In this document: positions 1-64,000 of the stretch, in pieces
Layout: each line of letters starts with the position of its first letter
How positions within the stretch are numbered: the stretch's first letter is position 1
From: Octadecabacter algicola
GTDB taxonomy: Bacteria > Pseudomonadota > Alphaproteobacteria > Rhodobacterales > Rhodobacteraceae
Assembly (NCBI RefSeq): GCF_021532625.1
Contig: NZ_JAKGAR010000002.1
Location: 744,001 to 808,000, forward strand
Reading direction: 5' to 3'
Length of the DNA stretch: 64,000 bases
The notes under the pieces: generated by a model
Seen by the model: only the letters and a program-made list of their open reading frames with translations
What the model was told of the DNA's origin: nothing
Database searches by the model: none
Program-made: the position numbers and the translations under genes

Positions 1-16
1 AAAGACCTGCGCCACG

Positions 17-235
17 TTACTTGAAACGGTAGTTAATCCGACCCTTGGTCAGATCATATGGGGTCATTTCGACTTGTACTTTGTCGCCAGCCAGAACGCG
101 GATGCGGTTTTTGCGCATCTTGCCTGCCGTGTGTGCGATGATCGTATGGCCGTTTTCCAGCTCGACCAGGAATGTCGCATTCGGCAGGAGTTCCTTTACG
201 ACACCGGGAAATTCGAGCAGTTCTTCCTTGGCCAT
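17..235 (-). CDS. infA: Translation initiation factor IF-1
   Basis: A 72-residue protein starting [11 protein letters not shown], the usual length and start of bacterial IF-1. It is a single OB-fold (S1-like) domain that binds the ribosomal A site of the 30S subunit together with IF-2 and IF-3. The family core motifs [12 protein letters not shown] and DLTKGRI are both visible. The reading frame stays open upstream, but the family start is the ATG at 235, so the upstream extension is rejected. It lies downstream of the phosphatase gene on the same strand, as is common in Rhodobacterales. Confidence 0.97.
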
Positions 236-359
236 GTTCTCTCCAACACTTAGGTCCGCGACAGTGCGGACAGCGGGTAAATGCGCCCTAACAGACCTAA
301 TTTCAAGGGAAAATCGTTCAATAAGCTGCGAATTGGGTGCGTGAAGCATCCCAAGAACG

Positions 360-821
360 TTATTGACCTGTGTTTGCGCCTTCGCCCCAACGTTCAATCA
401 GGCGGCTTTTGATCTGATCACGGGCCTGTCTGTAATAGACCAAACGATCTTCGCGGCTTTCTCCTAGGCCTGTTGGGTCCATGATTGGCCAGTATTCGAC
501 GTCCGTGTGAGACGTCCGCGTAAGTTCTTGTGCAAGCCGTTGGCTGGCGGGAGAGAGGGCGACGATCATCTCGAAAGATGAAAGATCATCGCCCCATTGC
601 ATCATTTCTTCAAATGATCTGCTACGATGACGGGACAATTCAATCCCCAATTCAGCACAGACATTCACCGCGAAACCGTCGATCTCGAGGTCGTTCTTGA
701 CGCCGGCTGATTGAAGGTAAGTATCCGTACCAAAAAGTTTTTTTGCAATTCCTTCGGCCATAGGGGATCGCACAGAGTTATGGTCACAGCAAAATAGAAT
801 GGACTGTGGAAGGGTGCTCAC
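360..821 (-). CDS. Low-molecular-weight protein tyrosine phosphatase family protein
   Basis: A 153-residue protein with the family P-loop CX5R near the N-terminus (Cys12, Arg18, followed by Ser) and a later Asp-Pro pair (MDPTG) matching the general-acid aspartate. The family hydrolyses phosphotyrosine, and related members reduce arsenate; which substrate applies here cannot be told. The start is GTG at 821, supported by GGAGG about 6 bases upstream, inside the end of the UPF0262 gene, with one base between the two genes. That spacing suggests translational coupling to the his-side operon. Confidence 0.85.
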
Positions 822-822
822 C

Positions 823-1302
823 TCAGCCTCCGAAATGCAGGACGCAAATGAGAGTGAAGAGGCGGCGGGCCGTGTCGTTGTCGACCTCGGCTTTCCCCTC
901 TAACCGTTCTTCAAGAACGCGGGCGCCTTCGTTGTGGATGCCGCGCCGTGCCATGTCGATGGTTTCAATTTGGCTGGGTGCGGCGGTCTTTACGGCGTCA
1001 AAGTAGCTCTCGCAGATCTGGAAATAGTCTTTAACGACCTGTCGAAATGGCCCAAGCGACAGATGGAACTCACCGGCGGGTTCGCCATTTTCCGTGGCGA
1101 TTTCAAACACCAAACGTTTCTGACGGATCGAAAGTCCAAGACGATAGGGACCAGCAGGTGGGACCTTGCCGTCCCGTTCGGGTAGCGTAAAGGAGTTTTC
1201 CTCCAACAGGTCGAACATCGCGACTTTGCGTTCTTGTTCTATTTCCGCTGTTGGCGCGGCCAAGGCGCTATCGTCTAGATCGATATGAATAATCTTGGCC
1301 AC
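823..1302 (-). CDS. UPF0262 family protein
   Basis: A 159-residue protein of the uncharacterised UPF0262 family, which is found in alphaproteobacteria next to hisD. Its function is unknown. The family length of about 158 residues and the N-terminus AKIIHIDLDD point to the GTG at 1302 as start, only 4 bases after the hisD stop. Longer upstream starts would overlap hisD and lack family support. No signal peptide or membrane segment is visible, so a cytoplasmic protein is likely. Confidence 0.85.
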   Translation of the reverse strand: MAKIIHIDLDDSALAAPTAEIEQERKVAMFDLLEENSFTLPERDGKVPPAGPYRLGLSIRQKRLVFEIATENGEPAGEFHLSLGPFRQVVKDYFQICESYFDAVKTAAPSQIETIDMARRGIHNEGARVLEERLEGKAEVDNDTARRLFTLICVLHFGG

Positions 1303-1306
1303 GGGT

Positions 1307-2611
1307 TTAGTCCTTATTAACTTGGTCGAGTCGCGCACGAACACTTAGACCATGTGCCTCTAAACTTTCGGAAATGGCAAGCCGTTCCGCTGCGGGACCA
1401 ATCGCCGCAAGGGCATCAGGCGTCATGCGCGACAACGTTGTTCGTTTGATGAAATCCATGACAGACAGCCCGCTAGAGAACCGCGCGGAACGCGCAGTTG
1501 GCAGAACGTGGTTCGGCCCGCCAACGTAGTCGCCGATCGCTTCCGGGGTCCAAGCGCCGATAAAGATTGCGCCAGCGTGTGTGACTTTCGTGGCCAGCCC
1601 GTCGGCATCTGCAACGCAAAGTTCCAAGTGTTCTGGTGCGATTCTGTCGGATAGAACAACGGCTTCATCCATGTCTTTGACAGTAATTATCGCCCCATAG
1701 TCCCGCCAGCTAGGTCCGGCGACAGCACGGCGTTCCAGCGTTTGCAGGCGGATTTCAACAGCATCTGCAACAGCCTGACCGAATGCGGCATCGTCCGTGA
1801 TCAGGATGCTTTGGGCGCTTTCGTCGTGTTCAGCTTGGCTCAACAGATCAAGCGCGATCCAATCAGGATTGTTGTCTTTGTCTGCAATCACGAGGATTTC
1901 CGAAGGCCCAGCAATCATGTCGATGCCAACCTTGCCAAAAACGCGTCTCTTGGCGGCGGCAACAAAGGCATTGCCCGGTCCAGTGATTTTGTCGACAGGC
2001 GCGATTGTGTCAGTACCATAAGCCAATGCAGCAACGGCCTGTGCGCCGCCAATGCGGTATATTTCGTCAACACCCGCAATACGTGCCGCCAGCAACACCA
2101 GAGGGTTTACCGCGCCATCTGGCGTTGGCACGACCATTGCCAGACGTCCAACACCAGCCACTTTGGCAGGGATCGCATTCATCAGAACGCTGCTGGGGTA
2201 GGTGGCAATGCCGCCCGGAACATAAAGACCCGCAGCAGACACGGCTGTCCAGCGCCAGCCGAGCATTGCCCCAGCGTCGTCGGTCCAACTTTCGTCTTTG
2301 GGCATTTGGCGGCTGTGGTAGGCGCGAATCCGATCCGCAGCGAGTTCGAGTGCGGCACGATCATCGCTGCTGACTTGCGCGCTATAGTCCTCAATCTCGG
2401 CCTCGCTGAAGCGCAGGTCGGCTGCGCCCAATTCGAGGCGGTCAAACTTTGCTGTCAAATCAAGAACGGCCTCATCACCACGTGCACGAACATCAGCGAT
2501 AATGTCCGCGACGACGGCATCTACATCAGGGCTGTCTTCCCGTTTTGCGCCCAAAAGGTCGAGGAATGCTTGTTCGAACGAAGGGTTCGATGTGTCTAAA
2601 AACTGTGGCAT
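1307..2611 (-). CDS. hisD: Histidinol dehydrogenase
   Basis: A 434-residue enzyme catalysing the last two steps of histidine synthesis, L-histidinol to L-histidine with two NAD+. The family motifs are present: [12 protein letters not shown], the zinc-site SQAEHDE, the catalytic Glu-His of APEHLEL, and GGPNHVLPT. The length matches the family. It lies between DUF2948 and UPF0262 genes, an arrangement frequent in Rhodobacterales. The window holds a second HisD-family gene at 7.4 kb that lacks this context and is more likely a sulfonate dehydrogenase, so this copy is the biosynthetic one. Confidence 0.97.
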
Positions 2612-2620
2612 ATTAATACC

Positions 2621-3097
2621 TTAAGCGTCGTGTTCTGGTTTGGCTTTAGACGGGGCGCCATAGGGGCGTGTGACGTCCTTAAGAATGACTTCCAATGCCT
2701 CTACCTGCACGCGGATTGCACCGTCGCCTGCCAGAGTAAGTTCCACATAGCCGCCGCCGTCGGTGCCCTTATCAAATGACACGGACAAGATGGATAATAC
2801 CATGTCTTTGTCACGCGGGTCGACGCCTTGGCTTTGAACGGCCATTGCGTCTTCGATGACGATGACCGACTGCACCCGTTCGTAGGTGCGGTTACGGGCT
2901 TCGGCTTTGGGGGCGTCTTCCCAGCGGAAACGATTCAAGAGGATCGCAAAGCGGCGTGCCGTGCGGTCCCATTTGATTTCGGTTGCGGGAAAGATCGCGT
3001 CTTGGATCAGGCCCGAAAGAACGCCCAAGTCTTCGCCGTCTAGTGCCTTAAGCCGTAGCGGCTTTTCTGCGCCGTCTTCAAAGGTTGCGTCACTCAC
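2621..3097 (-). CDS. DUF2948 family protein
   Basis: A 158-residue protein recognised as the DUF2948 family of alphaproteobacteria, whose function is unknown. The sequence is soluble in character, with features such as [21 protein letters not shown] and an [14 protein letters not shown] core. The start ATG at 3097 overlaps the murA stop by 4 bases, and hisD follows after 9 bases, so it is almost certainly cotranscribed with both. No signal peptide or membrane segment is visible. Confidence 0.85.
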
Positions 3098-4365
3098 GAT
3101 CCAGGGACCCGTTCAATATCTGCGCCAACACCGCCAAGCTTGCCGGCCACGTCTTCGTAGCCGCGATCAAGGTGGTAGACTCGGTTCACTTGGGTTTCGC
3201 CTTCGGCCTTTAGACCCGCAAGGATCAAAGACACAGACGCGCGCAGATCGGTCGCCATCACAGGTGCACCTTTCATTTTGTCGACGCCCGTTACAGTAGC
3301 GGTGCCGCCATGCACTTCGATATGTGCGCCCATACGTTCTAGTTCAGGGGCATGCATAAAGCGGTTTTCAAAGATTTTCTCTTCAAGAACCGATGTGCCG
3401 TCGGCAAAGCAAAGCATCGCCATCATCTGCGCCTGCAAATCTGTAGGGAAACCAGGGAAGGGTTCTGTTGTAACGTCGACGGCTTTCGGGCGGTCGCCCT
3501 TTAGTTTTACCTTCAGGCCGGTTTTGGTTTCTTCAACGGACACGCCAGCGGCATCCAGTTTTTCACAGAACGCGCCGACCAAGGACAACTTGCCACCAAG
3601 GCATTCGACTTCACCACCAGCGATTACGGGGGCAAGCATGTAAGTGCCAAGTTCGATACGGTCGGTCACAACAGGATGGGTCGCACCGTGCAAACGGTCA
3701 ACGCCTTGGATGGTGATGCTGGATGTGCCGTCACCTTCAATCTGGGCTCCCATTTTACGCAGGCAATCCGCCAGATCGACGATTTCAGGTTCACGTGCGG
3801 CGTTGTTGATAACGGTCGTGCCTTTGGCCAAAGTTGCGGCCATCATGATGTTTTCGGTCGCCCCAACGGACGCAAACGGAAAATCAATCACCGCGCCCTT
3901 CAGTTTGCCGCCATCCGCCTTGGCGTGCAGATAGCCGTCTTTTAGGTCAATCTCAGCGCCCATTTTTGCAAGGCCATCTGTGTGGATGTCCATCGGACGT
4001 GCGCCGATTGCACATCCGCCAGGAAGGGATACGATCGCGTGGCCTTCGCGGGCCAGAAGCGGGCCAAGCACAAGGTTGGATGCGCGCATCTTGCGCACGA
4101 TTTCGTAGTCGGCTGTCGTGTTGACCGCACCGTGACAGGACATGGTCTGGACTTTGCCGTCTTGCAGGGATGAAATTTCGGCACCCAAAGATTCCAGCAG
4201 CAACGTCATGGTCTTAATGTCTGACAGACGCGGCGTGTTGGTTAATGTCAGTGGTTCATCGCTCAGCAATGTCGCGGGCATCAATGTAAGTGCGGCGTTC
4301 TTCGCACCTGCAATTTCGATTTTTCCTGACAGCGACTTGCCGCCCTTTACTACGATGGAATCCAT
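3094..4365 (-). CDS. murA: UDP-N-acetylglucosamine 1-carboxyvinyltransferase
   Basis: A 423-residue enzyme for the first committed step of peptidoglycan synthesis: transfer of enolpyruvate from PEP to UDP-GlcNAc in the cytoplasm. Lys22-Asn23 in the GAKNAAL motif and the catalytic Cys118 in LPGGCAIG are intact, so the fosfomycin-sensitive form with Cys is expected. The length is typical. It heads a tight run with DUF2948 (4-base overlap) and hisD. A short basic protein gene lies 5 bases upstream. Confidence 0.97.
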
Positions 4366-4370
4366 GCCTG

Positions 4371-4520
4371 TTACTCTTTCCCTTGCGCGGGTTTTTCATC
4401 CGCTTGTTTTTCTGCTTTGGCGCGCGCTTGCGCCTTACGCCGACCCAAGTTGGCCTTCAATGCGGCTTTTAAACGGTCTTCCCGTATTTGGGCCTGTGTC
4501 GGTTGCGATTTGTTGTTCAT
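4371..4520 (-). CDS. Small basic hypothetical protein upstream of murA
   Basis: A 49-residue, highly charged protein ([15 protein letters not shown]...) rich in Lys, Arg, Ala and Glu, probably one long helix. Such short basic proteins commonly lie directly before murA in Rhodobacterales, but no function is known to me. The ATG at 4520 is preferred over an in-frame ATG 48 bases upstream because the encoded extension looks unlike a protein N-terminus. The gene ends 5 bases before the murA start, so cotranslation is plausible. Confidence 0.6.
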
Positions 4521-4802
4521 GATGCTTGTTACCTGAGTGCGTAAAAACCGTCCAGAGAGGGCTTGCAAGAACCGATATTTGTCTCTACTTCCGCGCTCAT
4601 CGAACGCTGCTGTGGCTCAGAGACAGCGCCCTTCTTTGTTGAGGGTAAGGCGGCGGCGTTCTAAGTGCTAGAATATATGCAGTTTCCCGACTGTTAAACC
4701 CAAGATGGGGAAGAGAGCTGGGGAACGAGAATGTTGCGTTAGGAGAGTAGCATTTTCCGGTCTTGCAGGACCAACACTTGCGGTGTAACACGCCGTTGGT
4801 AT
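4521..4802. other. Gene-free stretch before tRNA-Thr
   Basis: About 280 bases between the small basic protein gene and tRNA-Thr. No convincing protein-coding frame is present. It should carry the promoters of the minus-strand murA operon and of the tRNA, but I could not pick either with confidence. Confidence 0.5.
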
Positions 4803-4878
4803 GCCGGGGTAGCTCAGTGGTAGCAGCGCGTCATTGGTAATGACGAGGTCGGGAGTTCAATTCTCCCTCCCGGCACCA
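4803..4878 (+). tRNA. tRNA-Thr (anticodon GGU)
   Basis: A complete tRNA. The 7-pair acceptor stem starts GCCGGGG and closes with TCCCGGC (one G-U pair), followed by discriminator A and an encoded CCA. The anticodon stem CGTCA/TGACG encloses the loop TTGGTAA, giving anticodon GGT for threonine ACC codons. The T-arm loop TTCAATT is present. The D stem has three pairs and one C-C mismatch. Confidence 0.95.
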
Positions 4879-4891
4879 GTTTAATCCACAT

Positions 4892-6139
4892 TTAGAAACG
4901 ATCCGCTGAGAACGCCGTGATGTCACAGGATGGTTTGCGCCCTTGTGCGAGGTCTGTTGCGATCTTTCCTGTGATGCCGCCGAGTGTCAGGCCGATGTGT
5001 TGATGCCCGAACGCCATGATAATGCGATCCGATTTGTTTGAATGTCCGATCACCGGTAGCGAGTCCGGCATCGTCGGGCGGTGACCAAGCCATTCACTAT
5101 CAGGTGCCCCAAGGTCGCCGAACATGTCATGGGATTTGCGGGTCAGATAGGCCGTGCGCTTTTGGTTGAACGGCGCATCAGTTGCGTTGATTTCAACGGT
5201 GCCAGCGACACGTAGGCCGTCCGCCATGGGGGTCGCGTAAAACCCGGCTTCTGCCCAACCCACTGGGCGTGAAAGTAGATTGCGATGGTTTTCGTAAAGA
5301 ATGTGATACCCGCGCTCGGTCCCAAGCGGTAATTTTTCGGCTCCGCTGCCTTTGATGTCACGGGATCGCGCGCCCGCAGCGACGACCAGCCGTGACGCGC
5401 GGATTGGCGTGTTGTCGCTCAATTGAGCGGTGACGCCATCCGCGTCGGCAATAGAGCTAAGGATTGTTTGCGGCAGGGTTGTCCCACCTAGCACTGTGAA
5501 CTTGCGGTGCATACGCGACACAAGCTCTTGCGGGGATGCGATATGGCGCGCGCCCTTGAACCGGAGGCCGCGATGGAGCGGCAGGCGAATGTTGGGTTCC
5601 AAGGATTGGATATCGCTTGGTGAGAGGTCTTCAGACTGTACGCCAAGGCTGGCGCGACGGGCCTCACTCGGAAGGGACGCAGCATGACCCGAAGCGGTGG
5701 ACCAAACATAAAGGCAGTCGTTCTCGATGATGAGGTCTTGGGCGTCCGCCAATGCAATCAACGGGTTCAGCCCGTCGTTTGTATGGGCAAGCAATCCCGC
5801 AAGGGCGTTAGCGATATGGTCCACCCGCGTGGGGCGACAGTTGTTGAGGAAAGACAGCATCCAAGCTGGATTCTTCAAACCGTGCATCAAGTTAAAACTA
5901 AGGGGACTGTCTGGGCTGGTCAGTAACGTGGGTAAGGATTTGATAATAGACGGGCTATTCACGGGATTGCAGGCGTAGGTGGCGATCACACATGCGGACC
6001 CGGACGTCGTGCCGGATCCAGCAGGGTTTGGGTCACATACTACAACCCGCAGCCCTTCGCTCTGAGCCCAAAGTGCAGTGGACATCCCAACCATGCCTGC
6101 GCCTGCGACGATCAAATCATAGTCGTGATGGGGCTGCAT
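4892..6139 (-). CDS. FAD-dependent oxidoreductase, D-amino-acid dehydrogenase (DadA) type
   Basis: A 415-residue DAO-family flavoprotein. The N-terminal dinucleotide motif VAGAGMVGMSTALWA binds FAD, and near the C-terminus GHRPTMPDSLPVIG and FGHQHIGLTLGGITG match DadA-like D-amino-acid dehydrogenases. Family members oxidise D-amino acids to 2-oxo acids and pass electrons to the quinone pool. The ATG at 6139 lies one base after the LacI stop, so it is coupled to that regulator; an upstream in-frame start would overlap lacI by 90 bases. The divergent neighbours decarboxylate sulfopyruvate, so a sulfonated substrate such as D-cysteate is conceivable, but this is inference only. Confidence 0.8.
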   Translation of the reverse strand: MQPHHDYDLIVAGAGMVGMSTALWAQSEGLRVVVCDPNPAGSGTTSGSACVIATYACNPVNSPSIIKSLPTLLTSPDSPLSFNLMHGLKNPAWMLSFLNNCRPTRVDHIANALAGLLAHTNDGLNPLIALADAQDLIIENDCLYVWSTASGHAASLPSEARRASLGVQSEDLSPSDIQSLEPNIRLPLHRGLRFKGARHIASPQELVSRMHRKFTVLGGTTLPQTILSSIADADGVTAQLSDNTPIRASRLVVAAGARSRDIKGSGAEKLPLGTERGYHILYENHRNLLSRPVGWAEAGFYATPMADGLRVAGTVEINATDAPFNQKRTAYLTRKSHDMFGDLGAPDSEWLGHRPTMPDSLPVIGHSNKSDRIIMAFGHQHIGLTLGGITGKIATDLAQGRKPSCDITAFSADRF

Positions 6140-6140
6140 T

Positions 6141-7172
6141 TTAGGATGATTTCCCGTTTTTCGGTGGCGCGAGCGTCCCGCGCAAGATTGGCTGGGTTGC
6201 CAGTTCGGTGGTGCCCATTGGCGTACCGTCACTCAGTTGCCGTGCCAAAGCAAGGCCCGCCCGACGACCCATTTCGGCGTGCGGCACAAAGACAGTCGTC
6301 AGCGGAGGATGAACCACTTGAGCCAGCTCGAGGTCGTCAAACCCCGTAATCGAAACGTCATCGGGAACAGAGATACCGAGCTCACGGGCGCGGCGCATCG
6401 CCCCGACCGCCAAAACGTCCGCGGAACACATGATTGCTGTCGGGCGCGGCATGCTCATCATCACCGCATCAAATCCGCGCGCGCCTTCTTCGATTCCAAA
6501 AGTGGTTTCATGGATGTTAAGGTCTGACGGGTCCAGACCTGCATCAGCCATCGCATCCTCGACCCCGTGAATACGCGCATCTGCACGGTCGTTCAGTGAC
6601 GATTCACCGGAGATGAGCGCGATTTTTGTGTGCCCCATCTTAATCACTTCGTTTGCCATCGCTTTCATAGCGACACGGTTGTCAAACCCGACGGACGGCC
6701 GCGGTTCACTTGGATCATAGGCCCAAGTCACAAGGGTGGGCACGTCTTGTGCCTTTAGGAAATCATAGATTTCAGGGTCGCGGTGATGACCAATGAGTAA
6801 AAGACCGTCAGCCCCACGCGCAACGAGAGAGCGAATTTGATCAATCTCGATGTTGGGTTGGTAAGACGTGCTGGCCACAAGCATCGTGAACCCGTGGCGG
6901 CGCAGTTCTTCTTCAAAGGCTTGCAGGCCGCGGGCAAACATCGCGTTTGCCATCGTCGGGATGACTGCACCTATGGTATTGGTTCGACGGGACGCCATGG
7001 CACGTGCGCCAAAGTTAGGCGAATATCCCAGCGCCGTTACTGCATCCATCACACGTTTGCGCGTTTTTTCAGCAACTCGATCCGGAAAGTTCAGCGCCCG
7101 CGATACAGTTGCCGTCGAAACGCCAGCCTTTTCAGACACATCATAAAGGGTAGGGGTCGGATTGTTTGTCAT
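6141..7172 (-). CDS. LacI family transcriptional regulator
   Basis: A 343-residue regulator with an N-terminal helix-turn-helix (residues about 7-55: LYDVSEKAGVSTATVSRAL, then the hinge-type ARAMASRRTNTIG) and a periplasmic-binding-protein-like effector domain. It is divergent from the sulfonate genes beginning at 7408. Two matching operator-like repeats lie in the gap (7248-7286), so it probably represses that operon and its own, with a pathway intermediate as inducer. The effector cannot be read from the sequence. It forms an operon with the DadA-like gene downstream. Confidence 0.9.
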   Translation of the reverse strand: MTNNPTPTLYDVSEKAGVSTATVSRALNFPDRVAEKTRKRVMDAVTALGYSPNFGARAMASRRTNTIGAVIPTMANAMFARGLQAFEEELRRHGFTMLVASTSYQPNIEIDQIRSLVARGADGLLLIGHHRDPEIYDFLKAQDVPTLVTWAYDPSEPRPSVGFDNRVAMKAMANEVIKMGHTKIALISGESSLNDRADARIHGVEDAMADAGLDPSDLNIHETTFGIEEGARGFDAVMMSMPRPTAIMCSADVLAVGAMRRARELGISVPDDVSITGFDDLELAQVVHPPLTTVFVPHAEMGRRAGLALARQLSDGTPMGTTELATQPILRGTLAPPKNGKSS

Positions 7173-7247
7173 AGGACACTCAAGATGTTGATCGCGGCGA
7201 CGGTGGGGATGCCTACAACCGTTATAGAGGCCTTTTGACGGGGTTCA

Positions 7248-7263
7248 ATGTAAAGGCTTGCAT
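7248..7263. promoter_or_regulatory. Candidate LacI operator, site 1
   Basis: A 16-base imperfect palindrome, ATGTAAAGGCTTGCAT: half-sites ATGTAA and TTGCAT around AGGC, with one mismatch. LacI-family operators are typically palindromes of this size. It lies between the divergent lacI and hpsN genes, 75 bases upstream of the lacI start. Confidence 0.55.
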
Positions 7264-7270
7264 GAATCGA

Positions 7271-7286
7271 AAGTAAAGGCTTACAT
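7271..7286. promoter_or_regulatory. Candidate LacI operator, site 2
   Basis: AAGTAAAGGCTTACAT contains a perfect GTAA-AGGC-TTAC palindrome and shares the core GTAAAGGCTT with site 1. The centre-to-centre distance between the sites is 23 bases, about two helical turns, which fits cooperative or paired binding. Confidence 0.6.
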
Positions 7287-7407
7287 CGTGGCAGATTCGG
7301 TGGTGATTGGTGAAGTCCGGTATGATCCATGCCTGTGGTCCTAAATGAAACGCCGAGACAGTGACGATACCCTTTAGAACATGCTGTACTCGTGAAGGAA
7401 TTAGTTG

Positions 7408-8715
7408 ATGGCACGTGACTACCTCAAGAAGGCGACGCTGACGGCGCAGTCCGGTGCATCGGACGTCTCCGAAATTGTGCAAGATATTTTGAGTGACATT
7501 GAAACGGGTGGTGATGACAAAGCCCGTGAATACGCGCGCACGCTTGATAAGTACGAAGGCAATGTTGTCCTGACCAAAGAGGAGATCGCGGCGGCTTGCG
7601 ATCAGGTTCCGCAAAAACTGAAGGACGATATCCTGTTCGCCCATGACAACGTGCGCCGCTTTGCAGAGGCACAAAAGGCCAGTGTTCAGGACATCCAATT
7701 CGAAGTTCAACCCGGACTGATCGCGGGGCAAAAGGCGATTCCAGTTGCCGCGGCAGGGTGTTACGTGCCTGGTGGGCGGTTCAGTCATGTGGCGAGTGCG
7801 ATTATGACCGTGACCACCGCCAAAGTTGCGGGCTGCAACCACATCACGGCGGCTTCGCCACCACGACCAGAGATCGGCCTGCCGTCAGCGATCGTCTACG
7901 CCGCGCATATTTGTGGTGCCGATACCATCATGGCTATGGGCGGAGTGCAGGCAATTGCAGCAATGAATTACGGACTGTTTGGGTTACCCAAGGCGAATAT
8001 CCTTGTAGGGCCAGGCAACCAATATGTCGCCGAAGCAAAACGAATCCTGTTTGGTGGCGTCGGGATCGACATGGTCGCAGGACCGACTGATAGCCTTATT
8101 TTGGCGGATAAGACGGCCGATGCGCATATTGTGGCGACTGACTTGGTCGGGCAGGCGGAACATGGGTATAATTCACCGGTATGGTTAGTCACGGATGATC
8201 GCGCCCTAGCCGAGGATGTGATGGCCCGCGTGCCTGCCTTGATCGACGCCTTGCCAGAGATGAACCGCGATAATGCTTTTGCGGCGTGGCGAGACTACGC
8301 AGAAGTCATTCTGTGTTCCGACCGGGAAGATATGGCCGCCTGTTCGGATGAATACGCGCCTGAACATTTGACCGTTCAAGCCCGTGATCTGGAATGGTGG
8401 CTTGATCGTTTGTCGGCCTACGGATCCTTGTTCTTGGGTGAAGAAACCACCGTTGCCTATGGGGACAAGGCATCTGGGACCAACCACGTTTTGCCGACAT
8501 CAGGCGCGGCAGGTTACACAGGCGGTCTTTCCGTTCATAAATACATGAAAATGGTCACATGGCAGCGTTCCACCCGCGACGGGTCCAAGCGGGTCGCACA
8601 AGCGACCGCGCGTATTTCACGGCTTGAAGGCATGGAGGGACATGCTCGTTCCGCTGATGTGCGGTTGGCCAAGTATTTCCCGAATGAAACCTTTGATTTG
8701 GCGTCAGAAGCCTGA
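7408..8715 (+). CDS. hpsN: HisD-family sulfonate dehydrogenase (HpsN-like sulfopropanediol 3-dehydrogenase)
   Basis: A 435-residue member of the histidinol dehydrogenase superfamily. It keeps GPGNQYVAEAKR, the zinc-site GQAEHG, the Glu-His of APEHL, and TNHVLPT. It resembles HpsN, which oxidises (R)-2,3-dihydroxypropane-1-sulfonate to 3-sulfolactate with two NAD+. The link to sulfonates rests mainly on the neighbours, the two sulfopyruvate decarboxylase subunits 40 bases downstream. The start is the ATG at 7408, with GAAGGA 9 bases upstream; a TTG one codon earlier is less likely. It could instead oxidise sulfolactate to sulfopyruvate, which would feed comDE directly. A biosynthetic hisD is already present at 1.3 kb. 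Confidence 0.75.
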   Translation: MARDYLKKATLTAQSGASDVSEIVQDILSDIETGGDDKAREYARTLDKYEGNVVLTKEEIAAACDQVPQKLKDDILFAHDNVRRFAEAQKASVQDIQFEVQPGLIAGQKAIPVAAAGCYVPGGRFSHVASAIMTVTTAKVAGCNHITAASPPRPEIGLPSAIVYAAHICGADTIMAMGGVQAIAAMNYGLFGLPKANILVGPGNQYVAEAKRILFGGVGIDMVAGPTDSLILADKTADAHIVATDLVGQAEHGYNSPVWLVTDDRALAEDVMARVPALIDALPEMNRDNAFAAWRDYAEVILCSDREDMAACSDEYAPEHLTVQARDLEWWLDRLSAYGSLFLGEETTVAYGDKASGTNHVLPTSGAAGYTGGLSVHKYMKMVTWQRSTRDGSKRVAQATARISRLEGMEGHARSADVRLAKYFPNETFDLASEA

Positions 8716-8755
8716 TGGCAAACGAATTTAATGAAATCTCGCGGAGGAGCGAACC

Positions 8756-9262
8756 TTGAGTATAAGTACAAAGATTGTGGACGATCTGGTGGCGAACGAT
8801 GTTTCGTTCGTTACGACCGTCCCCTGTAAGCAGTTGGCGGGCGTTATCGAAGAAGTCGAAACCCGCGACGAGATTTTTCACATCCCGTCCAACAAAGAAG
8901 ACGAAGGCATGGGCCTTTGTGCTGGTGCTTGGATGGGCGGTAAGCGCCCCGCGATCATCATGCAAAACACCGCGATCGGTGTGACGATCAACACTTTGGC
9001 GACACTGACCCAGTATTACCGAATGCCGTTGCCGATGATCATTTCTTACCGTGGTGAGCTTCGCGAACCTGTGGCGTGTCAGGTTGAAATGGCCGTGCAC
9101 ACGAAAGCGTTGCTGAACCAGCTGCACATCCCGACATATCATTTCCATAAGGAAAGCGATGCGGATGAGCTCGATGCGATCCTGAAATACACCTTCATGT
9201 GCAACAAACCTGTGGCGATCCTGACGGATGCGTCTTTCTGGGGAGGCTACGGCGACCAATGA
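8756..9262 (+). CDS. comD: Sulfopyruvate decarboxylase, alpha subunit
   Basis: A 168-residue protein matching the N-terminal pyrimidine-binding half of thiamine-diphosphate enzymes of the ComD type. The conserved Glu lies in SNKEDEGMGLCAG. With ComE it converts 3-sulfopyruvate to sulfoacetaldehyde and CO2. The start is TTG at 8756, chosen because GGAGGAG sits 7 bases upstream and the next start codon would remove conserved sequence. The stop overlaps the comE ATG by 4 bases. Sulfoacetaldehyde acetyltransferase (xsc), the expected next step, is not in this window. Confidence 0.88.
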   Translation: MSISTKIVDDLVANDVSFVTTVPCKQLAGVIEEVETRDEIFHIPSNKEDEGMGLCAGAWMGGKRPAIIMQNTAIGVTINTLATLTQYYRMPLPMIISYRGELREPVACQVEMAVHTKALLNQLHIPTYHFHKESDADELDAILKYTFMCNKPVAILTDASFWGGYGDQ

Positions 9263-9813
9263 TTAGATCTGAAATCCTGAAAGAAATCGCCCCGATCCTG
9301 CGCGACGAACTTGTCGTCTGTAACATCGGAATCCCAAGCCAAGAGCTGCACGCCATCGATGATCAGCCGACGAATTTCTACATGCTGGGCACGATGGGTT
9401 TGGCATCAAGTATCGGGTTTGGCCTCGCGCTGGCGCAGGACAAACTTGTGATCTCGATTGACGGGGACGGTTCTGTTTTGACGAACCTTGGTACCTTGCC
9501 GACGATCGGGAACAACATGCCGTCCAACTACATCCTGATGATCATCGACAACGGGTCTTATGGTTCAACCGGCGATCAGCCGACATATGCCGGGATGCGC
9601 ACCGATCTGGCCGCCATGGCGAAAGCCGCGGGGTGTGAAAACGTGATCGAAGTACAAGACGTAGACACCGGCGCCAAGCTGCAAGAGGTCATCGACAGCG
9701 GCAAAGGTACAGTAATGGTCGTCAAATGTGACAGCGGCAACGCCAAGATGCCTGTCATCACGATGGATCCTGTGATTATCCGTGATCGCTTTATGAAAGC
9801 GGTTGCCAGCTAA
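9259..9813 (+). CDS. comE: Sulfopyruvate decarboxylase, beta subunit
   Basis: A 184-residue protein with the thiamine-diphosphate/Mg2+ motif: GDG at residues 69-71 followed by Asn98 in IIDNGSYG. This is the cofactor-binding half complementing ComD. The ATG at 9259 overlaps the comD stop as ATGA, so the subunits are translationally coupled. A longer upstream frame is rejected because it overlaps comD by 64 bases. A terminator hairpin follows, closing the hpsN-comD-comE operon. Confidence 0.9.
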   Translation: MIRSEILKEIAPILRDELVVCNIGIPSQELHAIDDQPTNFYMLGTMGLASSIGFGLALAQDKLVISIDGDGSVLTNLGTLPTIGNNMPSNYILMIIDNGSYGSTGDQPTYAGMRTDLAAMAKAAGCENVIEVQDVDTGAKLQEVIDSGKGTVMVVKCDSGNAKMPVITMDPVIIRDRFMKAVAS

Positions 9814-9834
9814 GGCTGAGCGACAGCATTTATA

Positions 9835-9863
9835 AAGGGGCGGCGCGATTGCGTCGCCCTTTT
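9835..9863 (+). terminator. Intrinsic terminator after comE
   Basis: A stem of about 9 pairs (GGGCGGCGC with GCGTCGCCC, one G-U pair, loop GATT) followed by TTTT. The convergent DUF3995 gene ends at 9868 and an A-rich flank lies on the other side, so it may serve both strands. Confidence 0.75.
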
Positions 9864-9867
9864 GCGT

Positions 9868-10281
9868 TTAAGAAAATGACCGAGCGGCCAAAATCATGAA
9901 TATCACGCCAAACCCGATGCACAGCGGCGCGAAGTAGGTTTCATCCAAGCGGCGAAAGGGTTGTTCTGGTGAATTGCGTTTCCAGAACGGCGCATAAGCC
10001 ACAGCAGCGCGGATTTGGAACACAAACGCGATCCCGAGAAGTCCGAGAGATTTCAGCGCCCCATCAGGAAACCACGGCCAAGCCGCCGCAAATAGAAGGG
10101 CGACAACCACCATTGAGCAGGCGGCAGCATTCGGCATTTTCTCAATGCCTTTGGTGCCAACGACGGCGCGGGCCAATTCTGTCTCGTCTTTGATTGGCCA
10201 CCAATACCCAAGCGCCCAAAGAAGATGGACAGCCGCAATAACGATCAGCCCTGCCGAGGCAAGCAATGCCAGTGCGGTCAT
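9868..10281 (-). CDS. DUF3995 family membrane protein
   Basis: A 137-residue protein with about four hydrophobic segments (residues about 3-25, 52-72, 78-95 and 115-135), expected in the inner membrane. It resembles the DUF3995 family, with the motif LLWALGYWWP near the N-terminus and FAPLCIGFG near the C-terminus. Function is unknown. The start overlaps the stop of the upstream 195-residue secreted protein gene by 4 bases, so the two are cotranscribed. Confidence 0.75.
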   Translation of the reverse strand: MTALALLASAGLIVIAAVHLLWALGYWWPIKDETELARAVVGTKGIEKMPNAAACSMVVVALLFAAAWPWFPDGALKSLGLLGIAFVFQIRAAVAYAPFWKRNSPEQPFRRLDETYFAPLCIGFGVIFMILAARSFS

Positions 10282-10865
10282 TGCAGCGCTTCGATCTTGA
10301 TTGCTTGGTAGCGATCAACGGGATCGCCCTGAATTTGATAGCTATGCAGCAAGCCAAGCCCGACGTCAGGCAGATAATAAAGCCCTTCGTAAACAACATA
10401 ATCTGTGTTGGTGTATGTCAGCTTTCCGGGGATCATATCGTAGGTGCAGTCCCCGATGGTGAGGGTGGTCATGGCGCCCCAAGCCTGAGTTTGCGTTTCG
10501 GGGTATACGCTCGTTGGGCTGGTCACGGTCGTCTGATACGACCGGGAGCTTGAGGCTTCGGGGATCGGCATACCGGCGGGGGCAAAGGCATAAGTCATCG
10601 TGCGAACCGTATCAGGGATGTCATTGCCGTTTTCCGTGTCACTCAGGCCGATCAAATGGGTGCCCTGCGCGAGTAGGTTGCGGTAGGTATATCCGTCGGT
10701 CGCGACACCATCGTTTTGCACGATCCCGTCGTCGATGAGCCTGAACGTGTTAGTCGTGCCGTCGGATTCCGTGACGCGAATGCCCGTTTCAAGGTCTGCT
10801 GCAACGGGGCAATCTGCGAGTGCTGGGGCTGCGGCCAGAAGAGTGACGATCAGGGAATATTTCAT
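10278..10865 (-). CDS. Secreted hypothetical protein
   Basis: A 195-residue protein with a clear signal peptide (MKYSLIVTLLAAAPALA) and a cleavage site before Asp-Cys. The mature part contains two or three cysteines (DCPVA near the N-terminus, IGDCTYD about residue 138), which could form a disulfide in the periplasm. It has no domain I can name. It overlaps the DUF3995 gene by 4 bases. The upstream gap to sitD holds no further gene. Confidence 0.6.
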   Translation of the reverse strand: MKYSLIVTLLAAAPALADCPVAADLETGIRVTESDGTTNTFRLIDDGIVQNDGVATDGYTYRNLLAQGTHLIGLSDTENGNDIPDTVRTMTYAFAPAGMPIPEASSSRSYQTTVTSPTSVYPETQTQAWGAMTTLTIGDCTYDMIPGKLTYTNTDYVVYEGLYYLPDVGLGLLHSYQIQGDPVDRYQAIKIEALQ

Positions 10866-10970
10866 AGACGGGGCCTTTGCAGTGGTACGTTTGCGTTAGT
10901 TTTGCAGGGCTGGTCCCATTTGTCTAATCGCGCGTGGGCGCAGCCTGTCGTTTGTGCCCATACCTACTGA

Positions 10971-11804
10971 TTAGACTGCGCTTGTTTCCTGTGATCTATT
11001 GCGGATCAATCGGCTGACGAAAGCCGCCATAAACAGCGCGGTCATCACCAAGATTACAGTCGGGCCTGGGTCCGAGCCTATCCAGAAGCTAAGGTAGACA
11101 CCCGCCAACAGCGAAGACGTCGAAACCAGCACAGACACCCACAACATGTGCTTGAATTGCCGTGTCAGGAGGAATGCTACTGCTCCCGGGGCGATCAGCA
11201 AACCAATAGCAAGGATCAGACCGACAGCCTTTAGTGTTGCGACGATTGTCAGCGAAAGGATGACCAACAATCCGTAGTGCAACAAGTTCACAGGCAACCC
11301 GATAGCGCGGGCTTGGGCGGGGTCAAAGGCGTGTAGCAACAGGTCTTTCCAGCCAATTAACAAGGCCGCCGACACCAGTATACCAATGATACCCGACGTC
11401 CAAAGATCGCTGGCGGTGACGCCCAACATATTGCCAAACAAGATATGGTCGAGATGCACATTGGTTTCGATCTTGGTGTACAGAACTAAACCAAACCCAA
11501 ACATGCCTGAAAAGACCACGCCCATCACGGTGTCCTGTCGCACGCGACTGTTCGCGTCTAGGTATCCAGTCAGCAGAGAACATACCATGCCTGCAATGAA
11601 GGCCCCGACGATCAACGGCAGCCCGACGATATAGGCAAGAACGACGCCCGGAAGAACGGCGTGGGACACCGCGTCTCCCATCAAAGACCAACCTTTAAGC
11701 ACGAGGAAACATGACAGCAACGCCGTTGGCGGCCCAATCAGCAGCGCGATGTAGAACGCGCCGTGCATGAAGGGGAATTGGAACGGCAGGAGGAGATCAG
11801 TCAT
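10971..11804 (-). CDS. sitD: Manganese ABC transporter permease (SitD-type)
   Basis: A 277-residue integral membrane protein of the ABC-3 metal permease family. It has about eight hydrophobic segments, the N-terminal LKGWSLMGDAVSHAVLPGV and the C-terminal IGLLIAPGAVAFLLT. It is the last gene of sitABCD and pairs with SitC, to which it is clearly related. The start overlaps the sitC stop by 4 bases. Metal choice is inferred from the binding protein and the Mur box upstream of the operon. Confidence 0.88.
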   Translation of the reverse strand: MTDLLLPFQFPFMHGAFYIALLIGPPTALLSCFLVLKGWSLMGDAVSHAVLPGVVLAYIVGLPLIVGAFIAGMVCSLLTGYLDANSRVRQDTVMGVVFSGMFGFGLVLYTKIETNVHLDHILFGNMLGVTASDLWTSGIIGILVSAALLIGWKDLLLHAFDPAQARAIGLPVNLLHYGLLVILSLTIVATLKAVGLILAIGLLIAPGAVAFLLTRQFKHMLWVSVLVSTSSLLAGVYLSFWIGSDPGPTVILVMTALFMAAFVSRLIRNRSQETSAV

Positions 11805-12652
11805 GTGTGTAACGCCTCGGCTGCGCGTCTGCGGTGTGCGATCAAACCGTGTTTAGGCGCAAAGAAGAACGCTGCTAGGAAGATTGCGGTTTGCAGACAG
11901 ATGATCACGCCGCCCGTGGCACCATTTAAAAAATAGGACAGGTATGCGCCGAAAAAGCTGGAGAGGGAGCCGATTAAGACAGCAATAACCAAAAGGCGCG
12001 GGAAACGGTCGCTGAGAAGATATGCAGTCGCGCCCGGTGTAATGACCATGGCGATCACAAGAAACGCACCCACTGTCTGCAGGGCGGCAACGCAGGCCGC
12101 AGACAGCAGTACAAAGAATAAGAACCGAAGACGTTCAGGGCGCAACCCGATGGATCGCGCGTGGTTTTCGTCAAAGAAGGACACCATTAGGTCTTTCCAC
12201 TTGGCGATCAGGACCAACAGACAGACCACACCAATTACTGCCAATTGAATCGTATCGCTCGGCGTGATTGCAAGGATATTGCCAAGGATGATCGTTTGCA
12301 CATCTACCGCCACAGGGGACACGGACACCATGAACAACCCTAACCCGAAGAAACTGGTGAAGATCAGGCCGATAACGGCGTCTTCTTTTAATCCAGTGCG
12401 CTGGTTTAGAAACATCATCGCCGCCGCCGCCAGACCGCCAGAAAGGAATGCGCCCAAGGCAAAGGGCAGACCCAGCATATAGGCCCCGGCAACACCCGGC
12501 ACGATGGAGTGCGACAAGGCATCACCGATTAAAGACCAGCCTTTAAGCATCAGATAACATGACAGAAACGCGCAAACTGCCCCGACCAAAGCCGAAACGA
12601 ACATCGCGTTTAGCATGAAGGTATATGTGAACGGTTCCAGCAGCGCCGTCAT
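11801..12652 (-). CDS. sitC: Manganese ABC transporter permease (SitC-type)
   Basis: A 283-residue ABC-3 family permease with the signature LKGWSLIGDALSHSIVPGV close to the N-terminus and VIAMVITPGATAYLLS later. About eight membrane helices are visible. It forms the membrane channel with SitD. It overlaps sitB and sitD by 4 bases on each side, which supports one polycistronic message. Confidence 0.88.
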   Translation of the reverse strand: MTALLEPFTYTFMLNAMFVSALVGAVCAFLSCYLMLKGWSLIGDALSHSIVPGVAGAYMLGLPFALGAFLSGGLAAAAMMFLNQRTGLKEDAVIGLIFTSFFGLGLFMVSVSPVAVDVQTIILGNILAITPSDTIQLAVIGVVCLLVLIAKWKDLMVSFFDENHARSIGLRPERLRFLFFVLLSAACVAALQTVGAFLVIAMVITPGATAYLLSDRFPRLLVIAVLIGSLSSFFGAYLSYFLNGATGGVIICLQTAIFLAAFFFAPKHGLIAHRRRAAEALHT

Positions 12653-13539
12653 TCTTTGTCAGCCTGTGTGCGGGTTTGGTCGTCGTAGATAACAAAGGGA
12701 CGTTCATCGTCGGTCAGGATCGTGACTTTGCGTTCGTCGTCATCGTCATGCAGATCGTCGCCGCCCAGCACGAAGTGGCGCAGCACGCCGCCAAAGGCTG
12801 CTTCGAGGTTGTCTTTGGTGAAGACCTCTTCGGTCGGTCCGAAGTTTAGAACCGTGGCTTTGACCAAGACAGTTTGGTCACAAAACTCCGGCACAGAGCC
12901 GAGGTTGTGGGTGCTGACCAGCATCACACGGCCTTCGTCACGCAATTCACGTAATAATGTAATGATCGCCTCTTCGGTCTGAACATCGACGCCGGTAAAG
13001 GGTTCATCTAGCAAAATAACCTGCCCGTTCTGGGCCAAAGCGCGAGCGAGGAAAACACGTTTACGTTGCCCGCCCGAGAGTTCGCCAATCTGGCGGTCAC
13101 GGAATTCTGTCATGCCAACGCGGGCAAGGGCGTCAGTGACGGCTTCGTGGTCGGCGGCTTTGGGGCGGCGGAGTGGCCCCATGTGGCCATAGCGGCCCAT
13201 CATCACCACGTCTTCGACCAACACCGGGAAGGACCAATCGACTTCTTCTGCTTGTGGAACGTAAGCCACGATGCCCGCTTTGATGGCTTGGCGCACTGTC
13301 TGGCCAAGCACACCGATTTCACCAGCGGCGGCAGGCAGAAACCCCATGATCGCCTTGAACAAAGTCGATTTCCCTGCGCCGTTCACACCAACAAGGGCCG
13401 CGATAGTGCCACGGGGGATTGCAAAACTTGCGTCGCGCAGCGCGGTGACACCGTTTCGGTAGGTCACCGTTAGGCCATCCGCATAAAGACCTGCTTGGTT
13501 CTTGCTGGTCTGGTGCGGCGCGGGAGGGGGCAAATTCAT
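12649..13539 (-). CDS. sitB: Manganese ABC transporter ATP-binding protein (SitB-type)
   Basis: A 296-residue ATPase with Walker A GVNGAGKS (residues 51-58), the ABC signature LSGGQ (154-158) and Walker B VILLDEP (174-180). It energises import through SitC/SitD. The tail carries an acidic, Asp-rich stretch (DDLHDDDDE, about residues 258-266), which is unusual and could bind metal. It overlaps both neighbours by 4 bases. Confidence 0.9.
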   Translation of the reverse strand: MNLPPPAPHQTSKNQAGLYADGLTVTYRNGVTALRDASFAIPRGTIAALVGVNGAGKSTLFKAIMGFLPAAAGEIGVLGQTVRQAIKAGIVAYVPQAEEVDWSFPVLVEDVVMMGRYGHMGPLRRPKAADHEAVTDALARVGMTEFRDRQIGELSGGQRKRVFLARALAQNGQVILLDEPFTGVDVQTEEAIITLLRELRDEGRVMLVSTHNLGSVPEFCDQTVLVKATVLNFGPTEEVFTKDNLEAAFGGVLRHFVLGGDDLHDDDDERKVTILTDDERPFVIYDDQTRTQADKE

Positions 13540-14468
13540 TGGGTCAATCCATCTACGATGGTTTGTGTCGTGACGCGCAGCAGGTCGAGGTAGGTCGGCA
13601 CAGGGCCATCCGCAAGCGATAGTGAGTCAACATACAGCACGCCACCATAAGCCGCGCCAGTTTCGCGCGCCACTTGTGCGGCCGGGTCAGTGTTTACGGT
13701 ACTTTCGCAGAATACGGCAGGGATGTCGTTGGCGATTACGGTGTCGATGACACTGCGCACCTGTTGTGGCGTGCCGGTCTGATCGGCGTTCATGGGCCAT
13801 AGGTAGGCTTCTTTCAGGCCGAAATCATCGGCGATGTAGCTGAACGCACCTTCGCAAGTGACCAACCAACGCTTGTCTTCGGGGATCGCCATGATCTGGT
13901 CGCGCAGGGGTGCAATCGCCGCGGTAATTTCGTCTTTATAGGTTGCTGCGTTTGCGGCGTATGTCTCTGCATTGTCTGGATCATGCTCGCTCATCGCGGC
14001 GGCAATATTGTCGATGTAGATAAGCGCGTTGTTCAAGCCCATCCAAGCGTGTGGGTTTGGTAAACCCTCATAGGAACCTTCCGAAATCGACATGGGTGTA
14101 ATGCCTTCAGAGATCGTGGCCGAAGGTGTGTCACCAACATTGTCCATGAACTGCTCGAACCAAAGTTCGAGGTTCATCCCATTCCACAAAATCAAATCAG
14201 CACCTGAGGCCCGCACCAAGTCCTGCGGTGTTGGTTGGTAGCCGTGAATCTCAGCGCCCGCCCGTGTGATGGATTCAACGGTAGCAGCGTCACCTGCTAC
14301 ATTGCGGGCCATGTCAGCGATCACGGTAAAGGTCGTGACGACCTTAAACTCAGCCGCTTGGTTCTCTGAACTGACGGATGTTTCCGGAGTTGAAAAGAAC
14401 ATCTGCGAGACCACAAGAAATGCGATGATCAAAAGGGCGGCAACACCAAGCAGGATGCGGGTCGGCAT
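13536..14468 (-). CDS. sitA: Manganese ABC transporter substrate-binding protein (SitA-type)
   Basis: A 310-residue cluster-9 metal-binding protein with an N-terminal hydrophobic segment (residues about 5-25) that acts as signal or anchor. The probable metal ligands are His75, His140, Glu206 and Asp281. A Glu at the third position, as in pneumococcal PsaA, fits manganese rather than the His found in zinc proteins; this is family knowledge applied to the sequence. A Mur box and a hairpin covering the ribosome binding site lie upstream. It is the first gene of sitABCD. Confidence 0.9.
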   Translation of the reverse strand: MPTRILLGVAALLIIAFLVVSQMFFSTPETSVSSENQAAEFKVVTTFTVIADMARNVAGDAATVESITRAGAEIHGYQPTPQDLVRASGADLILWNGMNLELWFEQFMDNVGDTPSATISEGITPMSISEGSYEGLPNPHAWMGLNNALIYIDNIAAAMSEHDPDNAETYAANAATYKDEITAAIAPLRDQIMAIPEDKRWLVTCEGAFSYIADDFGLKEAYLWPMNADQTGTPQQVRSVIDTVIANDIPAVFCESTVNTDPAAQVARETGAAYGGVLYVDSLSLADGPVPTYLDLLRVTTQTIVDGLTQ

Positions 14469-14474
14469 GAGGGC

Positions 14475-14500
14475 AACTCCAAGAATTGTTTCTTGGAGTT
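14475..14500 (-). promoter_or_regulatory. Leader hairpin enclosing the sitA Shine-Dalgarno sequence
   Basis: A perfect 10-pair inverted repeat (mRNA sense AACUCCAAGA, loop AACAAU, UCUUGGAGUU) ends 6 bases before the sitA ATG. The only good ribosome binding site, UUGGAG, is in the 3' arm, 8 bases from the start, so in the folded state translation should be blocked. This suggests post-transcriptional control by temperature, a small RNA or protein, or metal. Confidence 0.6.
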
Positions 14501-14530
14501 ATGGACCCGTTTGAGGGGATGTCAATGCAG

Positions 14531-14547
14531 TTGCGAATTATTCGCAA
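14531..14547. promoter_or_regulatory. Mur box (manganese-responsive operator) upstream of sitA
   Basis: A perfect palindrome TTGCGAA-TTA-TTCGCAA, 63 bases upstream of the sitA start. It fits the pattern bound by Mur, the Fur-family manganese regulator of alphaproteobacteria, which represses sit genes when manganese is sufficient. Confidence 0.75.
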
Positions 14548-14561
14548 TAAAAGCTTAGCAC

Positions 14562-15797
14562 CTATAGTTGACCCGCATTGCGATACCAGCTGCGAATTGC
14601 AGCGCGATCTTCATCGGACATATAGGTGATGTTGGCAGGGGGCATGGCATGGCTAATGCCTGCTTGGACATAGATGGCACGGGCGTTTCGGGCGATATCG
14701 GCGGAGGTGTCCAACAGGACACCGCGTGGCGCCCAGAGCATGCTGTCAGAATAACTGGGTTCGCGCGAGTGACACATAGAACAGCGTCCCATGACGATAT
14801 CATGTGCATCGTCAAACCCGTCTGCAGCCGCGAACGTCTCTTCATACGGCGTTAGCGCGCGGGCCTCCGCGTCGTCATAGCTGTCCCACATGTTGGCTGT
14901 GGACAGCCACGCAATGATGATCATCAACAGGGCCGTTGCGGCCCATGTCCAGTGCGGCCCGGTCCCGGTCTTGTGCATGGTGTTGAAGTAATGGCGGATT
15001 GTGACGCCCGTCAGGAAGATCAAAGAGGCAATGATCCATGAATGGTCCGTCGCGAAGGACAGTGGATAGTGGTTGGACAACATCAAGAAGATGACGGGTA
15101 GTGTGAGGTAGTTGTTATGGGTGCTGCGCAGCTTGGCGATCTTGCCGTATTTTGCATCCGGCGTGCGGCCTTCTTGCAGGTCTTTCACCACGATGCGTTG
15201 GTTGGGCATGATGATAAAGAACACATTTGCGGTCATGATGGTCGCGGTGAACGCGCCCAAATGCAGCATCGCGGCGCGACCCGTGAAGACTTGGTTATAG
15301 CCGTAGGACATGATCACAAGAATGACAAACAGCAGAACCATCAGCAGGGTAGGGCTTTCGCCCAACGCGGATTTACACATGAAATCATAAAGCAACCAGC
15401 CAATCGTAAGGGAAAGTGCCGAGATCACAATGCCTTGCCAAAGCGCGATGTCGGCCTTGGCGGTGTCAATCAGATAAAGCTCTCCGCCGACCCAATAGAT
15501 GATCATTAGCAGGGCTGCGCCTGACAGCCACGTCGAGTAGCTTTGCCATTTGTGCCATGTCAGATGTTCAGGCAATCGGGCAGGGGCGACCATGTATTTG
15601 GTCGTGTGGTAAAACCCGCCGCCGTGGACTTCCCATTCTTCGCCGGACGCCCCATCTGGCATGTCGTCGGCAGGTTTTAGCATCAGGTCGAGCGCGATAA
15701 AGTAGAACGACGCCCCGATCCACGCCATTGCTGTAATCACGTGCAGCCAGCGGACCGAGAATGCGAGCCATTCCCATAAAATCACTGCGTCAAACAT
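14562..15797 (-). CDS. puuD: Membrane-bound urate hydroxylase with cytochrome c domain
   Basis: A 411-residue protein. The N-terminal about 300 residues contain eight or so membrane helices with conserved histidines, as in PuuD-type urate oxidases. The C-terminal about 100 residues carry a heme c motif CSMCH at 339-343, which probably passes electrons to the respiratory chain instead of making H2O2. It converts urate to 5-hydroxyisourate, the substrate of the nearby uraH. It is divergent from the LysR gene, which likely regulates it. Confidence 0.92.
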   Translation of the reverse strand: MFDAVILWEWLAFSVRWLHVITAMAWIGASFYFIALDLMLKPADDMPDGASGEEWEVHGGGFYHTTKYMVAPARLPEHLTWHKWQSYSTWLSGAALLMIIYWVGGELYLIDTAKADIALWQGIVISALSLTIGWLLYDFMCKSALGESPTLLMVLLFVILVIMSYGYNQVFTGRAAMLHLGAFTATIMTANVFFIIMPNQRIVVKDLQEGRTPDAKYGKIAKLRSTHNNYLTLPVIFLMLSNHYPLSFATDHSWIIASLIFLTGVTIRHYFNTMHKTGTGPHWTWAATALLMIIIAWLSTANMWDSYDDAEARALTPYEETFAAADGFDDAHDIVMGRCSMCHSREPSYSDSMLWAPRGVLLDTSADIARNARAIYVQAGISHAMPPANITYMSDEDRAAIRSWYRNAGQL

Positions 15798-15902
15798 CTC
15801 TCGTCCTCGTTCATTGGTAGGGCTTGTTTCAACAACCTATCTTTGGCTGCTTTGTTTTGCTATTCCGAAGTAACGCGTCGCTCTATCAAGAAATGCAGAA
15901 CA

Positions 15903-16835
15903 ATGTCCTATCTCGATAATATCCGAACCTTCGTCCGCGTCTACGAGTTGGGCAGCATGTCAGCCGCCGGACGGGATTTGCGCATCTCACCTGCAGTCAC
16001 TTCGTCGCGAATTTCATCACTTGAAGAACATTTAAGCGTTCGATTGTTCCAACGCACGACCCGCAGCCTTACTGCGACGGAACAGGGGCGGGCGTTTTAT
16101 TCGGGCGCAGTTGCCGTACTGGACGCCGTTGATGCCGCCGAAGGGCAGGTGGCTGGGATCACTGACAATCCGAAGGGGTCGCTTTATGTGGCGGCACCAC
16201 TTGGGGTGGGGCGGAGGTTCTTGGCGCCTTTGGTGCCTGAGTTCGGACGCGAGTACCCGTTGATCGACATTCGGCTTCGTCTGACAGATCGCACTGTTGA
16301 TCTCACGACCGAGGGGTTGGACATCTCTTTCTTTCTGGGCGAGCCGGCAGATAGCAACCTGCGGATCAAACCTGTCGCGGATTGTGAACGGGTGTTGGTG
16401 GCAGCGCCGTCTTATGTTGAACAGTGTGGAAATCCGACAGACGGGCAAGCGCTGATAGATGAAGGACACAACTGCCTAAACCTGCGCTACCCCGGCGCGC
16501 CCGAGTTCCAATGGCGCCTACAAACCAAAGATGGTCCGCAACGGTTCAGAGTATCTGGGCGGTATGAATGCGATGACGGTGATGTGCTAACCGAGTGGGC
16601 CTTGGCAGGCGAAGGTATCGCGCTCAAACCTGTGTTTGAGGTTGCCGAACACCTGAATTCGGGGGCGTTGGTTCCGGTCGCCGAAAAATCCCCTCCTGTA
16701 CCGATCCAAATGGCCTGTCTTTATACGCACCGCCGCAGGCAGGACCCGAAGACACGACTGTTTATGGATTTCATGACGATGCGAGTCGGGGCTGCCATGA
16801 AGGCTGCCCAAGCCAGCGTTCAGCTGCCGCGATAG
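15903..16835 (+). CDS. LysR family transcriptional regulator
   Basis: A 310-residue LysR regulator starting MSYLDNIRTFVRV. The helix-turn-helix covers about residues 17-60 (GSMSAAGRDLRISPAVTSSRI) and is followed by a co-inducer-binding domain. The ATG at 15903 is chosen because the extension upstream is not LysR-like. It is divergent from puuD and converges with uraH, overlapping its end by 16 bases, so regulation of urate catabolism is likely. The inducer is unknown. Confidence 0.88.
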   Translation: MSYLDNIRTFVRVYELGSMSAAGRDLRISPAVTSSRISSLEEHLSVRLFQRTTRSLTATEQGRAFYSGAVAVLDAVDAAEGQVAGITDNPKGSLYVAAPLGVGRRFLAPLVPEFGREYPLIDIRLRLTDRTVDLTTEGLDISFFLGEPADSNLRIKPVADCERVLVAAPSYVEQCGNPTDGQALIDEGHNCLNLRYPGAPEFQWRLQTKDGPQRFRVSGRYECDDGDVLTEWALAGEGIALKPVFEVAEHLNSGALVPVAEKSPPVPIQMACLYTHRRRQDPKTRLFMDFMTMRVGAAMKAAQASVQLPR

Positions 16836-17176
16836 GTGGAATAACCAAAGGGCGATAGCAGCAGCGGCACATGGTAATGCGCGTCCGCGTCGTCCATGCC
16901 AAAGCGGATCGGGATTTCACTGAGGAACTTGGTCTCGCCGGTGGCTTGACCTGTCGCCTCGAGGTAATCGCCGCAAAAGAAGATCAGTTCATAAGTGCCG
17001 GTTGTGAAGTCTCCGACAGGAAGGATCGGGCTGTCAGTGCGGCCATCATCGTTCGTGACGGTTTCCGCGATCTTTCGGTGGCTGTTCCCACTGACACGAT
17101 AGAGCGCAATCTTTATTCCTTCAGCAGGAACACCGCGTGCAGTGTCTAAGACGTGTGTGGTCAAATATCCGGACAT
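16820..17176 (-). CDS. uraH: 5-hydroxyisourate hydrolase
   Basis: A 118-residue transthyretin-related protein. It has the N-terminal GYLTTHVLDTARG and ends with the diagnostic tetrapeptide YRGS. It hydrolyses 5-hydroxyisourate to OHCU, the step between PuuD and the UraD domain of the fused protein at 17336. There is no signal peptide, so it is cytoplasmic. It is divergent from puuE and tail-to-tail with the LysR gene. Confidence 0.95.
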   Translation of the reverse strand: MSGYLTTHVLDTARGVPAEGIKIALYRVSGNSHRKIAETVTNDDGRTDSPILPVGDFTTGTYELIFFCGDYLEATGQATGETKFLSEIPIRFGMDDADAHYHVPLLLSPFGYSTYRGS

Positions 17177-17335
17177 TTTTGGTCTCCTTATTTGTGCATC
17201 CTATGCGCGGACTGCGCGGTCACAAGGCAAATGCAGCGATGTGGTGGGTCGTCTTGTGAAACAGTCTTTCAAGAATTGTCTGTAAATGCGAAGTCATTTT
17301 TTGATTTATGATACAACTGAGGGACAAGGGGCACC

Positions 17336-18754
17336 ATGACAAACACCACAGGATACCCACGTGATCTGACGGGCTACGGACCAAAAGCAACTTCGGCAAG
17401 CTGGCCGGACGGGGCGCGAATTGCCGTTCAAATTGTCCTTAATTATGAAGAGGGTGGTGAGAACAACATCCTGCACGGGGACCCCGCGTCTGAGGCGTTC
17501 TTGTCCGAGATTGTGGGCGCCGCGGCATGGCCAGACCAGCGCCACGCGAACATGGAATCGATCTATGAATACGGTGCGCGGGCCGGTTTTTGGCGGTTGC
17601 ACCGTATCCTGAATCACCTTCCGGTTACGGTCTACGGCGTCGCGACAGCCCTTGCCCGTGCGCCTGAACAGGTCAAAGCGATGCAAGAAGCCGGGTGGGA
17701 GATTGCGTCTCATGGTCTGAAATGGATCGAACACAAAGACATGCCCGAAGACGAAGAACGTGCGCAGATCGCCGAAGCGGTGCGTTTGCACACCGAAGTC
17801 ACGGGGTCCGCACCGAGAGGATGGTACACGGGGCGATCAAGCGAAAACACGATCCGTCTGGCGGCGGAAACGGGGCAATTCAAATATGTCGCGGATGCTT
17901 ATGCGGATGATCTGCCCTATTGGTCAGAGTTCGAAGACCGCGACCAATTGATTGTGCCCTATACTTTGGATTGTAACGACATGCGGTTTGCAACGCCGCA
18001 AGGGTTCAACTCTGGCACGCAGTTTTTCGATTATCTCAAGGCAACCTTTGATGTTCTTTATGCAGAAGGCGCCGACGGTCAGGCCAAGATGATGTCGTTG
18101 GGCCTGCATTGTCGTCTTGTTGGCCGTCCGGGACGTGCGCAAGCGTTGCAGCAGTTTATTGAGTACGCAAACAGCCATGAGGGTGTTTGGTTCGCCACGC
18201 GCGAAGAGATTGCCGATCACTGGGCCTCAACGCATCCACATAAACGTTGGGATCGCCCATCTCAGATGGACCACGGCGAATTCGTTACAGCCTTTGGCGG
18301 GATTTTTGAACATTCGGCATGGATAGCGGATCGTGCCTTTGGGCTAGACCTCGGTCCGACCCATGACACGGCTGCGGGCGTGCATTCGGCGCTTTGTCGG
18401 ATGTTTCGCAGCGCCACCCGTGATGAACGGCTTAGTGTGTTGGTCGCACACCCGGACCTTGCCGGAAAGCTCGCGGCTGCGGGGCGTTTGACTGCTGAAA
18501 GCACCGCCGAGCAAGCAGGCGCTGGGCTGGATGCGCTTACGGATGACGAACGCGAGATGTTTCAAGCGTTGAACTCGCAATACGTCGCCAAACATGGGTT
18601 CCCGTTTATCATTGCCGTGCGTGATCACAACAAAGACAGCATTGCAGCCGCATTCCACGCGCGGATCGAGCATGACACCGAGACAGAGTTTGAAACGGCA
18701 TGCCGTCAGGTGGAGCGTATTGCTGAATTCCGCCTGCTGGATCATTTCGCATGA
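17336..18754 (+). CDS. puuE: Fused allantoinase (PuuE) / OHCU decarboxylase (UraD)
   Basis: A 472-residue two-domain protein. Residues about 1-305 are a polysaccharide-deacetylase-like allantoinase of the PuuE type (YPRDLTGYG at the start, NYEEGGE, SHGLKWIEH). Residues about 310-470 are an OHCU decarboxylase, with PFIIAVRDH near the C-terminus as its marker. One polypeptide thus makes S-allantoin from OHCU and opens it to allantoate. The stop overlaps the allA start by 4 bases. Confidence 0.93.
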   Translation: MTNTTGYPRDLTGYGPKATSASWPDGARIAVQIVLNYEEGGENNILHGDPASEAFLSEIVGAAAWPDQRHANMESIYEYGARAGFWRLHRILNHLPVTVYGVATALARAPEQVKAMQEAGWEIASHGLKWIEHKDMPEDEERAQIAEAVRLHTEVTGSAPRGWYTGRSSENTIRLAAETGQFKYVADAYADDLPYWSEFEDRDQLIVPYTLDCNDMRFATPQGFNSGTQFFDYLKATFDVLYAEGADGQAKMMSLGLHCRLVGRPGRAQALQQFIEYANSHEGVWFATREEIADHWASTHPHKRWDRPSQMDHGEFVTAFGGIFEHSAWIADRAFGLDLGPTHDTAAGVHSALCRMFRSATRDERLSVLVAHPDLAGKLAAAGRLTAESTAEQAGAGLDALTDDEREMFQALNSQYVAKHGFPFIIAVRDHNKDSIAAAFHARIEHDTETEFETACRQVERIAEFRLLDHFA

Positions 18755-19233
18755 CACTGATATCGCCACAGCCCCTTTCGGCGGATGCCTTCGCCCCATT
18801 CGGAGACGTGCTGGACTGCTCTGGCGAACCTGACAAGATGATCAATCAAGGGATGTGCGGACGCTATCATGACCGCGCTGGATTGGACGTTGCTGACGGT
18901 CAAGCTGGCATCAGCCTGTTCAATGCACAGCCGTGCAGCTTTCCATACAAACTGGACATGATGGAACGTCATCCGTTGGGCACCCAAGCGTTCATTCCGA
19001 TGACGCAACACCCGTTTCTGGTGATCGTCGCCAAAGATTTGGACGGCGCGCCGGATCAACCGGAAGCGTTCCTGACCACCGCAGGACAAGGCGTTAATTA
19101 CCATCGTAACGTCTGGCACGGTGTATTGACGCCGCTGCATGCTCCGGGGCTGTTTGCTGTCGTTGACCGCATCGGGGCGGGCGACAATCTACAAGAATAC
19201 TGGTTCGACGATCCCTATATCGTTGCGCCGTAA
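18751..19233 (+). CDS. allA: Ureidoglycolate lyase
   Basis: A 160-residue enzyme of the AllA family, with FAPFGDVLD near the start, NYHRNVWHGVL and FAVVDRIG. It splits S-ureidoglycolate into glyoxylate and urea and so ends the ureide pathway. It is translationally coupled to puuE (ATGA overlap) and followed 56 bases later by the permease gene. The glyoxylate produced is the substrate of the beta-hydroxyaspartate cycle, whose genes follow on the other strand. Confidence 0.93.
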   Translation: MTLISPQPLSADAFAPFGDVLDCSGEPDKMINQGMCGRYHDRAGLDVADGQAGISLFNAQPCSFPYKLDMMERHPLGTQAFIPMTQHPFLVIVAKDLDGAPDQPEAFLTTAGQGVNYHRNVWHGVLTPLHAPGLFAVVDRIGAGDNLQEYWFDDPYIVAP

Positions 19234-19289
19234 AAAAGCCCGCAAAGACGGGTGTCACAATAAAAAATGAATATAAAGGGACGAAGACA

Positions 19290-20600
19290 ATGACGACGAC
19301 AGACTATTCAAACCCGAACACCACGCCGCCTTTGGCGCAAGCGGTGCCACTCGGGCTTCAACACGTATTGGCGATGTTCGCCTCTAATGTAACGCCATCT
19401 ATTATTGTTGCCGGGGCCGCAGGTTTGGCCTTTGGTGGACCAGAACAGATTTATCTGATCCAGATGGCCATGTTGTTTGCGGGTATTGCTACGTTGTTCC
19501 AAACGGTCGGTATCGGCCCGATTGGTTCACGGCTGCCGATTATGCAGGGTACGAGTTTTGCCTTTGTTGGTGTTCTCGCCGGTGTCGCAGCAACCATGGG
19601 CCTCAGTGTTGCTTTGACGGCGTGTATTATCGGTGGCGTAGTCCACTTTTGCCTTGGCGCAGTGATCAAGAACCTGCGTTGGTTGTTCCCACCGCTTGTG
19701 ACGGGCCTCGTGATTTTGGCAATCGGTCTTTACCTCATCCCCGTTGCGATCAAATACGCGGCTGGTGGTGCGGCGGATTTCCAGATGGCCGCTGAAAGCT
19801 TTGGTTCGCTTAAGCACTGGTCTGTTGCGTTGACTGTTATTGTCGTGTCCTTGCTGGTGAAGTTCTTCACCAAAGGGACATTGTCGGCATCCGGTATTTT
19901 GATTGGCCTACTGGCGGGGTACGCCTTGGCATTCGCGCTTGGCATGGTGAACTTTGACGCTGTTGGTAAAGCGTCTTGGATCACAGCTATTTCCCCTCTG
20001 CCTTATGGGTTCGAGTTCAACCTTGGTGCCGTTATCGCGGTAACTCTGATCTCAATTGTGTCTGCGATCGAAACCGTTGGCGATGCGTCGGCAACTGCAA
20101 AAGCGGGCGCTGGGCGTAATGCTACAGACGAAGAGATTGCTGGTGCGACTTATGCGGATGGTTTGGGCACTGCGGTTGCTGGTGTTTTTGGTGGTCTGCC
20201 AAACACGTCCTTTAGCCAGAACGTCGGGATCGTCGGCATGACGGGCATCATGTCCCGCCACGTGGTGACGATTGCGGGTATTATCATGATCATCTGTGGT
20301 CTGGTCCCGAAAATCGGCGCTGTCATCGCTTCCATGCCTTTGCCTGTTCTGGGCGGCGGCGTGATCGTGATGTTTGGTATGGTGGCTTCTGCCGGCTTGA
20401 ACATGTTGACTGAGGTCAAAATGAACCGCCGCAACATGATCATCATTGCGGTGTCACTTGCATTTGGTCTGGGTCTGAACCTTGTACCAACAGCAGTTCA
20501 GTACCTGCCAGGTACTCTTAAAGTGCTGGCAACGTCCGCTGTAGCGCCGACTGCGGTTATGGCTGTGATCCTGAACCTGATCCTGCCACAAGAAGACTAA
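19290..20600 (+). CDS. NCS2 family xanthine/urate permease
   Basis: A 436-residue membrane transporter of the nucleobase-cation symporter-2 family, with about 12-14 hydrophobic segments. Typical signatures are QHVLAMFASNVTPSI at the start, MQGTSFAFVG, the substrate-site SAIETVGD, and GGLPNTSFSQNVG in the second half. In this operon it most likely imports urate or xanthine. The exact specificity cannot be read from the sequence. A strong terminator follows. Confidence 0.92.
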   Translation: MTTTDYSNPNTTPPLAQAVPLGLQHVLAMFASNVTPSIIVAGAAGLAFGGPEQIYLIQMAMLFAGIATLFQTVGIGPIGSRLPIMQGTSFAFVGVLAGVAATMGLSVALTACIIGGVVHFCLGAVIKNLRWLFPPLVTGLVILAIGLYLIPVAIKYAAGGAADFQMAAESFGSLKHWSVALTVIVVSLLVKFFTKGTLSASGILIGLLAGYALAFALGMVNFDAVGKASWITAISPLPYGFEFNLGAVIAVTLISIVSAIETVGDASATAKAGAGRNATDEEIAGATYADGLGTAVAGVFGGLPNTSFSQNVGIVGMTGIMSRHVVTIAGIIMIICGLVPKIGAVIASMPLPVLGGGVIVMFGMVASAGLNMLTEVKMNRRNMIIIAVSLAFGLGLNLVPTAVQYLPGTLKVLATSAVAPTAVMAVILNLILPQED

Positions 20601-20624
20601 GACGCGACTTAGCCAAGACATGAG

Positions 20625-20656
20625 AAAGGCCCCTGCATTCCTGCGGGGGCCTTTTT
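20625..20656 (+). terminator. Intrinsic terminator after the purine permease gene
   Basis: A stem GGCCCCTGCA paired with TGCGGGGGCC around a short loop, flanked by AAA and TTTTT, so it can act on both strands between the converging permease and bhcD genes. Confidence 0.85.
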
Positions 20657-20670
20657 CGTTTTAAGCGTAA

Positions 20671-21636
20671 TTAAAAGTCGACTTCGGTTCCGATCCCTTT
20701 GGCTTTGGCGATCTCAACAATCGACGCTGCCACCGCGAGGTCTTGGAGGCCCACACCGGTACCATCGAACAACGTGATTTCTCTGTCCGAGCTACGCCCA
20801 GAATGTGTGCCGTTAATAACCGCGCCAATCTCGGAGATGTCGTCGTGGGTTCTAGCACCGCTTGCGATTGCGTGCTGAGCCTCACCCAAGGTGACGGATT
20901 GCGCGACCTCGTCGGTGAAAACCGTGGCTTTAGCAACGAGGTCCACATCGCATTCCTGTTTTCCGACTGTATCGGTGCCCATGCACGCGACGTGTGTGCC
21001 GTCGCTGATATGCGCAGCACCAAACACCGGAGAAAAGACCGACGTGATGGAAATCACCACGTCAGCGGCCTGCATCCCATCCAAGGTCACGGCTTCAAAC
21101 GGAAGGTCGAATTCTGCAGCGACTTCGGCCAAGCTGGCCAGCCGATCAGGGCTGCGGTTCCACGCGATTACTTTTTCAAACGGGTGCGTTTCCAAAGCCG
21201 CTCGCAATTGGAATTTTGCTTGATGGCCCGCACCGATCATCCCCATGACTTTGCTATCCTTACGGGCAAGGTGCTTAATCGAGACCGATGACGCGGCGGC
21301 CGTGCGCAGGGCTGTTAGCAGATTGCCCCCGACCATTGCGGCGACCTTACCTGTGTCGGGGTCAAACAGAAAAACGGTGGACTGGTGATTGATCAACCCG
21401 CGTCGTTCCATGTTGTGGGGCCAATAGCCACCCGCCTTTAGGCCAAGCGACTTGCCCTTTCCATCAAAGCCACCTTTGAACCCATACAGGGCCTCTTCGT
21501 GGCCAATGGCTTCGCGGATAACAGGGAAGTTGTAGGCATCCCCCGCTGCCATGGCAGCAAAGACGTTCTCGACAGCGTCAAATGCAGCCTCACGGGTCAG
21601 TATGTCGGCAATTGCCGTTTCTGGAACGATATACAT
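20671..21636 (-). CDS. bhcD: Iminosuccinate reductase (ornithine cyclodeaminase/mu-crystallin family)
   Basis: A 321-residue protein of the ornithine cyclodeaminase/mu-crystallin family with an NAD(P)-binding GMIGAGHQAKFQL motif and the N-terminal LKAGGYWPHN region. In Paracoccus denitrificans this family member, BhcD, reduces iminosuccinate to L-aspartate in the beta-hydroxyaspartate cycle. The assignment relies on its position after the bhcC- and bhcB-like genes in the known order; alone it could be annotated as an ornithine cyclodeaminase. It lies 9 bases after bhcC. Confidence 0.85.
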   Translation of the reverse strand: MYIVPETAIADILTREAAFDAVENVFAAMAAGDAYNFPVIREAIGHEEALYGFKGGFDGKGKSLGLKAGGYWPHNMERRGLINHQSTVFLFDPDTGKVAAMVGGNLLTALRTAAASSVSIKHLARKDSKVMGMIGAGHQAKFQLRAALETHPFEKVIAWNRSPDRLASLAEVAAEFDLPFEAVTLDGMQAADVVISITSVFSPVFGAAHISDGTHVACMGTDTVGKQECDVDLVAKATVFTDEVAQSVTLGEAQHAIASGARTHDDISEIGAVINGTHSGRSSDREITLFDGTGVGLQDLAVAASIVEIAKAKGIGTEVDF

Positions 21637-21645
21637 CGGTTTTCC

Positions 21646-22803
21646 TTAGTAGGCTTTGCCGCGTGCGCTGACGGGCCAGACGGTTTCGACCTTGCCGTTG
21701 CGCACGCCCACATACCAATCATGGACGTTGCAGGTCGGATCACAGTGGCCGGGAACAAGACGTAGTTTGTCGTTCACCTTTAGCGCACCGCTTGGGTCAC
21801 CAACGACGCCGTGTTCGTCGCTGCACTTGAGGTATTCAACGTCATCGCGCCCATAGATGGTCGGCAAACCACTATCCACTGACTGTGCCTTAAGGCCAGC
21901 ATCCACGATGGCTTTGTCGGCTTTGGAATGGCTCATCACTGTGGTCAGAATGAACAGCGCGTTCTCCCATTCACCTTGGTCGATCCGGTTGCCGTTTTCA
22001 TCAAGGATGCGGCCATAATCCGCATCCATAAACGCGTAGGACCCACATTGAAGTTCGTTGTAAACGCCTGATCCCGTTTCAAAGTAGTAGGATCCCGTGC
22101 CGCCTCCGCCAACAATGTCGCATTCCAACCCGTTGGATTTTAGCCCTTGAACGGCATCCGCGACCTGCGCAATCGCAACGTCGAGCTTTTCTTTACGGTC
22201 CGCATAAAGATCCATGTGTTGCATTGCGCCTTGATAGGCTTGGATGCCCGCAAATTTCAGACCCGCGGCCGAGTTGATCAGTTTGGCGATGTTAACCACG
22301 TCTTGCGTGGTGCTAACGCCACAGCGTCCCGCGCCACAGTCTATTTCAACGAGGGCTTCTATTTCATTACCAGCCGCCACAGCCGCAACAGACAGGGCGG
22401 CGACGTTTTCAGGATCGTCCACACAGACCAATACACGGCAGCCGTGTCTTGGCATCTCGGCAAGGCGCTTAATCTTGGCGGGTTCGGTGACTTGGTTAGA
22501 TACCATTACGTCCTTGATGCCACCACGGGCAAAGACTTCCGCCTCGGATACCTTTTGACAGCACACGCCAATGGCAGCGCCCATGTCTTGTTGGAGTTTC
22601 AAAACATCGACGGATTTGTGCATCTTGCCGTGGGCGCGGTGTCGCATACCATGAGATGTCGCGTAATCGCCCATCTTTTTCACGTTGCGTTCCAGCGCAT
22701 CAAGGTCGAGCACGAGGCAAGGCGTTTGAATGTCTGCTTCGTCCATGCCGGGTTTTGCGGGGATATCGTAGCCAACTTCGTAGTCGTCAAAATTCGTGGT
22801 CAT
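21646..22803 (-). CDS. bhcC: Beta-hydroxyaspartate aldolase (D-threonine-aldolase type)
   Basis: A 385-residue PLP enzyme of the alanine-racemase-like D-threonine aldolase family. The N-terminal HGKMHKS segment contains the probable PLP lysine, and the C-terminal PGHCDPTCNVHDW contains metal-binding His and Cys. In the beta-hydroxyaspartate cycle it condenses glycine with glyoxylate to 3-hydroxyaspartate. The ATG at 22803 is chosen: the upstream extension would run into bhcB. It is 11 bases from bhcB and 9 from bhcD. Confidence 0.87.
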   Translation of the reverse strand: MTTNFDDYEVGYDIPAKPGMDEADIQTPCLVLDLDALERNVKKMGDYATSHGMRHRAHGKMHKSVDVLKLQQDMGAAIGVCCQKVSEAEVFARGGIKDVMVSNQVTEPAKIKRLAEMPRHGCRVLVCVDDPENVAALSVAAVAAGNEIEALVEIDCGAGRCGVSTTQDVVNIAKLINSAAGLKFAGIQAYQGAMQHMDLYADRKEKLDVAIAQVADAVQGLKSNGLECDIVGGGGTGSYYFETGSGVYNELQCGSYAFMDADYGRILDENGNRIDQGEWENALFILTTVMSHSKADKAIVDAGLKAQSVDSGLPTIYGRDDVEYLKCSDEHGVVGDPSGALKVNDKLRLVPGHCDPTCNVHDWYVGVRNGKVETVWPVSARGKAY

Positions 22804-22814
22804 TGCTATGCCTT

Positions 22815-23765
22815 TCACGTGAGCCATGGCAGCGCGTCGAGATCGACATTACCGCCTGTGATGATGATACCGACGCGCTTACCCGCGAAACGGTCTTTGT
22901 TTTTCAGGAGTGTGGCGAGGGGCACAGCGCTGCTGGCCTCCATTACGATCCGAAGGTGCTTCCACGTCAGTTTCATCGCGTCGATGATGTCTTGCTCAGA
23001 CGCCGTGAGGATATCGGTGACGTGGTTGGACACGAAATGCCATGTCAAATCCTTGAGAGGCACCAAGAGCCCGTCTGCAATGGTCTTGGGTGCGTCGTCA
23101 GCAATAATGTGACCCGCTTTGAAGCTGCGGTAGGCATCATCGGCTTGTTCGGGTTCTGCAGCGATGATCTGCACTTCGGGGGCTTGGGTGGACAGTGTCA
23201 GGCAGGTGCCTGAAATCATGCCACCACCGCCGATCGGGGCCATCACGATGTCCAACCCATCGGTTTGTTCCATAAACTCGCGGGCGCAGGTGCCTTGGCC
23301 CGCAATGACGCGAGGGTCGTTGTAAGGGTGAACGAAATCGCCGCCTGTTTGGGCCTGCACCTTGGCGAAGGTTTCTTCGCGTGACGTTGTAGACGGTTCG
23401 CATTCGGTGATTTTGCCACCGTAACGAGCGACTGTGTCTTTCTTGGCTTGCGGGGCAGTGCGCGGCATCACGACGTTGCAAGGAATGCCGCGCAGGCTGG
23501 CCGCATAGCTGAGGCAGGAGGCGTGGTTGCCAGATGAGTGGGTCGCAACGCCGAGCTTTGCCTGTTCGTCGTCTAACCCAAATATCGCGTTGGACGCACC
23601 ACGAACCTTAAACGCGCCCGGGGTTTGAAAGTTCTCGCATTTAAAAAACAGCTCAGCGCCCGTCAATTCGTTGAGAAACTCGGACGTACGGATGGGGGTG
23701 CGGTGGATGTGGGGTGCTATCCGGTCATGGGCATCCAGCATGTTCTGGTAGGTGGGAATATACAT
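22815..23765 (-). CDS. bhcB: Beta-hydroxyaspartate dehydratase (serine/threonine dehydratase family)
   Basis: A 316-residue fold-II PLP enzyme. The PLP lysine lies in TPGAFKVRGA, the phosphate-binding loop in SSGNHASCLS, and a glycine-rich loop in PIGGGGMISG. As BhcB it dehydrates erythro-3-hydroxyaspartate to iminosuccinate. Alone it would be called a threonine dehydratase; the assignment rests on the bhcC and bhcD neighbours and the divergent IclR gene. It is first in the operon here, where bhcA would be expected. The ATG at 23765 is preferred to an in-frame start 21 bases upstream. Confidence 0.85.
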   Translation of the reverse strand: MYIPTYQNMLDAHDRIAPHIHRTPIRTSEFLNELTGAELFFKCENFQTPGAFKVRGASNAIFGLDDEQAKLGVATHSSGNHASCLSYAASLRGIPCNVVMPRTAPQAKKDTVARYGGKITECEPSTTSREETFAKVQAQTGGDFVHPYNDPRVIAGQGTCAREFMEQTDGLDIVMAPIGGGGMISGTCLTLSTQAPEVQIIAAEPEQADDAYRSFKAGHIIADDAPKTIADGLLVPLKDLTWHFVSNHVTDILTASEQDIIDAMKLTWKHLRIVMEASSAVPLATLLKNKDRFAGKRVGIIITGGNVDLDALPWLT

Positions 23766-23905
23766 GAGGCGTCCTCGATTTGGCATTTAGCGAGCTGATG
23801 CAATAGTCGTAGTGGGCCGTGCCCTTTAGGGCAATTTTTTCGGTTCTGACGTCTTTATGAAGGGGTTTTGTAAAATTCACATACTTGTCAGAGGTTTACA
23901 TTTTT

Positions 23906-23933
23906 CATATATTGAAAAATATTTTCAAATATG
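23906..23933. promoter_or_regulatory. Candidate BhcR operator
   Basis: A 28-base imperfect dyad, CATATATTGAAAA and TTTTCAAATATG, in the bhcB-bhcR divergent gap, ending 8 bases before the bhcR ATG. The location and symmetry fit autoregulation by an IclR-type dimer. It is assigned by position only. Confidence 0.4.
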
Positions 23934-23941
23934 AGCGGTCT

Positions 23942-24799
23942 ATGTCAAAAGAACATCACGCATCGCCGTCTGCTTCGAAATCTCGTGCGCGGGGACGGCC
24001 CAAAGCATGGGACGATAAATCTGCACAAAACACGATCAAGTCGTTGGATCGCGCGCTCGACGTGTTGGCGCGTCTCGGTGATCTAGAAGAAGCGACGTTG
24101 AGCGAACTGGCCAGCGATTTGAACCAATCTCCGGCCACCATTTATCGCGTGCTGACGACTTATCTTGCCCATGATTTCGTGAGTTTTGATGAGCCCCGAC
24201 AAGTATGGGCTATTGGTGCAGGGGCGTTTTTGACTGGCGCAAAATTCATGCGCAACACCTCGATCATCGAACGCGCGCGCCCCCATTTGCGCCGCCTGAT
24301 GGAAGCCACCGGTGAAACCGCAAACCTTGGCGTGCCAAAAGAAACCGATGTGCTGTTCTTGGGGCAGGCCGAAACGCACCATGCGGTTCGCGCTTTCTTT
24401 GCGCCAGGGACGTTGTCACCGATGCACGCGTCCGGAATTGGCAAGGCGCTGTTGGCTGAGTGGCCGGAGCGTCAGGTTGCGGCGATGGTCGAAAATGGCG
24501 ATCTGGAACGGTTTACCGATCATACATTGACGCAATTGGACAGGCTTTCTTCTGATTTGAAAGCAACAAAGACACGAGGCTATTCTATTGATGCAGAAGA
24601 GAAAAACGTTGGAATGCGCTGTATCGCGGCCCCTGTTTTTGATGTGACAGGCGCACCGGTTGCAGGGCTCTCAATCTCAGGGCCTGTAGCGCGGATCACC
24701 AAGGAGAGAATTGCGATCATTGGACAGCAAGTGCGCCATGAGGCAGATGCTTTGACCCAAGCGTTGGGTGGGGCGGTTACTGACCGCCGTGGTGCCTAA
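23942..24799 (+). CDS. bhcR: IclR family regulator of the beta-hydroxyaspartate cycle
   Basis: A 285-residue IclR-type regulator. An N-terminal basic arm (SKSRARGRPKAWDD) is followed by a winged helix (residues about 35-95: SLDRALDVLARLG, ATLSELASDLNQSPATIYRVL) and an effector domain ending with ISGPVARIT. In Paracoccus denitrificans the divergent IclR gene, BhcR, controls the bhc operon in response to glyoxylate. The arrangement here is the same. The ATG at 23942 fits better than an in-frame start 57 bases upstream, which lies within the AT-rich dyad. It overlaps the end of allE by 4 bases. Confidence 0.87.
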   Translation: MSKEHHASPSASKSRARGRPKAWDDKSAQNTIKSLDRALDVLARLGDLEEATLSELASDLNQSPATIYRVLTTYLAHDFVSFDEPRQVWAIGAGAFLTGAKFMRNTSIIERARPHLRRLMEATGETANLGVPKETDVLFLGQAETHHAVRAFFAPGTLSPMHASGIGKALLAEWPERQVAAMVENGDLERFTDHTLTQLDRLSSDLKATKTRGYSIDAEEKNVGMRCIAAPVFDVTGAPVAGLSISGPVARITKERIAIIGQQVRHEADALTQALGGAVTDRRGA

Positions 24800-25614
24800 A
24801 GCCCAGGGTGACGGTTCACGTCTTTATACAACAGATACCGGAACGGACCGGGGCCGCCCGTGTAACAGGCCTGTGGGCAGAAGGCGCGCAGCCACATGAA
24901 ATCGCCAGCCTCAACTTCGACCCAGTCGTTGTTGAGGTTATAGACCGCCTTGCCCTGCAACACATAAAGCCCGTGTTCCATGACGTGGGTTTCCAAGAAC
25001 GGGATCACGCCGCCGGGTTGAAAGGTGACAATCGTAACGGCCATGTCATGGCGCATATCTGACGGGTCCACGAACCGTGTGGTCCCCCATGCCTCGTTGG
25101 TGTCTGGCATATAATTAGGTTCAACGTCGGCGTCATTGGTCACAAGGGCAGGCGGGGCGTCGATCCCGTCCACCCATTCATAGGCCTTGCGAATCCAATG
25201 GAACCGGCAGGCCGTGTCGGTGTCATTCTTGAACGACCACTCCGCCGTGACGGGGATATAGGCGTAACTGCCTTCGCTAAGGGTATGACTGGTGCCATCA
25301 ATCGTAAGCGTCGCGCCACCTTCGACAACAAACAAAACAGCCTGCGCCTCGGCGTCCGTGTCGGGCTTGTCGGAGCCACCACCGGGTGCGACTTCGACGA
25401 TGTACTGGCTGAATGTTTCGGCAAATCCTGACAAGGGGCGCGCCAATACCCAAGCACGCGTTTTGTCCCAGAACGGCAGGTTGCTGGTCACGATGTCACG
25501 CATCGTGCCTTTAGGAATGACAGCGTAACTTTCCGTAAACGTCGCGCGGTCGGTCAATAGCTGGGTCTGCGGCGGGTGGCCGCCACGTGGTGCGTAATAT
25601 GTGGGTTTTGTCAT
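24796..25614 (-). CDS. allE: (S)-ureidoglycine aminohydrolase
   Basis: A 272-residue double-cupin protein of the YlbA/UGlyAH type, starting TKPTYYAPRGGHP. Metal-site residues are visible in the second cupin (FLETHVMEHGLYVLQG). It releases ammonia from S-ureidoglycine and yields S-ureidoglycolate, the AllA substrate. The ATG at 25614 has AGAGGT upstream, and the extension before it looks non-coding. It belongs to urate catabolism but is separated from allA by the bhc genes. The enzyme that makes ureidoglycine from allantoate is not in the window. Confidence 0.9.
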   Translation of the reverse strand: MTKPTYYAPRGGHPPQTQLLTDRATFTESYAVIPKGTMRDIVTSNLPFWDKTRAWVLARPLSGFAETFSQYIVEVAPGGGSDKPDTDAEAQAVLFVVEGGATLTIDGTSHTLSEGSYAYIPVTAEWSFKNDTDTACRFHWIRKAYEWVDGIDAPPALVTNDADVEPNYMPDTNEAWGTTRFVDPSDMRHDMAVTIVTFQPGGVIPFLETHVMEHGLYVLQGKAVYNLNNDWVEVEAGDFMWLRAFCPQACYTGGPGPFRYLLYKDVNRHPGL

Positions 25615-25714
25615 ACCTCTAGGATAAAGACCCTTTGCCTGCGGCCAAGGCCCAAACACACCACAACACTCGTTTGAAAAGATTGATAATACGAGCGCGC
25701 CGCGCTGCGCTGAT

Positions 25715-26368
25715 TTAGGCCCAAAGCACGGCGAGTAGAATCAGGCTTTGCCCACCCCAATAAAGAGCCCAAAGCAGCATCGCTGCGCCGCGCCGCTGAA
25801 CGCCATGGAAAACAAACAGTTCAAACCCGAGAATCGCATCAGATGCGATGAAGAAAAGCGCCCCGACGATTGCCAAACTCAGCGGCCACGTCACAGGCAG
25901 GCCGAGGGCTGACAGGCCCATGAGAATGATAACCCCCGAATAGACCAGCACAGGGCCACGCATCGCGCCAAGGTGTGGCAGGAGGCGCCAGACGATTGTT
26001 GCAGCAGTCGCAACCAACGCCGTACTCACAAGAAGCCGCCAAGGTTCAGCAAAAAGTGGAGTGATCCCGCCGCCCAACTGCCAAAGCAATACAACATAGG
26101 CCAAATGGCCGATCAAAAACGCGATAAGGCCGTAAAGGAAGTTACGCTCGCCATGCCGAGACAGGTACAGATCGCCAAGCGTTCCGAACGCAAGTGCAAG
26201 GGTCAATGCAATCGGGGCCTGCGACAAAAGGCTTATGACAGCTAGTGCCCCGACGGCTGGGATTTTGACGCCACTGCGAACCGAACCTACCGGCACATGA
26301 ACAAAATGCGCCCCATAAGTGAGCGCAGACAAAAGCGAAACAACGCCCAAGATCAGCAAGATTTCCAT
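25715..26368 (-). CDS. YhhN family membrane protein (lysoplasmalogenase-like)
   Basis: A 217-residue protein with about seven or eight hydrophobic helices and the YhhN signature motifs FGTLGDLYL and FFIASDAILGFELF. The animal homologue TMEM86B is a lysoplasmalogenase. The bacterial role is uncertain, and hydrolysis of vinyl-ether or other lysolipids is the best guess. It stands alone between allE and tRNA-Glu. Confidence 0.8.
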   Translation of the reverse strand: MEILLILGVVSLLSALTYGAHFVHVPVGSVRSGVKIPAVGALAVISLLSQAPIALTLALAFGTLGDLYLSRHGERNFLYGLIAFLIGHLAYVVLLWQLGGGITPLFAEPWRLLVSTALVATAATIVWRLLPHLGAMRGPVLVYSGVIILMGLSALGLPVTWPLSLAIVGALFFIASDAILGFELFVFHGVQRRGAAMLLWALYWGGQSLILLAVLWA

Positions 26369-26403
26369 GGGGGATATTTATCTATTTTTCCGGAAAACAC
26401 CAA

Positions 26404-26478
26404 TGGCAGTCCCTAGGGGAATCGAACCCCTCTTTCCAGGTTGAAAACCTGGCGTCCTAACCGATAGACGAAGGGACC
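26404..26478 (-). tRNA. tRNA-Glu (anticodon UUC)
   Basis: Read on the minus strand: acceptor GGTCCCT pairs with AGGGACT, then discriminator G and an encoded CCA. The anticodon stem CCAGG/CCTGG (minus-strand sense) carries loop TTTTCAA, giving anticodon TTC for glutamate. The T-arm GAGGGGTTCGATTCCCCT is intact. It lies downstream of recJ. Confidence 0.97.
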
Positions 26479-26555
26479 GCTCGTTGGTGAGGGCGTATTT
26501 AGGGAAACCTCTTCAGACACGCAAGTAGTTTCTTTGCATAAAATTGCAGAAAGTT

Positions 26556-28322
26556 TCACGAAGCCGGTGCAGCGTCTTCCAGACGCAGTTGTGGGCTCTG
26601 TCGCCCCTGCCATGTGTTGATTTCCAAACGGCCTGCAAGGTGGAACCGCGCGCCGTTATGGCCTTGTAACATTGGGCCTATGGGGCCATCCATCGCGCCA
26701 AAGGCGATCGCGTCAATGCGCGCGGAAATTCCGTCCCCAAAAGTTACCTTTAAGTGGTTCGCGCCAACAACCTTGGTGAAATTGATGGTGCAGTCGGGAA
26801 AGACAAAGCGAGGGGCAGCTGCTCCGGCGCCAAAAGGCCCCGCCTGTTCGATTTGTTCGATAAGTTCGACCGTGGCGGCACCGGGCATGAGCAACCCATC
26901 CACCTTGAGATCAGCTGGCCCGATATCGCCTGCACCTTGTTTGCCAAGCAGTTCAGACAGGCGTTCCATCGCGGCATCAAGTTTATCGCGTGCCACTGTC
27001 AGTCCGGCCGCCATTTTATGCCCGCCGCCCTTGATCAAAAGCCCCTCAGCGGCACAACGCTGAATCGCAGCCCCAAGGTCGATCCCCGTAACAGACCGGC
27101 CAGACCCCTTACCTTCATCCCCATCCATGCCGATCACAATCGCTGGGCGGTTGGTCGCTTCTTTCAAACGAGAGGCAACAATGCCTACAACACCAGGGTG
27201 CCAGCCTTCACCGGCGGCCCAAACGAGAGGGCCAGTTTTGCCGCGTGTTTCAATCTGTTCAAGGGCCATGTCACGAACAGCCGATTCGATGTCGCGGCGT
27301 TCCGTGTTAAGCTGGTCCAGCCTGTCGGCCATGGCTTGTGCTTCGCGAGGATCGGTCGTCGCCAATAGGCGTGCGCCAAGATCAGCCTTGCCAATGCGAC
27401 CGCCCGCGTTAACGCGTGGCCCAAGCAAGAAACCAAGATGGTAGGAACTGGGCGCGGTGTCCATTCGAGCCACATCTGCCAGTGCGGTTATGCCGACCCG
27501 TTGACGCCGTGCCATCACCGTTAGCCCCTGACGAACAAAGGCACGGTTCACCCCAACAAGCGGCGCTACGTCCGCCACAGTGCCGAGCGCCACGAGGTCT
27601 AATAGCGACATCAGATCGGGTGTCTTCTTCCCGGCCTCCCGCAGCTGACGGTTTGCTTCTACCAGTGCGAGAAACACAACACCGGCGGCACAGAGATGGG
27701 CCAGATCGCCGCTTTCATCTTGTCTGTTCGGGTTCACTACAGCCAGCGCATTGGGAAGCGTTTCACCACCCAAATGGTGATCCAGTACGAGGACATCTGC
27801 GCCCTTTGCAGCCTCAATCGGGCCATGAGACAGCGTACCGCAATCGACGCAAATAATAAGGTCATTGTCTTTAGCGAGGGCGGCCATTGCCTCATCGTTG
27901 GGGCCATACCCTTCGTCGATCCGGTCTGGCACATAAAGCGTCGGGCGCAGATCAAAGTTGCGCAACCAATCGATCAACAAAGCGGCAGACGTGCCGCCAT
28001 CAACGTCGTAATCTGCAAAGATCGCTATTCTCTGACGCGCCTGAGCCGCTGCTACAATTCGTGCCGCAGCGGGTTCCATGTCTTTCATGGAACGCGGGTC
28101 CGGCATCAAATCGCGAAGGGTCGGAGCCAGAAACGCGGCCGCCTCAGTCGAGGGAACCCCGCGCCGAACCAGTGTACGACATACAGGAAGCGGTAGGCCG
28201 GTGTCCTGCACCATTGCCTCCGCTAGGCGGTCATCTTCGACACTGGGGCCGACCCAACGGCGGCCAGTACTGGATTCGGAAACATCTAAAAATGCGCGCG
28301 GGGTATTTGGGGTGTCATTCAT
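26556..28322 (-). CDS. recJ: Single-stranded-DNA-specific 5'-3' exonuclease RecJ
   Basis: A 588-residue enzyme of the DHH phosphoesterase family. The metal-binding motif DYDVDG is at residues 104-109 and DHH at 181-183; the DHHA1 domain follows with a GGGHKMAAGLT motif. It degrades single-stranded DNA in RecF-type recombination and mismatch repair. The ATG at 28322 is used: an in-frame start 45 bases upstream has no family support. It is downstream of glpX on the same strand. Confidence 0.95.
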   Translation of the reverse strand: MNDTPNTPRAFLDVSESSTGRRWVGPSVEDDRLAEAMVQDTGLPLPVCRTLVRRGVPSTEAAAFLAPTLRDLMPDPRSMKDMEPAAARIVAAAQARQRIAIFADYDVDGGTSAALLIDWLRNFDLRPTLYVPDRIDEGYGPNDEAMAALAKDNDLIICVDCGTLSHGPIEAAKGADVLVLDHHLGGETLPNALAVVNPNRQDESGDLAHLCAAGVVFLALVEANRQLREAGKKTPDLMSLLDLVALGTVADVAPLVGVNRAFVRQGLTVMARRQRVGITALADVARMDTAPSSYHLGFLLGPRVNAGGRIGKADLGARLLATTDPREAQAMADRLDQLNTERRDIESAVRDMALEQIETRGKTGPLVWAAGEGWHPGVVGIVASRLKEATNRPAIVIGMDGDEGKGSGRSVTGIDLGAAIQRCAAEGLLIKGGGHKMAAGLTVARDKLDAAMERLSELLGKQGAGDIGPADLKVDGLLMPGAATVELIEQIEQAGPFGAGAAAPRFVFPDCTINFTKVVGANHLKVTFGDGISARIDAIAFGAMDGPIGPMLQGHNGARFHLAGRLEINTWQGRQSPQLRLEDAAPAS

Positions 28323-28458
28323 CGTTGCCAACCCTATGCGTGGTTCGCCAGATTCGCCACGCCCCATCTTCAGTGCTTCTCAAAAACACTCGCCGAAGAC
28401 GGCCGGAAATTCATAGAATTTCGGGCCGCCCGCCCGCTGCAAGCGCAGATCGTCAGAT

Positions 28459-29418
28459 TTAAACGGGGTTGCGATATGTCATGCGGCGCACGGAGCCCGT
28501 TTTGGAACGCATCAGGATTGTTTCTGCGGTCAAGAAACCTGGTTCGCGTCTGATGCCCTGCAACAGGGAACCGTCGGTTACGCCTGTCGCAGCAAAGATA
28601 ACATCAGACGTCACCATGTCATCACGTGTGTAAACACGGTCAAAGTTGGTGATGCCGGCCTTTGATGCGCGACCACGTTCATCGTCATTGCGGAACAAGA
28701 GTTTGCCGAACATTTGCCCGCCCATGCATTTCAGTGCCGCAGCCGCCAGAACGCCTTCGGGTGCGCCGCCGCTACCCATGTACATGTCGATGCCTGTGGT
28801 GGCCGATTCAGCGCAGTGCATTACACCAGCAACGTCACCGTCTGTGATCAGACGGATGGCAGCGCCAGTTCCGCGCAGTTCCGCAATCATCGCTTCGTGG
28901 CGGGGACGTTCCAAAACGCAGACTGTGATATCTTCGGTCGAACACCCTTTCGCCGCAGCAAGTGCTGAAACACGTTCACTTGGGGACATGTCCATGGTCA
29001 CGACGCCGTCGCGAAAGCCTGGGCCGATTGCCAGTTTGTCCATGTACACGTCAGGCGCGTGCAACATCGACCCACGTGGGCCCATGGCGATTACAGTCAA
29101 TGCGTTTGGCATGTCTTTTGCGGTGAGTGTCGTGCCTTCCAGCGGGTCCAGCGCAATATCAACACCAGGGCCTTTGCCTGATCCGACCTCTTCGCCGATG
29201 AACAACATCGGTGCTTCGTCGCGTTCGCCTTCGCCGATGACAACCACGCCCGCAATGTCGAGCTTGTTCAGCTGCTCACGCATGGCGTTAACAGCCGCTT
29301 GGTCGGCGGCTTTTTCGTCACCGCGCCCGATGAGGGTCGCGCTGGCCAAGGCCGCGGCTTCGGAAACACGGGCAAGGCCAAGGGAAAGCATACGGTCATT
29401 AAAATCAGCGATTGGCAT
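28459..29418 (-). CDS. glpX: Class II fructose-1,6-bisphosphatase
   Basis: A 319-residue GlpX-type phosphatase. Metal-binding motifs are visible in VVIGEGERDEAPML and DIALDPLEGTTL, and GSGGAPEGVL is in the second half. It dephosphorylates fructose-1,6-bisphosphate in gluconeogenesis, which organic-acid-using marine bacteria need. It sits between an MFS transporter gene and recJ on the same strand. Confidence 0.95.
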   Translation of the reverse strand: MPIADFNDRMLSLGLARVSEAAALASATLIGRGDEKAADQAAVNAMREQLNKLDIAGVVVIGEGERDEAPMLFIGEEVGSGKGPGVDIALDPLEGTTLTAKDMPNALTVIAMGPRGSMLHAPDVYMDKLAIGPGFRDGVVTMDMSPSERVSALAAAKGCSTEDITVCVLERPRHEAMIAELRGTGAAIRLITDGDVAGVMHCAESATTGIDMYMGSGGAPEGVLAAAALKCMGGQMFGKLLFRNDDERGRASKAGITNFDRVYTRDDMVTSDVIFAATGVTDGSLLQGIRREPGFLTAETILMRSKTGSVRRMTYRNPV

Positions 29419-29499
29419 GAAAAGATCCTTTGTTTGTTCCTGTCGGCTTATCGGGTTGCCTTGGGCAGATGCAACACTGGGAGCGCTAACATCTGGCGG

Positions 29500-30720
29500 C
29501 TATTTCGCGGGCGCCTCAATTTCGATCCTGCGTGCCGCAATCGCGAGGCCAATCAGGGCGATTAGGCCAATCAACACAGCCACGCTTAGGATGGCTCGGA
29601 TGTCCGCATAGGGCAGTTGCCCTGCGTCGTTTGCATTGATCGCACCGATCCATAATGCGGATGCAAAGGCCAATCTCCCCACGAAGCTTTTGAGAGACAA
29701 CCAAGTGGCGCGGCTGTCGTCGCTCAGCAACGGCTGGATGCGTCCCAAGATGAATGGGCGTGACAAGGCATCTGGCACCATGCGCAGCATTAGAAAGACC
29801 AACACGATGGCACTTTCGGTTAGAGCCATGACGCCGGATATCGCGATTTGCAGGCCAAAGGCGGCCAACAAAAGAAGGGGGAGGCCGAACGCGCGGCGCA
29901 GCCGCAGGGCGAACAATGATGCTAAGACGGAAACCCCCATCATGAAGGCCGTGATGACCCCGCTGACCAACGGCGCGGATGCGGCAAAGCCGATGTCATT
30001 TAGGGCCGCTAGAATAAAGGGTTGGCCAAACACAAATGGCAAATGGCTGAACCCATACATCAACACGGTGAGTACAAAGAACCACATCAAGATCGGATTG
30101 CGAACGTTCGACCCAAGATGAGAAACGCGCAAAAGCTCCGCGCCTTCGGCCATGGCCGTTTTGCGCGGTGGTTCGACAAATCGAAATGTGACCCAGATCA
30201 GGCCCATCAAGGCGACTGCGCTGGCCCCGAACGGCAAAGTCGGCGAGATTAGCGCCATTGCGCCGCCCGCGACCGCAGACACGGCGAGGGCAATGAAGGA
30301 ATACCGCCACGCGATTACTTCTTGGCTTTCAACCTCATCTGACCGGTCTATCGCGGCTAGACTTTCATAAAGCATGGCTTCATCCGTGCCGCTTGCAAAA
30401 GCAGCGCCCATACCGATCAAGACTTGCCCGAAAGCGAAAACTGCAAAACTGTCGCCAATCGCCAGCAACGCTGTGCCTGCAACGGCCGCGCAGGCGCTGG
30501 CGATCAGCGTAAACCTGCGACCCAGTCGATCCGACATATAACCGGACGGAACTTCGAGAAGGGTCGTAGCAACGTCATACACGGCATAGAGCAAAATAGC
30601 TTGAGCGCCGGACAGGACGTCCTGAAAATACAGAAACCAAACAGCTTGCCAAAAGGTCAAGCTGCGCAGGAAACGTGACCAGCGATAGAGCGTTATATTG
30701 CGGGCAAGGGCGGTCTTCAT
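29500..30720 (-). CDS. Major facilitator superfamily transporter
   Basis: A 406-residue protein with about 12 hydrophobic segments. The MFS loop 2-3 motif appears as GYMSDRLGRRFTL at residues about 61-73. The substrate is unknown. It sits between hom and glpX on the same strand. A gap of about 80 bases separates it from glpX and 31 bases from hom, so cotranscription with hom is possible. Confidence 0.8.
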   Translation of the reverse strand: MKTALARNITLYRWSRFLRSLTFWQAVWFLYFQDVLSGAQAILLYAVYDVATTLLEVPSGYMSDRLGRRFTLIASACAAVAGTALLAIGDSFAVFAFGQVLIGMGAAFASGTDEAMLYESLAAIDRSDEVESQEVIAWRYSFIALAVSAVAGGAMALISPTLPFGASAVALMGLIWVTFRFVEPPRKTAMAEGAELLRVSHLGSNVRNPILMWFFVLTVLMYGFSHLPFVFGQPFILAALNDIGFAASAPLVSGVITAFMMGVSVLASLFALRLRRAFGLPLLLLAAFGLQIAISGVMALTESAIVLVFLMLRMVPDALSRPFILGRIQPLLSDDSRATWLSLKSFVGRLAFASALWIGAINANDAGQLPYADIRAILSVAVLIGLIALIGLAIAARRIEIEAPAK

Positions 30721-30751
30721 GCCCTTACACTATCAGTAAATCGCGCGACCG

Positions 30752-32038
30752 CTATTCGACTTCTTCGATACGAATAGCAACGGGGTCACCCTGCACGACA
30801 GATTTGTCCATTGCAGCCAGCGCTTCGTCCAAGGCTGTGCGCGTTACTTTGTGGGTCACAATCAATACCGGTGCTGCCGTGTCGGCATGGCCGTACTGGC
30901 GCATACGGTCGATAGAGACGCCCGCATCACCCAAGACCGCAGCAACTTTTGCAAGGGCTCCCGGTTTGTCGACGAGCTGGAAACGCAGATAGTAGGGCGC
31001 GGGAACGGCTGCTTTCGCAGGGCGCGCCTTACGCAGGGTTGTCGCTGGCTGGCCAAAGGTCGCGAGACGCAAACCACGTGCGATATCGATTACATCAGAC
31101 ATTACTGCACTGGCGGTTGGGCCTTCGCCCGCTCCCGCGCCGCGCAATACGATTTGGCCTACGCTGTCGCCTTCGATGACCACCATATTGGTGCCACCTT
31201 CGAGTTGACCAAGCGGTGAGCTGGCAGGGACGAGGCATGGGGACATGCGCTGTTCAAGGCCGCGGCCTGTCATCTGGGCTACTCCAAGCAATTTGATACG
31301 GAAGCCCATGTCGTGGGCCGCATCGATGTCCTCAAGGGTGATCGCCTGAATGCCTTCAAGTTCAACCGCGTCGAAATCAACTTGCGTGCCAAATGCCACC
31401 GAGGACAGCAGCGCCAGTTTGTGACCAGCATCAATGCCACCCACATCCAGATTTGGGTCTGCTTCGAGGTAGCCGAGTTTATCTGCTTCATCAAACAGCG
31501 CATTGTAGCCCTGACGGGTCGCCTGCATCTGGGTGAGGATGTAGTTGCAGGTGCCGTTCATGACACCCATTACGCGGGAAACATCGTTGCCCGCCAGACC
31601 CTCGGTAAGGGCTTTCATCACAGGGATACCGCCAGCAACGGCGGCCTCATAACGGATGACTTTGCCTGCGGCTTCGGCGGCTTCGGCCAAGGCCTGACCA
31701 TGGTGGGCGAGCATGGCTTTGTTTGCGGTGACTACGTCTTTGCCTGCTGCGATGGCTGCTTCTGTTGCATCTTTGGCAGGGCCTTCGTCGCCCCCCATAA
31801 GTTCAACAAACACATCAACGTCGTCGCGTTTCGCCAGCGCTACAGGGTCGTCTTCCCACGCGTAATCGCCCAGCGGCACACCGCGGTCTTTGTCTTTGGA
31901 GCGCGCGGACACGGCGGAAATTGTAATGGCGCGTCCAGTTCGTGCTTCAAGCAGTGCTGCGTGCTGGCGAATGATACGCACAACGCCCACGCCAACAGTT
32001 CCTAGGCCAGCGATACCAAGACGAAGAGGAGTGGTCAT
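30752..32038 (-). CDS. hom: Homoserine dehydrogenase
   Basis: A 428-residue enzyme of the threonine/methionine pathway reducing aspartate semialdehyde to homoserine. The N-terminal NAD(P) motif GIAGLGTVGVGV, the catalytic-domain NGTCNYILTQM, and a C-terminal ACT domain (about residues 345-428, starting near RFQLVDKPGALAKV) are present. The ACT domain suggests feedback control by threonine. The ATG at 32038 gives the family N-terminus; an in-frame start 30 bases upstream is rejected. Confidence 0.96.
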   Translation of the reverse strand: MTTPLRLGIAGLGTVGVGVVRIIRQHAALLEARTGRAITISAVSARSKDKDRGVPLGDYAWEDDPVALAKRDDVDVFVELMGGDEGPAKDATEAAIAAGKDVVTANKAMLAHHGQALAEAAEAAGKVIRYEAAVAGGIPVMKALTEGLAGNDVSRVMGVMNGTCNYILTQMQATRQGYNALFDEADKLGYLEADPNLDVGGIDAGHKLALLSSVAFGTQVDFDAVELEGIQAITLEDIDAAHDMGFRIKLLGVAQMTGRGLEQRMSPCLVPASSPLGQLEGGTNMVVIEGDSVGQIVLRGAGAGEGPTASAVMSDVIDIARGLRLATFGQPATTLRKARPAKAAVPAPYYLRFQLVDKPGALAKVAAVLGDAGVSIDRMRQYGHADTAAPVLIVTHKVTRTALDEALAAMDKSVVQGDPVAIRIEEVE

Positions 32039-32109
32039 AACGGGCGTCCTTTTAAGAAAATTGGCCAAAGCGGTGATTTACAGCCTGTTAGCGCGAGCGC
32101 GACAAGACT

Positions 32110-32388
32110 TCAACGCACACCGCGCAGCATTCTCGCGCGAATGGCAGGTGCAATTACGGGCCCACGCAAGCCAGCTGCGCGCGTGCGCAGGTTAGCAAGA
32201 CGCGGCGAAAGTTCTGTTTCGACCTCGGCGGCGCCCTGATCAGCGGCTTCTGCTTGCAATAAAAGGGGTCCAAGGGGGATCAAGTCCGGTGTTGCGCCCT
32301 GCGCCAGCTCGGGCGCGATTGTGCCGTCAAGCTCCGGAAATTGGGTGCAAGCGGACAGGGTAATCAACAAGAAAGCAGTCAGGCGCAT
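32110..32388 (-). CDS. Small lipoprotein upstream of hom
   Basis: A 92-residue protein with a signal peptide and lipobox (LLITLSAC, Cys about 14), so it should be acylated and held in the envelope. The mature part is rich in Ala, Leu and Arg and ends with a basic stretch (RARMLRGVR). No domain is recognised. It lies 71 bases before hom on the same strand. Confidence 0.6.
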   Translation of the reverse strand: MRLTAFLLITLSACTQFPELDGTIAPELAQGATPDLIPLGPLLLQAEAADQGAAEVETELSPRLANLRTRAAGLRGPVIAPAIRARMLRGVR

Positions 32389-32614
32389 AAGGTATCCGAT
32401 AAAGTTGGCGCGACCATAGATGTGCGCGTGCGTGTGAACAAGGTGCGCAGTCGTTATGCGGCGCGGCTTCGCCGCACGTTATTTTAGGTGTGTGCGGCAA
32501 ATGTGAGCCCTTCGCGGTTTGCGGATTAATTTGTGGCAAGGGTGCGAAAAGTCGCGTTTAGAGCAGACGTGACGCAGGTGGCACTGGAGCAATGGGAAAA
32601 CAGGAGAGGTGACG
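32389..32614. other. Divergent gap before the beta-hydroxyacid dehydrogenase gene
   Basis: About 226 bases with no gene. It contains a GC-rich palindrome (TGCGGCG and CGCCGCA around 32457-32477) and should hold the promoters of both flanking genes. Confidence 0.4.
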
Positions 32615-33559
32615 ATGAAAGTTGGATTTATTGGATTGGGATCCGTTGGCGGAAAGCTCGCGGGATCTATCTTGCGCAACGGATTTGATCTGCGTGTGCA
32701 TGATCTTGATGCAGATGCGGTCGCTGGGTTTGTAGCACGAGGTGCGAAGGATGGCGGATCTCCTGCGCGAGTGATGGCCGATAGTGATGTTGTCATTACC
32801 TGCTTGCCGTCGCCAGCGGCTTGCGGCGCCGTCGTTTCGGCGATGATGCCCGAAGTTCGTGCCGGCAAAATCTGGATGGAAATGTCGACCACGGATGCAA
32901 GCGAGGTTCAACGTTTGGCAGCCGACGTGCGCGCTAAGGGTGGGATGGCCGTTGATTGCCCCGTGTCGGGTGGGTGTCACCGCGCGGCGACGGGCAACAT
33001 TTCGATTTTCGCAGGCTGTGATCGGGACACTTTTGAAACTGTTCTTCCTTTGCTGACGACATTGGGGCGTCGGGTTTTGCATACAGGTGACGTCGGTTCG
33101 GCGAGTACGTTGAAGGTGATGACGAACTATCTAGCGACGGCGAATTTGCTAACCGTTTGCGAGGCCATGGTAACAATGAAGGCGGCGGGTATGGATTTGG
33201 CAACAACCTATGAGGCAATCAAGATTTCGAGTGGTACGTCTTTTGTACATGAGACAGAAAGCCAAGTCATTTTGAATGGCAGCCGCGATATCGGTTTTTC
33301 CATGGGGCTAGTTAAAAAAGACATCGGTTTGTTCCAGCAAATTGCCGAAGACCACGATGTTCCCTTGGAAATTAGCCCGATGATGGTGGAAATTTTTGAA
33401 GAGGGGATCGAACGCTACGGGTTTGACGCGCAGTCAGATGACATCATCAAGCGCCTAGAAGAACCGACCGGACTCGATATCACGGCACCGGGTTTTCCAG
33501 CTGTGATGGTCGATGATGAACCTGAAGAACCGGGTTATGAGGTCGTGCCGCCGCGCTAA
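32615..33559 (+). CDS. NAD(P)-dependent beta-hydroxyacid dehydrogenase
   Basis: A 314-residue member of the 3-hydroxyisobutyrate dehydrogenase family. The N-terminal FIGLGSVGGKLA motif binds NAD(P), CPVSGG lies in the substrate domain, and the probable catalytic Lys is in STLKVMTNYL. Relatives reduce or oxidise 3-hydroxyisobutyrate, tartronate semialdehyde or sulfolactaldehyde; which applies here is unclear. The ATG at 32615 has AGGAGAGG just upstream. It stands as a single gene, followed by a small membrane protein gene. Confidence 0.85.
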   Translation: MKVGFIGLGSVGGKLAGSILRNGFDLRVHDLDADAVAGFVARGAKDGGSPARVMADSDVVITCLPSPAACGAVVSAMMPEVRAGKIWMEMSTTDASEVQRLAADVRAKGGMAVDCPVSGGCHRAATGNISIFAGCDRDTFETVLPLLTTLGRRVLHTGDVGSASTLKVMTNYLATANLLTVCEAMVTMKAAGMDLATTYEAIKISSGTSFVHETESQVILNGSRDIGFSMGLVKKDIGLFQQIAEDHDVPLEISPMMVEIFEEGIERYGFDAQSDDIIKRLEEPTGLDITAPGFPAVMVDDEPEEPGYEVVPPR

Positions 33560-33614
33560 TCGCTTTTCTTGCGCGCCTTGCAGCTTTAAAGGGGGGCGAC
33601 CAATAGGAGCACGT

Positions 33615-34082
33615 ATGTCAGAACAAGCCCCCATCGCGACCCTTTCTGCCTCGGCTGGACGTCGAATTTTTGCTTATGCAGCGGTCTTTGGCCTTGGCGC
33701 TTTGTTGATCTTACTGGCGTTCAAACAGCCGCCCTCATTTGGATGGCAATTGTTCCTTGTCCTGCTTGGTGCAGGAGCATTGGTCGTTGCAGAACGTCTG
33801 CGTCGCGCGACCTTGGTCGGATTGGTTCTTACTGAAACTGACCTGCGCGATACGACGGGTCATGTCCTGACGCGGCTTGATAACATTGCAGCGATTGACC
33901 GTGGTGCATTCGCTTTCAAACCGTCACACGGTTTTGTTTTACGACTTCGCGAAAGTGGCGAACGTGCATGGGCACCTGGCCTTTGGTGGCGGTATTCAAA
34001 GCGCATCGGTGTGGGGGGCGTTACGCCGTCTGGTTCGGCACGCTTTATGGCCGAACAAATCGCGCTTCGCGTTCAGCGATAA
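33615..34082 (+). CDS. Small membrane protein with possible PH-like domain
   Basis: A 155-residue protein with two hydrophobic helices (residues about 17-37 and 42-60) and a soluble C-terminal part with alternating strands (LVLTETDLRD, FVLRLRESGE, GLWWRYSKRIGVGGV) like bacterial PH-like domains. That likeness is structural inference; I do not recognise the family. The ATG at 33615 is preceded by AGGAG. It follows the dehydrogenase gene by 55 bases. Confidence 0.6.
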   Translation: MSEQAPIATLSASAGRRIFAYAAVFGLGALLILLAFKQPPSFGWQLFLVLLGAGALVVAERLRRATLVGLVLTETDLRDTTGHVLTRLDNIAAIDRGAFAFKPSHGFVLRLRESGERAWAPGLWWRYSKRIGVGGVTPSGSARFMAEQIALRVQR

Positions 34083-34104
34083 ACACGCCGGACCAATCTA
34101 TCGG

Positions 34105-34704
34105 TTAGCTATCGCCTGGGCAGATACGACCGCTGTTCGTGCCGTTAACGCTGTAACAAAGATTGTTTGGCGACCAACGGTGGCGGGTGTAGCTGATGTT
34201 CTTAAAGGTGAACCCTTCGAGGCCGATTGCGTAGTAGGGGTTAAAGTCCACTGATGTCTGAACCACGATAAGAATTTCGTTGTTCGGCATGATCGGGATC
34301 TCACTTTTCACCAAACCAATTGTCGCAATTGGGGTGTCATCGTAGTCACTTCCGCCACCTTTGGCACGGGACCAAACAACATTATGCGTGTCTGTATCTG
34401 CATCGTATTCGATTACGCTGACGCGCAAACGTGTCAGGTTTGGAGACGACGTAAGGAAACGGTGCATCAGCCATGTATTCGTCATGAACGTATTGGTGAT
34501 GTAGTCCGTCTCACGGCTGATAGAGTCCGCGATGGTGTAGTTGGCCTTGAGGTTGATTGACTGATTTCGGAATGCGTCAAAGAAGACGAACGTCGCCAAA
34601 ACAACCGTAAACAGCGTTGGGAACATGATAACAGATTCAATAACGACAGACCCGTCTTCGTTGCGACGAAGCTTTGCTAGGCTGTTTTTGATGAACTTCA
34701 ACAT
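34105..34704 (-). CDS. TadE-like pilus/secretion pseudopilin protein (second)
   Basis: A 199-residue protein with a short basic N-terminus (MLKFIKNSLAKLRR), then NEDGSVVIESVIMFP and a single hydrophobic helix, the plan of TadE/TadF pseudopilins. The rest is expected outside the inner membrane and has a Cys pair (NNLCYSV, RICPGDS) that may form a disulfide. It is the third gene of a minus-strand trio with the two genes upstream. No Tad secretion machinery is nearby. Confidence 0.75.
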   Translation of the reverse strand: MLKFIKNSLAKLRRNEDGSVVIESVIMFPTLFTVVLATFVFFDAFRNQSINLKANYTIADSISRETDYITNTFMTNTWLMHRFLTSSPNLTRLRVSVIEYDADTDTHNVVWSRAKGGGSDYDDTPIATIGLVKSEIPIMPNNEILIVVQTSVDFNPYYAIGLEGFTFKNISYTRHRWSPNNLCYSVNGTNSGRICPGDS

Positions 34705-34705
34705 G

Positions 34706-35275
34706 TTAAATAGGCTCCATGACAAAGGCTGACGTCGCAACAAGGCGGTAGTAGCCGGGGTCATTGTCGTTCATGCGCGACAGAAACCAGCCCAAGGCAG
34801 AATCTGGGAACATAGGAGCAGCGCGGGCGCAGGCGCGCACGATCATCATTTGGTTTGGCAGACCATTGTCAAAACCAATCGGGCGCGCAAAGGGGTCAGA
34901 ACTATCGACACATTCTGGAACAGGGTCCACCTTGCCTGCACCGACACCATTGGTCACGCGCAAGTCGACAGTAACCATCTCGAGGCGCATTCTCTCGGTG
35001 CATTCAGGGATAAGGCCAGCGGCATTGCACACCATGACTTTCAAGTCGTCCTCGTCGATGTGATTACCTGTGTTCAAACGGACTTCGCGAATAGCCATGT
35101 CCAAGCCGCGTTCAAGCATCACGTGACGAGTCGTCAACAGCCCGAGTTCGAACGCCGAAATTGTCAGGACCATGAACGGAATGAACATGATGCAGAATTC
35201 GATCGTTGGTCCGCCGTCTTCGCCACGGCGGAACCCCCGAAGGAAACGTCCTATCGACTTGAAACCATGTGTCAT
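34706..35275 (-). CDS. TadE-like pilus/secretion pseudopilin protein (first)
   Basis: A 189-residue protein with N-terminal basic residues, GEDGGPTIEFCIMFIPF and one hydrophobic helix, as in TadE-like proteins. The ectodomain contains several cysteines (VCNAAGLIPEC, VPECVD, RACARAAP). The ATG at 35275 follows AAGGA; a GTG one codon upstream is less likely. The next gene starts one base before this stop, and the TadG-like gene ends 11 bases before the start, so all three form one operon. Confidence 0.75.
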   Translation of the reverse strand: MTHGFKSIGRFLRGFRRGEDGGPTIEFCIMFIPFMVLTISAFELGLLTTRHVMLERGLDMAIREVRLNTGNHIDEDDLKVMVCNAAGLIPECTERMRLEMVTVDLRVTNGVGAGKVDPVPECVDSSDPFARPIGFDNGLPNQMMIVRACARAAPMFPDSALGWFLSRMNDNDPGYYRLVATSAFVMEPI

Positions 35276-35286
35276 CACAGTGGTCC

Positions 35287-37167
35287 TTACTGAGTCAGTT
35301 TCAGTGCGCGGATGTCAGACGCAATGGAGGAGAACGCATCGGTAATATCGGTGCCGTCCACATCGAAGTAGTGGCTCGGAGAGCTGGCACAATCCGCAAG
35401 CGCTGTCTGACCGCCATGTGGTGCTTCAAACGCAACAGTATAGATGATGATGCCTTGGTCGCGTGCTGCCTCACAGATGTCAGACAGACGATCGTCAGCC
35501 TCATCACCGTCTACGATATCGTAATCGATTGAGTAGTCGGCGTCATTGTAGTCGGCATAATAGACGAGAATGTTGTCACCGTTTTCATCGTACAGATAGT
35601 TTCCGTGCTCATCGCGGGCCCATGTTGTACCTGCGCTGTTCGGGATTGCGCCGGCGCTTTTCGCGCGCGACAGCAGATCGTTGTTCACGCGGTTGTATTC
35701 CCAAGTCGCGTAAAGTTCCTGCCAAGATGCTTGGTGCACATCATTTGCATAGCGATTTCCCATGCCGTTGACCATCGACAAACCAGGGATAGGGCCTGCT
35801 TCCATTGCAGCAACGTATTCGGCGTTAGATGAATAACCGCTGGGATAGTCTTTCCAACGCTGAGAAGAATAGCTGTGGCTGATGTAGAAACGGTCGTCTT
35901 CATAGTATTCTGGCGTCCGAAGACCATCGTACTGAACCGAAATGTAATTCCGGTTCACGTCTTGAAGCGCCATGTTTCCATAGTCGGTGTCGTAGTCGCT
36001 GAGGTTGAACCAAATATAGGACATGTTGTTCTTGAAGCGATCATACAGGTCGTATTGCTGTGTGTTCGAACCATCCGTCATTAAAACAACAATTTTGGCA
36101 ATGTCGCTCTGGTCGTGGGCTTGAGGGCGCCCGGCCGCGATGGCAGGAACGCTTGAATCGCTGTCGCCCGCCAGTGCAGTCACGATATCTTGTGTGCTCG
36201 GGTCAAGCAGGGCAACGCCCCACTTCATGCCCATATCAATGGCTGTGTTGCCATAAGGCTCAAGCGCATCGATTGCATCGTGCAACAACTCTTCGTCCGT
36301 TGAGAGCGGCACAATGCTGTTGAAATCGCCAACGTGGCACCATGGGTTCTGGATCGGCTTTAAGTCGGCAGAATACCAATCCGGGTCAAAGTGCGACACG
36401 TGAGGGTAGGTTTCATCGAGATCAAGCGCAGTTGTCTCAAAGAGGGAATCATCCTCAAACAATGGGCAGGTAGAGAAGTCATGCGTGCGGTCGATGTTCA
36501 ACAACGGAGAAATGCCCGTTCCTGGGTTCACAACAGCAGAGTAAGGAACGATTGAGATTGTGATGAGCCCGTTTGGTGCATTGGTGTTGTTTTCCAAAAC
36601 GGTAGACACAAAGTTGCGTGCCGCAGGGCGCAAGTTCTGAATGCGGTTGTCGCGTGACATCGAACCCGAAACGTCCAAAATCAGAGAAACTTCAACGTCA
36701 GTTACACGCTCTTCGGCGGTGGAGGCCCCAACAACGGTAAATGTTGAAAGGCCCGGGTTAAACGGATTCATGAAGACATTTGGCAGGTCAAAGAAGAACA
36801 ACGGCATGTCAACTTTAGCATTGGCTGTCACGACGCGGTAGTTGATGCCTTGCTCAACGATAGGGGGGCCGTCCAAAAAGTCGATCATTCCGGCCTTGGT
36901 GAAATAGTCGACGACGATGTCAGCAGGGTCTTCTGTTTGGTCCAGATCTGCTGCAGCAAGTGTTGCGCGGTCCAAAGTCGCCTGCAGTTTTGCACGCGTT
37001 GTTTCGAAGCGCATCAAGTCAACGGCCATGCCGCCAAACGTCAATATGAGGACAAACAAGATAAGAGAGAAGATGATCATCGCACCTTCTTCGTCTTTGC
37101 GGAAACGTCCTAACTGCCGAGTTACGGCGTTTGCGGTCGTTTTGATTGGGTTAAACATCGTTGTCAT
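35287..37167 (-). CDS. TadG-like protein with von Willebrand factor A domain
   Basis: A 626-residue protein. An N-terminal TadE/TadG-type anchor (residues about 20-50: FRKDEEGAMIIFSLILF) is followed by a vWA domain with an intact MIDAS DVSGSMS near residue 165, a later metal-site MTDGSN, and a tail that ends in a vWA-like region. It is rich in Tyr and Asp in the middle. Family members act in assembly or anchoring of Tad pili or surface structures. It heads the trio, with GAGGA upstream of the ATG. Confidence 0.82.
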   Translation of the reverse strand: MTTMFNPIKTTANAVTRQLGRFRKDEEGAMIIFSLILFVLILTFGGMAVDLMRFETTRAKLQATLDRATLAAADLDQTEDPADIVVDYFTKAGMIDFLDGPPIVEQGINYRVVTANAKVDMPLFFFDLPNVFMNPFNPGLSTFTVVGASTAEERVTDVEVSLILDVSGSMSRDNRIQNLRPAARNFVSTVLENNTNAPNGLITISIVPYSAVVNPGTGISPLLNIDRTHDFSTCPLFEDDSLFETTALDLDETYPHVSHFDPDWYSADLKPIQNPWCHVGDFNSIVPLSTDEELLHDAIDALEPYGNTAIDMGMKWGVALLDPSTQDIVTALAGDSDSSVPAIAAGRPQAHDQSDIAKIVVLMTDGSNTQQYDLYDRFKNNMSYIWFNLSDYDTDYGNMALQDVNRNYISVQYDGLRTPEYYEDDRFYISHSYSSQRWKDYPSGYSSNAEYVAAMEAGPIPGLSMVNGMGNRYANDVHQASWQELYATWEYNRVNNDLLSRAKSAGAIPNSAGTTWARDEHGNYLYDENGDNILVYYADYNDADYSIDYDIVDGDEADDRLSDICEAARDQGIIIYTVAFEAPHGGQTALADCASSPSHYFDVDGTDITDAFSSIASDIRALKLTQ

Positions 37168-37545
37168 CTCACTATCCTCAAAGCCCCTACGCGGAATGCG
37201 GAGTCGGACTCGTCCTACTGATCTGAGTTCTTAGAGCATTTGCAGATGGCAGAAATAGGGCGAATTGCGGCGACAAGTGGTTAACACCCCGCCATTTTTA
37301 GGACGGTTTACTTTTTTTCTGCGGATTGTCGTCAATTCGAGGACGATCAACGTTTTTCTTGGTTAATCCCTGCTTATTTTTAAAGGGCGATCGTAGGATT
37401 TATAAAAAATTTCTTAACGTCAAATTAATCTGCCCATTTTTTGTGCGAATCGTGGTTAAGCTAATGTTGCTAGCCACTATTGGTTAACCTGACATCAGGA
37501 TTTTCCGCATAGGCGGACTGTGTTTTATTCATGAAAGGATCCCTC
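37168..37545. other. AT-rich divergent gap between tadG-like and gdhA
   Basis: About 378 bases with no coding frame. It is distinctly AT-rich from 37300 to 37500, with runs such as TTTATAAAAAATTTC. Both neighbouring genes start away from it, so it should contain two promoters and perhaps nucleoid-protein sites. No clear operator palindrome was found. Confidence 0.6.
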
Positions 37546-38988
37546 ATGAGCACCCAATCTGAACACGTTAAAGAACCTTCATTTCGCGAGAGCGTGGACA
37601 TAATGTTTAACCGCGCAGTCGCGCTTATGGATTTGCCTTTAGGGCTCGAAGAAAAGATCCGCGTTTGTAACGCAACGTATACAGTGCGTTTCGGGGTGCG
37701 CCTGCGCGGTAAGATCGAAACATTTACAGGATATCGGTCTGTGCATTCCGAACATATGGAACCTGTGAAGGGTGGTATTCGCTTTTCCATGGGGGTTAAC
37801 CAGAACGAGGTAGAGGCGCTGGCCGCCTTGATGACCTACAAGTGCGCATTGGTCGAAACGCCCTTTGGCGGATCCAAAGGTGGCTTGTGCATTGACCCGC
37901 GCGAATGGAACGAGGACGAGATGGAGCGGATTACCCGCCGCTTTGCCTACGAGCTCGCCAAGCGGGACCTGATCAATCCATCCCAGAACGTTCCAGCACC
38001 TGATATGGGGACGGGTGAGCGTGAAATGGCGTGGATCGCCGATCAGTACCGCCGCATGAACACCACAGACATTAACGCGGCCGCTTGTGTTACAGGCAAA
38101 CCGGCCCACGCGGGTGGTATTCAGGGCCGCGTAGAGGCAACGGGGCGGGGCGTCCAATATGCGTTGCAGGAATTCTTTCGCCATCCAGAGGACATCAAGA
38201 AAGCGGGTCTTAAGGGAAAACTTGATGGAAAACGTGTTGTTGTTCAGGGCTTGGGCAACGTGGGCTACCATGCCGCGTCGTTTCTGCGCTCGGAAGACGG
38301 CAGTTTGATTACAGGGATTATTGAACGCGATGGTGCATTGTCTGATGAAAATGGGATCGACGTCGAGGCTGTCCATGCATGGATCAGCAAACACGGTGGC
38401 GTAAAGGGTTACCCGGATGCGACCTATGTTGAAAACGGGGCATCTGTTCTGGAACAGGATTGCGACATTCTGATTCCAGCGGCGCTGGAAGGGGTCATCA
38501 ACCTGACCAATGCCGCCAATATCAAAGCGCCATTGATTATCGAAGCTGCGAACGGGCCGGTTACAGCGGGCGCCGATGATATTTTGCGCGAAAAGGGCAC
38601 GGTTATCATTCCCGATATGTACGCCAATGCTGGCGGTGTGACGGTGTCTTATTTTGAATGGGTCAAGAACCTGAGCCACATCCGGTTTGGGCGTATGCAG
38701 CGCCGCCAAGAAGAAAGCCGCCATGAACTGATCGTGGGTGAGCTCGAACGTCTCAGCACCCATTTGGGCGATCAGTGGTCGATGACACCAAACTTTAAGG
38801 ACAAGTATTTGCGCGGTGCGGACGAATTGGAACTCGTTCGGTCTGGCCTGGATGACACGATGCGCACGGCCTACCAAGCCATGCGCGAGGTCTGGCATGC
38901 CCGTGATGATGTACATGATCTACGCACGGCGGCCTATCTGGTTTCGATTGACCGCGTTGCCAAAAGTTATCGCGCCAAAGGTCTTTAA
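37546..38988 (+). CDS. gdhA: Glutamate dehydrogenase
   Basis: A 480-residue Glu/Leu/Phe/Val dehydrogenase family enzyme. The substrate-binding and catalytic region PVKGGIRFS, TYKCALVETPFGGSKGG and NVPAPDMGT is complete, and the dinucleotide motif VQGLGNVGYHAA lies about residue 230. It interconverts glutamate and 2-oxoglutarate plus ammonium. The ATG at 37546 has AAAGGA 6 bases upstream; another ATG 15 bases earlier contains this ribosome binding site and is rejected. A terminator follows. Confidence 0.95.
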   Translation: MSTQSEHVKEPSFRESVDIMFNRAVALMDLPLGLEEKIRVCNATYTVRFGVRLRGKIETFTGYRSVHSEHMEPVKGGIRFSMGVNQNEVEALAALMTYKCALVETPFGGSKGGLCIDPREWNEDEMERITRRFAYELAKRDLINPSQNVPAPDMGTGEREMAWIADQYRRMNTTDINAAACVTGKPAHAGGIQGRVEATGRGVQYALQEFFRHPEDIKKAGLKGKLDGKRVVVQGLGNVGYHAASFLRSEDGSLITGIIERDGALSDENGIDVEAVHAWISKHGGVKGYPDATYVENGASVLEQDCDILIPAALEGVINLTNAANIKAPLIIEAANGPVTAGADDILREKGTVIIPDMYANAGGVTVSYFEWVKNLSHIRFGRMQRRQEESRHELIVGELERLSTHLGDQWSMTPNFKDKYLRGADELELVRSGLDDTMRTAYQAMREVWHARDDVHDLRTAAYLVSIDRVAKSYRAKGL

Positions 38989-39011
38989 CGACCCTTTGCC
39001 ATTAAAAACGA

Positions 39012-39037
39012 GGGCAGGCGCGTGCGTCTGCCCTTTT
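39012..39037 (+). terminator. Intrinsic terminator after gdhA
   Basis: Stem GGGCAG...CTGCCC with a GC-rich interior, followed by TTTTTT, 23 bases after the gdhA stop. Confidence 0.85.
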
Positions 39038-39180
39038 TTCGTTGGGTCTCCACTATGTCGTTGTTTTTTCAACTTGAGTGCTCAGCGCTTGGCTTGTCGT
39101 GGATAGAACCGCTTTTGTCGAAATGCGGCATTGCGGTTGCCGCTAGCATGGCTAGGGTTTGAAAGAAGCAAGGGGATGTT

Positions 39181-40446
39181 ATGGGATTGTTCAGCGGCTA
39201 TTCCGGACTAAAAGTCATCAAAGAAGGGCTGATGGGGCAAAAAGGGTGGAAACCCGTTTGGCGCAACCCAGCCCCAAAGCCTGAATACGATGTGATTGTC
39301 ATCGGCGGGGGTGGGCATGGATTGTCGACAGCGTACTATCTGGCAAAAGAACACGGCATCACCAATGTTGCGGTGCTCGAAAAGGGCTACCTCGGTGGCG
39401 GCAACGTGGGCCGTAATACAACCATCGTGCGGGCAAACTACCTGCTTCCCGGAAATTCTGAATTTTACTCTCACTCTCTGAAGCTCTGGGAGGGGATGGA
39501 ACAAGACCTCAACTACAACACGATGATGTCGCAACGCGGTGTGCTGAACCTTTTCCACTCTGACGGGCAACGCGATGCTTTTGCGCGGCGCGGTAATGCG
39601 ATGATCAACCAGGGCGACGATGCGATCCTGCTGGATCGTGAGGGCGTGCGCGAGCATGTGCCATTTATTGATTTCGACAATGTCCGGTTTCCTGTCTACG
39701 GCGGCCTTTTGCACAAACGGGGCGGCACAGCGCGCCATGATGCTGTTGCGTGGGGATATGCACGTGGGGCAGACCAACGCGGCGTCGATCTGATCCAGAA
39801 TTGCGAAGTGACGGGCATTGATATCGAAGCTGGCGTCGTCAAAGGCGTGCAGACCACGCGTGGTGCGATCCGCGCCAAGAAAGTCGCAATTGTCGTCGCG
39901 GGTCGTTCGGGGCAGGTCGCGCAGATGGCGGGCCTGCGTCTACCGATCGAAAGCCACATCTTGCAGGCGTTTGTGTCCGAAGGCGTGAAGCCGATCCTTG
40001 ATACTGTTGTCAGCTTTGGCATGGGTCACTTCTACATCAGTCAGTCTGACAAGGGCGGGTTGGTTTTTGGGGGTGATCTGGACTTTTACGCGTCCTATGC
40101 AGCACGGGGCAATCTGCCCATGGCTGAACACGTAATGGATGCCGCGATGACGCTGATGCCCGCAATCGGCAAGGCCAAAGTCTTGCGCAGCTGGGGCGGG
40201 ATTATGGATATGTCATCAGACGGATCACCCATTATTGATAAATCGGGGATCGAGGGGCTCTACCTCAATTGTGGCTGGTGCTACGGCGGATTCAAGGCCG
40301 TGCCGGGGTCAGGCTTTTCGTATGCCCACCTTATTGCCCAAGATCGCCACCATGAACCTGCTGCCAAATTCCGTCTTGATCGTTTTCGTACGGGTGTTGG
40401 GCTGATGGACGAAGAGGGCACAGGCTCTCAACATAATCTTCATTAA
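39181..40446 (+). CDS. soxB: Sarcosine oxidase, beta subunit
   Basis: A 421-residue flavoprotein subunit of the heterotetrameric enzyme that converts sarcosine to glycine and passes the methyl group to tetrahydrofolate. The FAD-binding VIGGGGHGLSTAYYLA motif is at residues 40-55. The GGTARHDAV segment (His186) is the likely covalent FMN attachment region. The length is typical. It starts the soxB-(lipoprotein)-soxD-soxA-soxG operon. Confidence 0.95.
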   Translation: MGLFSGYSGLKVIKEGLMGQKGWKPVWRNPAPKPEYDVIVIGGGGHGLSTAYYLAKEHGITNVAVLEKGYLGGGNVGRNTTIVRANYLLPGNSEFYSHSLKLWEGMEQDLNYNTMMSQRGVLNLFHSDGQRDAFARRGNAMINQGDDAILLDREGVREHVPFIDFDNVRFPVYGGLLHKRGGTARHDAVAWGYARGADQRGVDLIQNCEVTGIDIEAGVVKGVQTTRGAIRAKKVAIVVAGRSGQVAQMAGLRLPIESHILQAFVSEGVKPILDTVVSFGMGHFYISQSDKGGLVFGGDLDFYASYAARGNLPMAEHVMDAAMTLMPAIGKAKVLRSWGGIMDMSSDGSPIIDKSGIEGLYLNCGWCYGGFKAVPGSGFSYAHLIAQDRHHEPAAKFRLDRFRTGVGLMDEEGTGSQHNLH

Positions 40447-40472
40447 TAAATTGCTTAATAGGAGCATCTAAA

Positions 40473-40895
40473 TTGGCTATCATTGTTCGTATCCTCTCCG
40501 TTCTAGGTCTAACTGTTTTAGTGTCGTGCACCACGGTGCCGCAGACAGAACCATGCCAAAGCCCAGAGGCCTGCCTTATGTCTGGATTGATGGTGCAGGG
40601 CATGGCACCATCAATTGGAGAGGATTTTGGCGGTGGGGTTACCTTAAGCAATGTTCAGGCTGCGGGCGCGCTGGTGGTTTTTGATTTGAAATTGCCAATC
40701 GGCGGAGCGGGTTTGGAAACTGTCCAAAAACGCATCCTACATGACGTCGCATCCCAAGGTTTCGTTAACGGGTTTTGCGGCCAAGCCTCAGGGGAAGCAG
40801 ATGTTTTCCAGTTCGGTAACGCCTATCAAATACGCACCGTCGGCAGTGACGGCATCGTCATTGGTGCATCGACCCTACGAAGTTGCGGAGGCTGA
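40473..40895 (+). CDS. Lipoprotein inserted in the sarcosine oxidase operon
   Basis: A 140-residue protein with a signal peptide and lipobox (LTVLVSC, Cys19). The mature part contains a cysteine pair (PCQSPEACLM) and two more cysteines near the C-terminus (FCGQ, SCGG), so disulfides are likely. The TTG start at 40473 has GGAG 8 bases upstream. It ends one base before soxD starts, so it is part of the sox operon. The canonical operon has no such gene. I do not recognise its family. Confidence 0.7.
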   Translation: MAIIVRILSVLGLTVLVSCTTVPQTEPCQSPEACLMSGLMVQGMAPSIGEDFGGGVTLSNVQAAGALVVFDLKLPIGGAGLETVQKRILHDVASQGFVNGFCGQASGEADVFQFGNAYQIRTVGSDGIVIGASTLRSCGG

Positions 40896-40896
40896 T

Positions 40897-41160
40897 ATGC
40901 GCTTGCCATGTCCTTTGTGCGGAGACCGAGACCGTCGCGAGTTTTTCTACCAAGGGGCCGCTGTGACCTTGGACCGCCCCGCGCGGGATGCAGGCGACGC
41001 TGCTTGGAATGATTACCTGCACAACCGCGACAACCCAGCAGGGGAAACTCGTGATCTTTGGCATCACGAGGCGGGCTGTGGTGCGTGGATCGTGGTGCAC
41101 CGCAACACAGTTACGCACGAAGTTTATGGCGCAGAGCTGGCGCAGAAGGCCAAAGCATGA
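40897..41160 (+). CDS. soxD: Sarcosine oxidase, delta subunit
   Basis: An 87-residue subunit starting MRLPCPLCG. The Cys5/Cys8 pair and the His and Cys of WHHEAGCGAW form the structural zinc site known for this subunit. It stabilises the heterotetramer. The ATG at 40897 gives the family N-terminus; the long open frame upstream lies over the lipoprotein gene and is rejected. The stop overlaps the soxA ATG by 4 bases. Confidence 0.95.
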   Translation: MRLPCPLCGDRDRREFFYQGAAVTLDRPARDAGDAAWNDYLHNRDNPAGETRDLWHHEAGCGAWIVVHRNTVTHEVYGAELAQKAKA

Positions 41161-44084
41161 GAGTCCAAGGCAAAGGTCTAAATGCGAATGGCGCTCCGTT
41201 GACGTTCACGTTTGACGGGCAAGAATATCAGGGACGTGAAGGCGATACGTTGGCGGCGGCATTGCTTGCCAATGGGCAGCGTTTGGTGGGGCGCTCGTTC
41301 AAATATCACCGTCCGCGTGGAATACTGTCGGCAGGATCGGAAGAACCAAACGCCTTGGTGACGCTTGGTGAGGCGGCGAAGCAAGACCCCAACATCCGCG
41401 CCACCACGCAGGAGCTTTTTGACGGGCTAGAGGCGCGGTCGCAAAACGCTTGGCCGTCGTTGAAAAACGACGTCATGGCGGTGAACGATCTGATGTCCCC
41501 TTTCTTGAGTGCGGGATTCTATTACAAGACATTCATGTGGCCCAAAGCGTTCTGGGAAAAGGTGTACGAACCCATCATTCGCCGGGCCGCTGGGCTTGGC
41601 GCTTTGTCTGGTGAAACCAACGACGACACCTACGAAAAGGCCTTTGCTCATTGTGATGTGTTGGTGATTGGCGCGGGGCCCGCTGGGATTATGGCGGCAC
41701 TGACGGCTGCGCGGGCGGGGCTGGATGTGATCCTTGCGGATGAAGACAGCCGCATGGGGGGGCGCCTGTTGGCGGAAACCTATGACGTTGACGGGCAAGC
41801 CGGCGCTGATTGGGCGACGCAACAAATCGCCGAGCTGAATGCCATGGAAAACGTGCGCCTCATGCCGCGAACGACTGTCGCGGGGGCCTATGATCAAGGC
41901 ACATATGCGGCGCTTGAACGGGTCGGGCATCACCGTGCAGACCGGACGGGCCCGCGCGAGTGTTTCTGGCGGATTGTGTCAAAACGCTCGATCCTTTGTG
42001 CTGGCGCGTTGGAACGGCCGATCGCGTTCCCGAATAATGATCGCCCCGGAATCATGACGGCGGGCGCGGTGCGCAGCTATTTGAACCGATGGGGCGTGGC
42101 GCCGGGGCAGGCGGTCACCGTGTTTGCCAACAATGACGACGCCCACCGTACGGCGCTGGATTTCATCGACGCCGGAGTGACGGTGGCTGGTGTGATCGAC
42201 AGCCGTGACAGCGCACATGCACTGGGCGATTACCCTTTGTTCAAGGGCGGGCAAGTGATCGCCACCAAGGGGCGGCATGGGCTGACATCTATCACGGTTG
42301 AGCACTCGGGCGGTACCGAAGAAATTGCGACAGACTGTCTAGCGATGTCTGGCGGTTGGAACCCGACCGTTCATTTGACCTGCCATATGAACGGGCGCCC
42401 CACATGGTCTGACAACATATTTAGCTTTGTTCCTACCGAAGGATCCGTGCCGAATATGTCCGTTGCGGGGGCGGCGAATGGTGTCTTTTCAACGCTTGGC
42501 TGTCTTCAGGACGGGATCGATACAACGCAGCGCGTTTTAGTAGATCTTGGAGTGGATGCTGCAGATGTAGAAACGCCAAGTGCGGAGGACGCGCCATACA
42601 GGATCGAACCGCTTTGGCAGGTCGAAGGTAAGGGCCGCAAGTGGTTGGACTTTCAGAATGACGTGACCGTCAAAGATATCCGGCTTGCGGCATTGGAAAA
42701 CTTTCGCAGCGTAGAGCACATGAAACGCTATACCACACAAGGAATGGCGACCGATCAGGGCAAAAATTCCAACGTCGCGGCTTTGGCTGTGCTGGCTGAT
42801 GCGACGGGGCGGGGCATTCCTGAAACGGGAACGACAACATTTCGTCCGCCGTATTCGCCCGTTGCAATTGCCGCTATGGGGGCTGGATCACAGGGCCACG
42901 GGTTTGCACCTGAACGGTTGATGACATCGCACCATGCCACCACCAGCCGCGGTGCGCCGATGATCGAGGCGGGACTATGGTATCGCCCCAGCTATTTCCC
43001 GCGATCTGGTGAGGAAACGTGGCTCGATAGCTGCAATCGTGAGGTCACGATGGTGCGGGGCGCTGTCGGAGTTTGCGATGTTAGCACATTGGGCAAGATC
43101 GACATTCAAGGGCCGGACGCTGCTGCGTTTTTGGATTTCGTCTACTGCAACACGTTCTCCACGTTGAAAGAAAAACGCGTTCGATACGGGTTGATGCTAC
43201 GCGAAGACGGGCATGTGATGGATGATGGAACCACGGCGTGTCTGGGGCCAAACCACTATGTCATGACGACGACAACCGCTGCAGCGGGGCAGGTTATGCG
43301 CCACTTGGATTGGGTGTCTCAAGCGCTTCGCCCTGATCTTGATGTGAGGTTCGCAAGCGTCACCGAACAATGGGCGCAGTTTGCCGTTGCTGGTCCGAAA
43401 TCTCGGGATTTATTGAACACGATTTTCGATGATGAAATCGACAATGACAGTTGGCCGTTTATGGCCTGTGGGACCGTAGGGATCAGCGGTGTTCAGGGGC
43501 GGTTGTTCCGCATCTCGTTTTCGGGGGAACATGCTTATGAAATTGCTGTGCCAGCGCGCTATGGTGCGTCCTTGTTCGGGCAGTTGACTGCCCAAGCCGA
43601 AGCCATGGGTGGGGGTGCTTACGGAATGGAAGCGCTCAACGTTATGCGGATCGAAAAGGGGTTCATCACCCACGCGGAAATCCACGGTCGCACAACCGCG
43701 TTTGATATCGGGTTTGATCGTATGGTGAGCCAGAAGAAAGACTGTATCGGCAATGCGCCGTCGCGCCGTGAAGGTCTGCTTGATCCTCAACGTGAACAAC
43801 TTGTTGGCCTGAAGCCGATTGAGGCGGACGGAAAGCTCACTTCTGGTGCGCATCTTTTCGTTGAGGGAGCGGATGCGGTGCGTTTGAATTCTCAGGGCTA
43901 TGTCACGTCGGTTTGTTATTCACCGACGCTTGGTCACGACCTCGGCCTTGCGTTCCTCAAAGACGGCCCAAACCGATACGGTGAACATGTGATATTGGTG
44001 GATCACTTGCGCGATGTGCGGACCCTTTACGAAGTCTGTCACCCTGTGTTCTTGGATCCAGAAGGGGAACTTGCCCGTGGTTAA
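41157..44084 (+). CDS. soxA: Sarcosine oxidase, alpha subunit
   Basis: A 975-residue multidomain subunit. An N-terminal ferredoxin-like region (FTFDGQEYQGREGDTLAAAL) is followed by the NAD+-binding motif VIGAGPAGIMAALTAARAG at about residue 170, and from about residue 590 a GcvT-like aminomethyltransferase domain that binds folate and makes 5,10-methylene-THF. The length is normal. The ATG at 41157 overlaps the soxD stop. Longer upstream starts lie over soxD and are rejected. Confidence 0.95.
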   Translation: MRVQGKGLNANGAPLTFTFDGQEYQGREGDTLAAALLANGQRLVGRSFKYHRPRGILSAGSEEPNALVTLGEAAKQDPNIRATTQELFDGLEARSQNAWPSLKNDVMAVNDLMSPFLSAGFYYKTFMWPKAFWEKVYEPIIRRAAGLGALSGETNDDTYEKAFAHCDVLVIGAGPAGIMAALTAARAGLDVILADEDSRMGGRLLAETYDVDGQAGADWATQQIAELNAMENVRLMPRTTVAGAYDQGTYAALERVGHHRADRTGPRECFWRIVSKRSILCAGALERPIAFPNNDRPGIMTAGAVRSYLNRWGVAPGQAVTVFANNDDAHRTALDFIDAGVTVAGVIDSRDSAHALGDYPLFKGGQVIATKGRHGLTSITVEHSGGTEEIATDCLAMSGGWNPTVHLTCHMNGRPTWSDNIFSFVPTEGSVPNMSVAGAANGVFSTLGCLQDGIDTTQRVLVDLGVDAADVETPSAEDAPYRIEPLWQVEGKGRKWLDFQNDVTVKDIRLAALENFRSVEHMKRYTTQGMATDQGKNSNVAALAVLADATGRGIPETGTTTFRPPYSPVAIAAMGAGSQGHGFAPERLMTSHHATTSRGAPMIEAGLWYRPSYFPRSGEETWLDSCNREVTMVRGAVGVCDVSTLGKIDIQGPDAAAFLDFVYCNTFSTLKEKRVRYGLMLREDGHVMDDGTTACLGPNHYVMTTTTAAAGQVMRHLDWVSQALRPDLDVRFASVTEQWAQFAVAGPKSRDLLNTIFDDEIDNDSWPFMACGTVGISGVQGRLFRISFSGEHAYEIAVPARYGASLFGQLTAQAEAMGGGAYGMEALNVMRIEKGFITHAEIHGRTTAFDIGFDRMVSQKKDCIGNAPSRREGLLDPQREQLVGLKPIEADGKLTSGAHLFVEGADAVRLNSQGYVTSVCYSPTLGHDLGLAFLKDGPNRYGEHVILVDHLRDVRTLYEVCHPVFLDPEGELARG

Positions 44085-44619
44085 ACTGATCGCGAAATCG
44101 CCCTGCATGGGGTTGTTGCCGAAAACAATTGGTGCTGTTGATTTGACAGAGGTCGAACCTGCCTTGATCACATTAATCGCGCCATTCGCGGGGCAAACGA
44201 AAGCCGTGTCTGCAGCTTTGAAGGATGCATTGGGGGTGTCCTTTCCCGCGCCGAACCGCGCCGTTGGCACGGGCGCCCGTGCCGTTTGGGTTGGTATGGG
44301 ACAGGCTTTGCTGATGGGGGCGAACTGCCCAGATCTAAAAGGCGCGGCTTGTATCGATCAATCGGATGCGTGGGCGATTGTGCGGATTGACGGTGTTGAT
44401 ACTTCGGCAGTCTTGGCGCGACTCACGCCCCTTGATGTGCGAGACAGTCAGTTCAAACGCGGCCACACGGCACGCACCTTGGTTGGCCATATGACCGCGA
44501 GCATCACCCGTCTTGGCGTGCACTCATTCGAAGTGATGGTCATGCGGTCCATGGCGGGAACGCTGGTGCATGAGCTTGAACAGGCCGCTGAAAACATGGC
44601 TGCACGGGCCACCGCTTAG
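44077..44619 (+). CDS. soxG: Sarcosine oxidase, gamma subunit
   Basis: A 180-residue subunit related to a GcvT-like half domain (VGMGQALLMG, AWAIVRIDG, GHTARTLVGHM). The start is taken as GTG at 44077, which overlaps the soxA end by 8 bases and has AGGGGA upstream; a TTG 6 bases earlier is possible. It completes the enzyme. Its end overlaps the end of the converging lipoprotein gene by 4 bases. Confidence 0.88.
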   Translation: MVKLIAKSPCMGLLPKTIGAVDLTEVEPALITLIAPFAGQTKAVSAALKDALGVSFPAPNRAVGTGARAVWVGMGQALLMGANCPDLKGAACIDQSDAWAIVRIDGVDTSAVLARLTPLDVRDSQFKRGHTARTLVGHMTASITRLGVHSFEVMVMRSMAGTLVHELEQAAENMAARATA

Positions 44620-45335
44620 CAAACGACCATTAACGCTTCGACGAGCACCTCAACGCCAGAGTCACGCAGTGCGTCGATGACCAGTTGTTGGTCTTCGTTT
44701 AGTGACCATTGAGAAACAGATATCTGACGTAGTTTTGGCATACTGCGCAGGACAGACAAATCGTTTGGCAGCGCCGCATCCACAAGGTCCAATCGCTCAA
44801 TCGACGGGTGATTGCGCAATCCTGAAAAGGACGTCACCTCGGCGCGTTCTAGGTTCAGATTTTTAAGAGAGCGCAGATCTCTTACGAATAAAAGATCGCC
44901 AACAGCGTTTGCTCCGATGGCAAGTTCTTCTAGGTTTTGCAGCTGTCCGATTGGGCTAAAGTCTTCGACCGATAGGCCTTGCACATGCAAAAGACGCAGG
45001 TTCGGGAAATTGCCAAGGCTGCCGAGGTCGGTCACTTGAGTCATCCCGATGTGGAGTTCATTCAATTGTGACATAGTGGCGATGTCCGACAAGCCATCGA
45101 AGTCGGTGTAACTTGTCATGAATGCCGTTACGTGGCCCATTTGGGCAACAGGGGTGTAATCTTCGACCAATTGACTGTCGAGGTTCAGCCGACCGCACTC
45201 GGACCGCACGCAGTCGTCCATGACCGTCCGTCCTAGTAAGAGCCGTTCTTCTCTTGTTGTGACCTGAGGGCCGGGATCGGTCATTTGGCAAGATGACAAT
45301 ACGGCGAAGGCGACTGTTAAAGGGATCATGCGCAT
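44616..45335 (-). CDS. Leucine-rich-repeat lipoprotein
   Basis: A 239-residue protein with a signal peptide and lipobox (FAVLSSC, Cys16) and about six leucine-rich repeats between residues 75 and 210, for example LNELHIGMTQVTDLGSL, LRLLHVQGLSVEDFSPI and LKNLNLERAEVTSF. The repeats resemble the 21-23 residue type of bacterial surface proteins. It should be anchored in the outer membrane or periplasm and bind a protein partner. It stands alone, converging with soxG. Confidence 0.75.
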   Translation of the reverse strand: MRMIPLTVAFAVLSSCQMTDPGPQVTTREERLLLGRTVMDDCVRSECGRLNLDSQLVEDYTPVAQMGHVTAFMTSYTDFDGLSDIATMSQLNELHIGMTQVTDLGSLGNFPNLRLLHVQGLSVEDFSPIGQLQNLEELAIGANAVGDLLFVRDLRSLKNLNLERAEVTSFSGLRNHPSIERLDLVDAALPNDLSVLRSMPKLRQISVSQWSLNEDQQLVIDALRDSGVEVLVEALMVVC

Positions 45336-45447
45336 TTGAAAAAGCTTTCTTTCTTACAAGGACCTCAGCATGGCCGCCAACAGCGGCCCTTACAAGTCCG
45401 GCACAGTTTACGGGCATGAAATAGCAGGCGAGTGCTGAGGTTTTTTA

Positions 45448-45467
45448 TTGATTGACGAGTCAATTAA
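45448..45467. promoter_or_regulatory. Candidate BetI operator
   Basis: An inverted repeat TTGATTGAC-GA-GTCAATTAA with one mismatch, 43 bases upstream of betI. It resembles the BetI-type pattern (TTGA..TCAA palindromes) known from bet promoters. It fits choline-responsive repression by BetI of its own operon. Confidence 0.6.
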
Positions 45468-45509
45468 AAATAATTTACCGTCCTGAGAGTACAAAGACTT
45501 GGGGGCGGC

Positions 45510-46079
45510 ATGCCGAAACTTGGAATGGAACCGATCCGGCGTGCTGCTTTGGTGCAGGCGACAATTGATGTGATCGGTGCGCAAGGGTCGCTCGACGTCA
45601 CTGTAAGCCAGATCGCCAAAGAGGCGGGGATGTCTTCGGCTTTGGCTCATCACTATTTTGGTGGAAAGGATCAAATCTTTCTCGCTGCGATGCGTCACAT
45701 CTTACGTGATTTCGGGGCCGAAGTACGCAGCAAGCTGCGTGGGGCCAATACCCCGCGCGCCCGCGCCGAGGCCTTGATTTCTGCCAATTTCGCGCCGTCC
45801 TGTTTTGATCCGGCGACGGTGAGCGCTTGGATGACCCTTTATGCGCAGGCGACAACGCAGCCGGAAATGCATCGCTTGTTGCGGCTGTACCAGCAGCGGT
45901 TGCTGTCAAACCTGACCCATGCGCTGCGTCCGTTGTCGTCGACACCTGTTGAGGACGCCGAAACGTTGTCGGCCTTAATCGATGGGTTGTATTTACGTGC
46001 GGCTCTCGCCCAAACCAGTGACCCGAAACACGTTGAGGCTACCGCACTACGTGCCCTTGAACGTCTTACAGGAGCTTGA
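45510..46079 (+). CDS. betI: Choline-responsive repressor BetI
   Basis: A 189-residue TetR-family regulator. The N-terminal helix-turn-helix (residues about 20-55: GSLDVTVSQIAKEAGMSSALAHHYFG) matches BetI. It is first in betI-betC-betB-betA and probably represses the operon until choline is present, acting at the palindrome upstream. The stop precedes the betC start by two bases. Confidence 0.94.
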   Translation: MPKLGMEPIRRAALVQATIDVIGAQGSLDVTVSQIAKEAGMSSALAHHYFGGKDQIFLAAMRHILRDFGAEVRSKLRGANTPRARAEALISANFAPSCFDPATVSAWMTLYAQATTQPEMHRLLRLYQQRLLSNLTHALRPLSSTPVEDAETLSALIDGLYLRAALAQTSDPKHVEATALRALERLTGA

Positions 46080-46081
46080 TC

Positions 46082-47590
46082 ATGAGCAAGCAGAATATTC
46101 TTATCATTATGGTCGATCAGCTGAACGGAACCTTGTTTCCAGATGGCCCGGCCGATTGGTTGCATGCCCCGAACCTGAAGAAACTGGCCGCCAAATCCGC
46201 CCGTTTCAAGAATGCCTATACCGCGTCACCTTTGTGCGCGCCGGGGCGGGCGTCGTTTATGTCGGGGCAACTGCCGTCTCGTACACAGGTCTATGACAAT
46301 GCGGCTGAATTTGCGTCGTCTATCCCGACCTATGCGCATCATCTGCGCCGTGCGGGGTACCAAACCTGCCTGTCCGGAAAGATGCATTTTGTCGGACCAG
46401 ATCAGCTGCACGGGTTCGAAGAACGGCTCACCACAGACATCTATCCACCTGACTTTGGCTGGACGCCGGATTACCGCAAACCGGGTGAGCGTATCGATTG
46501 GTGGTATCACAATATGGGGTCGGTTACAGGGGCAGGTGTTGCCGAAATTACCAACCAAATGGAATACGACGACGAGGTTTGTTACAACGCAACCCGTAAG
46601 ATTTATGATCTCGCGCGGGGGCATGATGCCCGCCCGTGGTGCCTGACCGTTTCGTTCACCCATCCGCACGACCCTTATGTGGCCCGCAAGAAATACTGGG
46701 ACCTCTATGAGGATTGCGACCACCTGCTGCCCGAGATTGGCCCGATCCCCTACAAGGATCAAGATGCCCACTCCCAGCGCATACTCGACGCGAACGATCA
46801 CGAGAATTTCGAGATTACAGAAGAACAAGTGCGCCGTGCGCGCCGTGCCTACTTCGCCAATATTTCCTATCTGGATGATAAAATTGGTGAGGTTTTACAA
46901 ACGCTTGAAGACACCCGCCAAGAGGCGACAATCCTGTTTGTGGCTGATCACGGCGATATGCTGGGTGAACGTGGGCTTTGGTTCAAGATGTCATTTTATG
47001 AGGGATCTGCGCGGGTGCCTTTGATGGTCTGTGGCCCGGACGTCCCTGCGGGTTCAATCGATACGCCTGTGTCCAATATCGATGTGACGCCAACGCTGTG
47101 TGATCTTGCGGGTGTGTCCATGGAGGAAGTCATGCCATGGACCGAAGGCATGTCTCTTGTGCCATTGGCAAATGGCGTTGAACGGAGCGAACCGGTGGCA
47201 ATGGAATACGCCGCCGAAGGGTCATATGCCCCATTGGTTTGCCTACGATATGGGAAATGGAAATACACGCGCTGTGCGCTCGACCCAGATCAACTATTTG
47301 ATATTGAGACTGACCCACATGAGTTAAACAACCTTGCGGATGTTGCTAAACATCAAGGCACTTTAGACCAATTGCGCGCGAAATCCGAAGCACGCTGGGA
47401 TCTTAATGCCTTTGACGCGGCCGTTCGCGAAAGCCAGGCCCGTCGTTGGGTCGTTTATGAGGCTTTGCGCAACGGCGACTATTACCCATGGGACCACCAG
47501 CCTCTGCAAAAAGCGTCTGAACGCTACATGCGCAATCACATGGACCTAAATGTTCTTGAAGAAAATCAACGCTTTCCCCGCGGAGAATAA
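46082..47590 (+). CDS. betC: Choline sulfatase
   Basis: A 502-residue sulfatase. The formylglycine-forming Cys52 sits in CAPGRASFMSG (C-x-P-x-R), and metal-binding Asp11-Asp-type and Asp-His residues occur in MVDQLNG and VADHGDMLGE. It hydrolyses choline-O-sulfate to choline and sulfate. The ATG at 46082 follows AGGAG; a TTG two codons earlier overlaps betI and is less likely. A formylglycine-generating or anaerobic maturase is needed and is not seen here. Confidence 0.95.
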   Translation: MSKQNILIIMVDQLNGTLFPDGPADWLHAPNLKKLAAKSARFKNAYTASPLCAPGRASFMSGQLPSRTQVYDNAAEFASSIPTYAHHLRRAGYQTCLSGKMHFVGPDQLHGFEERLTTDIYPPDFGWTPDYRKPGERIDWWYHNMGSVTGAGVAEITNQMEYDDEVCYNATRKIYDLARGHDARPWCLTVSFTHPHDPYVARKKYWDLYEDCDHLLPEIGPIPYKDQDAHSQRILDANDHENFEITEEQVRRARRAYFANISYLDDKIGEVLQTLEDTRQEATILFVADHGDMLGERGLWFKMSFYEGSARVPLMVCGPDVPAGSIDTPVSNIDVTPTLCDLAGVSMEEVMPWTEGMSLVPLANGVERSEPVAMEYAAEGSYAPLVCLRYGKWKYTRCALDPDQLFDIETDPHELNNLADVAKHQGTLDQLRAKSEARWDLNAFDAAVRESQARRWVVYEALRNGDYYPWDHQPLQKASERYMRNHMDLNVLEENQRFPRGE

Positions 47591-47593
47591 AAT

Positions 47594-49051
47594 ATGCCTT
47601 ATGATATCCAACCGACTGCCAGCCACTTCATCGACGGCCAATATGTAGAAGACACAGCAGGAACGCCGATCCCCGTGATTTGCCCCGTATCCGAGGAACA
47701 AATCGCGCAAGTGCATGCCGCGACCCCAGCGATCATTGAACTGGCCTTGAACGCTGCAAAACGCGCCCAAAAAGCATGGGCTGCAATGAGCGGTACCGAG
47801 CGTGGCCGCGTGCTGCGTCGTGCAGCCGACATCATTCGTGAGCGTAATCGCGATCTCAGTATTCTGGAAACCAACGACACAGGCAAACCGCTGCAGGAAA
47901 CGCTTGTTGCAGACGCCACATCTGCGGCGGATGCTTTGGAATATTTTGGCGGTCTAGCGGGTGCCCTAACCGGAGAGCACATCCAGTTGGGTGATGATTT
48001 TGTATATACCCGCCGCGAAGCGCTGGGCGTTTGTGTCGGCATTGGAGCGTGGAACTACCCGACGCAAATTGCTGCTTGGAAAGGGGCACCTGCTTTGGCC
48101 TGCGGTAATTCGATGATCTTTAAGCCATCAGAAATGACGCCGCTTTGCGCCTTAAAGGTTGCCGAAATCCTGCACGAGGCCGGCGCGCCCGCAGGCATTT
48201 ATAATGTCGTTCAGGGTATGGGCGATGTTGGGGCCGCGCTTATCACCGACCCGCGCGTTGACAAGGTTTCGCTGACAGGATCGGTTCCGACGGGTCGCAA
48301 GGTATACGCCGCAGCGGCAGAAGGTATTCGCCATGTCACAATGGAATTGGGCGGCAAATCCCCCATCGTGATTTTCGATGATGCGAATTTAGAAGACGCC
48401 GTTTCTGGTGCGATTTTGGGCAACTTCTACAGTTCTGGTCAGGTCTGTTCCAACGGGACGCGGGTTTTCGTTCAGAGCGGGATCAAGGAGGCGTTTTTGA
48501 AACGGCTGACCGAACGCTTAAAGGATGTCAAAATGGGCGACCCGTTGGATGAATCCGTGAACTTTGGGCCGATGGTGTCAGGGCGCCAGATGGAGATCGT
48601 GCAAGGGTTCATTGCCAAAGGGCTAGAGCAAGGTGCGCGTCTGGTTGCGGGCGGCAAACGTGAGGGCACGCAGGGTTATTACCTGCAGCCCACTGTTTTT
48701 GCAGACGTAACAGATGACATGATAATCGCCACGGATGAGATTTTCGGCCCCGTGCTCAGCGTGCTGGACTTTGATGACGAAGCCGATGTGCTGGAACGCG
48801 CGAATGCCACGGACTTTGGGCTTGCGGCGGGTGTCTTTACCCAAGACCTGACACGCGCGCACCGCATGGTCGCAGGGTTTGAGGCGGGAACAACTTACAT
48901 CAACACCTATAACCTTGCCCCTGTTGAGGCTCCGTTTGGCGGCACAAAACTGTCGGGCGTTGGCCGCGAAAACTCTAAAGCGGCGATCGAGCATTATAGC
49001 CAAATGAAATCGGTCTACGTTGGAATGGGCCCAGTTGAGGCGCCGTTCTAA
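47594..49051 (+). CDS. betB: Betaine aldehyde dehydrogenase
   Basis: A 485-residue aldehyde dehydrogenase. The catalytic Glu is in MELGGKSP and the nucleophile Cys in [11 protein letters not shown]. The NAD+ motif [10 protein letters not shown] is present. It oxidises betaine aldehyde to glycine betaine. It begins 3 bases after betC, and betA starts immediately after its stop codon. Confidence 0.96.
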
Positions 49052-50695
49052 ATGCAAGCAGATTACGTCATAATCGGAGCGGGCAGCGCTGGCTGTACGA
49101 TGGCCTATCGGCTGACCGAGGCGGGCAAGTCCGTCATCGTGATTGAGACGGGCGGGAGTGACATCGGCCCACTTATCAATATGCCAGCTGCGCTGTCTTA
49201 TCCGATGAACATGAGCCTGTATGATTGGGGGTATCGGTCTGAACCCGAACCAAATCTGGACGGACGTGAGTTGGCCTGTCCACGGGGCAAAGTGGTCGGC
49301 GGATCGAGTTCGATCAATGGCATGATCTATGTGCGCGGCCATGCCCGCGACTATGATCATTGGGCGGATCAAGGTGCGGATGGCTGGGCGTATGCCGATG
49401 TACTGCCCTACTTCAAACGTATGGAAGATTGGCACTCAGGCGGTCGCGGTGGTGATCCTGCATGGCGCGGTAAAGGTGGCCCGTTGCATGTCACCCGAGG
49501 GCCTGGAACGAACCCGCTAACCCGTGCGTTCATTAAGGCTGGCGGGCAAGCGGGCTACCAGTTGACCTCCGATTACAATGGTGAGCAACAAGAAGGGTTT
49601 GGCCCCTTTGATGCGACGATCTGGAAGGGCAAACGCTGGTCAGCTGCGTCCGCCTATTTGCGACCTGCACAGGCATCCGGAAAGTGTGAAGTTGTCCGCG
49701 GCACGGCGGCGCGTGTGATAATGAACGACGGTCGTGCAACGGGCGCGGCGTTGACCGACGGCCGAGAGGTAACGGCGCATAAGGAAGTCATCATCGCAGC
49801 CTCGGCGATCAATTCGCCCAAGCTTCTGATGTTGTCGGGGATCGGACCGGCGGAACATTTGGCCGAACATGGAATTGAGTTGGTGGCTGACCGTGCTGGG
49901 GTCGGTCAAAACCTACAGGATCACCTTGAACTATACGTGCAAATGGCCGCAAAGGGGCGTCATAGCCTTTACAAATACTGGCCAATCTTACGCAAAGCCA
50001 TGGTCGGGGCGCGGTGGTTCTTTACAAAAACAGGTGTCGGCGCGTCCAATCAGTTCGAAGCCGCAGGGTTTATCCGATCAAAGGCTGGATTAGACTATCC
50101 TGACATTCAGTTTCACTTCCTTCCGATCGCTGTGCGCTATGATGGTGGGGGCGCGCGCGAAGGGTATCAGGCGCACGTTGGGCCGATGCGTTCAAAATCA
50201 CGGGGCGAGGTAACGTTGAACTCAGCGGACCCCGACACCGCGCCTCGGATATTCTTTAACTACATGTCGCATCCGGATGACTGGGATGAATTTCGCAACT
50301 GTATTCGCCTGACCCGAGAAATTTTCGGCCAAGATGCTTTTGCGCCATATCGGGGCGATGAATTGATCCCTGGTGTGGACGCGCAAAGCGATGAAGCGTT
50401 GGATGCAGTTATCCGCGAACATGTCGAAAGCGCTTATCATCCCTGTGGCACTTGCAAAATGGGCCGCGCGGATGATCCGATGGCGGTAGTTGACCCAGAA
50501 GGGCGGGTCATTGGTGTTCAAAACCTACGGGTCGCCGACAGTTCAATCTTTCCGCGCATCACCAACGGGAACCTGAATGCGCCGTCGATCATGGTGGGTG
50601 AGAAAATGGCCGATCACATCTTGGGCAAGGCTCCTTTGCCACCTGCGAATGATGAACCGTGGCTGCACCCAAATTGGCAGACCGAGCAACGTTAA
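49052..50695 (+). CDS. betA: Choline dehydrogenase
   Basis: A 547-residue FAD-dependent GMC oxidoreductase. The N-terminal [17 protein letters not shown] binds [17 protein letters not shown] and the catalytic-site region [10 protein letters not shown] are intact. It oxidises choline to betaine aldehyde at the membrane. It starts directly after the betB stop codon. With betB and betC it turns choline-O-sulfate into glycine betaine. Confidence 0.96.
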
Positions 50696-50749
50696 CCTGT
50701 TGTTTAGGAAGTACTTGCAAAGGCGCATCGAGACCCACTATGTAGTGGG

Positions 50750-51403
50750 ATGCTTCGAATAACCTACTTATTGTTGTGTCTCGCGACGCCATGTTTTGCC
50801 GATGTTCAGGGCCCTGTTCATGTCGTGGATGGGGATACTTTCCATGTTGGGGATGCCCGTGTGCGTCTGCATGGCATCGATGCGCCTGAGGTTGATCAGA
50901 CCTGTACCCATCCTCAACGGGGTGAATGGGCATGTGGTGCGTTTGTGCGTGACGAACTTCGGGACCGGTTCGAAGGACAGATCGCGACCTGTGAAGAAGT
51001 CGACGTTGATCGATACGGTCGCATCGTTGGGCGCTGTTTTATCGATGGGCGAAACGTGAACGAGATCATCGTCTCCGACGGCCTTGCCGAGGCGTATCGT
51101 CAATACTCGATGGATTATGATCTGGCGGAAAAGGCGGCTCAGGTGCGTGGGGTCGGGCTGTGGTCCAGCGATATGCAGACACCGGCGGAGTTTCGCGCCG
51201 AACAACGCACAGCGGGCGAAGGTTTCGTTTCCCCCAATTCTAGCTGCATCATTAAAGGTAATATATCGGGCTCGGGCCGGATCTATCACATGCCTCACAA
51301 CGGCGATTATGATAATACGCGCATTAATGAAGCCAACGGTGAGCGCTGGTTCTGTAGCGAGGCCGAGGCCCGCGCAGCTGGTTGGCGTGCAGCACGAAAT
51401 TAA
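50750..51403 (+). CDS. Secreted thermonuclease (SNase-like) family protein
   Basis: A 217-residue protein with a signal peptide (MLRITYLLLCLATPCFA) followed by a staphylococcal-nuclease-like domain: VVDGDTFHVG, VRLHGIDAPE and the later VDRYGRIVGRC hold catalytic-type Asp, Arg and Glu residues. The C-terminal about 50 residues (YHMPHNGDYDNTRI, WFCSEAEARAAGWR) form a small Cys-containing domain often found fused to such nucleases. It is probably periplasmic or secreted. It is not linked to the bet operon. Confidence 0.85.
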   Translation: MLRITYLLLCLATPCFADVQGPVHVVDGDTFHVGDARVRLHGIDAPEVDQTCTHPQRGEWACGAFVRDELRDRFEGQIATCEEVDVDRYGRIVGRCFIDGRNVNEIIVSDGLAEAYRQYSMDYDLAEKAAQVRGVGLWSSDMQTPAEFRAEQRTAGEGFVSPNSSCIIKGNISGSGRIYHMPHNGDYDNTRINEANGERWFCSEAEARAAGWRAARN

Positions 51404-51493
51404 TCCCAGAGATCGTTTTTCTTTGATCCAGATCAGAGTTGGTTTTCTTGATCCAGTCTAGCTTGGTTGAGAAACATACTGGAGGATTAAGAA

Positions 51494-51730
51494 ATGTCTC
51501 ACACACCACATGAACTGCATGCCGAGTTCCCTGAATTTGCCGACAAGATCAGCGCTTTGAAGCAATCAGACGCACATTTTGCCAAACTCAGCGACGCGTA
51601 TCACGAAGTGAACCGTGCCGTGCACCGCGCCGAAACTGACATTGAGCCGACAGATGACGCCCATATGCAGCAGATGCGCAAAGAGCGGATGAAGTTGAAA
51701 GACGAAATCTTTGCGGCGTTGAACGCTTAG
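51494..51730 (+). CDS. YdcH-like (DUF465) small protein
   Basis: A 78-residue, helix-rich charged protein with the family features FAKLSDAYHEVNRAVHRAE and MRKERMKLKDEIFAAL. DUF465 proteins are short coiled coils of unknown role. The ATG at 51494 has GGAGG upstream. The stop overlaps the convergent pccR stop by 4 bases. Confidence 0.85.
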   Translation: MSHTPHELHAEFPEFADKISALKQSDAHFAKLSDAYHEVNRAVHRAETDIEPTDDAHMQQMRKERMKLKDEIFAALNA

Positions 51731-53148
51731 TCAACCTGATACGGCAGCATGCCGCGCTCGTTCGGGTCGACTCTGAGTTGCCGTTCCAATGGTGGCACGG
51801 AGCGATGCGGGCAGGCGCGGCGTTCGCATATACGGCAAGAAATACCAATTGGTTCAAAGGCTTCTGCTTGATCTGTCATCATATGGTCAGCGTAAACCAA
51901 TGCGCCCGCGTGTTTTACTTCGCAGCCGAGTCCAATGGCATATCGCCGCGTCGGAGTCCCCCATGACCCGCCAGGTTTGCTGACATCACGCGCAAGGCAG
52001 AAATACCGCACGCCATCGGGCGTTTCAGCCAATTGTCGTAACCAACGACCGGGGGTTTCAAAGGCACCATGCACATTCCACAACGGACAAGCGCCACCAA
52101 ACCGCGCGAATTGCAGCGTCGTTGCTGAGTGCCGTTTGGTGATGGTGCCTGCAGGATCAACCCGCACAAAGAAAAACGGGATGCCTTTGGACCCCGGGCG
52201 CTGCAAGGTTGATAGGCGGTGGGCGACCTGTTCCAGTGAGGCACCGAACTGATCCGCCAATCGTTCCAGATCGTGGCGGGTGAATTGCGCGGCGGCCAAG
52301 AACGCGCCGTAAGGCATGAGTGCAGCACCGGCAAAGTAGTTTGCCAAACCGACCATCGCGATACTGCGGGCTTGGGGGGATTGGAATTTTGCGAAGTCCA
52401 AGGTCGCGTCCAACAGCTTGGCTTGCTTAATCAGGGCGACCTGTAAAAGCAGCTGAAACCGTTGGGTTGTCGGGGCCGCTTTGGTGGATAGGGTCAATGT
52501 CCGGCTGGCTGGATCATAGTAGCGAATGGCGTCAGAGCTGGGCGACGGATCGTCCTTTAGAACCACACGAACGCCGCTTTCGGCTAGGGCTTTGCGCGCA
52601 GCGGCTTCGATGTTTCCATCGTCATTTTCTGCGGCTTTGAGAGTAAAGCGTTCTGCCGCACGGTCCACGGCGTCGATGTAGTTGTCGCAGTAATGAAAGA
52701 AGTCCCGGACTTCTTCCCAAGGCGAGGGTTGAAGGCGGCTGTCTTCGCGGCCCAATGCCTCATCGAGCGAAGCAAGGCGCTCATGGGTTTGGCGGTAGGC
52801 ACTGTGTAAATCAAGAAAAGCGCGAGCGAGCGCTGGGGCGTTGGAAGCCGCGAGCCTGAGATCAGCAAGGGGCGGCGTCGGGCCGCTGAACACCGGATCG
52901 GCAAGCGCTTCGCGCATATCTCCGACCAAGCGGGCTTCGTCGCCGGATTGCAGTTCCGTGACGTCGAATCCGAATTCCTGCGCGAGGGCCAGTACAACGG
53001 TCGTTGATACGGGGCGGTTATTATTTTCCATCTGGTTAAGATAGGGCAGGGACACGCCAAGTTTCTCAGAGAAACCCTTTTGCGTGAGGCCAATACGACC
53101 GCGTAATTCGCGCAGTTTTGCGCCTGCATATAGTTTTTGTGCTGCCAT
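51727..53148 (-). CDS. pccR: Short-chain acyl-CoA-responsive regulator (PccR/ScfR family)
   Basis: A 473-residue regulator. An XRE helix-turn-helix is at residues about 9-65 (LRELRGRIGLTQKGFSEKLGV), then an IrrE/ImmA-like central region and the DUF2083 C-terminus with a cysteine-rich signature CRICERRACPHR. In Rhodobacter sphaeroides PccR controls propionyl-CoA carboxylase genes in response to propionyl-CoA and binds TTTGCAAA-type sites. Two such palindromes lie directly before this gene, and related sequences precede pccB. It is separated from pccB by an MFS gene. Confidence 0.88.
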   Translation of the reverse strand: MAAQKLYAGAKLRELRGRIGLTQKGFSEKLGVSLPYLNQMENNNRPVSTTVVLALAQEFGFDVTELQSGDEARLVGDMREALADPVFSGPTPPLADLRLAASNAPALARAFLDLHSAYRQTHERLASLDEALGREDSRLQPSPWEEVRDFFHYCDNYIDAVDRAAERFTLKAAENDDGNIEAAARKALAESGVRVVLKDDPSPSSDAIRYYDPASRTLTLSTKAAPTTQRFQLLLQVALIKQAKLLDATLDFAKFQSPQARSIAMVGLANYFAGAALMPYGAFLAAAQFTRHDLERLADQFGASLEQVAHRLSTLQRPGSKGIPFFFVRVDPAGTITKRHSATTLQFARFGGACPLWNVHGAFETPGRWLRQLAETPDGVRYFCLARDVSKPGGSWGTPTRRYAIGLGCEVKHAGALVYADHMMTDQAEAFEPIGISCRICERRACPHRSVPPLERQLRVDPNERGMLPYQVD

Positions 53149-53156
53149 GATCGCCC

Positions 53157-53187
53157 CTTTGCAAAGCAGTTAATAGACTTTGCAAAG
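53157..53187. promoter_or_regulatory. Paired CTTTGCAAAG sites upstream of pccR
   Basis: Two identical perfect 10-base palindromes CTTTGCAAAG at 53157-53166 and 53178-53187, 21 bases apart (two helical turns), in the 53-base gap before the pccR start. They match the TTTGCAAA half-site type of PccR and suggest autoregulation. Confidence 0.7.
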
Positions 53188-53201
53188 TCATGAGTCGAGA
53201 G

Positions 53202-54437
53202 TTAGAGGGTTTCGGCTCCGACACGACGCGCGCGCATGATCCCCCAAAGGGCACATACGACTGATGACATTGTGGTTAGGAGCATCAACACGATAAGAGG
53301 GCGCGCGCCTGTTTCTGGGCCAAGGACAAATCCAGCGATCACAGATAAAGCAGCGCCACCGCCGATCATGAATGCACCGCCAAGACCTGCTGCGGATCCC
53401 GCAAGTGCAGGGCGAACCGATAGCATCCCTGCATTTGCATTTGGCAAAAGGATGCCGTTGCCAAGCCCGATGAAAATCATAAACCCAAAGAAAACAAGAG
53501 GGTGAACAAGGCCAACAAGGTCACACATAAGTAAGAGAGCCATACCGACGGCGGTGATTGCGGCCCCAAATAGAACCATTCGGTTTACGCCAACACGTAT
53601 CGAAAACCGCCCCGACAACCCGTTGCCGACCAAATAGCCAATGGCGGGAGATCCGAAATAGATGCCTAGCTGAGACGCGTCGAGTTTGAATACTTCCGTA
53701 CCAACGAATGGCGCGCCGCCAAGGTATGCAAAGAAGGCACCGGATGAAAACGCGGCGGCCAAGCAATAGGCCCAAAACCGTTGGGAGGTCAGAAGGTCTG
53801 GGTATTCGCGGACTTGCGCTGCAAATCCGCCTTCGCGTTTGGTGAATGTTTCGCCCTGATCGAAGAAGCAAAGGATGAAGAGTAAGAAACCACTGGCTGC
53901 AAGTAGAAGGAACGACGCCTGCCAGCCAAAGACTTCATCCAAAAGGCCGCCCGCTGCGGGGCCTAACATCGGCACGATCGACATGCCCATTGTCACGTAT
54001 CCGATCATCGACGCGGCCTGATCTTGGCGTACCATGTCCCGCACGACCGCACGGCTGATTGCAAATGCCGTCGCGATTGCTGTTTGGAGCAAGCGACAAA
54101 TCAGAAATACCGTGAAGTTTGGCGCAAGCACGGCGCCGAGGCTGGCGAGCGTAAAGATCGCGACCGTTCCAAGCACAACCGGTCGGCGGCCAAAGCGGTC
54201 CGAAATTGGCCCAATCAGGATTTGGACGATGGCGGTTGTTGCCAGGTAAGCCGAAACCGACAGCTGGATTAGGCCATATTCAACGCCAAAATGCTCGGCC
54301 ATTGAGGGGAGCGAGGGCAGGAACACGTTCAACGACAATGCCCCGACGCCAGCCATGAGGATCAAGGTCGCGATATGGGGCGGTGTTGTGCGGTCCAGAA
54401 AACGGACAATCGGTGCTGTGCTTGCTGCATTTGACAT
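53202..54437 (-). CDS. Bcr/CflA family drug-resistance MFS transporter
   Basis: A 411-residue membrane protein with about 12 helices and the motif GPISDRFGRRPVVLG in the loop between helices 2 and 3, as in Bcr/CflA-type efflux proteins. The start region MSNAASTAPIVRFLDR fits. It is divergent from pccB, and its promoter region contains TTTGCA repeats, so it may be under PccR control. The exported compound is unknown. Confidence 0.87.
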   Translation of the reverse strand: MSNAASTAPIVRFLDRTTPPHIATLILMAGVGALSLNVFLPSLPSMAEHFGVEYGLIQLSVSAYLATTAIVQILIGPISDRFGRRPVVLGTVAIFTLASLGAVLAPNFTVFLICRLLQTAIATAFAISRAVVRDMVRQDQAASMIGYVTMGMSIVPMLGPAAGGLLDEVFGWQASFLLLAASGFLLFILCFFDQGETFTKREGGFAAQVREYPDLLTSQRFWAYCLAAAFSSGAFFAYLGGAPFVGTEVFKLDASQLGIYFGSPAIGYLVGNGLSGRFSIRVGVNRMVLFGAAITAVGMALLLMCDLVGLVHPLVFFGFMIFIGLGNGILLPNANAGMLSVRPALAGSAAGLGGAFMIGGGAALSVIAGFVLGPETGARPLIVLMLLTTMSSVVCALWGIMRARRVGAETL

Positions 54438-54501
54438 GATGAAAACCTATGCCTCTCCTTTGGAAAGGTCTATGGCTTCCGCAAGAAAGTCGAGATGATT
54501 G

Positions 54502-54557
54502 TTTTGCAGGTTTGCAATTTCGGCAGCTTGCTAATCACGAATTTTGCAAATTTGCGG
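54502..54557. promoter_or_regulatory. Repeated TTTTGCA..TTTGC boxes upstream of pccB
   Basis: Two similar 14-base blocks, TTTTGCAGGTTTGC (54502-54515) and TTTTGCAAATTTGC (54542-54555), exactly 40 bases apart, in the divergent gap of the MFS and pccB genes. Each has two TTTGC half-sites. They are candidate PccR targets for both promoters, though their internal spacing differs from the sites before pccR. Confidence 0.5.
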
Positions 54558-54620
54558 AATGAGACTCGGAACTCCCTCCGAAAGGAGTTAGTTTGTGCGT
54601 CAAATTAAAGGGGCAATTCC

Positions 54621-56153
54621 ATGACAGACATCCTTAAAGAGCTTGAAACCCGCCGTGAAGCGGCGCGCATGGGTGGTGGGCAGAAACGCATCGACAGCCA
54701 GCACGCCAAGGGCAAGCTAACAGCACGCGAGCGCATTGAGTTGTTGTTGGATGAGGGGTCCTTTGAGGAGTACGACACGTTCGTATCGCACCGTAGCATC
54801 GATTTCGGTATGGAAAAGACGCGCCCAGCTGGGGATGGCGTTGTCACAGGCTGGGGCACGATCAACGGGCGCCAAACCTATGTTTACGCTCAGGACTTCA
54901 CGGTGCTGGGTGGTTCGGTTTCGGCGACGCACGCGGCTAAGATCGTCAAGATCATGGACATGGCGATGCAAAATGGCGCGCCAATCATCGGGATTAACGA
55001 TTCCGGTGGAGCGCGTATTCAGGAAGGCGTCGACGCACTAGGTGGGTACGGTGACATCTTCCAACGCAATATCATGGCGTCCGGCGTTGTACCGCAGATC
55101 AGCTTGATCATGGGGCCATGTGCGGGTGGCGCGGTTTACTCGCCTGCGATGACCGACTTTATCTTCATGGTTAAAGACAGCTCCTACATGTTCGTCACCG
55201 GTCCAGACGTTGTGAAAACCGTGACCAATGAAGTCGTAACAGCCGAAGAGCTGGGTGGAGCGAGCACGCATACTAAAAAGTCTTCTGTCGCTGATGGTGC
55301 CTTTGAAAACGACGTCGAAGCGATCGCCGAAGTGCGCCGCTTGTTTGATTTCTTGCCGCTCAACAACCGTCAAAAGCCGCCAGTGCGCCCATTCTTTGAT
55401 GAGGTTGATCGCGTCGAAGAAAGCCTTGATACGTTGATCCCTGACAACCCGAACCAACCCTACGATATGAAAGAACTGATCCATAAGATCGCCGATGAGG
55501 GCGATTTTTATGAAATTCAGGCGGATTTCGCGGGTAATATGCTGACAGGCTTTATTCGCCTTGAAGGGCAGACCGTGGGCGTCGTGGCCAACCAGCCAAT
55601 GGTTCTTGCTGGCGTTCTGGACATTGATAGTGCGCGTAAAGCGGCAAGGTTTGTGCGGTTCTGCGATGCGTTCGAAATTCCAATCCTGAGCCTCGTGGAC
55701 GTTCCGGGTTTCTTGCCGGGGGTGACGCAGGAATATAACGGCGTTATTAAGCACGGCGCGAAGCTGTTGTTTGCATATGGTGAAGCAACCGTGCCAAAGG
55801 TCACGGTCATTACGCGCAAGGCTTACGGCGGTGCTTACGTTGTTATGTCCTCCAAACACATGAAGGGCGACCTGAACTACGCGTGGCCAACTGCCGAGAT
55901 CGCCGTGATGGGGGCAAAGGGCGCGACGGAGATTATTCACCGCGCCGATCTTGATGATCCTGAAAAGACGGCGGCACATACCAAAGACTATGAAGACCGT
56001 TTTGCGAACCCATTTGTTGCCGCGGAACGCGGTTTCATCGACGAGGTGATTACACCACGCAACACACGTCGCCGCTTGTGCCGTGCCTTTGCTGGTTTGC
56101 GCGGAAAACAGGCGCAAATGCCTTGGAAAAAGCATGACAATATTCCACTTTAA
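54621..56153 (+). CDS. pccB: Propionyl-CoA carboxylase, beta subunit
   Basis: A 510-residue carboxyltransferase subunit. The N-terminal [13 protein letters not shown], acyl-CoA-binding [11 protein letters not shown]-like [23 protein letters not shown] and the C-terminal carboxybiotin-binding [13 protein letters not shown]-like segment are all visible. With PccA it makes (S)-methylmalonyl-CoA from propionyl-CoA. It is divergent from the MFS gene and probably induced via PccR. A small secreted protein gene overlaps its 3' end. Confidence 0.96.
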
Positions 56154-56547
56154 TCCCCTAAAGCCCCTGACAATTTCGGGATTGGTTTGTGGTTTCTTGA
56201 TCTCGACCGCATCGGATGCTGCGGCTGAGGGCATTCAAGTACCGTCCGGGCAGACGTTGTCATTTCTCGAGTTTATCTCGGAGAAGGATGGGGATGTTGT
56301 TCGCTTCCGGTTCCTTGCGCCGCAAATCGGCGATGCATTTACCTACATGGATGTCGCTCATGATTTTCAGGTTGTTTGCGATGAGCAAGTCATGCCTGTC
56401 TTGGGTGCCCATGGCCTAGAGCCGCGCCAAATCGTGCTGTCGATGTCTGCAATGGACATCCCATTTGGCGAGGATAACCCTGACGTTCTTCAGTTTTTCG
56501 AGGTTTTTCGACCCGAAAATGACACCTGTATCTGGGAGGAATATTGA
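56134..56547 (+). CDS. Secreted hypothetical protein overlapping pccB (DUF6497-like)
   Basis: A 137-residue protein with a signal peptide ([19 protein letters not shown]... AAAEG cleavage region about residue 32). The mature part has [14 protein letters not shown] and two cysteines (VVCDEQ, DTCIWEE). It resembles the uncharacterised DUF6497 family, found beside pcc genes in Rhodobacterales. The ATG at 56134 lies inside the end of pccB (20-base overlap); no start downstream keeps the signal peptide. The function is unknown. Confidence 0.7.
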
Positions 56548-56703
56548 TGCATCCACAATATGTTGCGCGGCAAAGCTCACCTAATGGGGGTTTTGTAGCG
56601 GCTGAGTCACAGGCTTGGGCGTCGAAATCCGGATCGTATCTTTTGCGCCGCCGTTCTTGTAGTTTTCCACGAGGTTACACCCAAGTGGCCTACCCTCAAA
56701 ATG

Positions 56704-56739
56704 CACGAGGGGACCGACGCAATGCCGGTCCAACTCGTG
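56704..56739 (+). promoter_or_regulatory. Two-part hairpin in the leader of the 50-residue lipoprotein gene
   Basis: CACGAG-G-GGACCG ... CGGTCC-AA-CTCGTG: 12 pairs interrupted by a small internal loop, with a 9-base apical loop. It lies 25 bases before the small lipoprotein start, within a 217-base non-coding stretch. It may be a regulatory or stability element. Confidence 0.5.
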
Positions 56740-56764
56740 TGGAAAACAGAGACAGGAGACAAAC

Positions 56765-56917
56765 ATGTCTAAGAGCATCAAGAGCCTTTTTGCCGTGTCC
56801 CTGCTTGCCGTTATGGCAGCATGTGGCGCGAACAACGCAAGTGACGTCGAGGAATTCGTGGTCGTTGACCCAGTTCCAGTCACTATCGAGCCGACTTTCT
56901 CCGGCAAATATAACTAA
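56765..56917 (+). CDS. Very small lipoprotein
   Basis: A 50-residue protein starting MSKSIKSLFAVSLLAV with lipobox VMAAC (Cys20) and a 30-residue mature tail rich in Val, Pro and Glu (VEEFVVVDPVPVTIEP). The ribosome binding site AGGAG is 7 bases upstream. Small acylated proteins of this kind are common in pcc loci of Rhodobacterales, but I cannot name a function. A strong hairpin follows. Confidence 0.75.
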   Translation: MSKSIKSLFAVSLLAVMAACGANNASDVEEFVVVDPVPVTIEPTFSGKYN

Positions 56918-56926
56918 TCGACGTTC

Positions 56927-56950
56927 GGGGCAGGCGACGACGCCTGTCCC
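56927..56950 (+). terminator. GC-rich stem-loop after the small lipoprotein
   Basis: GGGGCAGGCG and CGCCTGTCCC pair over 10 positions (one G-U) around ACGA. No U-tract follows, so it is at best a weak terminator or an RNA-stabilising hairpin. Confidence 0.4.
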
Positions 56951-56983
56951 AACTCACGCGTCCGGTTCTCGGGGGGCAGCGTG

Positions 56984-57355
56984 ATGGAAAAGCACCGCGG
57001 ATTCCCAAGCCGCCTTCCTAGCTCCGATTTCCAGTTCACAATCCGGCGCCCCGTCAAAAAGGGTTTGCCGCCAAAGCTGTTCCAACGGGAACGCTATGCA
57101 GACCGTCGTCCAGCTGATCGCCGTGCAGACGAAGGGTTTATGTGGGCCTTGAAAGAACACTTCGGGGATCAACCGTTTGAGCGGGGCAATCTGGATGCTG
57201 GGCGTTTGAATTTCGTCTTTGGACGCGAGGTTATCCCTGCTGAAGATCCCTTTGATCCTGAAAGCTATGAAGCGCTTTTGAAGTTGGATTTGAGGCGCAC
57301 AGAGCAGTCTTTTCCAGAAATCTTTCGCCCTGACTGGGCGCCGGGGCAATCATGA
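56984..57355 (+). CDS. Hypothetical protein in the pcc locus
   Basis: A 123-residue, soluble, strongly charged protein with no signal peptide. Features are a Tyr/Arg-rich middle (RERYADRRPADRRADEGF) and acidic PAEDPFDPESYEALLKL. I do not recognise a family. The ATG at 56984 is preceded by a G-rich run (GGGGGGCAG); a GTG one codon earlier is possible. It lies between the small lipoprotein and a 346-base gap. Confidence 0.55.
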   Translation: MEKHRGFPSRLPSSDFQFTIRRPVKKGLPPKLFQRERYADRRPADRRADEGFMWALKEHFGDQPFERGNLDAGRLNFVFGREVIPAEDPFDPESYEALLKLDLRRTEQSFPEIFRPDWAPGQS

Positions 57356-57701
57356 TGATAGGCGTTCGGGTGCGCGGTTTTTGGCCGACGATTTTGCAAC
57401 TTTGGCGGGAAATGGCTCAGTTTGAGGGTCCATTGCGTATGCCGAATGACAGGTCAGATCGCTTGTGCGAGGTTGTACTTGTAGCCGCTCAGCCCAGCAA
57501 TCTGGACGGCTCGCATTGTCAATACCGTTACCCTTCCCCTCGTCGGTCTGATCCCTTTGGGTTCAGACCGACACCCTTATTTCGTTGCCGAATGGGGGAT
57601 TTGCGCCGCTCACGTCAGTTTGTGCAGAAAACGCTTGTGTTGATTGCGCAAAGGGCAGATTCTGCGCGGTATAATAAAACGCAAAATAAGGGCAGTAACC
57701 T
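57356..57701 (+). other. Gene-free stretch with a long hairpin
   Basis: About 346 bases. An open frame begins with ATG at 57352 and runs to 57984, but it overlaps the next lipoprotein in another frame and looks non-coding. The notable object is a hairpin at 57542-57572: a 14-base arm GTCGGTCTGATCCC pairs with GGGTTCAGACCGAC with one mismatch and a loop of three T. This would be very stable on either strand. Confidence 0.6.
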
Positions 57702-57905
57702 ATGCAACATATCCGTATTATTCTCGCTGTTGGGGCCATTGCGTCGCTCTCAGCATGTCTCGACAACGACCTTGAACGCGGCCTTGCCGGCGCTGCCGCA
57801 GGCGCAGTTCTCGCAGACGCAACAGGTGTCGATCCAGTCACTGGGGCACTCGTTGGCGGCGCGGCTGGCGCGCTTTGCGACGAAGTTACCAACGCCTGCC
57901 GCTAA
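57702..57905 (+). CDS. Glycine-zipper lipoprotein
   Basis: A 67-residue protein with a lipobox (IASLSAC, Cys19) and a glycine/alanine-rich segment (RGLAGAAAGAVLADATG, GALVGGAAGALC) like glycine-zipper outer-membrane lipoproteins. A second and third Cys near the C-terminus (CDEVTNAC) may pair. It lies before pccA, separated from it by a terminator-like hairpin. Confidence 0.75.
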   Translation: MQHIRIILAVGAIASLSACLDNDLERGLAGAAAGAVLADATGVDPVTGALVGGAAGALCDEVTNACR

Positions 57906-57940
57906 TCTAACAACGCCTCTCGGGGCAATCACGACTAATG

Positions 57941-57975
57941 ACCGCCGTTCAGGGATGACCCTGTGCGGCGGTTTT
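57941..57975 (+). terminator. Terminator-like hairpin between lipoprotein and pccA
   Basis: An outer stem ACCGCCG/CGGCGGT encloses an inner stem CAGGG/CCCTG with loop ATGA, followed by TTT. It ends 20 bases before the pccA start and may terminate the lipoprotein message or modulate pccA expression. Confidence 0.6.
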
Positions 57976-57994
57976 GCATTCTAAGGGGCTACCA

Positions 57995-60040
57995 ATGTTC
58001 AAGAAAATCCTGATCGCCAACCGAGGTGAGATCGCCTGCCGCGTCATCAAGACAGCACGCAAGATGGGCATCAAAACCGTTGCCGTTTATTCTGACGCGG
58101 ACCGCAATGCGTTGCACGTCAAAATGGCGGATGAGGCAGTTCACATTGGCCCGCCCCCAGCAAACCAATCCTATATCGTGATCGATAAGATCATGGACGC
58201 GATCAAGCAGACCGGTGCAGAAGCCGTGCACCCGGGGTATGGTTTCTTGTCTGAGAACTCCAAGTTCGCTGAGGCACTTGAAGCTGCGGGTGTTGCTTTT
58301 ATCGGGCCACCGAAGGGCGCGATCGAGAAGATGGGCGACAAGATTACGTCCAAGAAGATCGCCCAAGATGCTGAGGTTAGCACCGTTCCGGGCCATATGG
58401 GCTTGATTGAGGACGCTGAAGAGGCCGTGAAGATCAGCCAAGAGATCGGCTATCCTGTTATGATCAAAGCCTCCGCTGGTGGCGGTGGTAAGGGCATGCG
58501 GATTGCTTGGGATGATGATGGTGCCCGTGAAGGGTTCCAGTCATCTAAGAACGAAGCCGCGAACTCTTTTGGGGATGACCGGATTTTCATCGAGAAATTC
58601 GTCACTCAGCCACGCCACATCGAAATTCAGGTGCTGTGCGACAGCCACGGCAATGGCATCTATCTGGGCGAGCGTGAATGTTCGATCCAGCGTCGTCAGC
58701 AAAAGGTCATCGAAGAAGCGCCAAGCCCGTTCTTGGACGAAGCCACACGTAAAGCGATGGGGGAACAGTCTGTCGCACTGGCAAAAGCTGTGGACTACGC
58801 GTCTGCGGGTACGGTGGAATTCATCGTTGATGGCGACCGTAACTTCTACTTCCTTGAAATGAATACACGTTTGCAGGTGGAACACCCTGTAACTGAGCTG
58901 ATCACAGGTGTTGATCTGGTCGAACAGATGATCCGCGTGGCCTATGGCGAGAAGCTAGAGATCGCGCAGAAGGATGTGACCCTGACCGGCTGGGCGATGG
59001 AGAGTCGCCTCTACGCCGAAGACCCATATCGTGGGTTTTTGCCATCTATTGGCCGTTTGACGACCTATCGCCCACCAGCCGAGGTTGCGGCGGGGCCACT
59101 CGTTGCGAATGGCAAATGGCAGGGCGATGCGCCGGAAGGTAAACATGCCGTGCGCAATGACACGGGCGTTTATGATGGGGGCGAGATCTCCATGTATTAT
59201 GACCCGATGATTGCCAAGCTCTGCACATGGGCACCGACCCGTGCCGAAGCGATCGAAGAAATGCGCGTGGCCTTGGACACGTTTGAGGTCGAGGGCATCG
59301 GCCACAACATCCCATTCCTGTCCGCCGTGTATGACCACGAGAAATTCACCTCCGGCAACATGACAACCGCGTTCATCGAGGAAGAATACCCTGAAGGGTT
59401 CGAAGGTGTTACGCTCCCCGACGGTGAGATTAAACGGATCGCAGCCACTTGTGCAGCAATGCACCGTGTTGCTGAAATTCGCCGCACGCGTGTTACGGGT
59501 CGTATGGATAATCATACCCGCCACGTGGACAACAAAGCCGTTGTGACGTTGCAGGGTGTCGAGCATGAAGTGGTGTTGGATGCCGATCAGAATGGATCGG
59601 ATGTGACGTTTAACGACGGAACAACTCTACGCGTTGAAGGCACTTGGACTCCAGGCATGAGCATTGCCTCCATGACCGTCGATGGCGAACCATTGGTTCT
59701 TAAGGTTGGCAAAGCAACGCACGGGTTTCGTATTCGCAACCGAGGTGCCGACCTAAAGGTCTTTGTGCGCTCTCGTTTGCAGGCAGATATGGCCGCTTTG
59801 ATGCCAGAAAAACTGCCGCCGGACACATCCAAGATGTTGCTGTGCCCAATGCCGGGATTGATCGTGAAGGTTGATGTCGAAGTTGGCGATGAGGTCGAGG
59901 ATGGTCAGGTTCTGTGCACTGTTGAGGCAATGAAGATGGAAAACATCTTGCGCGCAGAGAAGAAAGCCACGGTTACGAAAATTAACGCAGCAGCTGGTGA
60001 TAGCCTGTCCGTTGATGATGTGATCATGGAATTCGAGTAA
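57995..60040 (+). CDS. pccA: Propionyl-CoA carboxylase, alpha subunit (biotin carboxylase/carrier)
   Basis: A 681-residue protein. N-terminal biotin carboxylase with KILIANRGEIACRV at the start, an ATP-grasp loop ASAGGGGKGMR and EMNTRLQVEHPVTE; a central linker domain; and a C-terminal biotinyl domain with EAMKMEN, in which Lys647 carries biotin. It carboxylates biotin with bicarbonate and ATP for PccB. The ATG at 57995 gives the family N-terminus; an upstream start is rejected. Confidence 0.97.
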   Translation: MFKKILIANRGEIACRVIKTARKMGIKTVAVYSDADRNALHVKMADEAVHIGPPPANQSYIVIDKIMDAIKQTGAEAVHPGYGFLSENSKFAEALEAAGVAFIGPPKGAIEKMGDKITSKKIAQDAEVSTVPGHMGLIEDAEEAVKISQEIGYPVMIKASAGGGGKGMRIAWDDDGAREGFQSSKNEAANSFGDDRIFIEKFVTQPRHIEIQVLCDSHGNGIYLGERECSIQRRQQKVIEEAPSPFLDEATRKAMGEQSVALAKAVDYASAGTVEFIVDGDRNFYFLEMNTRLQVEHPVTELITGVDLVEQMIRVAYGEKLEIAQKDVTLTGWAMESRLYAEDPYRGFLPSIGRLTTYRPPAEVAAGPLVANGKWQGDAPEGKHAVRNDTGVYDGGEISMYYDPMIAKLCTWAPTRAEAIEEMRVALDTFEVEGIGHNIPFLSAVYDHEKFTSGNMTTAFIEEEYPEGFEGVTLPDGEIKRIAATCAAMHRVAEIRRTRVTGRMDNHTRHVDNKAVVTLQGVEHEVVLDADQNGSDVTFNDGTTLRVEGTWTPGMSIASMTVDGEPLVLKVGKATHGFRIRNRGADLKVFVRSRLQADMAALMPEKLPPDTSKMLLCPMPGLIVKVDVEVGDEVEDGQVLCTVEAMKMENILRAEKKATVTKINAAAGDSLSVDDVIMEFE

Positions 60041-60044
60041 CCCT

Positions 60045-60857
60045 TTGGACCTTGTGCTGCATATTGGCGCCCATCGCACCGGATCAACCATGGTTGAACG
60101 CACGATTACGGCGACGATTGCGGCACACCCTGACTGTGGTGTCGCCATTTGGGGGCCGAGACGATTGCGTGATACCGACGGATTTCAGGCAACAATTCGG
60201 CGTTTGGATGAAGATGCAGAACCTGTTGATAAAGCGGCGGCAGTCGCATTGGACGCTTTGGCGTCTCAGTTCGCGGAGGATGTCTCGGCGGAACGTGATC
60301 GTGGGGTCAAAACGTTGATCCTGTCCGAAGAGAACCTCATGGGGTCTATGGGCAATAACTTTCGGTCGGGGTCGTTTTACGGCGATGTAGCGCAGCGCCT
60401 TGCGGCCTACGACAGTCTGCTGCCACAGTCACCCAATCGCGTCGCGATGGGTGTGCGTGACTACGGGGCTGTCTGGACTTCAGCGTTTCATTACCTGCCA
60501 CAAGTTGGCAAGAACGCTCCCCCGCTTGAAAGCGCGCGAGAGGCCTTGCTGGACAATCGGCGCGGTTGGCCTGAAGTGGTTCGTGATGTCGCAACGGTTT
60601 GGCCAGATTCACCTATGTTGCTTTGGCAGCAAGAAGATCTGGAAGCAGAGACTGTGCAGATTTGTGCGTCGATCACTGGGTTAAGCGTCGATCAAATCGT
60701 TGTACCGGACGGAAAAATAAACGCCCGCAAGGCCAAGACGCCACGCCCGGATGTATTTGATGCCGAGGAACGCAAACATCTGACCCATCGCTACAACCGA
60801 CACCTACGACGGCTGCGCAAAGCTGACGGTCTTGGCTGGGCTGGGGGGCAGGCGTGA
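60045..60857 (+). CDS. Sulfotransferase-like P-loop protein A
   Basis: A 270-residue protein. The N-terminal HIGAHRTGST (residues 6-15) resembles the PAPS-binding loop of sulfotransferases; SEENLMGSMGNN (94-105) and GVRDYGAVW (136-144) are shared with the protein at 61508. The start is uncertain: TTG at 60045 (4 bases after pccA) or GTG at 60054. Family likeness is by motif only; the acceptor is unknown. It is probably cotranscribed with pccA. Confidence 0.65.
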   Translation: MDLVLHIGAHRTGSTMVERTITATIAAHPDCGVAIWGPRRLRDTDGFQATIRRLDEDAEPVDKAAAVALDALASQFAEDVSAERDRGVKTLILSEENLMGSMGNNFRSGSFYGDVAQRLAAYDSLLPQSPNRVAMGVRDYGAVWTSAFHYLPQVGKNAPPLESAREALLDNRRGWPEVVRDVATVWPDSPMLLWQQEDLEAETVQICASITGLSVDQIVVPDGKINARKAKTPRPDVFDAEERKHLTHRYNRHLRRLRKADGLGWAGGQA

Positions 60858-60861
60858 TGGA

Positions 60862-61329
60862 TTACGGTTCCGCGCGGCGATCTACTATTTCTTGTTGCCG
60901 AAGTGGCATCTTGTCGATGGAGCGGGTGATTTCGCGCACGGTCCAAGGAGAAGGCTTGCGCAGTTCGACCTCACCGTCCTTGCCGATGATGACGAGCATG
61001 AAACCGCGGGGGCGCAAACGTGTGCGCAGCGCGCTTTCTGCATCAGGGTCGGTGTCCGTCAATATGACAACATCACGTTCCGCAAGATCATCCGCACGAT
61101 CGCGCAGGAGGTCCATCTGTTGGATAAAACGCGGATCGTTCGGACTGTCAGCAAAGACGACGACAGGGCGCGCAACCCAGATAAAGCTATCAATATCCAA
61201 AGAAGTTGCATCAAATGCGACTGTTTTGTCGGTTTCCCACTGGTCTACGACTGTAGGTTCAACGTCGTCTTGTGCGCTTCCCGCGGAGGCCCATAAGACC
61301 AATGATAATAATGCCAATAGTCGGATCAT
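60862..61329 (-). CDS. DUF4174 family secreted protein
   Basis: A 155-residue protein with a signal peptide (MIRLLALLSLVLWASAGSAQ) and a thioredoxin-like mature region (RPVVVFADSPNDPRF, ERDVVILTDTDPDA, RGFMLVIIGKDGEVELRKPSPW), as in DUF4174 proteins. No Cys-pair is visible, so redox activity is unlikely. It lies on the opposite strand between the two sulfotransferase-like genes and is probably periplasmic. Confidence 0.8.
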   Translation of the reverse strand: MIRLLALLSLVLWASAGSAQDDVEPTVVDQWETDKTVAFDATSLDIDSFIWVARPVVVFADSPNDPRFIQQMDLLRDRADDLAERDVVILTDTDPDAESALRTRLRPRGFMLVIIGKDGEVELRKPSPWTVREITRSIDKMPLRQQEIVDRRAEP

Positions 61330-61507
61330 TCTGCTCCCCTTTGATTATGATATAGGTGCACTGGACCAAAAGACTAAGGGGCAATCGCCCCAAGACCGCG
61401 ACATTTTTAGTTTTAACCCTATGGTCAGGAACACCGCCCATTGCATTGGTAAACTTCAAGATTGTGCAAACGCACGGTCTGTTTCAATCCAATGGGGGCG
61501 CTGGTCA

Positions 61508-62536
61508 ATGGACGTCATGCTGCATCTTGGGGCGCACAGAAGTGCCTCGACATCGTTTCAGAAGTATCTTTGGACCAACCGCGTGCGATTGGCCAAACGC
61601 GGTCTGACAAGCTGGACACCGAAACGCACGCGTGATGGATTGATGGCGGGCATGGTACGTCGTCCGGCTTTGATCACACTTGAGGATGAACGAAATGCGG
61701 TTCGATCTGTCGGGCGGATCAGGGTCGAAATCGAACGGCTGGAACGTGCTGGTCAAAACGGGCTTTTGATAAGCGAAGAGAACCTTATCGGGACGATGAG
61801 CAACAATGTCGCCGATGCGCAGCTTTATCCGTTGCTGAATGAACGCTTGATGCGCTTCAGCCCCGCGTTTGAGGGGCGCAAGCTGCGCATCGGGTTGGGC
61901 ATTCGCAGCTACGAGGCCTATTGGGCGTCGTGCCTGTCGCGCCTCGTTCGGCGCGGCCTTCAAATGCCGAGCGTCGATTTCTTGGATTTTTTGACAACGC
62001 AGCCGCGACGCTGGCGCCATGTCATTCGTGATATCTCAACGACATTTCCTGACGCAGACCTGTTTGTCTGGCCTTTCGAACGGATGGCAGGATCACCGGA
62101 TCGGCAGCTTGGAGCGTTGTGGGACGGCGACTGCCAAGGGCTTGAAGGGCGCGATGTCTGGCGCGGTCGCAGCTCTGATGTTTGGCAAATGAACGAAATT
62201 CTTGCGCTCAGAGGGGAGGCGCCCATTGCGACGGGTCTCTTGGAAACGAAAGCGCGCTGGATGCCTTTCGACGATGAGCAGAAAGCAGTCTTGCGTGCAG
62301 AGTACCGCGGTGACCTCGCTTGGCTGGCGGATGGCGCTCAAGGAATGGCTACTTTCATAGATGGGCGACCAACCCCCGCTCGGTATTCTGAAGCAACACA
62401 AGTTAACGGGCAAAGAATGCCTGAAATCCGGCCTGACAGGGCTGACGTGACCCGCACCAGCGTAAAAAACGCGGTGCCATTGAGAGGACGACAAAATGGG
62501 ATCGAAGAAGGACTGGGCCGATCAGGCGCAAGCTGA
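61508..62536 (+). CDS. Sulfotransferase-like P-loop protein B
   Basis: A 342-residue protein with [10 protein letters not shown] (residues 6-15), [12 protein letters not shown] (89-100), GIRSYEAYW (131-139) and [20 protein letters not shown] (about 167-186), which align with protein A at 60045. The two are diverged paralogues. The ATG at 61508 is used; the frame is open far upstream, but that part overlaps the DUF4174 gene antisense and is unlike the family. The end overlaps the mcm start by 41 bases. The function is not established. Confidence 0.65.
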
Positions 62537-64000
62537 ACTGCGTGGGCGGCCACTAGATGACCTGACATGGAACACCATCGAAGGAATTGATGTTCAACCG
62601 GTTTACGGAGCCGACGATTTGGCTGGCGTCGACCATCTTGGTACGCTCCCAGGTGAGGCACCGTTTACACGCGGCGTAAAGGCGACAATGTACGCCGGCC
62701 GCCCTTGGACGATCCGCCAATATGCGGGGTTCTCCACGGCTGAAGAATCCAACGCATTCTACCGCAAAGCACTGGCTGCTGGTCAGCAGGGTGTTTCTGT
62801 GGCCTTCGATTTGGCGACACACCGAGGGTACGACAGTGATCATGAACGTGTGGTTGGTGATGTCGGTAAAGCAGGCGTCGCGATTGACAGCGTTGAGGAT
62901 ATGAAAATCCTGTTCGACGGTATTCCGCTTGATAAGGTCAGCGTGTCGATGACGATGAACGGGGCCGTTATTCCGATTTTGGCGAACTTCATCGTCGCGG
63001 GCGAAGAACAGGGGCATGATCGTTCTGTTCTTTCGGGCACAATTCAGAACGACATTCTGAAGGAATTCATGGTGCGCAACACCTATGTGTATCCCCCTGA
63101 ACCATCGATGCAGCTCGTCGCGGATATTATTGAATACACAGCCAATGAGATGCCGAAATTCAATTCGATTTCGATTTCCGGTTATCACATGCAAGAAGCC
63201 GGTGCGAACTTGGTGCAGGAACTTGCGTTTACGCTGGCGGACGGGCGCGAATACGTGCGCACCGCGATTGCGCGCGGCATGGATGTGGACAAATTCGCAC
63301 CGCGTTTGTCGTTCTTCTTTGCTATTGGCATGAACTTCTTCATGGAGGCTGCGAAATTGCGGGCGGCGCGTCTGTTGTGGTCCCGTATTATGGCGGAGTT
63401 CGAACCCAAATCCGAAAAGTCATCCATGCTGCGGACGCACTGCCAAACATCTGGCGTGTCCCTGCAGGAACAGGACCCTTACAACAACGTTGTGCGCACC
63501 GCTTATGAAGCGATGGCCGCCGTTTTGGGCGGCACCCAGTCTTTACACACTAACGCCTTGGACGAAGCGATTGCTTTGCCAACCGAATTCAGTTCTCGCA
63601 TTGCGCGAAATACCCAGCTGATTTTGCAGGAAGAAACCGGTGTAACCAATGTGGTGGATCCACTGGCAGGGTCTTACTACGTGGAGAAACTGACGTCTGA
63701 TCTTGCGGAAGAAGCGTGGAAGATCATCGAAGAAGTCGAAGAGATGGGCGGCATGACAAAGGCTGTGGCGTCCGGCATGCCGAAACTGCGGATCGAAGAA
63801 TCTGCGGCCAGAAGACAAGCGATGATCGATCGTGGTGACGAAGTGATCGTCGGCGTGAACAAGTATCGTTTGGACAAAGAAGACCCGATCGACATTCTTG
63901 ATGTTGATAACGTCGCTGTGCGCGAAGCGCAGGTTGCACGGTTGGCTCAGATCCGGTCCACGCGCGATCAGGCAGCGTGTGACGAGGCCTTGGCAGAAGT
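62496..64000 (+). CDS. mcm: Methylmalonyl-CoA mutase (partial, cut by window end)
   Basis: The first 501 residues of the large mutase, open at the window edge. Markers of the substrate-binding barrel are [58 protein letters not shown] and [18 protein letters not shown]. It isomerises (R)-methylmalonyl-CoA to succinyl-CoA with adenosylcobalamin; the B12-binding domain would lie beyond the edge. GAGAGGA precedes the ATG at 62496. It completes the propionate route begun by pccB and pccA. Confidence 0.96.

Follow-up and report, generated by a model that had tools for sequence, protein, structure and literature searches.

A hairpin built into the sitA promoter of Octadecabacter algicola as a possible silencer of read-through RNA from an upstream urate oxidase gene

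Bacterial genes are closely packed and their terminators are leaky. To our knowledge, the hairpins known to insulate a gene against read-through come mostly from phages, mobile elements and sporulation. In mobile elements of the IS10/IS50 type, the transposase is protected from read-through by an arm lying upstream of its start site, which buries the start region in RNA arriving from outside. For I-TevI of phage T4, the ribosome binding site is buried only in RNA from the upstream early and middle promoters and not in RNA from the proximal late promoter, and hairpins sequestering the ribosome binding site are reported also for the T4 genes e, soc and segB (PMC2988022). For sigG of Bacillus subtilis, earlier work cited in PMC5942855 proposes a hairpin that prevents RNA reading through from the upstream operon from being translated and that cannot form in RNA from sigG's own promoter.

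How does the sitA locus of Octadecabacter algicola compare with these systems? Within the window, by which we mean the whole 64-kb stretch analysed, the minus strand reads AACTCCAAGAA-ACAA-TTCTTGGAGTT from 14500 to 14475, an inverted repeat whose RNA can form a hairpin of 11 perfect pairs. The 5' arm spans 14500..14490, the ACAA loop 14489..14486 and the 3' arm 14485..14475. The sitA Shine-Dalgarno (SD) sequence, TTGGAG (14477..14482, minus strand), lies within the 3' arm and is buried by the hairpin, with the ATG at 14468 following 8 nt on. The first-pass annotation had located the hairpin and the buried SD correctly, describing 10 pairs and a 6-nt loop instead of the 11 pairs and 4-nt loop found here. 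The hairpin before sitA is real: its folding z-score is -3.45, and none of 200 shuffles was equally stable. A comparison covered 320 genes from 800 kb of the same genome, each with an SD and 55 nt or more of upstream space, and no SD among them costs more to open than that of sitA (13.8 kcal/mol). Perfect stems of at least 11 pairs with loops of 3-8 number 0.1 per shuffled 64-kb window and two in the native one, and at the expected rate several per genome are possible by chance. The other perfect 11-bp hairpin of the window lies at 40586-40615 (ATTGATGGTGC...GCACCATCAAT, loop 8). A genome-wide search found the sitA inverted repeat in a single copy, with no repeat or operator of this kind elsewhere.

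The gene behind the hairpin, sitA (13536..14468, minus strand; Pfam ZnuA, 2.1e-80), encodes the substrate-binding protein of a manganese/iron ABC transporter. Its end is overlapped by sitB (12649..13539, minus strand), the ATP-binding subunit, which scores 450 bits against a cut-off of 393 with NCBIfam NF011630 (manganese/iron ABC transporter ATP-binding protein). Two further open reading frames, sitC (11801..12652, minus strand), overlapping the end of sitB, and sitD (10971..11804, minus strand), overlapping the end of sitC, are named as permease subunits by operon position. The gene after the operon (10278-10865, 195 aa) has no Pfam or NCBIfam match. Elsewhere in the genus, genome G001 (loci L102 and L099) carries a sitA copy interrupted by two in-frame TGA codons together with a second, divergent, intact sitA at another place, a pair suggesting replacement by a foreign copy.

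The hairpin overlaps the promoter of sitA. On the minus strand, a -35 element TTGACA (14520..14525) and a -10 element CATAAC (14498..14503) stand at a fixed spacing of 16 nt, and TTGACA-N16-CATAAC is a normal -35/-10 pair; the last three bases of the -10, AAC, are also the first three of the hairpin 5' arm, an overlap that the first-pass annotation had missed. The Mur box (TTGCGAATAATTCGCAA, 14531..14547, minus strand; family named according to PMC6956336) lies 5 bp upstream of the -35, and the hairpin is separate from it, as originally described. Mur box, TTGAC and CATAAC keep fixed spacing in 16 Octadecabacter-group genomes while the bases between them vary: TTGAC is present in all 16, and the successive bases of CATAAC in 16, 14, 16, 16, 12 and 15 of them. 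Transcription generally starts 6-8 nt after the -10. The near-invariant elements at fixed spacing thus place the predicted sitA start at 14490..14492 (minus strand), where the 5' arm meets the loop. Our literature search found no published start sites or transcriptomes for Octadecabacter sitA. In the other Rhodobacteraceae examined, the order is TTGACA, Mur box in the spacer, then -10; in R. sphaeroides, a Mur box is reported to separate the -35 of sitA from the -10 (PMC6956336), in agreement with the TTGACA/-10 assignment made in relatives. Many Rhodobacteraceae (among them loci L059, L075 and L101) carry a pair of Mur boxes at sitA, the first immediately before TTGACA and the second within the spacer; of these, the Octadecabacter group retains the upstream box alone.

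A sitA mRNA begun at the predicted start would not include the 5' arm, and its SD would be left open: opening the SD takes 3.4 kcal/mol in the predicted short RNA versus 13.8 in read-through RNA. This bears directly on the mechanism first put forward, in which the ordinary sitA mRNA carries the hairpin in its leader and is held back from translation until heat, an sRNA or a metal opens the structure. The full hairpin would indeed bury the SD completely, but its 5' arm overlaps the -10 and is thus part of the promoter, which disfavours the idea. Across the genus, RNA starting at least 3 bases after the -10 has no excess pairing; in the model the full hairpin stays unmelted from 4 to 65 C, and it has no Rfam match. 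The first-pass annotation had itself named a start mapped inside the hairpin as evidence to the contrary, and a start there is what the -35/-10 pair, with TTGAC in 16/16 genomes, predicts. The leader mechanism is very improbable in our judgement and probably fails; a thermometer, sRNA target or metal-sensing RNA within sitA mRNA is not supported. The pairing of the arms, kept in related species beyond chance, does point to a post-transcriptional layer. An RNA thermometer of the ROSE or fourU type was rejected (the SD is unpaired with probability 0.0 from 4 to 45 C and 0.004 at 65 C; no Rfam match), as was a manganese riboswitch of the yybP-ykoY class, the window having no Rfam matches at gathering score except two tRNAs.

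A likelier target of the hairpin is read-through RNA from the urate oxidase gene upstream. Because the hairpin overlaps sitA's own promoter, its formation is probably confined to stray RNA entering from the neighbouring gene, and we propose, with a probability of about 0.52, that the inverted repeat silences the translation of such RNA. RNA polymerase passing the end of the puuD-like urate oxidase gene, for example during purine degradation, would make an RNA containing both arms. This RNA would fold at once and bury the sitA SD, neither SitA nor the overlapping sitB, sitC and sitD would be translated from it, and manganese import would thereby remain under Mur control. RNA from the Mur-controlled promoter would begin at the loop-proximal end of the 5' arm, lack that arm and, its SD being open, be freely translated.

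In anatomy, with start site and read-through RNA both predicted, the sitA hairpin appears to match the sigG and I-TevI type. The sigG and sitA hairpins are both proposed to block translation in read-through RNA only; the sigG stem exceeds 20 pairs and belongs to a sporulation gene, whereas that of sitA has 11 pairs and belongs to a metal transporter, and sitA differs further in its Mur-controlled promoter, whose -10 is itself part of an arm. The T4 I-TevI hairpin resembles the proposal for sitA in hiding the ribosome binding site in upstream-started RNA, but it sets phage timing, whereas the sitA hairpin would insulate a chromosomal operon from its neighbour. The IS10/IS50 arrangement protects a mobile element, and none is seen at sitA.

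Arm sequences are not conserved between species of the genus, but their complementarity is. When the -10 and SD were fixed and the intervening bases shuffled, native folding from -10 to ATG beat chance in 17 sequences (Fisher 1.5e-5), and with one sequence per clade the region from -35 to SD still folded more strongly than shuffles (Fisher 3.4e-5). Mean SD opening energy in the genus is 6.4 kcal/mol for the long RNA, 3.0 for the short RNA and 4.6 for shuffled sequences (Fisher p 7e-4). Relative to the SD, the pairing profile places the 5' arm at about -18..-10, the loop at -9..-6 and the 3' arm at -5..+4, with the predicted start at -12..-10. In a register-free swap test, which joins 5' halves to the 3' halves of other species and keeps the conserved elements, native arms averaged -6.5 kcal/mol versus -3.8 for chimeras, with a permutation p of ~5e-5 when the window sequence (L001) was omitted, the fair version given that this sequence prompted the search. 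The test was still significant without both L001 and L083. Its z was -4.3 to -4.9 for sitA versus -2.4 to +2.1 in five control genes of the genus; one of these controls (53202-54437), with n = 8 and doubtful start codons, reached p 0.01-0.03, so that a z near -2 is not trustworthy. Judged from these sequence comparisons, the pairing of the two arms across the genus is non-random.

In fixed columns, covariation is weak (45/500 shuffles as high) and RNAalifold gave no consensus structure for the sitA stem, both of which follow from a stem register that shifts between species. At locus L089, the partner of the SD is TTCCTGA, which belongs to the -35/-10 spacer, and the loop contains the -10. The large hairpins of L093 and L094 likewise take their 5' arm from this spacer, and their 3' arm runs up to the SD or stops immediately short of it. 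With the partner arm in the spacer, none of these three loci could form its hairpin unless transcription had started before the sitA promoter. SD burial does not exceed chance in L096, L092 and L094, despite puuD upstream. A further alternative is that the palindrome acts as DNA, binding a second regulator at the -10 as its operator. A perfect 26-bp dyad at the promoter core would suit such a role, but arm sequences that vary between species while complementarity is kept, and a motif that is single-copy in the genome, make it hardly tenable.

Could the palindrome have arisen without any function? The end of the -10 and the discriminator (AACTC) are naturally complementary to the SD (GGAGT), and a template-switch mutation might have perfected the palindrome from there. 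Conserved bases of the promoter and SD already supply four or five of the pairs, the perfect 11-bp stem occurs in this strain alone, with mismatches or bulges even in its sister L083, and the chance expectation of stems and the weak fixed-column covariation given above point the same way. However, the swap test retains the conserved elements and stays significant with both of these sequences removed, the control genes have no comparable effect, and sitA stands first of the 320 genes in SD burial. We regard this coincidental or mutational origin as unlikely but as the main rival of the silencer proposal, followed by one that assigns the hairpin to the urate oxidase gene.

That gene, puuD-like (14562..15797, minus strand; Pfam Urate_ox_N, 9.4e-131), is co-directional with sitA and belongs to a purine-degradation cluster. 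Its stop codon precedes the sitA ATG by 93 nt and the hairpin by 61 nt, and no terminator-like site was called in 14400-14650. A hairpin at this distance on the same strand could close the urate oxidase mRNA at its 3' end, by halting 3'-5' exonucleases or by terminating transcription inefficiently, and its position on the sitA promoter and SD would then be incidental. The large hairpins of L093 and L094, whose 3' arm ends just before the SD, agree with a 3'-end role, as does the lack of the hairpin in species without puuD upstream. However, no T-run follows the stem, the sequence there being GCCCTCATG, and an intrinsic terminator with GC-rich stem and T-run was rejected as a candidate. Moreover, the excess pairing is centred on the SD together with the bases that immediately precede it, and L088, where a different co-directional gene lies upstream, nevertheless buries its SD (p 0.04). 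A 3'-end function is accordingly rated as quite improbable.

The puuD neighbour upstream of sitA is retained in most members of the genus. At L012/L085 and L010/L091, puuD is absent beside sitA and the divergent allantoinase gene puuE adjoins instead, a gene-order change within the genus. In L085 and L091 there is no SD burial (p 0.81 and 0.51) and the stems are weak (-1.4 and -4.7 kcal/mol). In the related L084 and L090, where puuD is still the neighbour, a stem of -8.5 kcal/mol is preserved, and their long RNA shows no significant total SD burial (p 0.19 and 0.16). Drawn from two related species, the comparison is suggestive in favour of the silencer.

Outside the genus, 111 loci (128 in total) showed neither a general enrichment of SD burial nor an orientation effect (MWU p 0.32); an orientation effect hinted at by an earlier, smaller set did not hold among the 128. 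We therefore claim no family-wide rule, and the feature is, as far as the compared loci indicate, genus-restricted. Two Pacificibacter loci (L028, L033) with a co-directional gene upstream have an independent -10/SD stem, TACAGATG...CATCTGTAGGAG (p 0.01).

A broader view of these observations is possible, though we advance it tentatively and with more doubt than conviction. In this genus, the core promoter and SD of sitA may have co-evolved as the two halves of a silencer that acts conditionally and was re-formed in varying registers once the purine gene had become the upstream neighbour, and the promoter DNA would thereby also encode an RNA insulator against the neighbouring operon; the Pacificibacter -10/SD hairpins would then suggest repeated evolution.

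If the silencer proposal is true, a hairpin made from the -10 and the SD lets a tightly controlled gene ignore its neighbour's RNA at no sequence cost. The case of a metal-uptake operon would broaden the idea beyond its known settings, and the gene-order changes within the genus would provide a natural test of insulator gain and loss.
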